A DNA stretch of 37,953 nt, taken from the NCBI GenBank assembly GCA_009841255.1, contig VXMD01000017.1:1-37953 (forward strand), written 5' to 3'. The translations under genes and the position numbers were made by a program. Positions 1 to 37,953 of the stretch are shown piece by piece. The first letter of the stretch is position 1. Every line of letters starts with the position of its first letter. The notes under the pieces were generated by a model, which was given only the letters and a program-made list of their open reading frames with translations, had not been told where the DNA came from and did not search any database. This DNA is from Candidatus Poribacteria bacterium. GTDB taxonomy: Bacteria; Poribacteria; WGA-4E; WGA-3G.

Positions 1-151
1 ACGCCCCATTGGGTCCGTGGCAGTTGAGGCAGCTCTGCTCAAAAATCGCATACGCTTGCTGGGCAAGATTTTCCTGGGCATCTACCGTTCGGTAACCGAA
101 GATGAGTATCAACAGACACACAAGTGCGCTGGAAAGTTTCCAAACCTTCAT
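1..151 (-). CDS. Exported c-type cytochrome, N-terminal fragment (cut by window edge)
   Basis: Reading from an ATG at 151 toward base 1 gives about 50 residues beginning MKVWKLSSALVCLLI, a signal peptide with a cleavage-like VDAQ site, followed by a CLNCHG heme-attachment motif (CxxCH) near residue 43. An AGGAG ribosome binding site lies seven bases before the ATG. The spacing of the CxxCH after a short AIFEQS helix resembles the Planctomycete-type cytochrome domain (PSCyt1), which usually heads DUF1549/DUF1553 proteins. That family assignment is inference because only the N-terminus is in the window. The protein should act outside the cytoplasmic membrane and bind heme covalently. Confidence 0.72.
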   Translation of the reverse strand, partial: MKVWKLSSALVCLLILIFGYRTVDAQENLAQQAYAIFEQSCLNCHGPNGA

Positions 152-271
152 AATTTCTCCTAAGGGATTCTGATTTGTCCGGATTTCGTAGCGTCCCCTC
201 GTCAGTATCTGTTATGAGAGGCACAGACTCACAGTCTACGCTACAACGATAGCAACTCACTTAATTTTTGT

Positions 272-1093
272 CTATTCCTTGAAGGAAGCCGTAACCCGCG
301 GGATACTCTCCTCACAGGCGAACCGTTCGATGCTGGAGGCACCCACGAAGCCAACGGCATCCGTTTTCTCGTTGATAAACGCCGCCTCTGGTGCCTTTGA
401 GATGGGACCCCCGTGTGCCAAGCAGAGGACATCCGGGTTCACGGCTCTTGCTGCATCGCAAATCTCCTGCACCCGCACCGCCGCATCTTCAAGTGTGAAA
501 GCCGTCTCCGCACCGATCGTGCCGCCTACCGTCGTTCCCATGTGCGCGATGATGACATCCGCCCCGACCTTCGCCATATTTTCAGACTCTTCCGGGTTGA
601 AAACATAGACGATGGTGAACAGATCCATCTCATGCGCGATACCGATTGTTTCTACCTCTTTGTAGAAACCCATCCCTGTTTCTTCAAGCGTTACCCGAAA
701 AGTTCCGTCAATCACGCCAACGGTCGGGAAGTTATTAACCCCGTCGAATCCGACATCTCGGACCTGCTTAAGAAAGTTGCTCATCCGGCGCGTCGGGTCT
801 GTACCGTTGACACCCGCAATCACAGGGGTCTCCTTGACAACGGGTAGCACTTCACGTTCACCCATCTCCATAACGATGGCATTCGCGTCACCATAAGCCA
901 AAAGTCCAGCGCAGGAACCGAACCCCGACATCCGGTAGCGACCGGAATTGTAAATCACAATCAGGTCCGCCCCACCCTGTTCCGCAAATTTCGCCGTGAT
1001 ACCTGTTCCCGCCCCCACAGCCAGTAAGGGTTTATCTCTATCCAATTCTGTCTTCAGTCGTTCTAAAACTTGATCTCGTCTATAATCTGGCAT
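272..1093 (-). CDS. PEP-hydrolase-family TIM-barrel protein
   Basis: This 273-residue protein matches the PEP_hydrolase / TIM-barrel signal transduction family (PF09370) by overall sequence: LLAVGAGTGITAKFAEQGG and LIVIYNSGRYRM near the N-terminus, a VNGTDP loop, NNFPTVGVIDG, VIIAHMGTTVGGTIG, and a C-terminal AHGGPISKAPE / VGFVGASSIER barrel end. Members are related to phosphoenolpyruvate mutase-type barrels, and the true substrate is often unknown. It is cytoplasmic with no signal peptide. The ATG is preceded by GCAAGGAATAATTAAAAT, part of a dispersed repeat that supplies the ribosome binding site. It lies 161 bp downstream of the sulfatase-like gene on the same strand and may share its transcript. 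Confidence 0.85.
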   Translation of the reverse strand: MPDYRRDQVLERLKTELDRDKPLLAVGAGTGITAKFAEQGGADLIVIYNSGRYRMSGFGSCAGLLAYGDANAIVMEMGEREVLPVVKETPVIAGVNGTDPTRRMSNFLKQVRDVGFDGVNNFPTVGVIDGTFRVTLEETGMGFYKEVETIGIAHEMDLFTIVYVFNPEESENMAKVGADVIIAHMGTTVGGTIGAETAFTLEDAAVRVQEICDAARAVNPDVLCLAHGGPISKAPEAAFINEKTDAVGFVGASSIERFACEESIPRVTASFKE

Positions 1094-1144
1094 ATTTTAA
1101 TTATTCCTTGCGATTCGGTTAGGTGGGTTAGATGATGTTGCAGG
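1094..1144 (-). repeat. Repeat family C copy carrying the ribosome binding site of the gene at 272-1093
   Basis: On the minus strand this reads CCTGCAACATC...CCCACCTAACCGAATCGCAAGGAATAATTAAAAT and then the ATG. The same block occurs before the genes starting at 37867 and 23795, and in opposite orientation after 19931. The CAAGGA core is a plausible Shine-Dalgarno sequence, so the repeat itself appears to provide translation initiation. Confidence 0.7.
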
Positions 1145-1220
1145 CTACGCGCTTGGGTCTACTTTTTAATCCCTCTTTGCGGTTCGGTACTGACTGCTGA
1201 TAGCCAACTGCTGACTGCGA

Positions 1221-1253
1221 CGCAAGCCGCGTGTGGGAAACCTGCGGGACAAT
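1221..1253 (+). repeat. Repeat family B, degenerate stem-loop copy
   Basis: This is CGCAAGCCGCGTGTGGG followed by AAACCTGCGGGACAAT. It shares the CGCAAGCCGCGTGTG left part and the GGGACAAT tail with the copies at 11259, 23657, 29731, 29825 and 31364, but the right arm is altered and the hairpin is weak. It sits directly after the stop of the sulfatase-like gene. Confidence 0.65.
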
Positions 1254-1254
1254 G

Positions 1255-2649
1255 CTATTCGTCCCGAGATTTCGCCTGTAAACGTGCCGCTGCCCCGGCA
1301 TCCCCGATGTGCATCGTGTTGTATGCTTGTTCGGAGGTCTTGAACGGACCAACACCTTTATGTCCGTGCCAATCCCCCTGCGTCATAATCGGATTCGTCA
1401 AACCCGTCTCCTGTTCTCTCTGGAGAATCCAGCTCTTCATGCGTGTTTCGAGCATATTGACGATATCTGGATGCTCATCAACGAGATTGTTGTTCTCATC
1501 AGGATCTTGGATAAGGTTATAGAGTTCTACAGGAGGTTTAAAATGGAAATCGGGTTCAAGCGCAACGATGAGTTTCCATTCAGGGGTACGCCAGCCATGC
1601 TTCCGCATCCACGTGCATTCTGTAATGTAGAATTCACTCTCGTAAGAGGTAATCTCACCGTTCATTAAAGGGGTGAGGCTCTCTCCATCGAATGCGATGT
1701 CTGATTCGAGGTCTGCTAATTCAAGGAGTGTCGGCACGAGATCTTTGTGTTGATTGTATCCAGCAACCCGTTTTCCGGCAGGCACTCGCCCAGGATAACG
1801 GATAATGAGCGGTACATGTAGCGTGACATCGTAGAGTCCGTGATGATCGAACCAACATTCGTGGTCATAAAGGGTTTCGCCGTGGTCTCCATTGATAACG
1901 ACGATTGTCTCATCCAACACGCCACGCGTTTCAAGGGCATTGAAGAGCGTCTGAATGCACGCATCCATATAAGCGATAGCACCGTCGTATTGCGCGATGA
2001 CGTAATCTTTATCCGTAATTCCCGGTGGCATCCATGAAGCAAAGTAATCGCAAAACGGCTTAAACGTCATCACCGGTTCCATGGAGGTGTTGCTCGGATC
2101 GCATTCATCACCGTGATAGAACATCCGTTCATAAGGAGCAGGCGGCAAATAAGGTGAGTGTGGGTCCATGTGGCGTAGGAATAGAAAAAAAGGTTTCTCA
2201 TCGCTCTGATCTATGAGTCTATTGAGTTCTGGGAGCGTGGTTTTGTTGAGATTTTCCGCTTTCGGACTACGTCCAGTGTCATCGGGACCCCATCCAGAGT
2301 AGTCAAGATAGGTATCAAATCCGCGTGCACTCGGTCCGCCGAATCCGACACAGGTGGTGTCATAGCCTGCGTCCCGGAGGATTTCTGGCAACGTTTTGAC
2401 CTCTTCGCGAAGCGGTCCTTGGTGCCGCAAAGCAACGACCTGCGTACTGAACGTATCCAACCCAGTCAGCATTGACGCATAAGCACTCGTCGTTGGAATG
2501 TGTGGACTATACGTTTTTTCAAAGAGGGTGCCACTTTCTGCAAAGCGGTCGATGTGAGGCGTCGTCAGTCGGTGATACCCGTAACAACTCATGTGTGTCG
2601 CGAGTAGTGAATCAACTCCCAGCAATACAATATTTGGCTGTTTTGCCAT
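1255..2649 (-). CDS. Sulfatase/alkaline-phosphatase-superfamily hydrolase with Thr at the nucleophile position
   Basis: This 464-residue protein has the sulfatase fold: NIVLLGVDSL (D13), YGYHRLTTPHID, the nucleophile region ending SMLTG (residues 59-63), DPHSPY, NGDHGE (D255, H256), HHGLYDVTLHVPLIIR, and a C-terminal ELYNLIQDPDENNNLVDEHP segment typical of sulfatases. Aligning SMLTG with the usual CxPSRASLLTG puts Thr53 where the formylglycine-forming Cys or Ser should be and Tyr57 in place of Arg. The second Asp of the N-terminal DD pair is Ser14. It therefore probably cannot make formylglycine. A Thr nucleophile, as in phosphodiesterase and phosphotransferase relatives, is the more likely chemistry. 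No signal peptide is seen. The ribosome binding site is CAAGGA, within a truncated family C repeat. Confidence 0.85.
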   Translation of the reverse strand: MAKQPNIVLLGVDSLLATHMSCYGYHRLTTPHIDRFAESGTLFEKTYSPHIPTTSAYASMLTGLDTFSTQVVALRHQGPLREEVKTLPEILRDAGYDTTCVGFGGPSARGFDTYLDYSGWGPDDTGRSPKAENLNKTTLPELNRLIDQSDEKPFFLFLRHMDPHSPYLPPAPYERMFYHGDECDPSNTSMEPVMTFKPFCDYFASWMPPGITDKDYVIAQYDGAIAYMDACIQTLFNALETRGVLDETIVVINGDHGETLYDHECWFDHHGLYDVTLHVPLIIRYPGRVPAGKRVAGYNQHKDLVPTLLELADLESDIAFDGESLTPLMNGEITSYESEFYITECTWMRKHGWRTPEWKLIVALEPDFHFKPPVELYNLIQDPDENNNLVDEHPDIVNMLETRMKSWILQREQETGLTNPIMTQGDWHGHKGVGPFKTSEQAYNTMHIGDAGAAARLQAKSRDE

Positions 2650-2672
2650 TTTTTAAATGTTCCTTGCGGTTA
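2650..2672 (-). repeat. Truncated repeat family C copy at a start codon
   Basis: The minus strand reads TTTAACCGCAAGGAACATTTAAAA immediately before the ATG of the sulfatase-like gene. Only the CCGCAAGGAA...TTAAAA core of family C is kept; the upstream CACCTGACCGAA part is missing. It provides the likely Shine-Dalgarno sequence. Confidence 0.5.
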
Positions 2673-2855
2673 AACGATGTGGCTTGGGCTTAATCACTCT
2701 CCTCTCGGGAGCTGAAGAAACACCCCGCTGACTCTCACTGCGAGGCAACACGCGCATTCAGCGTTGATTCGTAAAAACCCCTCCACTTCGTTATGGGCTT
2801 GGTTTTTGGTGGCATGGAAACCATCAGATATTTGTATGAAATCAGGGTTTACCCC

Positions 2856-3662
2856 TTAAGCGTCCCAGTCCTTATGCCAAATAAGCGTATTCTGAATATC
2901 GTCGTTAAGCACATCGCCAATTTCCAGTGAGTTAAAATAGGGTTCCGGCAGAATATTTCGCTTTCCATTGAAAGTGCATCCATCGGGCATGAAACCGCAT
3001 GTCATTGCTCTACGATGATGGATCGTCATATTTGCGCCAGCACCATGGGCGACGAGTCCGCTGTGCCATGCGATAGAGCCTGCGGGACAAGGAGCACACT
3101 GCGGTTCAATCTGTTTCCATTCTGGATATACGTTAAACAGTTCACCGATATTTATTCCAATGCCGACATTATCAAAGCGGGCTGTTTTATGGGTGCCGGG
3201 GAGATACCACATACATCCGTTCGCAAGTGTGGCATCGTCCAGCGCAACCCAGAACGAGACGGCATCCCGTGAATCAAAGGACCAGTACGGGACATCGAGA
3301 TGCCATGCGGTGGGATTGCCATGGGGCGGTTTAATTAGTGCTTGATCGTGCCAAATCCGCACACCATCGACATCCGTTAACTGTGCTGCCATCTTACCGA
3401 GTCTCGGATCGTGCACCAGTTTCCGCATACCCGTATGTGTGTCTGATAGACGGAGACACTGTGTAAAGACGCGTGCGTAAAACTGCTTGGCATCCATCTG
3501 GTTCGTCATGAATTTTACTGAATTTCCGAGCCGTTCCTCAACGGATTCATCGGTACAACGTCGCCACTCCGTCAATTCCTCAGCATCAAGAAAGTTCTCA
3601 ATGACAAGAAAGCCGTTTTCCTGATAAAAATTAATTTGTGATTCGGTGAGTTCGTTCTGCAT
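2856..3662 (-). CDS. Phytanoyl-CoA dioxygenase (PhyH) family oxygenase
   Basis: This 268-residue member of the Fe(II)/2-oxoglutarate-dependent PhyH family hydroxylates a small-molecule substrate that cannot be named from sequence. The iron ligands are visible: H121 and D123 in AWHLDVPYW, and the distal H206 in LVAHGAGANM. Arg217 or Arg218 is placed to bind 2-oxoglutarate. The N-terminus (ESQINFYQENGFLVIENFL) and the middle motif WVALDDATLANGCMWYLPGTH are characteristic. A strong AGGAGAAGG site precedes the ATG. It is transcribed with, or just upstream of, the sulfatase-like gene; the 206-bp gap between them holds no gene that I can see. Confidence 0.9.
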   Translation of the reverse strand: MQNELTESQINFYQENGFLVIENFLDAEELTEWRRCTDESVEERLGNSVKFMTNQMDAKQFYARVFTQCLRLSDTHTGMRKLVHDPRLGKMAAQLTDVDGVRIWHDQALIKPPHGNPTAWHLDVPYWSFDSRDAVSFWVALDDATLANGCMWYLPGTHKTARFDNVGIGINIGELFNVYPEWKQIEPQCAPCPAGSIAWHSGLVAHGAGANMTIHHRRAMTCGFMPDGCTFNGKRNILPEPYFNSLEIGDVLNDDIQNTLIWHKDWDA

Positions 3663-3795
3663 TCTCCACCTTCTCCTTTCAATCCTTTTACGCTTCGGCT
3701 TGCGAGAAAACCTTTATGGAATTGTATCATATAAGCCAGAAATAGACAACTGAAAACTGACAACTAAACAACACTGCCTAAATTCGCTTTAAATC

Positions 3796-3825
3796 TTGAA
3801 TTGGGACGTTCAATTGTGATATAAT
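3796..3825 (+). promoter_or_regulatory. Sigma-70-type promoter with embedded inverted repeat
   Basis: TTGAAT (3796-3801) and a consensus TATAAT (3820-3825) are separated by 18 bp, about 57 bp before the HTH regulator gene. An inverted repeat TTGAA-8 nt-TTCAA (3796-3813) overlaps the -35 and spacer, a natural place for autoregulatory binding by the SufR-like product. The promoter is read from sequence only. Confidence 0.6.
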
Positions 3826-3881
3826 TTAAAAAAATGAGAGAGTAGAGTCTTATTTGCAATCCTGTTCTGTGAGGAAGTCCC

Positions 3882-4514
3882 ATGAATTGCGAAATGAGTG
3901 AAACCCGAATGCGAATCCTGCAACTGCTGAAAATGCGTGCCGGTATGACTATCGGTCAACTGAAAGAGGCTTTGCATATCAGTCAGATGGGGATCCGACA
4001 ACACCTTGCTATACTTGAGGCAGAGGGGTTGGTCGAACACTACCGGGAAAAGCAGGGACGTGGTCGTCCACCTCATATCTATCAATTGACCGATGCGGCA
4101 AATAGCCTCTTCCCCACGACCTACGCCAACTTTGCCGTTGGATTGATGCATGAAGTCGCCAAATTCAACGGACCAGGTTTCATCAACAAAGTCTTTCGAG
4201 GTCGGATGAAATCGCAGTTACAGACGTATCAACAACGGCTTCAAGGGAAGACGCTATCCGAACGCGTTAAAGAACTTGCCCATATCCGTGATGAAGAGGG
4301 ATACATGGCGCGCTTTGATGAAGATGAGGACGATTACGTCTTAACGGAACACAATTGTCCTATAGCCTTGATTGCGCAAGAATACCCACACGTCTGCGAA
4401 ATGGAAACGACACTCTTCCGGCAATCCTTAGACGCAAAAGTCGTTCGAGTAGAACATCTCATGCAAGGAAGCCATAAATGTTGCTACCGGATTTCTAAAG
4501 CCCGCGAAGAGTAA
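3882..4514 (+). CDS. SufR-like winged-helix iron-sulfur regulator
   Basis: This 210-residue protein has an N-terminal winged helix (RMRILQLLKMRAGMTIGQL, SQMGIRQHLAILEAEGLV) followed by a wing RGRGRPPHIYQLT-like segment, a helical middle region, and a C-terminal Cys region: HNCPIALIAQEYPHVC (C159-x12-C172) and SHKCCYRI (C200, C201). SufR proteins carry C-x12-C-x13-C-x14-C. Here the first, second and fourth positions match (C159, C172, C201), while the third is Lys186. A [4Fe-4S]- or [2Fe-2S]-sensing repressor is therefore likely, though cluster binding is unproven. GAGGAAG precedes the ATG. It is followed 47 bp later by the ferredoxin gene, so it may regulate its own operon. Confidence 0.8.
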   Translation: MNCEMSETRMRILQLLKMRAGMTIGQLKEALHISQMGIRQHLAILEAEGLVEHYREKQGRGRPPHIYQLTDAANSLFPTTYANFAVGLMHEVAKFNGPGFINKVFRGRMKSQLQTYQQRLQGKTLSERVKELAHIRDEEGYMARFDEDEDDYVLTEHNCPIALIAQEYPHVCEMETTLFRQSLDAKVVRVEHLMQGSHKCCYRISKAREE

Positions 4515-4561
4515 GGTGCCGAGCGAACGCAGCGCATAACTCTCAGGGATGGAACCTAAAG

Positions 4562-5152
4562 ATGCCTGATGAAACGGGGAGACGCGGCTTTTTCAAGGAA
4601 GCCTTGAACCAACTCATCCAACCGGTCGCCGAATTTCTGGATGACAGGATAAGCGATCATTTGCCTGCTGAGGCACCGAGTAACCGTCCGCTTTTCCGCC
4701 CTCCAGGGGCGTTACCTGAAGTGGAATTCTTAGAAAAGTGCCATCGGTGTGGCAACTGCGTCAAGAACTGTCCTGCAAACGCCATTTTCCCTTTACAGAC
4801 CACCCAACCCGACATCGCGAATACACCTTATATCGATCCTGAAGAACAGCCATGCGTCATCTGCGATTCATTGGCGTGTATGTACGTCTGTCCCAGCGGC
4901 GCTTTGCAAACCGTTTATGCTGAAGATATTAAAATCGGTTTGGCAATTTTCAGGGCCGAAACCTGTCTTCGGACCAAAGATGTAGATTGTACTTATTGTG
5001 TCGATACGTGTCCGATTGGCGAGGATGCGATTCACTTCACGTCAGCCGGCGTTGTAGAGGTTATTGACGCTGGATGCACAGGATGCGGAGTATGTCAATA
5101 CGCCTGTCCAACTTCACCAAAGTCGATAGTTATTGAACCTCTCACTGCGTGA
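4562..5152 (+). CDS. NapG/MauM-like ferredoxin with four Cys clusters
   Basis: This 196-residue electron-transfer protein shows Cys clusters in order: CHRCGNCVKNCP, CVICDSLACMYVCP, CLRTKDVDCTYCVDTCP and CTGCGVCQYACP. Each should bind a [4Fe-4S] cluster, in the layout of the MauM/NapG/NapF ferredoxins. The N-terminus GRRGFFKEAL resembles a Tat-type start, but no hydrophobic stretch follows, so it is probably cytoplasmic or peripheral. The gene follows the SufR-like regulator and overlaps the next gene through a GTGA junction (5149-5152), which implies a transcriptional unit. The redox partner cannot be named from the window. Confidence 0.88.
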   Translation: MPDETGRRGFFKEALNQLIQPVAEFLDDRISDHLPAEAPSNRPLFRPPGALPEVEFLEKCHRCGNCVKNCPANAIFPLQTTQPDIANTPYIDPEEQPCVICDSLACMYVCPSGALQTVYAEDIKIGLAIFRAETCLRTKDVDCTYCVDTCPIGEDAIHFTSAGVVEVIDAGCTGCGVCQYACPTSPKSIVIEPLTA

Positions 5153-5769
5153 GATCTCAAATATTGGTTTCGGATATATCTGATTGTATTTCGCACCTTT
5201 CCGAAAAAAACATGTCTGTACTTATACAAATACTTATGCAGAGTACTGTAGGAGGGCAAAACCTACGCGATATCAAACCGCCCTTAGAGGTCCCACAGAA
5301 TCTGCAGCTTTATTTTATCGGTGGTACAGTAGTCATACTCGGCTGTGTGGTTATCTTGGCATGGTACCATCTCCAAAAACGCCGCCAATCGCTGCCGCTC
5401 CCTGTAACGGATGAGAATGACACACCGTTGGCACATGAGATAGCATACGAAAAACTGTCGGCGATTGAGGCATCGGATTGGCTAACACGTGGCGACATGG
5501 AGACGTATCATACCCAAATTGCGCATGTCCTCCGTCAATATATCGATGCACGTTATCAAATTCCAGCATTGGAATTGACAACGACTGGATTGTTTCAAGC
5601 AATGCTACGTGCTGAAATAGCCGTTCCCTACGTTGAGCGGACGCGACAACTACTCGCCAACTGTGATATGGTAAAATTTGCAACCTATCAACCGGAATTA
5701 ACAGAGGCATCTGCACAGATAGCAGACGCTCGCTGGATTGTTGACGAAACGAAATCCCTTACGTCATAG
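5149..5769 (+). CDS. Single-pass membrane protein, DUF4381-like
   Basis: This protein has up to 206 residues. It begins with a short non-cytoplasmic segment containing LRDIKPPLEVPQNL, then one transmembrane helix (YFIGGTVVILGCVVILAWYH), then a soluble helical domain with LRQYIDARYQIPALELTTTG and ANCDMVKFATYQPE. That arrangement is characteristic of DUF4381-type proteins found in MoxR/DUF58/BatA-type loci. Such genes (DUF58 and BatA-like) occur about 5.5 kb downstream, separated by the GNAT/tnpB region and the partner-switching set. The start is uncertain: a GTG at 5149 overlaps the ferredoxin stop, and ATG codons at 5212 or 5236 lack clear ribosome binding sites. The gene ends 4 bp before the convergent GNAT remnant, with no visible terminator between. 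Confidence 0.65.
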   Translation: MRSQILVSDISDCISHLSEKNMSVLIQILMQSTVGGQNLRDIKPPLEVPQNLQLYFIGGTVVILGCVVILAWYHLQKRRQSLPLPVTDENDTPLAHEIAYEKLSAIEASDWLTRGDMETYHTQIAHVLRQYIDARYQIPALELTTTGLFQAMLRAEIAVPYVERTRQLLANCDMVKFATYQPELTEASAQIADARWIVDETKSLTS

Positions 5770-5773
5770 ACCC

Positions 5774-6307
5774 CTACAACTGAATCTTCAACAGTCCATA
5801 AGTCCAATCCGAAATCTGATAACCGAAGTTACTGTAAAAGAGAAAGGCACGATAATTTTCCCAATCGGTGCTAATCGCAGCGTGCCGATATCCGATATTA
5901 CGCATCTCGTGGAATGTTCGTTGGAGCAAATGGCGACCTATGCCCTGTCCCTGAAATTCGTCCTTCACACCAAGCCACGTAGTGTGGAACCAATCTTGCG
6001 CGTCAGAGCGGTCCGAAAACTCACCGCCCGATACAGACTGACAATTGCCGATCTCTATTCCATCGCGAAGCGCTTGCACAGTGCAGTTTGGGCGTTCGCC
6101 TCTACCGGGTTCCCAATGCACAGAAAACTCCAGCTGCAGTGTCAGTCCGATTGGAACGACAGTGTAGTTTTCCCATGTTAAAAATACCTCACCCAACTTA
6201 CGCTGGTACTTTTTATACCCCAGAAGTGCTTGAACCTGTCCAAGAGTCGTCGAGAGGTAAGCGTATCTAAAATGGTAAAACCGGTACCGGTAATCCTGAG
6301 GGAAGGC
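5774..6307 (-). pseudogene. GNAT acetyltransferase, C-terminal portion separated from its start by an IS insertion
   Basis: The frame is open from 6307 to the stop at 5774. It reads AFPQDYRYRFYHFRYAYLS, then LGQVQALLGYKKYQRKLGE, then a GNAT domain with the acetyl-CoA loop EFQGQGIGRHLL and the AISTDWENYRAFLFYSNFGY motif. A TTG at 6196 could start a shorter protein of about 140 residues, but coding sequence clearly continues upstream to the edge of the tnpB element. The matching N-terminus lies on the other side of the element (7582-7761). The protein looks like a two-domain GNAT whose first domain is disrupted. The acetyl-CoA site of the second domain is intact, so a residual product is possible. 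Confidence 0.8.
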
Positions 6308-6390
6308 GTTGAACCCTCTCCAGACTAAAGTCTGGAGATTCCTTTTGTTCCTCGTGGGAACATTCTCCGCTCAGGCGGAGCAACATCGGC
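6308..6390 (-). ncRNA. Predicted right-end (omega/reRNA) guide scaffold of the TnpB element
   Basis: Reading the minus strand, hairpins occur at 6380-6365 (CTCCGC-4-GCGGAG, overlapping the tnpB stop), 6362-6346 (TGTTCC-5-GGAACA) and 6337-6318 (CTCCAGAC-4-GTCTGGAG), followed by AGGGTTCAAC at the element end. In known TnpB elements the guide RNA is processed from this region, and its guide is the flanking DNA. Here the guide would begin GCCTTCCCTCAGGATTACCG, inside the GNAT gene. The scaffold probably extends further upstream into the tnpB coding region. The RNA is inferred, not shown. Confidence 0.5.
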
Positions 6391-7573
6391 CTTCTAAGCG
6401 AATTCCGACGGGCGATGCCATAGTCGCCGCTACTGGGGTGCCTAAACACCCAAGATACTTTTGTCTTATATTAATCGCACCAACGCCATCGCGGTGCCAT
6501 TCAAACCCACACTTGCATTTGTAGTTACGCTTTTGAGGCTTATTCCTCTTACCGCAATTCAAACAAGTCTGTGAAGTATACGCCTCATTAATCACCTCCA
6601 CTTTGATACCTAAAGCCTCTGCTTTGTAGGTTATCAGTTGCGTGATTTTACCAAACGCCCACTGATGTAACTTTTGATTGGACTTTTTACCGTAATCTAT
6701 ATCATCGCGTATATGCGTTAAATCGCCCAAAACAATAGTGCCAACGCCTCGCTCTTCGCAAATCTTCACAAACTTTGTAGTATGCTTGTGTAAACCATCG
6801 CGTATCTGATTATCTATCTTTTTGATGCGTTTCCATTTACGTCGCACCAAGTGCCACCAACGCTGAGAATGACGCTCACACCTGTCTATCTTTGTGTTCA
6901 TAGACGCAATTACCTTATTCCTCAACCGGTATAAACTTCTAATATACCGCCCATTGAAAATCTCAGTAATCACACCATCATGAGACACCATAGGATGCAC
7001 CTCGCCAATGTCAACACCTACAACTCCTTCCGCTTCCGATTTCTCACTCTCATCAATCTTGTAAACAAAATGTAACTCATACTGACCCCTGTTATACACA
7101 AGATTGATGAGAGTAGGAGCATTTTTCATATCAAAGTTCTTTGGCAAATCTACCACCAAAGACTTACCACACCTACCATTAGACAAAACAACCTGCTTAC
7201 CAAACAAACCCTCTTTGAAACGAATTGCTGACTTTTTCCAAGTGGTTGTTTGAAAGCGTTTCTCTTTATGCGGAGGTCTGGCGGTTTTATCGCCATTACG
7301 TCTTAACACCCGAAAACCATACCAATTCTTGAAGTAACGCGAACGCACCTCTTGTATACTTTGTGAATGAATGGGTTGCGATTTACTTAACTTCTTATCC
7401 ATCCATAATTCACACGACTTAATACAAGGAAAGTAACCCCACGAACCATGCATATAACACCATACCTCCTGTAACGCCAAACACTCACCCCATACCGACG
7501 CTGAGGCAGAATTCAACTCATCCAAGTGTTCAGTATACGGGATCTTGAGTTTATAGGTTCGCATTTTTACCAT
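6371..7573 (-). CDS. tnpB: TnpB RNA-guided nuclease (IS605 OrfB family) with altered RuvC-II
   Basis: This 400-residue full-length TnpB has RuvC-I GVDIG (D188), RuvC-II IVLGDLTHIRDD (residues 280-291), a zinc-ribbon with C337, C340, C353 and C355 (CLNC and CKC), and RuvC-III HRDGVGAIN (D362). The canonical RuvC-II motif is an E-D-L type; here the Glu position is Gly283. A Glu occurs instead at E330 in INEAYTSQTC, as reported for TnpB lineages with a rearranged catalytic site. The C-terminal tail MASPVGIRLEGRCCSA is family-typical. The start may be 7573, or 7564 (MRTYKLKI), which is better spaced from GAGG. The frame is intact and the region looks more AT-rich than its neighbours, consistent with recent transfer. 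Confidence 0.93.
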   Translation of the reverse strand: MVKMRTYKLKIPYTEHLDELNSASASVWGECLALQEVWCYMHGSWGYFPCIKSCELWMDKKLSKSQPIHSQSIQEVRSRYFKNWYGFRVLRRNGDKTARPPHKEKRFQTTTWKKSAIRFKEGLFGKQVVLSNGRCGKSLVVDLPKNFDMKNAPTLINLVYNRGQYELHFVYKIDESEKSEAEGVVGVDIGEVHPMVSHDGVITEIFNGRYIRSLYRLRNKVIASMNTKIDRCERHSQRWWHLVRRKWKRIKKIDNQIRDGLHKHTTKFVKICEERGVGTIVLGDLTHIRDDIDYGKKSNQKLHQWAFGKITQLITYKAEALGIKVEVINEAYTSQTCLNCGKRNKPQKRNYKCKCGFEWHRDGVGAINIRQKYLGCLGTPVAATMASPVGIRLEGRCCSA

Positions 7574-7581
7574 ACCTCGTT

Positions 7582-7761
7582 TTATTGAAAACCACCCAAA
7601 ACAACTAACAGATACAACGCTGTCTCATAGGCAGGACACATTAGAACGTTACCCAATTCGTCTTCGCTTACGGGATAGCAGTGTGGGACGTTCATAGTAA
7701 GGTTGTTATAGCAGCGTGCTATTGACCTTTGCATTTCTGGAGTATATTCAAGGATTTCCAT
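7582..7761 (-). pseudogene. GNAT acetyltransferase, N-terminal portion cut by the tnpB element
   Basis: A 59-codon frame starts at an ATG at 7761, preceded by GGGGGA seven bases away. It reads MEILEYTPEMQRSIARCYN, then NVPHCYPVSEDELGNVL, the beta1-alpha1-alpha2 start of a GNAT domain. After about codon 40 it runs into apparent element sequence and stops at 7582, just before the tnpB ribosome binding site. Joined to the 5774-6307 portion it would make a two-domain GNAT, but about 50-60 residues of the first domain (the beta2-beta4 region) seem to be missing. The insertion was probably accompanied by a deletion, or one occurred later. Confidence 0.7.
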
Positions 7762-7906
7762 ATTTCAATCCCCCAGTGCGGCGATATCTGTATCACAGCC
7801 CCTTTATTTTTCAATGCACCTTGGGTCTAAATATCCACAATTTCTTAACTGACAACTCAGATTATAATACTACGGATGCCTTGAGAGAAGCAAGTAGATA
7901 AAATTC

Positions 7907-7936
7907 TTGACATAATTCCAAAAAATATAGTATTAT
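7907..7936 (+). promoter_or_regulatory. Strong sigma-70-type promoter for the partner-switching genes
   Basis: A perfect TTGACA (7907-7912) and TATTAT (7931-7936) are separated by 18 bp in an AT-rich stretch, about 114 bp before the anti-sigma kinase start. This implies a 5' leader of roughly 105 nt. The 288-bp gap 7762-8049 holds this promoter and no gene that I can recognise. Confidence 0.65.
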
Positions 7937-8049
7937 GTTTAATTAAGTTTTTCATGAATCTTTAATCTACGGAAAGTACCAACTTAGGTGAACGAATTTC
8001 ATAGGCTTCTTAATATAGACATAAACCATAGCAAGGAGGGAAGATTAAC

Positions 8050-8481
8050 GTGTCAAATGAGCACAAAGTACTCCTCACTATACCGATGTATCCTGATATG
8101 GAACTTGCCGCAGCGAAAACTGGCTCTGTCCTTGCTGAATTGAAGGACTTCAACGAGGAAGCAGTTGAAGAGATTCAACTCGCTATCATCGAATCTTGTA
8201 TCAACGCCTCTGAACACAGTCAAAGCGAGGATAAGGAAGTACACATTCAGTTTTTAGTTACGGACGATCAGTTAGAAATCAAAATTACGGACCGGGGGGT
8301 CGGTATAACTGCAGATACACTCGACGGCACCCGCTTACTTGGTAGGCCAAGTGTACACCCTGATTTACGTAAGCGCGGAAGAGGCTTACAAATTATTAGA
8401 GCCTTAATGGATGAAGTGGTTATAGAAAGTAGCCCGAACGGGACCACTGTTAGTTTCACGAAAAAGAAGACACCCAAATAG
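8050..8481 (+). CDS. RsbW-like anti-sigma factor serine kinase (HATPase_c_2)
   Basis: This 143-residue GHKL-fold kinase has an N box IQLAIIESCINASEHS (E48, N52), a G1 box ITDRGVGI (D81) and a G2 box KRGRGLQIIRALMDEV. In partner switching such kinases bind and inhibit a sigma factor or other target, and phosphorylate a STAS antagonist on Ser or Thr. The start is GTG, eight bases after a strong AAGGAGGG site (8034-8041). It is first in a plus-strand run with a STAS protein and a PP2C phosphatase, a complete regulatory cycle, but no sigma factor lies next to it. Confidence 0.88.
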   Translation: MSNEHKVLLTIPMYPDMELAAAKTGSVLAELKDFNEEAVEEIQLAIIESCINASEHSQSEDKEVHIQFLVTDDQLEIKITDRGVGITADTLDGTRLLGRPSVHPDLRKRGRGLQIIRALMDEVVIESSPNGTTVSFTKKKTPK

Positions 8482-8513
8482 GGTATCGTGTCGTTATTAC
8501 GTAAGTTTATAGA

Positions 8514-8528
8514 GGCTTGCGGGACAAT
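8514..8528 (+). repeat. Half copy of repeat family B
   Basis: GGCTTGCGGGACAAT matches the right arm and tail of the family B stem-loop exactly. The left arm and loop are missing. It sits in the 197-bp gap between the kinase and STAS genes. Confidence 0.6.
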
Positions 8529-8678
8529 ATGCTAACAGCGCAATTTTGAACCCGTCATGGATAATTTTTACGAAATTGTGTCAAATGTGTTGTTAAACGA
8601 CCCGTTTTTCTAATATATCACGTTTCTGTTTTGGGGCAGTTCACAAGTCTCTGTCAAGACTTTAGGGAGGTAAGCGAT

Positions 8679-9023
8679 TTGTTGGACAAATTCGATATTC
8701 AAATTCGAGAAGCGAAAGATCACGCCGTGATTGAAACAGTAGGATACTTGAATGATGCACTCGGAGAACAACTCGCCGAGAAAGCACAGGAACTCATTCA
8801 GAATGGTTGCACGCAACTCGTAATTAACCTTGAAAACACAACACTCATTAACAGTATTGGTATATCTATACTTATTGAGATTATAGAGGCACTTACTGAA
8901 CGCGAAGGCACCCTGAATTTCTGTGGGTTGTCTGCCACACAGGAGCGCACATTCCGTATGATGGCAATTGCTAAATATGCTGGCATCTTTCCAGACGAGG
9001 AATCTGCTGTTGCCAACCTATAA
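8679..9023 (+). CDS. STAS-domain anti-sigma factor antagonist
   Basis: This 114-residue single STAS domain has strand FDIQIREAKDHAVIETVG, helix LGEQLAEKAQELIQNG, and the phosphoacceptor loop TTLINSIGISIL, in which Ser59 aligns with the Ser of the usual D-S-x-G motif (here N-S-x-G). It should be phosphorylated by the kinase at 8050 and dephosphorylated by the PP2C protein at 9234, releasing or sequestering the kinase. I place the start at TTG 8679 because AGGGAGG ends eight bases upstream. A TTG at 8631 would add 16 unsupported residues. Confidence 0.85.
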   Translation: MLDKFDIQIREAKDHAVIETVGYLNDALGEQLAEKAQELIQNGCTQLVINLENTTLINSIGISILIEIIEALTEREGTLNFCGLSATQERTFRMMAIAKYAGIFPDEESAVANL

Positions 9024-9085
9024 CTTTTTTAACGATGACTTTGATCCGGAAATAAATCGAAAATTGTTTTGCTGTATATTGGCGG

Positions 9086-9105
9086 ATGCCCTTTGGATAG
9101 GGCAT
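9086..9105 (+). terminator. Short hairpin between STAS and phosphatase genes
   Basis: ATGCCCT-6 nt-AGGGCAT forms a seven-base-pair hairpin 62 bp after the STAS stop. No T-run follows, so a full intrinsic terminator is doubtful. An attenuator or RNA-stability structure fits equally well. Confidence 0.3.
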
Positions 9106-9161
9106 GTTCCGGTGTCTTAGGTAGATGCTTGTCGTAACAGATATAAGAAAAAATAACAGCC

Positions 9162-9214
9162 TTAATCATCAACTCGACGCCGCTATAAGTGTTAAAACAC
9201 GAATTGATGGTTAA
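9162..9214 (+). repeat. Repeat family A (53-bp palindrome), copy 1
   Basis: The ends TTAATCATCAACTCG and CGAATTGATGGTTAA are near-perfect inverted repeats enclosing about 23 bp. Copies at 17131-17184 and 21820-21872 share both ends and a similar interior. It lies 19 bp before the ATG chosen for the phosphatase gene. Confidence 0.8.
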
Positions 9215-9233
9215 ATTATCTGGATGCAATACT

Positions 9234-11177
9234 ATGAAAGATTCAAACAAGCCCACGTCAGGAGAAAATTTGCAGGTGTCCCATCAAACACCAAACACCG
9301 CAGAACAGACGATGGAGCGACTTATTTTCAGCCTGTCTGAATTGGAGCATTTGGGGCAAACGCTGATCTCTGGACACAGCAATTTTAATCATTCAAGTAA
9401 AACCTATCTCCGGATCACGCTCGGAACTTTGCAAGTCACACGTGGAGCAATACTCCGTTATCACCCGACGCGGCAGAATCTGGAAGTCGTTGCGTCATCG
9501 CCTGATGAAGTATTTTCTCCAATCACGGTCGAGCCAAGCGAAATCGAGATTTTGCTACAGCATCCATTCATCGAGAGCGCAACTCTACCAGAATGTCTTG
9601 AACAATTCTTCGCCCGGGCTGCCACATTCGTCGAAACGATTGGCATTCGTCTCTGGGTACCTCTGAAGATTCAAGACGAATTCCTTGGAATGATTGGTTT
9701 AGGCAGCTTTTTGGGCAGAGACGCCTTGGAAACATGGGAGAAGGAATTGTTAACAACCCTTGCTCACCAAATTTCAATCGCCATTGCTTATTCGCAAATG
9801 GTGGAGGGCGTTCAAAGCGAAAAATTTCGATTGTTTATGCTCGCAGAGAGTGCACCGCAAATCTGCCAACTTCTACAACCTGAAGCTGCCGCGGAACAGG
9901 TCGTACACCAAGCAGTCTCACTCTTAGACGCTAATGCTGGGGCACTCATGCTTACGCACCCGGAACGTCAGGTACTTGAGATGCACTACACCTTTCCAGA
10001 GACATTAGTTGAAGGGCACACAGACAATTCCGGTTCTAATGGTGCCATCGTTCCTTATGGCGAAGAGACACCCACATCCTTGGAAACAACATCCGTAGAC
10101 ATGTTGAAATCTGTTGTTAAGGAAGGATTGCCGGGGCATTGCCCCTCAACATCCGATACCCTTTTCGGCGGAAAGAATTTGATGGCAGTCCCTATTCCTG
10201 GACGCGACGGTGATATTCTGGGCATCCTCGTTGTTGGTGATAAAGAGGAGCGTGGTGGTAGCATCACACCCTTTACCGATGAGGATGTTATCCTCCTTGA
10301 TTCTTTTGCAAAACAGGCAGGAGTCGCTATCGAAAACGCGCATTTACATCAGGAAGCACTGGAGGCACGTCAGTTACAAGCGGAAATGGAGGAAGCTCGA
10401 AAGATACAGGAGAACCTTATCCCGGAGACGCTACCTGACATTCCTGGATATGAAATTGCTGGGCATTATGAACCACGCGGTCCCGTTGGAGGCGACTATT
10501 ATGATTGTCTCGCCTTGCCGACCGGACAGTGGGGACTCGCAATTGCAGACGTTTCTGGAAAAGGGATGCAAGCGGCACTTCTTATGGCAACATTACGTGC
10601 GGGGCTCATCTCTGAATTGTCCCCCGGAAAAGGCACAGCAAAGGAAAATACAGAGCAAAATGACCTGAGTGTGGCTGCCTTGTACGCTGAACTTATCGAT
10701 ATGGCTTTGACGCTTAACTCGCTCCTTTACGCCAGCGGGACAGAAGAGAAGTACGCGACTTTCTTCTACAGTCATCTTAACCCTGATACGGATGTCTTGA
10801 CGACACTCAACGCCGGGCATAATCCACCACTGCTCATTAGAAAGGATGGCACCTATAAGTGGTTGGGTGAAGAGGTTGGCGGCATTCCACTGGGGATGTT
10901 TCCGAACGATATGGTGTCGAACATCGCTGAGTATGAAGCCGAGAATGTCCAACTCCTAAGTGGTGATGTTGTCGTATATTATACAGACGGGGTTACGGAA
11001 ACCGTCAATATTGAAGATGAATATTATGAGGAAGACCGACTCGTAGAGGATTCCAAAGCGTGCAAGGATTCTGATGCTGAGGGTATCCGAGAATATCTTC
11101 ACGGCGCAGTCATGAGGTTTCAGGGAGAAGCCGATCAATTTGATGACCTTACCCTACTTATTTTGAGGAAACAGTAA
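9234..11177 (+). CDS. RsbU-like GAF-GAF-PP2C (SpoIIE) phosphatase
   Basis: This protein of about 647 residues has two GAF-type sensor domains (roughly residues 35-190 and 200-370), a helical linker QAEMEEARKIQENLIPETLP that is the classic lead-in to SpoIIE phosphatases, and a PP2C domain from about 405. Metal-binding Asp residues appear in GGDYYD (D421) and ADVSGKGMQAALLMA (D439), with later motifs TLNAGHNPPLL and GDVVVYYTDGVTE. It should dephosphorylate the STAS protein in response to a GAF-sensed signal. The start is ATG 9234; an upstream GTG at 9189 lies inside a palindromic repeat and is unlikely. No strong ribosome binding site is visible. Confidence 0.9.
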   Translation: MKDSNKPTSGENLQVSHQTPNTAEQTMERLIFSLSELEHLGQTLISGHSNFNHSSKTYLRITLGTLQVTRGAILRYHPTRQNLEVVASSPDEVFSPITVEPSEIEILLQHPFIESATLPECLEQFFARAATFVETIGIRLWVPLKIQDEFLGMIGLGSFLGRDALETWEKELLTTLAHQISIAIAYSQMVEGVQSEKFRLFMLAESAPQICQLLQPEAAAEQVVHQAVSLLDANAGALMLTHPERQVLEMHYTFPETLVEGHTDNSGSNGAIVPYGEETPTSLETTSVDMLKSVVKEGLPGHCPSTSDTLFGGKNLMAVPIPGRDGDILGILVVGDKEERGGSITPFTDEDVILLDSFAKQAGVAIENAHLHQEALEARQLQAEMEEARKIQENLIPETLPDIPGYEIAGHYEPRGPVGGDYYDCLALPTGQWGLAIADVSGKGMQAALLMATLRAGLISELSPGKGTAKENTEQNDLSVAALYAELIDMALTLNSLLYASGTEEKYATFFYSHLNPDTDVLTTLNAGHNPPLLIRKDGTYKWLGEEVGGIPLGMFPNDMVSNIAEYEAENVQLLSGDVVVYYTDGVTETVNIEDEYYEEDRLVEDSKACKDSDAEGIREYLHGAVMRFQGEADQFDDLTLLILRKQ

Positions 11178-11258
11178 GAATGGCTATCAGCCATCAGTCT
11201 TTGGTTTTCAACAAGAAAAGGATATTCTTAAACGAAAACCTCTTAAAACTGACTGCGA

Positions 11259-11288
11259 CGCAAGCCGCGTGTGGGCTTGCGAGACAAT
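11259..11288 (+). repeat. Repeat family B stem-loop
   Basis: CGCAAGCC, loop GCGTGTG, GGCTTGCG, then AGACAAT instead of GGACAAT. The eight-base-pair stem is perfect. It lies in the gap before the DUF58 gene, 27 bp upstream of its ATG, and could influence that message. Confidence 0.8.
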
Positions 11289-11314
11289 GCTGACCGCCGT
11301 TTGAGAGAATACGC

Positions 11315-12292
11315 ATGCAACAAAGTTCATCAATCGGACGCTCATTTTTAGATCCAGCCATCCTCGCTCGAATCGGGAATCTTGAATTGATTGCAAAATT
11401 CGTCGTTGAAGGTTTTATCTCCGGACTTCACAAAAGTCCGTATCACGGGTTCAGTGTCGAATTCTCACAATACAGACAATATATGCCCGGAGACGATACC
11501 AAACATATAGATTGGAAAGCCTACGCTCGCACTGACCGTTACTATATCAAACAATTTGAGGAGGAAACCAATCTCAATTGCTACCTCCTTTTGGATACGA
11601 GTGAGTCTATGTTGCATCCGATAGATGAGGCACAAGCGGATGATCCGACTATAGAGGAGAGTGGAACAGGACAAAAACTAACAAAGTTGCGATACGCAAG
11701 TTTCCTTATCGCGTCACTCGCCTATTTTATGGCGAAGCAACGAGATGCTGTTGGGTTTGCGTACTTTGATGATACACTTCGCCAATACCTTCCCGCTCGA
11801 AGTAGCACATCGCATTTGCACTCGATCCTGCTTACATTGGAGACGCTACAGACCGCAAAAAGCACGCGGATGGGAATGCCTTTGCATCAAATCGCGGAAC
11901 GTCTAACCAAACGCGGTTTAGTCCTCTTCGTTTCCGACCTCTACGATGAAGATCAGACGGAGGTTGTTGAGGGTTTAGAGCATCTCAGATATGACGGACA
12001 CGAGGTCATCGTCTTCCATGTTCTCGCACATCAGGAACTCGCATTTGCTGACTTTGAGGCAGGAAGGAGCGCAGAAGCACTGATTCGTTTCATTGATTCG
12101 GAAAATGATGCTGAGATTATCACAACGCCGCAAGCGATTCAGGAGAGTTACCTGAATAATTTCAACGAATTTCTTAATACCTATAGACTCGCCCTACGGC
12201 AATCGGATATTGACTACAACATGATAACAACAGCGACCCCAATTGACTTAGCACTGGCATCCTACCTTGCGAAGCGTCACGGAGTTCTATAG
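11315..12292 (+). CDS. DUF58 domain protein (vWA-like fold)
   Basis: This 325-residue soluble DUF58 protein has the signature YRQYMPGDDTKHIDWKAYAR followed by TDRYYIKQFEEETNLNCYLL and a vWA MIDAS-like DTSESM. DUF58 proteins are encoded with MoxR AAA+ ATPases and BatA/BatD-type membrane proteins and are thought to act in envelope or protein-complex maturation. No MoxR ATPase gene is in the window. It is followed 79 bp later by the BatA-like gene, which supports a shared function. Confidence 0.9.
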   Translation: MQQSSSIGRSFLDPAILARIGNLELIAKFVVEGFISGLHKSPYHGFSVEFSQYRQYMPGDDTKHIDWKAYARTDRYYIKQFEEETNLNCYLLLDTSESMLHPIDEAQADDPTIEESGTGQKLTKLRYASFLIASLAYFMAKQRDAVGFAYFDDTLRQYLPARSSTSHLHSILLTLETLQTAKSTRMGMPLHQIAERLTKRGLVLFVSDLYDEDQTEVVEGLEHLRYDGHEVIVFHVLAHQELAFADFEAGRSAEALIRFIDSENDAEIITTPQAIQESYLNNFNEFLNTYRLALRQSDIDYNMITTATPIDLALASYLAKRHGVL

Positions 12293-12297
12293 ATATG

Positions 12298-12314
12298 GCT
12301 CTCCGCTGGAGAGC
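12298..12314 (+). other. Short hairpin between DUF58 and BatA-like genes
   Basis: GCTCTCC-3 nt-GGAGAGC is a perfect seven-base-pair stem five bases after the DUF58 stop codon. There is no U-tract after it. It may stabilise the upstream message or mark a processing site. Confidence 0.35.
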
Positions 12315-12371
12315 TTAATAGGAATTTCTAATAATGTAGCGGAGCGATGCCCAGGAGTCGATAATTAAAAG

Positions 12372-14537
12372 ATGTTTGGATTAGGAATTTTAGCCCCTTT
12401 ATTCGCGATAGCAGGTATTGTAGGTGCCTCAATTCCACTCATCTTGCACCTGTTAAACCGGGAACGTGCGAGGCGATTGGTGTTTGGGACCATCCGTTTT
12501 ATCCAGATGTCGCATCAGACAAACGTGAGACGACATAAGTTGAAACGGTTACTGCTCCTGCTCATGCGCATTCTGATGTTAGCACTGCTCGGCTTTGCAT
12601 TTGCGCGACCGTTCTTCGCCGAAGCACCAATCATTGCACAGAAAACAGGTGGAAAACGAAACGCAATTATTATTCTGGATACCTCCTATAGTATGCAATA
12701 TGAAGAGGTATTCGAGAACGCAAAAAGGGAGGGTATCAAAATTCTTGACGGGCTTGATGCGACCGATGCCGCTTGTCTTATGCTATCCTCGGACGATGGG
12801 CGTGTCGTGGCACCACTCGGTTCAGAGTTTCCGCATATCAGGGCCGCTTTGAACGATGCAGAAGCCACTTATAAACCTACAGATTATTTAGATGCACTGC
12901 AAACCGCTGACGAAATACTTGCGTCTATTCCTATCGGTGAAAAACAGGTTTATCTGATTGCAGATATGCAAAAGCGGGGATGGGAAAACTTCATTGAAAC
13001 GGACAAACTCAATCCGGATGTCCAAATCCAGTTTATTGATGTCCATCCTGAGCAACCGCACAATTTCGCGATAACAGACCTCAATGTTCCACCTGTCATA
13101 CTGAAGGAACAGAAAGCGTCATATCTGGTTGCCCGCGTCCGTAATTTTAGCGACACGGCAGTTGAAAATCTACCCGTTCGCTTGTTTATAGATGGAAATA
13201 TGATTCACACTGTCCAGCTTGACATTGAGCCAGATGACCTCGCCGATGCTGCCTTCAGGGTCGACTTTCAAGACGAGGCAACGCATACAGGTTGGGTTGA
13301 ACTACCTGAGGATTCACTCGGGGCTGACAATAAACGCTATTTCACCTTACAAAGTCTGCGGTCAATCAAGGTTCATGCGGTGAGTGATAAACCGCGGACG
13401 CAAAGCCCTAATCAAAATCTCCATGGACAGACGATAGAAACATTTTTCATGAAAAGAGCACTTACAGCGGGTAGTGATGCAGTACCTATTGATTTTACCG
13501 AATCGAGTTCGGTGCCGGGTGCAACAACACTCAATCGTACCGATGTTCTGATACTCGCCAATGTAGCACAACTCTCCTCCAACGAAGCGCAACGTGTGGC
13601 TGCTTACGTTACTTCAGGTGGTGGATTGATTGTGACAGTGGGGGATAATATAAACGCTGATGTCTATGAACAGCGTCTTGGTGGTGAGATAGGCTTAATG
13701 CCTTGTAACTTTGTCCGGCCCGTTGGCGACGCTTTTGATCGTCAGCAGTTTCGTGTCCTTGCAACAGTGAAGTACGAACACCCGATTTTCGCTCCGTTCA
13801 AAGAACCGAACCATGGCGATTTTGGTAAAGCAAGGTTTTATAGAATTTTTCAGGCGGTACCGACCGGAACCACTGCTATCGTCATTGCTTCCTACGACGA
13901 TGGCAGTCCTGCACTCTTTGAAAAACCTTATGGAAATCTGGGGCGTGTGCTCTGTTTTACCTCAACTATAGACCGAGAATGGAACGATTTACCGATTCGC
14001 GCCGTTTATCTGCCTTTTCTGCATGAATCTATCAAGTATCTTGCACTTAAAGACGCAGAAACACTGCCGGATTACCGCGTCGGAGACACTATAAAACTAA
14101 AGGTTTCAGAAACTGAGAATGAGCGTATAACAAGGAACGGAGAGATTGCTATCTTTAATCCAAACAACGTTGAGACGCGGCTCGGACAGAACAAAGATGC
14201 TACACCTACAGCAGAGAATACACCACAAAATAGTGTCTTATATACAGACACGGCAATCCCCGGTATCTATTCAGTTCATAGATCTGGCACAGAAGTTACA
14301 GACTACTTTGTCGTCAACGTTGATACCAGTGAGTCCGATCTTGCGGCGCGCGATGTTGAGGAACTCACAAGTATGCTAAAAGGCACAGCAGATGAATTAG
14401 TTGAGAATAAACCGACGGCTGAACTCGTGGCGCAGTACAATGAAGATGTAGAGAAGAATCAAAACGTATGGATCTATCTCATGTTGGCAGTCTTTGCTTT
14501 AGCGATAACGGAGATGTTTCTCGCCAACCGTTTTTAA
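12372..14537 (+). CDS. BatA-like membrane protein with vWA domain
   Basis: This 721-residue protein starts with the aerotolerance-regulator N-terminal domain: a first transmembrane helix (LGILAPLFAIAGIVGASIPL), the ILHLLNRERARR motif, and a second helix LLLLLMRILMLALLGFAFAR. A vWA domain follows with MIDAS DTSYSM near residue 108. Then come a beta-rich segment, a GATase-like region with DVLILANVAQL and GGGLIVTVGDNI, and a final transmembrane helix (VWIYLMLAVFALAITEMFLA) at the C-terminus. It pairs with the DUF58 gene just upstream. AGGAG lies 15-20 bases before the ATG, a longer spacing than usual. Confidence 0.87.
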   Translation: MFGLGILAPLFAIAGIVGASIPLILHLLNRERARRLVFGTIRFIQMSHQTNVRRHKLKRLLLLLMRILMLALLGFAFARPFFAEAPIIAQKTGGKRNAIIILDTSYSMQYEEVFENAKREGIKILDGLDATDAACLMLSSDDGRVVAPLGSEFPHIRAALNDAEATYKPTDYLDALQTADEILASIPIGEKQVYLIADMQKRGWENFIETDKLNPDVQIQFIDVHPEQPHNFAITDLNVPPVILKEQKASYLVARVRNFSDTAVENLPVRLFIDGNMIHTVQLDIEPDDLADAAFRVDFQDEATHTGWVELPEDSLGADNKRYFTLQSLRSIKVHAVSDKPRTQSPNQNLHGQTIETFFMKRALTAGSDAVPIDFTESSSVPGATTLNRTDVLILANVAQLSSNEAQRVAAYVTSGGGLIVTVGDNINADVYEQRLGGEIGLMPCNFVRPVGDAFDRQQFRVLATVKYEHPIFAPFKEPNHGDFGKARFYRIFQAVPTGTTAIVIASYDDGSPALFEKPYGNLGRVLCFTSTIDREWNDLPIRAVYLPFLHESIKYLALKDAETLPDYRVGDTIKLKVSETENERITRNGEIAIFNPNNVETRLGQNKDATPTAENTPQNSVLYTDTAIPGIYSVHRSGTEVTDYFVVNVDTSESDLAARDVEELTSMLKGTADELVENKPTAELVAQYNEDVEKNQNVWIYLMLAVFALAITEMFLANRF

Positions 14538-14572
14538 TTTTACCTTGGTGACCAGGAGTAATAGATTAAAAA

Positions 14573-15490
14573 ATGAACTTTGAACCGAACGCACTGATTG
14601 AAGTGCCAAAGATTATATCTGACGAGCAGATCCAATCTTTCATCCAAGACGGTTATCTCGTTGTTCCGGATCTGCTTTCTCTGGATGAGGTAGAGGAATT
14701 GCGGCAGGACACTGTTACGCTTGCCAAAGGTGGATACCCGTGTGACAGTCTCCAACCACTTCCTGAGGAGATCGCCGATGACGAGGCTGTGGGACGGATA
14801 CTTTGTATTCATCAACCTCATTTTGTCAGTCCAATTATTGAAAAGTACGTCAAGCACCCGAAAATCTGTGGTATCCTGAGTCAGATAACTGCTGCGCATT
14901 TGCCTTACTGGGATGGAAGCGTCAAGTGTATGCAGTCGATGCTCTTTGTGAAACCCCCAGATTTCCAAGGTCAGGCATGGCATCAGGACGAATTTTACAT
15001 TCCGACCCGCGATCGTTCCTTGATTGGCGCGTGGACGGCAATGGACGATGCAACCATAGAAAATGGATGTTTATGGGTGCTTCCCGGCTCGCACCGTCGA
15101 GGCTATCTCTATCCGCAGAGATACCACGAGGACCCAGATGAGTTCGATTTTGCGTGGGAGAGTTATGGATTTGATGACACAGATGAGGTCCCCGTTGAAG
15201 TTACCACTGGCACATTAGTGTTTTTTAACGGTTATCTACTCCACCGTTCTCGTAAAAACCGTGGAGATACATATCGCAGGGTTTTGGTGAACCATTACTG
15301 CAATTCATGGTCGTTGTTACCTTGGTCAATTCAGGACGGAGAGCGTCCCGCCAGTGCCGATCGCCGATGCATCATTCCGGTCTCTGGCGTCGATCCTTAT
15401 GCGTGGAAAGGTTACGATCCACCGTCTAACAACGTCTCCCTGCGGACCTGCAAAGCCGTTGATGAACTGGAGCCTTTAGATGCAAGCTAA
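14573..15490 (+). CDS. Phytanoyl-CoA dioxygenase (PhyH) family oxygenase, second copy
   Basis: This 305-residue protein carries PhyH iron ligands H137 and D139 in AWHQDEFYIP and distal H224 in GYLLHRSRKNRG, with Arg235/236 for 2-oxoglutarate. It shares the MDDATIENGCLWVLPGSH motif with the PhyH at 2856-3662, but is longer and clearly not a recent duplicate. The hydroxylated substrate is unknown. AGGAG precedes the ATG by about 14 bases. Its 3' end overlaps the next small gene by 11 bp. Confidence 0.9.
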   Translation: MNFEPNALIEVPKIISDEQIQSFIQDGYLVVPDLLSLDEVEELRQDTVTLAKGGYPCDSLQPLPEEIADDEAVGRILCIHQPHFVSPIIEKYVKHPKICGILSQITAAHLPYWDGSVKCMQSMLFVKPPDFQGQAWHQDEFYIPTRDRSLIGAWTAMDDATIENGCLWVLPGSHRRGYLYPQRYHEDPDEFDFAWESYGFDDTDEVPVEVTTGTLVFFNGYLLHRSRKNRGDTYRRVLVNHYCNSWSLLPWSIQDGERPASADRRCIIPVSGVDPYAWKGYDPPSNNVSLRTCKAVDELEPLDAS

Positions 15491-15692
15491 TATTGAACGT
15501 TTTTCTGACCTTAGGCACGTATTGGAAACTATGATGCAGCGGATTGAGACAGGCGAGGATATAATGGAACAGTTAGAACAGATTGACGCACTCTCTCAAG
15601 AGCTTACACCGATAGCACCTAAGATGCTTCTGCACTATCTTGAGCGGAAAAGTTACACAAAAGCGTTGGCATTCCTGGAAACCTTAGAATAG
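15480..15692 (+). CDS. Small helical protein of unknown function
   Basis: This 70-residue, acidic, almost entirely helical protein ([40 protein letters not shown]) has no recognised domain. It starts inside the last codons of the PhyH gene (11-bp overlap), so it is probably translationally coupled to it. The spaced hydrophobic residues and the [10 protein letters not shown] end suggest a helical bundle or partner-binding role. Real coding is supported by the overlap and the amphipathic pattern, not by a family match. Confidence 0.6.
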
Positions 15693-15780
15693 CCGTCAGC
15701 AAAATAGTAATCAGCAGTCAGCAATCAGTAAAGAGGCCTTTGTTAAACAACTGACGGCTATAAAAAATAGGAAAGAGAAT

Positions 15781-16542
15781 ATGAAAACCAGAGAGGATGG
15801 ACGCGGAGCAGATGAATTGCGTCTTGTCACCATCAAACGACACTATATTAAACATGCAGAAGGCTCTGTGCTCATCGCAACGGGTGATACCCGTGTTATA
15901 TGCACTGCTTCTGTGATTGACCAACAGCCACGTTTCATGCGTGCCCAGCGTATCAGAAATAAGGGATGGGTGACGGCAGAGTACTCCATGTTACCCCGCT
16001 CTACTTCTGAACGGATGCAACGTGAGGCAACCCGTGGCGGTGTCAGTGGAAGAACACAGGAGATCCAACGTCTTATCGGTCGTTCCTTACGCGCCGCTGT
16101 GGATTTAAACGCCTTGGAAGAACACACAGTTTGGGTTGATTGTGACGTTATTCAGGCTGATGGTGGGACACGCACGGCATCCATCACGGGTGCCTTCATC
16201 GCGCTCTGGGATGCCTGCCAAGAACTCGTTAAAAACAAAAGAATTAAAAATTTTCCTATTACCGATAACATTGCCGCTACAAGTGTTGGCCTTATCAGCG
16301 GTCAACCGATGTTAGATCTCTGCTATACGGAAGACTCAACGGCGGATGTTGATATGAACATTGTTATGACAGGGAGTGGGAAATTTATAGAGATACAAGG
16401 CACAGCAGAAGAAAAGCCCTTTTCGCGTGCCGATTATGATCAAATGCTGGATCTTGCCGTTGGAGGTATACAGCAACTCATCCGACTTCAGAATCGGATG
16501 ATGTTGGAGAATTTAGATGAAGCTCGTATTGGCGACGCGTAA
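15781..16542 (+). CDS. rph: Ribonuclease PH
   Basis: This 253-residue phosphate-dependent exoribonuclease trims tRNA 3' ends. Family motifs are clear: [34 protein letters not shown]-type binding in [39 protein letters not shown] and [16 protein letters not shown] with [15 protein letters not shown]. Length is normal for the family. AGGAAAG precedes the ATG. It overlaps the rdgB-like gene by 26 bp, a common arrangement. Confidence 0.95.
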
Positions 16543-17104
16543 CCAAGGTAAAGTCAGAGAACTGACAAACCTGCTTTGTGGTACAGCAGGTTCCGAGCAA
16601 CAGATCGAAGTAATCTCTTTAGAAAATTATCCAAATGCCCCAGAGGTAGTTGAGGATGGGAAAACGTATAGGGAGAATGCCCTTAAGAAGGCATCCATTA
16701 TTGCTGAGTATACGTCCCATCCCACCCTCGCTGACGATGCGGGGCTGGAGGTAGATGCTCTTGGCGGTGCGCCTGGCATTAACTCCAAACGTTGGGCGGG
16801 TGAAGACGCAACGGATGACATCCGTATTGCCAAACTCCTTCAGTTACTTGAAGGGGTCCCCAATCGTCGGGCACGGTTCATCGCTGCGATTGCGGTAGTC
16901 CATCCAAATTCCAAATCTGAAGTAGTTCTTGGTGTTTGTGAGGGACATATCAAGCATGATCCTGCCGGAGAGGACGGTTTCGGTTATGATCCTGTATTTG
17001 TACCCGATGGTTATAATCAGACTTTCGCAGAATTAGGAGAAGAAATAAAAAATCGGATTAGTCACAGAGCAAAGGCGTTAGAACAAGCAATTGCTTTGCT
17101 TTAA
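16517..17104 (+). CDS. rdgB: XTP/dITP pyrophosphatase (RdgB/HAM1)
   Basis: This 195-residue house-cleaning enzyme hydrolyses non-canonical purine nucleoside triphosphates (dITP, XTP) to monophosphates. Motifs: [12 protein letters not shown] at the N-terminus, [30 protein letters not shown] and SHRAKALEQ. Length and motif order are normal. The start lies within the end of rph, suggesting translational coupling. Confidence 0.95.
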
Positions 17105-17130
17105 TGGTCATCAGTTACCAGTTATCGGTT

Positions 17131-17184
17131 TTAACCATCAACTCGCACATTGATAAAATTGTTAAGGCACGAGTTAATGGTTAA
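17131..17184 (+). repeat. Repeat family A (54-bp palindrome), copy 2
   Basis: TTAACCATCAACTCG and CGAGTTAATGGTTAA are near-perfect inverted ends around about 24 bp containing ATAAAATTGTTAAGGCA, similar to copy 1. It lies in the 200-bp gap before efp. Confidence 0.8.
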
Positions 17185-17199
17185 AGTTAAGAGAGATTT

Positions 17200-17251
17200 T
17201 GTAACAATCGCTCCAAATTTGAAGTATTTCACGGAGTCGTAAATTGTTACA
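17200..17251 (+). repeat. Widely spaced inverted repeat upstream of efp
   Basis: TGTAACAAT (17200-17208) and ATTGTTACA (17243-17251) are perfect nine-base inverted repeats separated by 34 bp. It could be a regulator-binding pair or a decayed repeat. It lies directly between the family A palindrome and the efp start. Confidence 0.4.
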
Positions 17252-17304
17252 CAGAGGTATCTTAACCGACGACTGACAACTGATTACTACTAAAAGAGGA
17301 GAAA

Positions 17305-17862
17305 ATGGCCGCACTTAACGATTTACGCAACGGGTTGGTTATCCGACTCAACGATACGATTTACACCATAGTTAGTTGTGAACACGTCAAGCCAGGGAAG
17401 GGCGGTGCTTTCGCACGGACCAAAATCAAACGTGTTTCCGACGGTGCCGTCTTGGACAGGACGTTTCGTTCCAATGAAAATGTCGAGACCGTCAGACTCA
17501 TGGACCACGATATGCAGTATATGTACCGCGATGATGATGTATTGTGGTTTATGGACAATGAAACATTTGAACAACACTCACTCCCTGTAGATCTCATTGG
17601 AGATGACTTGAAGTTCCTAAAGGAGGGTGAAACTGTCACCGTCAAAATGGAAGGGATAATCCCACTCGCTGTTGAACTCCCGAACTTCGTTGAGCTTCAG
17701 ATTGTTGAGACCGATCCAGGATTACGAGGTGATACTGTCAGCGGCGGTTCAAAGCGCGCCACACTTGAAACGGGTGGTGTCGTCAATGTTCCTTTGTTCG
17801 TTCAGAATGAAACACGTATTAAGGTTGACACGCGCACCGGAAAATATGTAGAAAGGATATAG
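17305..17862 (+). CDS. efp: Translation elongation factor P
   Basis: This 185-residue, three-domain EF-P relieves ribosome stalling at proline runs. Domain I carries HVKPGKGGAF with Lys32 at the tip position that is modified by EpmA-type lysylation in many bacteria; no modification enzyme is in the window. The C-terminal signature GDTVSGGSKRATLETGG and VPLFVQNETRIKVDTRTGKY is intact. AGAGGAG precedes the ATG. Followed by accB and accC, a frequent bacterial gene order. Confidence 0.97.
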   Translation: MAALNDLRNGLVIRLNDTIYTIVSCEHVKPGKGGAFARTKIKRVSDGAVLDRTFRSNENVETVRLMDHDMQYMYRDDDVLWFMDNETFEQHSLPVDLIGDDLKFLKEGETVTVKMEGIIPLAVELPNFVELQIVETDPGLRGDTVSGGSKRATLETGGVVNVPLFVQNETRIKVDTRTGKYVERI

Positions 17863-17903
17863 TAGTTGTCGGTGTGTGTAGCAACACACACCGACAACTA
17901 CTA
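17860..17903 (+). other. Perfect 20-bp stem-loop at the efp stop codon
   Basis: TAGTAGTTGTCGGTGTGTGT pairs perfectly with its reverse complement after a four-base AGCA loop, beginning at the efp TAG itself. It is followed by an A-run, not a T-run. It is therefore not a standard plus-strand terminator, but would form a very stable hairpin in an efp-accB transcript and could act as a processing or stability element. Confidence 0.75.
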
Positions 17904-17912
17904 AAAAAAGAA

Positions 17913-18431
17913 ATGCGTCAAAATAGATCCAAGGATAAGTCTCAATCTGCTGAACAGAACTACAATGATGTCTTAGAGATTGTTGAACAGTTGGCGGAAA
18001 TTCTTGTCCGAACCGACCTTTCGGAAGTCCGTATCCGAGATAATGAATTTGAAGTGCAGGTTTCCAGGCATCGTGGAAGCCCCGACGGATATGAGCAAAC
18101 CCCACTACGACCGGCAGAGACGAGCGTAGCAGTAGGTGCGCCGCAGCTTCCTGTAGAGATCCCTGATGCTGAAGGTAGTCCGGAACCGCATAATACATTC
18201 ATCAATGCCCCGATGCCCTCGCGCTTTTATCGTTCACCCGCGCCCGACGAACCGCCCTTTGTTAAAATCGGGGACATAGTTGCGACGGGTGAACCCGTTG
18301 CTGTCCTTGAAGTCATGAAAACTTACAATCCCGTGGAAGCTCCGTTTAATTGTGAGATTTTAGAGATTCTCGCTGAAGATGGCGACGCAGTTGAATATGC
18401 GCAACCGCTGTTCCGAGTGAAACAGACATAG
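17913..18431 (+). CDS. accB: Biotin carboxyl carrier protein of acetyl-CoA carboxylase
   Basis: This protein of about 172 residues has an N-terminal helical segment (NDVLEIVEQLAEILVRTDLS, EVRIRDNEFEVQVSR), a Pro-rich linker, and a C-terminal biotinyl domain. The biotinylated Lys is in LEVMKTYNPVEAP (about K136), where E-V-M-K replaces the usual E-A-M-K. It carries carboxyl groups from biotin carboxylase to the carboxyltransferase in fatty acid synthesis. I chose ATG 17913 because the upstream GTG at 17874 lies within the hairpin. Biotin carboxylase follows at 18567. Confidence 0.93.
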   Translation: MRQNRSKDKSQSAEQNYNDVLEIVEQLAEILVRTDLSEVRIRDNEFEVQVSRHRGSPDGYEQTPLRPAETSVAVGAPQLPVEIPDAEGSPEPHNTFINAPMPSRFYRSPAPDEPPFVKIGDIVATGEPVAVLEVMKTYNPVEAPFNCEILEILAEDGDAVEYAQPLFRVKQT

Positions 18432-18566
18432 AGCTTTATGGTTATCGGTTCTCGGCGCGGTTTTTCTACGAAAAACCTTTCGGGTATCCGTCACAAGACG
18501 GATTTGTTAAACGAAAATCTTTTAACCGAACACCGACAATCATTAACTGAAAACGAAAAAAAGAAC

Positions 18567-19931
18567 ATGATAAAAAAAATACTCATAGCAAATCGCGGTG
18601 AGATCGCTGTTCGCATCATCCGTGCATGCAAAGATATGGGGATTAAAACAGTAGCGATCTATTCAACCGCTGATGAAGACGCCCTACACGTTAAACAGGC
18701 TGACGAGGCATACTGTATTGGTCCACCCCCCTCATCTGAAAGTTATCTCAAATACTCGAATATTATCACTGTTGCGGATTATGCGAATGTGAACGCGATC
18801 CATCCTGGGGCAGGTTTTCTGTCTGAGGACGCACAATTCGCCGAAATTTGTGAAGCACATCAAATAGAGTTTATTGGACCTTCTGTCGCGGATCTTGCCA
18901 CGATGGGTGACAAAGTGAAGGCGCGCGAAACTGTCGCAAAAGCAGGACTGAAACTTATCCCCGGCAGCCAAGGCGGTAGACGTAAAAATAGCAAAAAAGG
19001 GACAGTTGACACCGCTGAGGATGCCGCACAACTCGCTGAGAAAATCGGGTATCCTGTCGGAATTAAAGCTGTGGCAGGTGGTGGCGGTCGCGGCATACGA
19101 ATCGCTGAAAATCAGCCGAGTCTACTTAATCTTTTTCACACCGCGAAGGCAGAGGGTGAGGCGGCGTTTGGTAATGGCGATGTTTACATTGAAAAATGGA
19201 TTGAGGAAGCACGGCATATCGAAGTCCAAATCCTTGGCGATACACACGGCAACGTTGTCCACTTGGGAGAACGGGAATGCTCCATCCAACGCAAACAGCA
19301 GAAACTCTTAGAAGAGGCACCCGCTGCCTCTATCCCCGCCAAACTCCGCAACGAGATTTGTAAAGCTGCCGCAAAAGCCGCAAAAGCGGTTGGTTACACA
19401 AATGCTGGAACCATTGAGTTTGTTGTAGATACAGATGAGAATTTCTATTTTTTGGAAATGAATACGCGAATTCAAGTCGAGCATACTGTCACTGAGAGTA
19501 TCACCGGCATTGATCTCATCAAAGAACAGATTCGGCTTGCGATGGGAGAGGAACTCGGATATAACCAATCCGATATTCAGATCCAAGGACACGCCATTGA
19601 ATGCCGAATTAATGCCGAGGATCCCGCAAATCAGTTTATGCCTTCACCCGGGCTCGTCACAGCCTACCATCCTCCGGGTGGTATCGGCATTCGGGTTGAT
19701 GGGTATCTCTACACGGGATATACTGTTCCCTCACACTACGATTCACTTGTGGCGAAACTCATCGCAATTGGCAGAGATCGAGAAGAGGCAATTGCTCGGT
19801 TGAAACGCGCATTGTCTGAATTCGAAATTGAAGGCATAAAAACCACGATTCCGCTCTTCCAGAATATTCTCAACGATGAACGCTTTCACAGTGGAACCAT
19901 TTTTACGAATTTCTTAGAAACACTTTTTTAA
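18567..19931 (+). CDS. accC: Biotin carboxylase of acetyl-CoA carboxylase
   Basis: This 454-residue ATP-grasp enzyme carboxylates biotin on AccB. It begins MIKKILIANRGEIAVRII and contains the ATP loop VAGGGGRGIRIA, the EARHIEVQILGD and GERECSIQRKQQKLLEEAP motifs, and FLEMNTRIQVEHTVTE. An upstream frame from 18438 adds 43 residues that read like repeat-derived sequence, so the ATG at 18567 is preferred. A short basic insert (GRRKNSKKGTVDT) before the ATP-grasp loop is slightly unusual. Together with accB it forms half of the carboxylase; the carboxyltransferase genes are not in the window. Confidence 0.96.
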   Translation: MIKKILIANRGEIAVRIIRACKDMGIKTVAIYSTADEDALHVKQADEAYCIGPPPSSESYLKYSNIITVADYANVNAIHPGAGFLSEDAQFAEICEAHQIEFIGPSVADLATMGDKVKARETVAKAGLKLIPGSQGGRRKNSKKGTVDTAEDAAQLAEKIGYPVGIKAVAGGGGRGIRIAENQPSLLNLFHTAKAEGEAAFGNGDVYIEKWIEEARHIEVQILGDTHGNVVHLGERECSIQRKQQKLLEEAPAASIPAKLRNEICKAAAKAAKAVGYTNAGTIEFVVDTDENFYFLEMNTRIQVEHTVTESITGIDLIKEQIRLAMGEELGYNQSDIQIQGHAIECRINAEDPANQFMPSPGLVTAYHPPGGIGIRVDGYLYTGYTVPSHYDSLVAKLIAIGRDREEAIARLKRALSEFEIEGIKTTIPLFQNILNDERFHSGTIFTNFLETLF

Positions 19932-19989
19932 TTTTCCTTGCGGTTCGGTCAGGTCGGTTTCAAGTTTGACGTTCCTTTCCGTATATCCG
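19928..19989 (-). repeat. Repeat family C copy overlapping the accC stop
   Basis: TTAATTTTCCTTGCGGTTCGG then TCAGGTCGGTTT...CTTTCCGTATATCCG matches the 37868-37953 copy and is inverted relative to accC. The accC TAA stop is part of the repeat's TTTTAATTTT end. The opposite-strand reading resembles the ribosome-binding side of other copies, but no minus-strand gene starts here. Confidence 0.7.
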
Positions 19990-20076
19990 TTCTCCATTTC
20001 ATTACGAACTATGCGCTCTTTAAACAAACCCATAGCCTGCAACATCGGTGCTGGTGGATTTGAGCAACGTGCTTCA

Positions 20077-21759
20077 ATGTCCAAACGTACTTCGTTACTC
20101 CACAAGGTAAAATTAAAATTCTTGATCACGCTTGCGATAGTTGTATTAACATCCACGACGTTACAGGCGGTTACATTTGTCGATGTCACAAACGAAGCCG
20201 GCATCCAGTTTGAGCATTCAAGCGGAACCCGTTCCAGCTTACTCCCAGAAGATATGGGCTCCGGCGCGGGGTTTGCCGATATAGACAATGACGGGGACAT
20301 TGATCTTTACATCGTTAATATTCCCGGTCCCTTCACACCAAATGGAGAAACTCATAAAGGAAACACCAATGTTCTGTATCGTAATAACGGTGATGGTACT
20401 TTCACGGACATCACGCGTGCCGCAGGTGTTGGACATCAAGGATACGGGATGGGATGCGTTTTCGCAGATTACGACGGTGATGCCGACCTCGACCTTTACC
20501 TAACCAATTATGGTGAGAATGTCTTGTATCGTAACAACGGGAACGCCACCTTTACCGATGTTACGGAAGTCGCCGGTGTCGGTTGCGAATTGTGGAGTAC
20601 CGGTGCCGCCTTTGCAGACATAGATAACGACACCGATTTAGACCTCTACGTTTGCAATTATGTCACCTATGACTTAGAACAGTTAGAACAGATGAAGGCA
20701 GAGTCTCTACAATCTGGAAAACCCGTACCGAGTGCCCTAAATCCGCACGTCTTTGAACCGCAGGATAACGTCTTCTATCGTAACAATGGGGATGGTACTT
20801 TTAGCGATGCAACCGAGGAAACAGGAACAGCGGCGGTAGGTGGTAGAAGCATGCAAGCCATCTTTAGCGATTTTGATAACGATAACGATCTGGACCTTTA
20901 TGTCGCGAACGATACCACTACGAACCATATTTATCGCAACGAGGGCAGTGGAAGTTTCACGGATGTCAGCACCGAGTCGTGGGCGGCAGATTTTCGCGGT
21001 TCTATGGGGCTCACCGCTGGCGATTACGACGCTGACGGCGATATCGATCTCTTTATGAGCCATTGGGTAGACGAGGAAAACGCCCTCTATAGAAATTTGC
21101 TTGCAGAGGATGGAAACACGCAACAAATTCGATTTGTAGATGAATCTTATACCGCCTTGCTTGCTGAAGAAAGCATCAAACAGATTGGATGGGGGACCAC
21201 CCTCTTTGACTACGACAACGATGGGGACTTAGATATCTTCGTGACGAACGGCAGCACTTTCCAAGAACTTAGACAACCAGAGGTGCTTATCCCTCAGGCT
21301 GATATGTTGTTCCGAAATGAGAGAGACGGCACATTCACCGATGTAAGTGAAAGTGCTGGAATTGCAGCACTCCCTATCCGAGTCGGTCGCGGTGCAGCAT
21401 TTGGAGATTATGATAATGACGGCGATGTTGATATTTTCATCGTTAACAACCATGCCCCACCGACATTCTTGCGGAATGAGGGCGGAAATCGCAACAATTG
21501 GGTCTATGTCAGACTCGTTGGAGTAGGCGCGAATCGGGATGCTATCGGCGCGAAAATTCAGATAAAAACGGCGGATCAGACGCAGGTCCGAGAGATTTAC
21601 GCCGGTGAGAGTTACATGTCCGCTAACAGTCTCATCGCGGAATTTGGCGTGGGAAATGCGACACAAATTGAGACCTTACAGGTTACGTGGCAAAACGGAG
21701 AAACGCAGAAAATTCATAATGTTCCAGCAAACCAACGAATCCAAATAACACAGGAATAG
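20077..21759 (+). CDS. Exported FG-GAP/ASPIC-UnbV (CRTAC1-like) protein
   Basis: This protein of about 560 residues has a signal peptide (HKVKLKFLITLAIVVLTSTT followed by LQA) and then seven Ca-binding FG-GAP/VCBS repeats of the type DIDNDGDIDLYI, DYDGDADLDLYL and DYDNDGDVDIFI, each paired with NNGDGTFTDVT-like strands. The C-terminus (GANRDAIGAKIQIKTADQTQ, VREIYAGESYMSANSLIAEF, VTWQNGETQKI) is the ASPIC/UnbV domain. A beta-propeller binding protein outside the membrane is likely; the ligand is unknown. The start is set at ATG 20077 because sequence upstream is repeat-derived. Confidence 0.85.
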   Translation: MSKRTSLLHKVKLKFLITLAIVVLTSTTLQAVTFVDVTNEAGIQFEHSSGTRSSLLPEDMGSGAGFADIDNDGDIDLYIVNIPGPFTPNGETHKGNTNVLYRNNGDGTFTDITRAAGVGHQGYGMGCVFADYDGDADLDLYLTNYGENVLYRNNGNATFTDVTEVAGVGCELWSTGAAFADIDNDTDLDLYVCNYVTYDLEQLEQMKAESLQSGKPVPSALNPHVFEPQDNVFYRNNGDGTFSDATEETGTAAVGGRSMQAIFSDFDNDNDLDLYVANDTTTNHIYRNEGSGSFTDVSTESWAADFRGSMGLTAGDYDADGDIDLFMSHWVDEENALYRNLLAEDGNTQQIRFVDESYTALLAEESIKQIGWGTTLFDYDNDGDLDIFVTNGSTFQELRQPEVLIPQADMLFRNERDGTFTDVSESAGIAALPIRVGRGAAFGDYDNDGDVDIFIVNNHAPPTFLRNEGGNRNNWVYVRLVGVGANRDAIGAKIQIKTADQTQVREIYAGESYMSANSLIAEFGVGNATQIETLQVTWQNGETQKIHNVPANQRIQITQE

Positions 21760-21819
21760 CAGTCAGCAACCAGCAAGAAGGGTTTGTGGAATTCACGCAA
21801 TACACAACCGCCATACGCC

Positions 21820-21872
21820 TTAACCATCTACTCGTGCTTTAACATTTATAACAGAGTCGAGTAGATGGTTAA
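21820..21872 (-). repeat. Repeat family A (53-bp palindrome), copy 3, inverted
   Basis: TTAACCATCTACTCG and CGAGTAGATGGTTAA form perfect 15-base inverted ends. The interior, read on the minus strand (ACTCTGTTATAAATGTTAAA), matches copies 1 and 2, so this copy is in the opposite orientation. It ends 19 bp before the next ATG. Confidence 0.82.
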
Positions 21873-21891
21873 AGCCGAGAGCCAGTAAAAA

Positions 21892-23286
21892 ATGCGCAAC
21901 TCTTTCTACCCATTCATTTCTATAGTCTTAATCCTGATCGCGTGCGGCGGGGATCCCACCATTGAGCGCGGCAAAGCGTTCCTTGAAACGGGGGATCCGA
22001 CTGCCGCCATTCAGCAGTTCGAGGCGGCACTTAAGCAGAATCCTTCCAACGTCGAGGCTTACTATCAGCTCGGTTTAGCGTATGAAGGATTAGGGGACAC
22101 TACGCAAGCAGTCAATGCTTTCAGAGGTGCTGCAAAGTTGGCACCGAAACGTGCAGAAATACCGCTCGCACTCGGGCGCGTTTATTGGTACAGCGGTAAC
22201 CGCTCCCTTGCACGCGCGGAACTTCAAAATCTGCTGAGCGGTTCCCCAAAACAGGAAATCCTCCTTCAGATAGCCGGTATCACAGGGGATGCCTACCACG
22301 TCCAGCGGATTCGCACCGAAGGCAGCGACGACTATGAGCAAACCTTCACTGAAAAAGGGAACATGATGACGTTTACTGCAAAGTATACCGACGATTATAG
22401 TCCCGCAATTTCACCGGATGGAAAATGGCTCGCCTTCGCCTCGAATCGTCTCCAGAACGCTGAGTTGTATCTCATGGATATCAAAACTCGCACTCTACAG
22501 CAGCTGACGCATACGGATGAGCTTGACGAATACATGCCCGCTTTCTCTCCTGATGGTCAATCTATTGCCTTCGTTTCAGAACGCACGCGTGGCGGTATGA
22601 TGCTCCCACCTGTCCAAGCGAGCGGTTCCGATCCAAGCACTGCCACTATCTATCTCATGGATATCGATGGGAGAAACCAACGCCCGCTCATCGATATAGA
22701 GGGCGCGCAACGCGCCCCTGTCTTTTCACCTGATGGACAAAAAATCGCTTTTGAATCCAAAGCCCCTACGCAAGGAACCGAGAGCGGTCCCGGAAGTACC
22801 GAGAACAATGCCACATTAGAAATCTACGTCATTCATATTGATGGCACGAACAAGAAGCAACTGACACATAACGATGTAGACGATGGGCATCCAACGTGGG
22901 CACCCAATGGAAAGCAGATCGCCTTCACTGGAATGGTAGACGACATCTACCAACTTTTCAGCGTCAAGGCAGGAGGAGGTCCGGTAAATCAGTTAACTTT
23001 TGAGAGCGCGAGCCACTATCACCCCACCTTTAGTCCGAATGGCAAACGGATCATCTATGTCTCGAACGCACATAACCGTTATACGCTCTGGACGATGAAC
23101 GCAGATGGCACAAACAAAACTCAGCTCACAAACCACATCGGTGCCCATTTTGAACCGAGTCTCTCAAAGGACGGAAAAACGCTTGTATTTAGTTCTGATC
23201 GTTCGGATCACATGCGAATCTATCTCATGGATTTGGCAAAACCCGTCCAAACAGAGGAGTTGAAAGCAAGACTCGCAGATTTTTAA
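21892..23286 (+). CDS. Lipoprotein with TPR repeats and TolB-like propeller
   Basis: This 464-residue predicted lipoprotein has the lipobox in SIVLILIACGG with Cys18-19 region. Residues about 25-125 form TPR repeats (AIQQFEAALKQNPSNVEAYY, AVNAFRGAAKLAPKRAEIPL). From about 160 onward there is a TolB/PD40 beta-propeller with repeated SPDGKWLAFASNR, SPDGQSIAFVSER, SPDGQKIAFESKA, APNGKQIAFTG and SPNGKRIIYVSN blades alternating with IYLMDIDG strands. It is probably anchored at the outer face of the cell envelope, as a binding or scaffold protein. Flanked by two FG-GAP/ASPIC genes. Confidence 0.87.
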   Translation: MRNSFYPFISIVLILIACGGDPTIERGKAFLETGDPTAAIQQFEAALKQNPSNVEAYYQLGLAYEGLGDTTQAVNAFRGAAKLAPKRAEIPLALGRVYWYSGNRSLARAELQNLLSGSPKQEILLQIAGITGDAYHVQRIRTEGSDDYEQTFTEKGNMMTFTAKYTDDYSPAISPDGKWLAFASNRLQNAELYLMDIKTRTLQQLTHTDELDEYMPAFSPDGQSIAFVSERTRGGMMLPPVQASGSDPSTATIYLMDIDGRNQRPLIDIEGAQRAPVFSPDGQKIAFESKAPTQGTESGPGSTENNATLEIYVIHIDGTNKKQLTHNDVDDGHPTWAPNGKQIAFTGMVDDIYQLFSVKAGGGPVNQLTFESASHYHPTFSPNGKRIIYVSNAHNRYTLWTMNADGTNKTQLTNHIGAHFEPSLSKDGKTLVFSSDRSDHMRIYLMDLAKPVQTEELKARLADF

Positions 23287-23346
23287 TTTTACCTTGCGGA
23301 GAAATAACGTGGATTTGAACCTGTGACGCGCGTTCCTCATATTCGC

Positions 23347-23446
23347 CTGCGTGTTTTTGCGAACGCTGAAATCCAATGCGAAGAAAGTCTTTGCTTGGGG
23401 TGTTTTTGCTTGGGTATTTCTGCGTATTTCTGCGTATTGTTGCAGG
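23347..23446 (+). repeat. Repeat family F, 100-nt copy
   Basis: It starts CTGCGTGTTTTTGCGAACGC and ends CTGCGTATTGTTGCAGG. A 90-nt copy with only scattered substitutions lies at 27594-27683. This copy carries an extra 10-bp tandem duplication of TGCGTATTTC, which accounts for the length difference. Confidence 0.85.
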
Positions 23447-23625
23447 CTGCTGATTTTGAGGTATCCATTAAAGAGCGGATTGTTAAACGAAACCCTCTGT
23501 AAGGGACAGGAATGTAATACATTATCTGAATTGCGGATTATCAGGGATTTTACGGATTTCACGATTTTTTTTATAGTTGTCAGTAGCCTGCAACATCGGC
23601 GCAGGGTTTTTGCGAATCAACACGG

Positions 23626-23651
23626 GATTTAGTCTGGGAATAGACTAAATC
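23626..23651 (+). repeat. Perfect 10-bp-stem hairpin
   Basis: GATTTAGTCT, loop GGGAAT, AGACTAAATC. It sits five bases before a family B stem-loop in the repeat-rich gap. It is not followed by a T-run. Confidence 0.55.
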
Positions 23652-23656
23652 CGTAG

Positions 23657-23686
23657 CGCAAGTCGCGTGTGGACTTGCGGGACAAT
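23657..23686 (+). repeat. Repeat family B stem-loop with compensatory change
   Basis: CGCAAGTC, loop GCGTGTG, GACTTGCG, then GGACAAT. Relative to other copies, one C in the left arm is T and the pairing G in the right arm is A, so the eight-base-pair stem is preserved. This paired change supports conservation of the structure. Confidence 0.82.
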
Positions 23687-23725
23687 ATATTACATTTGCG
23701 CGTGTGGCATTCCGTGGGGTGTTTC

Positions 23726-23794
23726 TGCAGGGCTACGGAGAGGCACTTCATTCATCAAACCCACCTGACCGAACCGCAAGGTATGATTAAAAAT
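23726..23794 (+). repeat. Repeat family C copy supplying the ribosome binding site
   Basis: TGCAGGGCTACGGAGAGGC...CACCTGACCGAACCGCAAGG then TATGATTAAAAAT and the ATG. It matches the copies before the genes starting at 37867 and 1093. An in-frame ATG at 23783 also occurs in the repeat but is too close to AAGG to be the main start. Confidence 0.75.
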
Positions 23795-26134
23795 ATGCGA
23801 GCAACTTTTTCTATTTTTCTTATCTTCCTCATCAGTATCGGTTGCAATACGGATGCACCGCAGCGTGAAGTTAACCCACAATATGCGGCACACTATCAGA
23901 AAGGCATGGACGCGCTGGACATGAATAACTTCACCGAAGCGGAGAAAGCGTTCCAGATGTGTCTGCAGATTGATACTAATGCTCACGACGCACGCATGCA
24001 GCTCGCACGGACCTATGTCAGACAGCAGAAATGGGGGCTTGCCGAAGAGACCCTGCAGGAATTGATAGGGAGGCTTAAGGATATCGGGGTTAGAAACCCC
24101 TCCTACAAGGACCAACTTTCAAAGGCATATCTAACGTTAGCACAGGTTTTCAGCTATCAACAACGTTTTTCTGATTCCACAACTGCCCTCACCAATGCTT
24201 TGGAAGTAAACCCTGACGATACCGAGGCACGCATCAGACTCGGCTATTTTTTAGGTGCGCCGCAACAAATGCTCGTTCCGGATCTCTCAGCCTCCAAACG
24301 ACAGTTTGAACAGGTGCTGGAACTCGAACCGAACAATCTGGAAGCGATGCTCCAACTCGGTTTAGCCGAATTCCGGCTCGGTGAAGCCGATAAAGCCGCT
24401 GAACGGTTTGAAAATATTATCCGAAATTATCGTCGGCATTCGGGCGCGTACTACTATCTCGGCGTCTATCACCTCCGACACGGCGCACCTGAAAAAGCCG
24501 TTGAGAATTTCAAAGAATCCCTCCGTCTTAAACCTCGTGACCCCGAAACTTTGTGGAACTTATGGACGGCATACAGTGAACTTGGCGGCTATCCAGCAGA
24601 CCTACCGGAAGAATTTAAGATTAAGCCGTGGGAGGGGTTTATAACCCCGAATTCTGTAAAAGAGGATTCTCCATTTATTGATGTCGCATCCGATTTAAAA
24701 ATGGACAAAGTCGATGGCGGGCGCGGCAGTGCATGGGGCGACTACGATAATGACGGAGATTTAGACATTGTTGCTGTCGGCACGTATCAGCCACACGCGC
24801 TCTTCCGTAATAACGGCGATGGCACCTTTACGAACACCGCAGATCAAGCAGGCATTGCCGATTCGAGAGGCGGTTGGGGTTCACTCTTCGCAGATTACAA
24901 TAACGACGGTTACCCCGACCTCTATATTACTCGTGGAGGTTGGTCGGGTCCAGCAGAAAACACGCTCTATCATAACAACGGCGATGGTACGTTCACCGAT
25001 ATTACGCACACTGCCGGTGTCGCGGATCCGCAGAGTAGTTTCTGTGCCGCGTGGGCGGATTACGACAACGATGGCTATCTTGATCTCTATATTGCAGACG
25101 GTGTTATCGGTGATGGTGCTGCCAATGTCTTATATCGTAACAACGGTGATGGCACTTTCACGAATACAGCAGCGGTAGCCGGTGTAGCAGATACAGGCAA
25201 CTCCCTTGGAACTGCTTGGGGGGATTACGATAAGGACGGACATATCGACCTGCATATTGTCAACTTCGGACAATCCAATGTGCTTTACCGCAATAACGGT
25301 GATGGTACGTTCACCGATGTCACCCCGACGACCGGCATGAATCTCCCCGTTACGGATCCCTTTGTTACCTTCTTTCTCGATGTAGATAACGATGCGGATC
25401 TGGACATCTTCATCTCAAACTCGGGTTCTTTTCAAGCCTTCATTGCGGGGCAAATCACGGGCACTGCTCCCCACGATGGGGATCGACAGGTGCTTTATCG
25501 CAACAATGGGGACGGCACCTTTACAGATGTCACCCGTGAATCGGGACTCTACCACGCTTTTGGTGCGATGGGCGCGAACTTCGAGGACATTAACAGCGAC
25601 GGTTACCTCGACATCTATCTCGCCACCGGCGCCCCGCAGATGGGACGCCTCGAACGCGACGCACTCTTCCGCAACAACGGCGATGGCACCTTTACAGATG
25701 CGACGGCTGCTCTGGGTTTAGGAAATATCGGAAAAGGACACGGCGTAACTTTCGGTGATGTCGATACGGATGGCGATGTTGATATCTATGTCCCCGTCGG
25801 CGGAGCGTTTATCGGGGATCAGTGGCACAATCTTTTTTATCGCAACAGGGGTACTGGAAACAACTATCTCACCCTGAAACTCGTCGGGGTTAAAAGTAAT
25901 CGAGATGGCATCGGTGCTAAAGTAACCCTGCATATCGGTGATGACGTAATTTATCGGGAAGTCAGTGGTGGATGTGGATTTGGATCAACCAACAGTCTGG
26001 CACTTGAGATCGGGCTTGGGGAACATACAAAAGTCGACACACTTGAGATCGTCTGGCCCTCTGGTCAGGTTGACACACATCGAAACCTGTCCGTCAACCA
26101 GAAATTGGAGGTTATCGAGGGAGCAAGTCTATGA
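23795..26134 (+). CDS. Lipoprotein with TPR repeats, FG-GAP propeller and ASPIC/UnbV domain
   Basis: This protein of about 779 residues starts MRATFSIFLIFLISIGC, a lipoprotein signal with the lipobox Cys at residue 17. TPR repeats fill about residues 25-270 (FTEAEKAFQMCLQIDTNAHD, GEADKAAERFENIIRNYRR). Seven FG-GAP repeats follow (DYDNDGDLDIVA, DYNNDGYPDLYI, DYDNDGYLDLYI, DVDTDGDVDIYV), with NNGDGTFTD strands, ending in an ASPIC/UnbV domain (KSNRDGIGAKVTLHI, EIVWPSGQVDTHRNLSVNQK). Two family D palindromes lie in frame, encoding IGVRNPS and WEGFITPN. It combines both architectures of its two upstream neighbours. The start ATG 23795 is preceded by a repeat-borne AAGG. It overlaps pncB by 4 bp. 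Confidence 0.87.
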   Translation: MRATFSIFLIFLISIGCNTDAPQREVNPQYAAHYQKGMDALDMNNFTEAEKAFQMCLQIDTNAHDARMQLARTYVRQQKWGLAEETLQELIGRLKDIGVRNPSYKDQLSKAYLTLAQVFSYQQRFSDSTTALTNALEVNPDDTEARIRLGYFLGAPQQMLVPDLSASKRQFEQVLELEPNNLEAMLQLGLAEFRLGEADKAAERFENIIRNYRRHSGAYYYLGVYHLRHGAPEKAVENFKESLRLKPRDPETLWNLWTAYSELGGYPADLPEEFKIKPWEGFITPNSVKEDSPFIDVASDLKMDKVDGGRGSAWGDYDNDGDLDIVAVGTYQPHALFRNNGDGTFTNTADQAGIADSRGGWGSLFADYNNDGYPDLYITRGGWSGPAENTLYHNNGDGTFTDITHTAGVADPQSSFCAAWADYDNDGYLDLYIADGVIGDGAANVLYRNNGDGTFTNTAAVAGVADTGNSLGTAWGDYDKDGHIDLHIVNFGQSNVLYRNNGDGTFTDVTPTTGMNLPVTDPFVTFFLDVDNDADLDIFISNSGSFQAFIAGQITGTAPHDGDRQVLYRNNGDGTFTDVTRESGLYHAFGAMGANFEDINSDGYLDIYLATGAPQMGRLERDALFRNNGDGTFTDATAALGLGNIGKGHGVTFGDVDTDGDVDIYVPVGGAFIGDQWHNLFYRNRGTGNNYLTLKLVGVKSNRDGIGAKVTLHIGDDVIYREVSGGCGFGSTNSLALEIGLGEHTKVDTLEIVWPSGQVDTHRNLSVNQKLEVIEGASL
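24084..24103 (+). repeat. Repeat family D palindrome inside coding sequence, copy 1
   Basis: TCGGGGTTAGAAACCCCTCC, in frame, encodes part of DIGVRNPSY between two TPR helices of the lipoprotein. Matches the consensus of copies at 24631, 36376 and 36411. Confidence 0.78.
24631..24650 (-). repeat. Repeat family D palindrome inside coding sequence, copy 2 (inverted)
   Basis: GGAGGGGTTTATAACCCCGA is the reverse complement of the family D consensus. In frame it encodes WEGFITPN in the linker between the TPR region and the FG-GAP propeller. Confidence 0.78.
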
Positions 26135-27534
26135 GTGAGCGTATATGCAATTTACCCAAGTCTGCTTTGCTCACAGAAGATAATATGGCACTCTTCGTTG
26201 ACTATTATCAACTCACGATGGGGCAAGCAGATTTCAAGGTCCAGAACGACAAGCCCTCGGTATCAGATGGCACGGCAAATTACTATGTTCGAGAAGTCCC
26301 GCAGGGACAATATCTTATAGCGGCTGGATTGGAACAAGTTATCCACTACGTCTTAAATTTACGGTTCACCGATGCTGCGCTCGATTGGTTGGCACAACGC
26401 GGCGATCTGAGTGCTGACTATCTCGCCTCTCTTCAGGACTTCCGCTTTGATGGCTCAATTTTCGCTGTCCCTGAAGGTACGCTTGTCTTTCCCAATGAAC
26501 CTATTATCAATGTCACGGGTCGCTCCAGAGATGTCCAACTTTTTGAGACTTATCTGCTTTGTGTTATGAACTTTCAGACCCTGATTGCCACGAAGGCCTC
26601 ACGGATCGTAGAATCTGCAAGAGGCAGACCCGTATTCGACTTCGGTGCGAGGCGCGCGCACGGAAGAGATGCTGGGATTCTCGCGGCTCGTGCTTCCTTC
26701 ATCGGTGGCGCGAGTGGGACCTCGTTAGTGCTTGCCGGACACTCTTTCGATATACCTTACGTCGGCACGATGGCACATAAGTTCATTTCCGAACGTCCTA
26801 CCGAGTTAGACGCCTTCCGCGATTACGCTACCGCCTTTCCGAACAGCACAACGCTTCTGATTGATACGTACGATACACTTCAGGGGGCGCGAAATGCTTG
26901 CATTGTCGCAAAGGAGATGGAGGCACGTGGGGCACGATTGCGCGCCGTCCGGTTGGACAGCGGCAACATTTTAACGCTCAGTCAAGAGGTCCGGCGTATC
27001 CTTAATGCCGAAGGGCTCGATTATGTCCAAATTATCGCAAGCCATGAACTTGATGAATTTCAGATAGACAGGTTGCTCAAAAATGGGGCACCGATTGATA
27101 GTTTCGGGGTCGGCACACGGCTCGCGACGGGAGCGAACTTCAATCCACTCACGGATAAAGGCTCTACGTCCGCCCTCGGTGGCGTTTACAAATTAGTTGA
27201 GAGTGATGGCAAACCCGTTGGAAAACAATCACTGGATGAACCGTCCAAAGCAACTATACCCGGCAGAAAGCAGATTTATCGTGTCACCGATACTGATGGC
27301 GATTATGTCAAGGATTGTGTGACACTTTGGGATGAACCAATCTCCGAGGGACAGCCGCTCCTTATTCCGATTATCCAAAACGGGGAACTGGTATATGATT
27401 TTCCGAATCTGCGCGATATCCGGACACAAACAACCGTAGAACTCAAAAGATTACCGGATTCTCATAAAGGTTTGACAGAAGCCGAACCGTATCTTGTGGA
27501 ATTACATCCGACGTTAAAGAATTTATTTTTTTAA
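26131..27534 (+). CDS. pncB: Nicotinate phosphoribosyltransferase
   Basis: This 467-residue enzyme makes nicotinate mononucleotide from nicotinate and PRPP in the NAD salvage pathway. Visible motifs: MALFVDYYQLTMGQADF at the N-terminus, FDFGARRAHGRDAG, GTSLVLAGHSFDIPYVGTMA, IDTYDTLQGA, RAVRLDSGNI, SHELDEFQI and SFGVGTRLATG. The start overlaps the previous stop by ATGA, so it is translationally coupled to an unrelated lipoprotein gene, which is an odd pairing. Confidence 0.94.
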   Translation: MSERICNLPKSALLTEDNMALFVDYYQLTMGQADFKVQNDKPSVSDGTANYYVREVPQGQYLIAAGLEQVIHYVLNLRFTDAALDWLAQRGDLSADYLASLQDFRFDGSIFAVPEGTLVFPNEPIINVTGRSRDVQLFETYLLCVMNFQTLIATKASRIVESARGRPVFDFGARRAHGRDAGILAARASFIGGASGTSLVLAGHSFDIPYVGTMAHKFISERPTELDAFRDYATAFPNSTTLLIDTYDTLQGARNACIVAKEMEARGARLRAVRLDSGNILTLSQEVRRILNAEGLDYVQIIASHELDEFQIDRLLKNGAPIDSFGVGTRLATGANFNPLTDKGSTSALGGVYKLVESDGKPVGKQSLDEPSKATIPGRKQIYRVTDTDGDYVKDCVTLWDEPISEGQPLLIPIIQNGELVYDFPNLRDIRTQTTVELKRLPDSHKGLTEAEPYLVELHPTLKNLFF

Positions 27535-27593
27535 CTTTCCTTGCGGAGTGATTCGCGGGTCTGGGAATTTGAATTGGGTTCGGGGATATCCGT

Positions 27594-27683
27594 CTGCGTG
27601 TTTTTGCAAACGCTGAAATCCAATGCGGAGAAAGTCTTTGTTTGGGGTCTTTTTGCTTGGGTATTTCTGCGTATTGTTGCAGG
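27594..27683 (+). repeat. Repeat family F, 90-nt copy
   Basis: Second copy of the repeat at 23347-23446, 60 bp after the pncB stop. Both copies follow a gene ending in TTTTAA with a CCTTGCGGAG block. The 191-bp gap (27535-27725) holds nothing else that I recognise. Confidence 0.85.
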
Positions 27684-27725
27684 TTATGTTTTTGGAGGTT
27701 ACGAAAGACAGAAAGCAGCTGCCTG

Positions 27726-29816
27726 CTATTGATTGGATTCCGCTTTTTCTGTTGCAAGACGTTTACGGTTTTCTTTGATGAACTGCATCACCGTATTTGA
27801 ATCAGCGGCAACCTGTAGATTCCCGAGGACACTTGCTTCTTCTATGAGCGTCGTCATTTGCACAGGGTTGTCCGTGAGTAGATCTTCCGCCCTTTTGTAA
27901 TAGTAAGCGGCTTGGGCGTTTTCATTGCGATTTTCACAGATAGCCGCGAGGTAGACGTAAGCAGCAGCGAGACGTGGGGACTGCGTTCGGTTTTGAATGA
28001 ATTCCTCAAAAGCGAAACGCGCCTCGTTGTAACGCCTGTCTTCGTAATGGACACGTCCGATTCGAAACTGTGCTCTATCGGCGAAACTGTCCTTATAGCC
28101 TCCTGCGATGTAGCGATCCCGTTCTGGATATCCGATCGTGGTTTCGTAGGCTTGCAGCGCCTCGTTGTAACGGTGAAGTCCTCTGTAAAGCTCGCCCAAC
28201 TGAAAATTTGCCATCATCGCTTGCAAAGTGTTCGGATGCGTTTCAATAACCTTTTTGTAAGCGTGAATCGCTTCGTTAGGCGTGGAGAGTCGCTCAGCGT
28301 AGATGCGTCCACTGCGATAGAGTGCTTCGGCGGCATGCGTTAACTCGGCGTGGTATTTCAATACTTCTTGATATGCCTCAATTGCCTTTGGATAGTCCTG
28401 TAGCGGCTTCCGTTCATAGATGGTCCCGATTTGCAACCGCGCACGTGCCGCCTCTATAGGTGCCAAGTTTTGGTCTTGGAGTTTCTCACGCAGGTTTTCG
28501 ATGGCTGTAAGTTGCTGAAGTCTCGGAAGTCGTTCCACTGCCTGCTCTGCTTGAGGAGTATAGGGGGATGTGGCAATCAGATGCCGGGCGATACTTAAGG
28601 CTTCAGAAAAATCTCGATCTGCACTCGCCTTGTTCAATCGTTCTAATTCCACCTCTGACATCTGTGCTGCGAGTTCCTCTATTTTCTTCTCAATCTGTGC
28701 CTTCACCTCAGACACGCTTTTGTCATGCATTGAGATCTGTCCTAAATATCCCGGATCGAGTTGCGGCAGATAAGCATGATGGAACGTTTCAAAAGCCTCT
28801 ATCGCTTTCGGATAGTTTAAAATTTTCTCATAACAAACGCCTGTCCAATAGAGAACAGCATGCATATTCCAGAAGTTCGGGTATCTCTGTTTCAATTTCT
28901 CAAAGACGGGGATTGCCAATGAATACTTCTCGGCTATACGATGGATATTTGCCATTTGAAAGAGTGCTTCCGCAGCGAAATTGCTGGTCGGGTAATCTTC
29001 AACGACTTTTCTGTAGGTCGCCATTGCTAAAGCCGATTGGTTCAGAACGGTATGCCGTAAATACGCGATGCGCCATCTCGCTTCTGGTGCCATTATCGCA
29101 TTCGGATGTGCTTCAAGAAGTGAACTATACTTTTCTATTGCCTTTTCAGGCTGGTTAAGTTGGGAATGATTTCGATAGAGTTCAGCGATCTGAAATTGAG
29201 CGATAGCGGCAAGGGGTGTCCCTTTGTACTGGATCGAGATACGTTGTTGTTCTCGTAAGTCAGCGAGTGCGTTGTTGATATCACGTATCTTCTGCAAGCC
29301 CGTTTTATGCACGAAATGTGAGGCAGGGGCGAGTTTAATCAATCTATCGTAGGTTTGGATAGCATCCTGGTAATTGCCCATGCGGCTATGGACATCCCCT
29401 TTTTTGATAATGGCGAGGAAGAGTTCCTCGGCAGCAAGCCCGCTTTTCTCGAGCTTTAGAATTTTATCGTAAGCTTGGATCGCCCTGTTGTACTGATGCG
29501 TATAGTTATAGTGGATTTCGCCAATCTGATAGTAGCACCAACTTTTCACAGCAATGTCTTTGGCAGATTCCGCAAGCGCTTCGAGTTTATTATTGGCTTC
29601 CGTGTAGCGCCCTGCATCAATTAAGACGTGTACCTCTTCAAAGTGCGCGTAAGCAAAGGGACAGCAGAGAACAATCAGCAGCACGAGTGAGAGATCTCTA
29701 ACTATGCCCCCTGCGACTGCCTTCCATTGGCGCAAGCCGCGTGTGGGCTTGCGGGACAATACTGGCAGGTTTTCGGTGAAGTCGCCACTGGGTTTGGTAA
29801 TTTTAAGCGTTATCAT
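27726..29816 (-). CDS. Large exported TPR-repeat protein
   Basis: This protein of up to 696 residues is built almost entirely of TPR/Sel1-like helices (YTEANNKLEALAESAKDIAV, YQDAIQTYDRLIKLAPASHF, YPKAIEAYQEVLKYHAELTH, YNEARFAFEEF), with a coiled segment near the middle (VSEVKAQIEKKIEELAAQM). A signal peptide is evident: DLSLVLLIVLCCPFAYA. The start is unclear: the ATG at 29816 adds about 40 residues before the signal, and that stretch contains the family B stem-loop at 29731-29760. No internal ATG lies near the signal, so the repeat may have altered the original start. It follows the sigma/anti-sigma pair on the same strand and probably shares their transcript. Confidence 0.82.
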   Translation of the reverse strand: MITLKITKPSGDFTENLPVLSRKPTRGLRQWKAVAGGIVRDLSLVLLIVLCCPFAYAHFEEVHVLIDAGRYTEANNKLEALAESAKDIAVKSWCYYQIGEIHYNYTHQYNRAIQAYDKILKLEKSGLAAEELFLAIIKKGDVHSRMGNYQDAIQTYDRLIKLAPASHFVHKTGLQKIRDINNALADLREQQRISIQYKGTPLAAIAQFQIAELYRNHSQLNQPEKAIEKYSSLLEAHPNAIMAPEARWRIAYLRHTVLNQSALAMATYRKVVEDYPTSNFAAEALFQMANIHRIAEKYSLAIPVFEKLKQRYPNFWNMHAVLYWTGVCYEKILNYPKAIEAFETFHHAYLPQLDPGYLGQISMHDKSVSEVKAQIEKKIEELAAQMSEVELERLNKASADRDFSEALSIARHLIATSPYTPQAEQAVERLPRLQQLTAIENLREKLQDQNLAPIEAARARLQIGTIYERKPLQDYPKAIEAYQEVLKYHAELTHAAEALYRSGRIYAERLSTPNEAIHAYKKVIETHPNTLQAMMANFQLGELYRGLHRYNEALQAYETTIGYPERDRYIAGGYKDSFADRAQFRIGRVHYEDRRYNEARFAFEEFIQNRTQSPRLAAAYVYLAAICENRNENAQAAYYYKRAEDLLTDNPVQMTTLIEEASVLGNLQVAADSNTVMQFIKENRKRLATEKAESNQ
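29731..29760 (+). repeat. Repeat family B stem-loop inside the TPR-protein frame
   Basis: CGCAAGCC, loop GCGTGTG, GGCTTGCG, GGACAAT, all consensus. In the minus-strand frame it encodes LSRKPTRGLRQ, upstream of the signal peptide. A second consensus copy lies 94 bp away at 29825. Confidence 0.85.
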
Positions 29817-29824
29817 TTTGCTGG

Positions 29825-29854
29825 CGCAAGCCGCGTGTGGGCTTGCGGGACAAT
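29825..29854 (+). repeat. Repeat family B stem-loop upstream of the TPR gene
   Basis: An identical 30-nt copy to 29731-29760, in the gap between the anti-sigma gene and the TPR gene. Two consensus copies this close form a direct repeat that could recombine. Confidence 0.85.
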
Positions 29855-29893
29855 ATTTGCTAAATGTGCGTGAGTCGTATCCTTGCGATTCCG

Positions 29894-30514
29894 CTATGGC
29901 GTATTCAAGGTTTCAGATTGAAGGTCCTGAAGATGGGCATCCGCGACCTTCATCCAATTGGTCCCTTGTGCCTGTTCTTTCATGCGTTGGAGCTGGCTTT
30001 CTGTTTCCCATGCATCATTTCGGAGATGATGTGCAATCATCACCTCGTCTAAATTTCGTTGGATGTCTTGTTGGCGATACTGCTCAATTCGGGCGACAGC
30101 GGATTGCGTGTCAGGCAATAGCACCTCGGGTTCTGGTGGAAATAGGTCTCCCCATAGGAGTGCGATTGTAATCAAAGCAACAGCAATAGTACTCGCGGCA
30201 GCGGTTCTTTGCCACCGGAAGAGAGATCCAAAGTTAGCAAGGTACGCACGGACCCGCGAAAGCAGCGTTTGCTCGTGTGCTGCGGCGAGACGTTTGTACA
30301 CATTCATTTCAATATCTTGTAAAGCGAGTTCGGGCACGCGCAATTCGGCTTGCGCCTTGTCTGTCAACTGTAGGACAGTGCGAAAAGATTGAACCGCTTC
30401 GGTACAGTCTGCGCAGTTCTTAAGGTGTTCTTCAAAGGGCTCTTCTTCTTCTGGTAACAGAAGTTTAGAAGCATACTCGATCGCTTGCCCTTCGGATTTT
30501 ATACATCTAGGCAT
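29894..30514 (-). CDS. Zinc-finger anti-sigma factor, membrane-anchored
   Basis: This 206-residue protein has a zf-HC2 anti-sigma domain at the N-terminus (H30-x3-C34-x2-C37 in EEHLKNCADCTEAV), a predicted transmembrane helix around 105-121 (STIAVALITIALLW), and an extracytoplasmic tail with QQDIQRNLDEVMIAHHLRN. It should hold the sigma factor encoded 20 bp upstream at the membrane until a signal releases it. The N-terminal Cys4 is not part of the usual motif. Nothing in the window indicates a protease or sensor partner. Confidence 0.88.
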   Translation of the reverse strand: MPRCIKSEGQAIEYASKLLLPEEEEPFEEHLKNCADCTEAVQSFRTVLQLTDKAQAELRVPELALQDIEMNVYKRLAAAHEQTLLSRVRAYLANFGSLFRWQRTAAASTIAVALITIALLWGDLFPPEPEVLLPDTQSAVARIEQYRQQDIQRNLDEVMIAHHLRNDAWETESQLQRMKEQAQGTNWMKVADAHLQDLQSETLNTP

Positions 30515-30534
30515 AATAAGTACTTCTCCTTTCG

Positions 30535-31116
30535 TTAGATTTCATTATTTTCCCAGAGGGGTCGCAACAGTGTTTGCAGACGTTTTACTGCACGGTGAAG
30601 GTGAATTTTCACGGTCCCTTCCGCCATATCCAGCGTTTCAGCAACCTCTCTAAGTTGTAAGCCTTCATATCGACTTAACATAAAGACCGCTTTCTGTTTA
30701 GGAGAGAGCTGATCGACCGCCTCACGTATGATACGTCCGCGTTCTTGCTCTTCTACTTGCTGAACAGGGTCGCTGTGGAGATCGGTAGCAACGAGGTTCG
30801 CTTCAGGGATTTCCATGTCCTCCAAAGCATAAACAGGATGCCGCGCTTTCGTACGGTGATAGTCAATAGCGAGATTGGACGCAATCTTATAGAGCCATGT
30901 TGAAAATTTGGCTTTCGGTTGCCAATTCTCAAGGGCGCGGTACGCCTTAAAGAACACTTCGATGGTGATATCCTCAGCATCCTCATAATTTCTGACTGAG
31001 CGCAGAAGGTACGAGAAAATTTTGGCTTTATAGCGTTTCATCAACTCATCAAAAGCATTTTGTCGACCGGATTGAAACTGAGCAACTAACATTTCATCGT
31101 CAATCAATTTGTCCAT
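30535..31116 (-). CDS. ECF (RpoE-type) sigma factor
   Basis: This protein of about 193 residues has sigma region 2 (QNAFDELMKRYKAKIFSYLL, RNYEDAEDITIEVFFKAYRA, KFSTWLYKIASNLAIDYHR) and region 4 (LSPKQKAVFMLSRYEGLQLR, EVAETLDMAEGTVKIHLHRA). It directs RNA polymerase to promoters of its regulon and is probably controlled by the adjacent anti-sigma factor. The start is ATG 31116; a TTG three codons earlier (31125) is possible but less likely. A sigma-70-like promoter on the minus strand lies about 100 bp upstream. Confidence 0.92.
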   Translation of the reverse strand: MDKLIDDEMLVAQFQSGRQNAFDELMKRYKAKIFSYLLRSVRNYEDAEDITIEVFFKAYRALENWQPKAKFSTWLYKIASNLAIDYHRTKARHPVYALEDMEIPEANLVATDLHSDPVQQVEEQERGRIIREAVDQLSPKQKAVFMLSRYEGLQLREVAETLDMAEGTVKIHLHRAVKRLQTLLRPLWENNEI

Positions 31117-31218
31117 GATTCCCAACTATTGATTATCGGTTGGAAATTTTGTCCTACCCGAAGCAAGAGGTGGACGATAATGTGCTAAATGCTTACTTAA
31201 ACGGAGACGATTTAAATA

Positions 31219-31247
31219 AGTTTACAAAATTTGTCATCGATTGTCAA
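31219..31247 (-). promoter_or_regulatory. Sigma-70-type promoter for the ECF sigma operon
   Basis: On the minus strand TTGACA (31247-31242) and TAAACT (31224-31219) are 17 bp apart, about 95-100 bp before the sigma factor ATG. An ECF-type autoregulated promoter was not obvious. Confidence 0.5.
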
Positions 31248-31363
31248 GAATCTTCGGACAGGACTGTCGGTTATCGGTAAGAAGTTCTCGTTTAACAAGG
31301 GAAATCCGCAGAAACACCAAGCAAAGACACTAAACAAAAACATCCTCTCGTGCCTGACTGCGA

Positions 31364-31393
31364 CGCAAGCCGCGTGTGGGCTTGTGGGACAAT
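31364..31393 (+). repeat. Repeat family B stem-loop with a G-T pair
   Basis: CGCAAGCC, loop GCGTGTG, GGCTTGTG, GGACAAT. The single change in the right arm leaves a G-U wobble, so the RNA stem would still form. Confidence 0.8.
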
Positions 31394-31534
31394 GCTGATA
31401 ACTGAAAACTATTAAAACACTTGATTTTCACCTGCTGTTAGGATAAAATAAATCTTCGTAGGGCAAACGCAATGAACTTGATTTGTAGGACGCCGTCTGC
31501 GCATCGGTGTCCTATGCTAATGGAGGTACTTTTT

Positions 31535-32566
31535 GTGGCACACACACATACCCATCCCGAACAAAAACCTTTGTTTATTCCTGCGTCGGAGACAGCGGAA
31601 CAGATGGCGCGAACGGCAGGCAACTTTCTGGATACATTGACGCCGGCGTTACGTCAAAAGGCTGCGCTTCCATTTGAGGGCAATGAACGGCTTCGGTGGC
31701 ACTACATTCCCATCGAAATGTGGGAGCGGGAAGGCGTCTCTCTTAATGAACTCAATACAAAGCAGCAGGAAGCTGCATTCGCTCTCATGGAAAGCGGCTT
31801 GAGCGCGAAGGGTTATCAGAAGGCCCGGGCCATTATTAATTTGGAGACAACACTTGGTGAAATTGAAAAAGCCGCTGGAGAAGCGCGATTGGTCCGCGAC
31901 CCTGGACTCTATTTTTTCACCGTATTCGGCGATCCGAGCGGTAATGGTGCCTGGGGATGGCGTGCTGAGGGGCACCATGTTTCACTGAATTTTACCGTTG
32001 TCAATCGCGAACTCATTTCACCAAATCCGTTTTTTTTCGGCTCGAATCCGGCGGAGGTGCCCCAAGGCGAGAAAAAGGGCTTAAGAGTCCTGTCCGCCGA
32101 GGAAGATATTGCGCGCCAACTCCTTACAAGCCTGAATGCCACGCAGAAGGGTCAGACAGTCATCAACGCGGATGCGCCTTCCGATATTTTGACGCGCGAC
32201 GTCCCTAAAGTTGAGTTTGAGGCTGTTGAAGGGTTAGCCGCAGAATCTATGGAAACGTCCCAGCGTGAACTCCTGATGACCCTCGTCCATGAATACATCG
32301 ATCGTCTGCCTGACGAGGTCGCCCACATCGAACTCCGTAAACTACGCGAAGGGAACGTCAACGATATCCACTTTGCGTGGGCAGGTGGAGAGACACCGAA
32401 GACACCGCACTACTATAGGCTACACGGTCCATTTTTCTTTGTGGAATATGATAACACCCAGAACAATGCAAACCACATTCATTCCGTGTGGCGACACATC
32501 GCAGACGATTTTGGTGTCGATCTACTTCGGTTGCACTACCACAAATCGAACCACCACGATCATTAA
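31535..32566 (+). CDS. DUF3500 family protein
   Basis: This 343-residue protein begins VAHTHTHPEQ and contains ARTAGNFLDTLTPALRQKA, RLRWHYIPIEMWEREGVSLN, LYFFTVFGDP, GAWGWRAEGHHVSLNFTVV, PFFFGSNPAEVPQG and HGPFFFVEYDNTQNNANHIH, all characteristic of DUF3500. Its biochemical function is not known. The many conserved His residues and the HYHKSNHHDH C-terminus suggest metal binding. The start is GTG 31535, preceded eight bases earlier by a strong GGAGG (31522-31526), rather than an upstream ATG at 31472. It ends at a terminator shared with the convergent CBM9-like gene. Confidence 0.85.
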   Translation: MAHTHTHPEQKPLFIPASETAEQMARTAGNFLDTLTPALRQKAALPFEGNERLRWHYIPIEMWEREGVSLNELNTKQQEAAFALMESGLSAKGYQKARAIINLETTLGEIEKAAGEARLVRDPGLYFFTVFGDPSGNGAWGWRAEGHHVSLNFTVVNRELISPNPFFFGSNPAEVPQGEKKGLRVLSAEEDIARQLLTSLNATQKGQTVINADAPSDILTRDVPKVEFEAVEGLAAESMETSQRELLMTLVHEYIDRLPDEVAHIELRKLREGNVNDIHFAWAGGETPKTPHYYRLHGPFFFVEYDNTQNNANHIHSVWRHIADDFGVDLLRLHYHKSNHHDH

Positions 32567-32583
32567 GGTTATCAAATAGGCAA

Positions 32584-32610
32584 AAAAGCCGCCAATTTTA
32601 GGCGGCTTTT
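32584..32610. terminator. Bidirectional intrinsic terminator
   Basis: AAAAGCCGCC, loop AATTTTA, GGCGGCTTTT. This ten-base-pair GC-rich stem flanked by A and T runs works in both directions between the convergent DUF3500 and CBM9-like genes. Confidence 0.85.
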
Positions 32611-32630
32611 CCTGTTTGTTTCGTTGTCTC

Positions 32631-33464
32631 TTATCGTACAGATTTTAAAGTACCCCATGTCATGGCTAACTTGTGATCGGCTTCAACCGCAAGTTGCTCA
32701 TCGGTAAGGACGACCAAACCCGTATGCTCCGAATTCTTTCCAAAAACAATAGAATGGGTATACCAGCCGCTCCAGCCCTTCTGTCCCTCTTGCCCTGCCT
32801 CTCTGTCACCGTCATTGACACAGATGCCGAGTCCAAATTCAAAACCTTCGCTGAATTTCTTGCCTTTCACCTGCAACTCTTCGGCTGTAAATCTGAGTTC
32901 ATAGTAGGTTTTCTTTTCGGCTTCATTTCGGACAACAACGATATCGTCATTAGGAGCAATCCCCTTACCACCGGGATTTTCATTGAGTGCGCCGGGAAGA
33001 ATGTTCTGCGCTTTATCATCTAAACCGACATTGTAAAGCCACATGGGTATACCGGCACCGCGTTTACCGCTCATTTCAAAGGCGAGTTGTGCGCCATCGC
33101 CGTTCCACGCCGCCGCCGCCGCGTGTTCATGTTCATCGTCGGTGACAATGAGTGCGATATAAACGGCTTCCACATTCCAAGTAATCATGAAACAGGTTTC
33201 GTGGTCATCCGCCCCTTTCCATTTGCCCCCGTTGTGCTCTTGAAATACATTTCCAGCGTATTCAACGCCGCAGAATGGCTTGCCATCGGTGCCAGTGACT
33301 GTATCAAGGACGCCTTCCCATTCATCAAGCTCACCATCAATTTTAACGTCGATCCCGGTGAGGGCATTGTAAACGTCATGAGTTTTACTACGCCATTGCG
33401 CATCTGCTATGGTGCTTGCATATAGAACGCATAGCGTTATTGCAATGAAAATATGTTTGTTCAT
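32631..33464 (-). CDS. Exported CBM9-like sugar-binding protein
   Basis: This 277-residue protein has a signal peptide (MNKHIFIAITLCVLYASTIA ending ADA) and a single CBM9/DOMON-like beta-sandwich: VKIDGELDEWEG, TCFMITWNVEAVYIALIVTD, WNGDGAQLAFEM, TYYELRFTAEEL and FGLGICVNDGD. Such domains bind carbohydrate or act in redox-linked exported proteins; no enzyme domain is present. GGAGGAGAAG precedes the ATG. It lies 15 bp after the PQQ-like propeller gene, with which it is likely co-transcribed. Confidence 0.83.
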   Translation of the reverse strand: MNKHIFIAITLCVLYASTIADAQWRSKTHDVYNALTGIDVKIDGELDEWEGVLDTVTGTDGKPFCGVEYAGNVFQEHNGGKWKGADDHETCFMITWNVEAVYIALIVTDDEHEHAAAAAWNGDGAQLAFEMSGKRGAGIPMWLYNVGLDDKAQNILPGALNENPGGKGIAPNDDIVVVRNEAEKKTYYELRFTAEELQVKGKKFSEGFEFGLGICVNDGDREAGQEGQKGWSGWYTHSIVFGKNSEHTGLVVLTDEQLAVEADHKLAMTWGTLKSVR

Positions 33465-33479
33465 TTCTCTTCTCCTCCA

Positions 33480-35114
33480 TCACCGATTCCCGATTATTTT
33501 ACTTTCAGCATCGTCGCCAAAGCAGAAAATATATCGATCGCTGGAGCCAATGTAGAGTCGCCCATTTGCGATCGCGGGTGATGAATACAGTTCTATGTTC
33601 CGATTAATAATTCTCGTATCAAATTCCCACTGCACTTTTCCATCGCCAGTAGAAAGCGCGTAGATGTACCCATTTTTCGTCGCCGCATAGACAGTATCTG
33701 TCGTTACGGCGGGTGAGGAAACAACGGGTCCGCCGAGGTCAGTTTTCCAGTTAAGTTTTCCATCTGTTGACTGGAGAGAATAGACGTATCCATCGCGCGA
33801 ACCGAAAGTAATAGAGCCGTTCTGAATCGCGATTGCTGTCAGGACGGCATCCCCCGCCTCGTGTTCCCATATAGTATCGCCGGTTTCTACGTCAAGTGCG
33901 ACAACTTTACCTGCGGGTATGGGAGCACTCTCGGAAAAATTACCCCTTCCAAGTCCAAAAAAGACGGTATTTTCATCCGCACTGGGGCTTCCCCACACAG
34001 GATACGGCATCTGTTTCGACCACACTTCAGCCCCTGTGTGAGCATCAACAGCGTAAATCCGATAATCTCCATAACCTGTGCCGAAGTAAACCTTGTTTTT
34101 ATGCATAACAGGCGACATGTCAGCGTGAACCGCTGGATAGTGCCAAATTTGTTGCCCCTCTAATGCATCAATACAGTAGACCCCATCAGCACCTGCTGTG
34201 AAGTAGAGTTTCCCTTGACTGATGAATGGGGTTGATTCAACGTGACTCGTTGTTTCGAATGACCAAATGGGTTCACCTGTATGGGCATCCAGGCATCGGA
34301 GATGGCAATTGCTATCGTGGTGATACCCTTCACCGATGTAAACCCTACCGCCAGCAACTGCAGGTGATGAGAATATTGGGGTCGGAGACGTATGCCGCCA
34401 GAGAATCTCCTGCGATTCTATATCAATACAGTAAGTTGCACCACCTAACGAAAAGATCGAACCGTGTGAGGAACCGATATAGAGCCGATTCCCAATAATC
34501 GCTGGCGATGAGGAGAAATCAACCGCCATCGGCTCTTCATCTTTGAAAACCCATGCCGGTGTTTCATTTGTTGGTCCTGAGAGGGTATCTACCTGTCCAG
34601 TTCGACTCTTTCCCCCTCGGAAACTTAACCAAGACTTGTTTGTCTGTCTATTCCCTCTTTCCGTTCTGTGTCCCTTTGCTTCAGGAGATGTTGCCATTGA
34701 ATTTACGGTCACCCGAATGAACGTATAGGTACCCCACCCAAATCCAACGAGGAAAATCACGCTCAGAACGGCGGTGGTGACCTTATGGGCAGTCGCAAAG
34801 TCGCGGAACTTATAGAAAAGCATCTTGGTTGTGTCCCGTGCGAACACCAACGCCGTGATAAGTGCGACCCCAACAAAGGCAAGGATCTGTGGAACGATGC
34901 TTAGCAATGCCGTGAGCGGTCCCAGTAGTTGTGGGATAACTGCGTGTGCAGGTTTTGTACAAACAAAAAGGAGAAAGAAAAGACTCAGAAGCGCGGTTAT
35001 CGGTCTTCGGTTATCGGGTAGGGGCTGGGTAACCCAGCCCCTACAGATTTTTATGATTTTACGATTTATCATGGTAATCACAGAAATCACAATTATCCGG
35101 GTCAGTTTTTGCAT
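33480..35114 (-). CDS. Membrane-anchored PQQ-like beta-propeller protein
   Basis: This 544-residue protein has two or three N-terminal hydrophobic segments (ALLSLFFLLFVCTKPAHAV, LLSIVPQILAFVGVALITAL, VLSVIFLVGFGWGTYTFI), then about seven PQQ-like blades (LRCLDAHTGEPIWSFET, VYCIDALEGQQIWHYPA, IYAVDAHTGAEVWSKQM, VVALDVETGDTIWEHEA). No dehydrogenase catalytic residues are obvious, so it is more like a BamB/PQQ-repeat scaffold than an enzyme. The first 38 residues precede the signal and include WVTQPLPDNRRP, encoded by a perfect 27-bp palindrome and CCGATAACCG repeats, so the N-terminus may have been extended by repeat insertion. GGGGGAAG precedes the ATG. Confidence 0.84.
   Translation of the reverse strand: MQKLTRIIVISVITMINRKIIKICRGWVTQPLPDNRRPITALLSLFFLLFVCTKPAHAVIPQLLGPLTALLSIVPQILAFVGVALITALVFARDTTKMLFYKFRDFATAHKVTTAVLSVIFLVGFGWGTYTFIRVTVNSMATSPEAKGHRTERGNRQTNKSWLSFRGGKSRTGQVDTLSGPTNETPAWVFKDEEPMAVDFSSSPAIIGNRLYIGSSHGSIFSLGGATYCIDIESQEILWRHTSPTPIFSSPAVAGGRVYIGEGYHHDSNCHLRCLDAHTGEPIWSFETTSHVESTPFISQGKLYFTAGADGVYCIDALEGQQIWHYPAVHADMSPVMHKNKVYFGTGYGDYRIYAVDAHTGAEVWSKQMPYPVWGSPSADENTVFFGLGRGNFSESAPIPAGKVVALDVETGDTIWEHEAGDAVLTAIAIQNGSITFGSRDGYVYSLQSTDGKLNWKTDLGGPVVSSPAVTTDTVYAATKNGYIYALSTGDGKVQWEFDTRIINRNIELYSSPAIANGRLYIGSSDRYIFCFGDDAESKIIGNR
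35018..35044. repeat. Perfect 27-bp palindrome inside the PQQ-protein reading frame (family E)
   Basis: GTAGGGGCTGGGT, one central A, ACCCAGCCCCTAC: 13-base perfect arms. On the minus strand it encodes RGWVTQPL in the N-terminal extension before the signal peptide. A direct repeat of CGGTTATCGG lies next to it (34994-35016). Confidence 0.85.
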
Positions 35115-35132
35115 TTCTACTTCCCCCGTCTG

Positions 35133-36311
35133 CTACTCGGATTCTCCCAAAAATCCCACAGCGAAATGCACCAAATTCTCAAGCATCCGACGATTCTTAG
35201 AAACTTGTGAGTCTCTCTGATTGTGGAGGTTGGTGACCAGATACATCCCTTTGCCGTGTTTCAACTTAGCGACGACGATCTCTTTGCCATTGTTGGTTGT
35301 CGCGAGGATCTCGTATTTCTCATTCCATCCCCTCCATGAATCATCAAGTGAAAGTTGTCCTGATCGAATACGGTTGGGTGTCTTAAAAAGTTCGCCTGCG
35401 TGGGAGGTGGGTTGAAAATCGTTCCGAGTTGAACTTTCCACACCCTTAAGCGGTTCGGGTAGCCAACCGCTACCACACGGACGTTCCTTATCGCTATCCT
35501 GTCCAGAAGCGATAACAATACCCCCATTTTTCACGAATTCCTTAATCCGGTTTTCCTGTTTCTTGTTAAGCCGGTATCTCCCTTCAGAGAGCGAGCGGAA
35601 CCCGATCCATAGAATGTCTGCTTCGCGGAGGGACGGTAAATTACGGTCAGTCGTTGCATGGTAAACAAGACCGAAGTCTGCGACAGTATCAAGTTCGGCG
35701 ATCGCGCGAGGTTCTGCGTCATATCTATCCGTTTTGAGTAGCAAGAGCTCAAGCGCGTCTCCACTGAGTAAATTGCGCAATTCTTCTTGAAAATCCGAGG
35801 TTGAATCTCGCCTTGAGACCTTATCTCTGTTGAGGTATTTCTCAAAGTGTGTAAAGAGCCACCACCCCCACTCTGTGCGTTCCTTGTTCTTCGCCGTGAC
35901 CTGAGTTTGGAACCATTTCCCTCTTGTATGTGCGATACTATCAATGCGTCCACCTGATTTCAGGTAGAAAACAATAATGAGCTCATCTTCTCTGAGAAAA
36001 TGTATAATCTCGTCCCTATAATCTGTCTCCCCCTTGTAGACATCAAAACGCATCCGAATCTCCCGAAATTCGCTGGTGCCTTTTAGATTTTCTTCGACCT
36101 TAATTTTCGCCGTGCGTCGTTTGACGTTAACCTCGGAGACGGTTCCAAATACGATGTTGGTACTTTCTGCAACAATTTGTCTAATGGTATAACGTTTTGC
36201 GATGTAGCCATCCACAGGTGCCTGTGCCAGTATGAGGATACTTGCAACAAGCAAACTGGAGAGGTACCCAAGTTTCCGAATAGTGTTTAATATAGAAGGA
36301 AGTGTTTTCAT
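35133..36311 (-). CDS. Exported protein of unknown function with GATase-like C-terminal fold
   Basis: This protein of about 392 residues starts MKTLPSILNTIRKLGYLSSL with a signal peptide (LVASILILAQAPVDG). A first domain (residues about 45-190) has IVAESTNIVFGTVSEVN and ELIIVFYLKSGG, resembling small beta-barrel or metal-dependent lyase-like exported domains. A second (about 225-380) has ADILWIGFRSLSEG, RIKEFVKNGGIVIASGQDSD and HGKGMYLVTNLHN, like DUF4350/ThuA-type class-I glutamine-amidotransferase-like folds. No catalytic Cys-His-Glu triad is evident. AGGAG lies 7 bp before the ATG at 36311; an earlier ATG (36398) reads through a family D palindrome. 18 bp separate it from the PQQ gene. Confidence 0.65.
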   Translation of the reverse strand: MKTLPSILNTIRKLGYLSSLLVASILILAQAPVDGYIAKRYTIRQIVAESTNIVFGTVSEVNVKRRTAKIKVEENLKGTSEFREIRMRFDVYKGETDYRDEIIHFLREDELIIVFYLKSGGRIDSIAHTRGKWFQTQVTAKNKERTEWGWWLFTHFEKYLNRDKVSRRDSTSDFQEELRNLLSGDALELLLLKTDRYDAEPRAIAELDTVADFGLVYHATTDRNLPSLREADILWIGFRSLSEGRYRLNKKQENRIKEFVKNGGIVIASGQDSDKERPCGSGWLPEPLKGVESSTRNDFQPTSHAGELFKTPNRIRSGQLSLDDSWRGWNEKYEILATTNNGKEIVVAKLKHGKGMYLVTNLHNQRDSQVSKNRRMLENLVHFAVGFLGESE

Positions 36312-36375
36312 TGCGTTTTCTCCTATGTTTTTATGCCGGATACACTTGTGTGCTTGTGAGTGTACCCGAAGGAAA

Positions 36376-36395
36376 TCGGGGTTACAAACCCCTCC
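36376..36395 (+). repeat. Repeat family D palindrome, copy 3
   Basis: TCGGGGTTACAAACCCCTCC, in the gap between ybjQ and the exported unknown protein gene. Copy 4 follows 15 bp later. Confidence 0.8.
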
Positions 36396-36410
36396 CACGA
36401 TCCGAAGGAC

Positions 36411-36430
36411 TCGGGGTTACAAACCCCTCT
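36411..36430 (+). repeat. Repeat family D palindrome, copy 4
   Basis: TCGGGGTTACAAACCCCTCT, one base different from copy 3 and immediately after the ybjQ stop. The pair could form strong hairpins in the transcript. Confidence 0.8.
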
Positions 36431-36434
36431 CACG

Positions 36435-36755
36435 TCATTCAATTTTGACAGCAGTTCCGGTCGCCGTCACCATCAGCATGCCGTTACTAGCACCGAGGAC
36501 CTGATAGTCGATGTCAATACCGACAACGGCATCTGCCCCTTTGCGCCGTGCTTCTTCTTCCATCTCTTGAAGTGCCGTTTCACGCGCTTCCGCAAATTTA
36601 CTCTCATACGTGCCTGAACGTCCACCGACAAAGTCTGTGATACTTGCCATAAAGTCGCTAATAACATTCGCGCCCATGATGGCCTCACCTGTAACGAGCC
36701 CAAGATATTGTCGAACAGGTCTGCCGTCAATTGTATTCGTAGTTGTTGTTATCAT
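36435..36755 (-). CDS. YbjQ family protein
   Basis: This 106-residue YbjQ/UPF0145 protein is a small pentamer-forming protein suggested to bind metals; its function is not established. Motifs: [51 protein letters not shown], and DIDYQVLG with [14 protein letters not shown]. It starts with TAATG overlap to the upstream alanine-racemase-like gene, so the two are translationally coupled. Confidence 0.9.
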
Positions 36756-37867
36756 TATTGCGCTTTTCCTCTCGCTGCAATGTCCCAGACGGATTCAACA
36801 ATCCCGTTACGAATGCCGTAATATCTGTCGTGGAGATTCACCGTCGTACAGCAGTGTGTTGGCAAAATTTCAAGTTTATCCCCCGGGGTGAGGGAGACAT
36901 TGGTATCAGATACAAGGATTTTTCCGTGCTCTTCAGAGAGCCCCGTCATCTCTACCCCTGTTATACCGATCGGCTGCGGAATACCGAACTCTTTCGCGAG
37001 TACCTTCAAGCCAGTATCTACTATGACGCGATCCGGAGATGGACGACTCACGACGGTTGCCAAAACTGACAACGCGCAGTCGAACTGTCCCCCAACCCCC
37101 TCTACATTTCGGTAAGTCGCATCCATGAAGACGTAGGAACCCGCCTGCACCTCTGTCATTTCTGGAATGCTCCCTGTAATGTTAAAGGTGCCTGTACCAC
37201 CGCCGCTCATAATGGAAACTTCTACACCGTGTTTTTCGAGGTAGTGTTTTGCGTCAATTAGATGTTGCATGGCTTCCGACACGCTTGCTTCCCGTTCCTT
37301 CAGGTCTGGTCTCGCAACAGTATGTCCCTCGTAGCCCATCAATCCTTCAAACTTCAGATTTGGACTTTGGCGTATCTGATTTGCCAGTTCTAAAGCCGGT
37401 TTACCCGGTTCAACACCACACCGATCCATACCGACGTTCACTTCTATTAACATCCTGACGGTTACGCCTTTGGCAACCGCTGCATCGGAGATGTCTTGTA
37501 CGTTCTGCGGATTGTCGACTGCGACCATAATCTCCGAGTGCCGCGCGAGGTTAATGAGGCGCGCAATCTTATGTGAACCGACGATTTGGTTGGCGATCAA
37601 CACATCTCGAACGCCGGCGTGAATCACCGCTTCTGCCTCCCCGAGTTTCGCACACGTAACGCCGATGGCACCTGCCGCAATCTGTTTATGTGCGATGATA
37701 GGCGTTTTATGCGTCTTAACGTGAGGTCTCAGCATCGCGTTCACTGTCGCAAAGTAGTCCGCCATCGTCTGTATGTTGGCTTCCATTTTATCGAGATCAA
37801 TTAGCAATGCGGGTGTGTCCAATTCTGTTTTGTGCATGCCGATAAAAGGTTCAGTACTTGTATTCAT
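36755..37867 (-). CDS. Alanine-racemase-fold PLP enzyme (D-threonine aldolase/D-serine dehydratase-like)
   Basis: This protein of about 370 residues has an alanine-racemase-type N-terminal TIM barrel with [15 protein letters not shown] and the PLP lysine in [10 protein letters not shown] (about K51), glycine-rich [11 protein letters not shown], and a C-terminal beta domain with the divalent-metal motif [12 protein letters not shown]. That His-Cys site is typical of D-threonine aldolase and eukaryotic-type D-serine dehydratase (DSD1), so it probably cleaves or deaminates a D-hydroxy amino acid; which one cannot be told. The start is ATG 37867, preceded by repeat-borne CGCAAGGAATC. The frame extends to 37912 but that part is repeat sequence. 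Confidence 0.88.
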
Positions 37868-37953
37868 TCTTTTAATGATTCCTTGCGGTTCGGTCAGGTG
37901 GATTTGACGCATAAAGTGGCTTTCCGTATATCCGCCTGCGCCGGTGTTGCAGG
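37868..37953 (-). repeat. Repeat family C, longest copy, supplying a ribosome binding site
   Basis: On the minus strand it reads CCTGCAACACCGGCGCAGG...CACCTGACCGAACCGCAAGG, AATCATTAAAAGA and then the ATG of the alanine-racemase-like gene. It matches 23726-23794 over almost its whole length and 19928-19989 in part. It is cut by the window edge. Confidence 0.78.

Follow-up and report, generated by a model that had tools for sequence, protein, structure and literature searches.

A left-truncated TnpB element inside a split two-domain GNAT gene of Candidatus Poribacteria

In a genome of Candidatus Poribacteria, a tnpB element lies between two reading frames that both resemble GNAT acetyltransferases. 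This raises the question of whether the frames are the two ends of one interrupted gene and, if so, whether a simple insertion accounts for what is left of it. The locus is part of a 37,953-nucleotide stretch of DNA (contig VXMD01000017.1 of assembly GCA_009841255.1), referred to here as the window. A sequence-only reading had proposed that the element split a two-domain GNAT gene, that about 50-60 residues of the first domain seem to be gone, and that, besides the insertion, either a left-end deletion or subsequent decay is likely. On the minus strand, the N-terminal GNAT frame (7761->7582) is followed by tnpB (7573->6371), the structured 3' end of the element (to 6309) and the C-terminal GNAT frame (6308->5774), comprising the following features:

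7620..7761, minus strand: N-terminal GNAT fragment, GNAT nt 1-142 (MEILEYTPEM...YET); protein identity of 70-73% and DNA alignment.
7579..7619, minus strand: 41 nt of untraceable source at the putative deletion junction, giving the last codons and the TAA stop of the N-terminal frame; no significant match.
7574..7578, minus strand: GAGGT, ribosome-binding site of tnpB and left edge of the surviving element; last base pairs in common with sister copies.
6371..7573, minus strand: tnpB, an open reading frame of 400 aa, alternative-glutamate (Ealt) type; NCBIfam, Pfam and motifs.
6309..6414, minus strand: right end of the element with its 3' structured RNA (predicted omegaRNA scaffold), ending ..GGAGAGGGTTCAA at 6309; aligned copies and covarying fold.
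5774..6308, minus strand: C-terminal GNAT fragment (second acetyltransferase domain and end of the first); 71-73% identity and Pfam Acetyltransf_7/1.

Two ends of one GNAT gene

When the protein joined from both GNAT fragments was used as a query against 60 related genomes, intact GNAT proteins of 299 aa were found in G022, G025 and G035. The N-terminal fragment is 70-73% identical to residues 1-48/50 of these proteins and the C-terminal fragment 71-73% identical to residues 122/123-299; both fragments thus align to the same protein, and both segments are present in the intact homologues. The three intact genes also have the neighbours seen in the window, a regulator, a ferredoxin and a hypothetical gene on one side and HATPase, STAS and SpoIIE on the other. 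In the homologue from G022, Pfam recognizes Acetyltransf_1 in two separate stretches. Judged by these matches, the frames at 7582-7761 and 5774-6308 are evidently the two ends of one gene for a two-domain GNAT acetyltransferase, and the proposal that the tnpB element split such a gene holds. Full-length GNAT function has presumably been lost in the window genome, which carries two more distant tandem GNAT paralogues (57-60% identical) on another contig. No close solved structure was found for the GNAT.

The C-terminal frame (A-F-P-Q-D-Y...) is free of stop codons from 6308, next to the end of the element, to its stop at 5774, just as had been described. The N-terminal frame (7761->7582, minus strand), 59 codons long and closed by the TAA at 7582, had been taken as a whole for the matching N-terminus; this applies to 7620-7761, but its final ~10 codons (LYLLVVLGGFQ, within 7579-7619) do not belong to GNAT. 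Aligned at the DNA level with the three intact genes, the gene breaks off on the left after GNAT nt 142 (..TATGAGACAG) and resumes on the right at nt 366. The absent stretch therefore comprises nt 143-365, that is 223 nt or ~74 codons, and the earlier figure of 50-60 residues was too low.

The 41 junction nucleotides have no traceable source. In pattern searches, 36 of them were unique in their own genome with up to 3 mismatches allowed, and a 27-nt piece had no match in 37 congeners. Local alignment revealed no significant similarity of the 41 nt to the absent GNAT stretch, the left regions of sister copies or the rest of the window, and the match to tnpB was weak, with 11 of 200 shuffles scoring as high.

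An element with one end

The tnpB product matches the NCBIfam model guided_TnpB (E=3.2e-52) as well as OrfB_IS605 and Cas12f1-like_TNB in Pfam, and carries the TnpB motifs VGVDIG, VLGDLTHI, NEAYTSQTC (ExxxxxxC) and HRDG; by these profiles, the element can be assigned to the TnpB insertions of IS200/IS605 (OrfB) type. Alignment with solved Cas12f-like proteins pairs VLGDLTHI with their MEDLTNI and shows a Gly in place of the canonical RuvC-II Glu, and NEAYTSQTC provides an alternative Glu six residues ahead of the first zinc-finger Cys. Ealt TnpBs are defined by precisely this combination, with ExxxxxxC preceding the zinc finger and a residue other than Glu at the canonical site in RuvC-II (PMC10711439). 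The alternative Glu was found in all sister copies checked, and the Gly substitution is evidently a family trait rather than damage; by that criterion, this TnpB would not be a dead nuclease. A dead-nuclease (TldR-like) reading, prompted by VLGDL, was ruled out, as all copies checked have the described alternative Glu.

The right end of the element lies at 6309 (..GGGTTCAA). In a 17-row alignment of copies from the same genome and from congeners, 14 rows, the window and 13 other copies, end in ..GTTCAA and the remaining 3 in ..ATGTCA at the same column, with unrelated flanks beyond; the related copies in the same genome are 93% and 92% identical to that of the window. Over its final 106 nt, the element folds into five helices, in which 98.5% of cells are paired and 8 pairs carry changes on both sides; the covariation score was reached by 0 of 500 shuffles, and single-sequence folding of the region yields z = -4.1. 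Rfam contains no family matching the window. The window copy has a subterminal hairpin, and its conserved right end overlaps with the 3' RNA; the structured 3' end would fit the guide-RNA scaffold of TnpB elements. The would-be guide at 6289-6308 (CGCCTTCCCTCAGGATTACC) partly matches a GNAT paralogue in the same genome (G000:C81, L073: CGCTTTCCCGCAGGACTGCC; 16/20 by eye).

At the other end, homology between the window and the sister copy L003 of the same genome stops exactly at GAGGT, at 7578. Upstream of this site, L003 and L041 (in G031) have ~50 nt in common, including TTGACT..TATAAT, with similar hairpins further out, and L042 shares the promoter part with both. The window copy has neither this promoter nor the hairpin region and is a remnant truncated on the left rather than a complete element. 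Since IS200/IS605-type elements need both ends, it should be stranded and unable to transpose. A weak promoter-like match is found at 7768-7741, where such matches amount to 2 in the region versus 1.9 expected by chance; any transcription of tnpB would now probably come from outside the element, for example from the old GNAT promoter. TnpB elements of the IS200/IS605 type have a TAM immediately 5' of their insertion point and produce no target duplication. The corresponding site in the window is deleted; in intact orthologues, the insertion point is preceded by ATTGT or ATCGT. A search for empty sites corresponding to L003 and L041 did not fix the left tip and the TAM, as the flanks diverge or are repetitive in the relatives.

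Three copies in the same genome (L001, L002 and L003) have bodies that are 92-93% identical and completely different 5' regions, with a promoter and hairpin in L003 and a pseudoknot leader in L002; the changeover falls directly at the start codon, a pattern that we read as modular exchange of the upstream region. The structured leader occupies ~90 nt before the tnpB start in L002 and L046-L053, takes the form GCATTGCTGGTAGAGA...TCTCTACC...ATAGCATCGG..AGCAATG..GGAG and ends at the ribosome-binding site. It is present in 30 of 38 congeners (e.g. G000:C64:53271-53355), and its pseudoknot covaries, with 5/6 pairs changed on both sides. Rfam returned no match for the sister-copy leaders. A model derived from them finds >80 sites across the genus, of which many precede tnpB genes of different types, others lie ahead of unrelated genes and a few are in tandem; the leader is possibly an undescribed RNA regulator. 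The same genome also encodes Y1-type transposases (G000:C18:145969-146337, G000:C18:150772-151104 and G000:C46:1069-1413), of which the two on G000:C18 share their contig with the L003 copy and are a possible source of mobility in trans.

Origin of the locus and fate of the gene

An insertion followed or accompanied by one deletion over the left junction very probably explains this locus. On this view, an IS200/IS605-type TnpB element, oriented like its host gene, would have entered the two-domain GNAT gene at codon 122, between nt 365 and 366. Either then or later, a single deletion would have removed the left end of the element, with its terminal hairpin region and promoter, together with GNAT nt 143-365, leaving ~41 nt of untraced sequence at the join and the right junction undisturbed. 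The two ends of GNAT, the extent of the gap, the element's right end and the lack of its left region are directly observed, and from these we infer a single deletion; as the right GNAT junction is in frame and open, the deletion was one-sided. Of the additional events envisaged by the sequence-only reading, it is thus the left-end deletion that applies, and it took the element's own left end as well. No other genome searched carried this insertion, so that the order of insertion and deletion can be judged only indirectly.

Elsewhere in the genus, the gene has met various fates. G033 retains a 5'-truncated remnant with the second domain only (L106, G033:C167:13375-13713), at which the contig ends, and G013 has a ~25-codon GNAT scar (HAVISTDRENYRAFLFCRNFGYQVS) at the syntenic site (L109, G013:C93:203-280); both remnants arose independently of the split in the window. 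In the close congeners G010, G030, G017, G008 and G024, a spacer of 158-159 nt without GNAT occupies the site, and the gene is also absent in most more distant congeners. It is conceivable, if unlikely, that the second domain survives as a stand-alone protein, reflecting domain separation under selection rather than plain loss, a reading that concerns what remains of the gene and is compatible with its disruption by insertion and deletion. The C-terminal frame has stayed open, an open frame with an ATG is independently retained over the same domain in G033, and the pairwise dN/dS of the second domain (0.08 versus G022) is no higher than that between intact genes (0.10). However, the divergence is mostly older than the split, the domain was lost too in G013 and five other congeners, and the excess of change in the first-domain remnant over the second domain was not significant in a relaxed-selection test (p = 0.29 and 0.20).

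The decay of the locus in this clade, with a remnant in G033, a scar in G013 and nothing in five close congeners, could also mean that an internal deletion or another form of decay had already shortened the GNAT gene when the element inserted, and that the left end was lost in a separate event. Two deletions would then have to coincide, as the GNAT gap and the absent left end of the element abut at one junction; moreover, the C-terminal fragment contains no stop codon or frameshift and therefore shows no sign of long decay before the insertion, making this sequence of events quite improbable. That a chimeric assembly joined unrelated pieces is scarcely credible even for a draft genome of 87 contigs with an unexplained 41-nt junction, given that the two fragments come from one gene, retain its order and orientation and have conserved neighbours on both sides on one 72.8-kb contig, that no near-identical repeat spans the junction, and that assembly collapse is unlikely because the closest copies are only 92-93% identical.

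With insertion and a left-junction deletion as the preferred explanation, the locus represents ordinary genome decay and an ordinary kind of gene loss. It does, however, display the loss of one accessory gene within a genus cleanly: at the same syntenic site, the gene is variously intact, tnpB-split and trimmed, cut down to a single domain, worn to a scar, or missing altogether. The locus also illustrates that a tnpB copy can retain its open frame and 3' RNA after losing its left end and promoter. We regard it as very improbable that the immobilised tnpB and its 3' RNA, with a GNAT-derived guide (CGCCTTCCCTCAGG...), still form an active nuclease complex, expressed from an external promoter and cutting incoming intact GNAT alleles. 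If this were true, the loss of GNAT would be enforced by the very element that broke the gene.

Relation to known elements

Insertion of an IS element with a one-sided adjacent deletion is a general phenomenon, and the locus follows it in that the deletion would start within one terminus of the element and reach into the neighbouring host gene; unlike the usual case, the join carries ~41 nt of untraceable sequence. Like TnpB-only elements of the IS200/IS605 family (IS1341 group), the element has a single tnpB of the OrfB_IS605/guided_TnpB type and a 3' structured RNA that extends to the right end with its terminal hairpin and ..TTCAA end, beyond which the flank would supply the guide. In contrast to these elements, the window copy has no left end, with no tnpA alongside. 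In its protein, the second half of the zinc finger reads CxC instead of the CxxC of Ealt TnpBs, and RuvC-I has DIG where pro-Fanzors have DPG (PMC10711439). With the Ealt TnpBs of Fanzor ancestry (PMC10711439), it shares, as do all copies checked, the ExxxxxxC of RuvC-II and the D-hydrophobic-G of RuvC-I.
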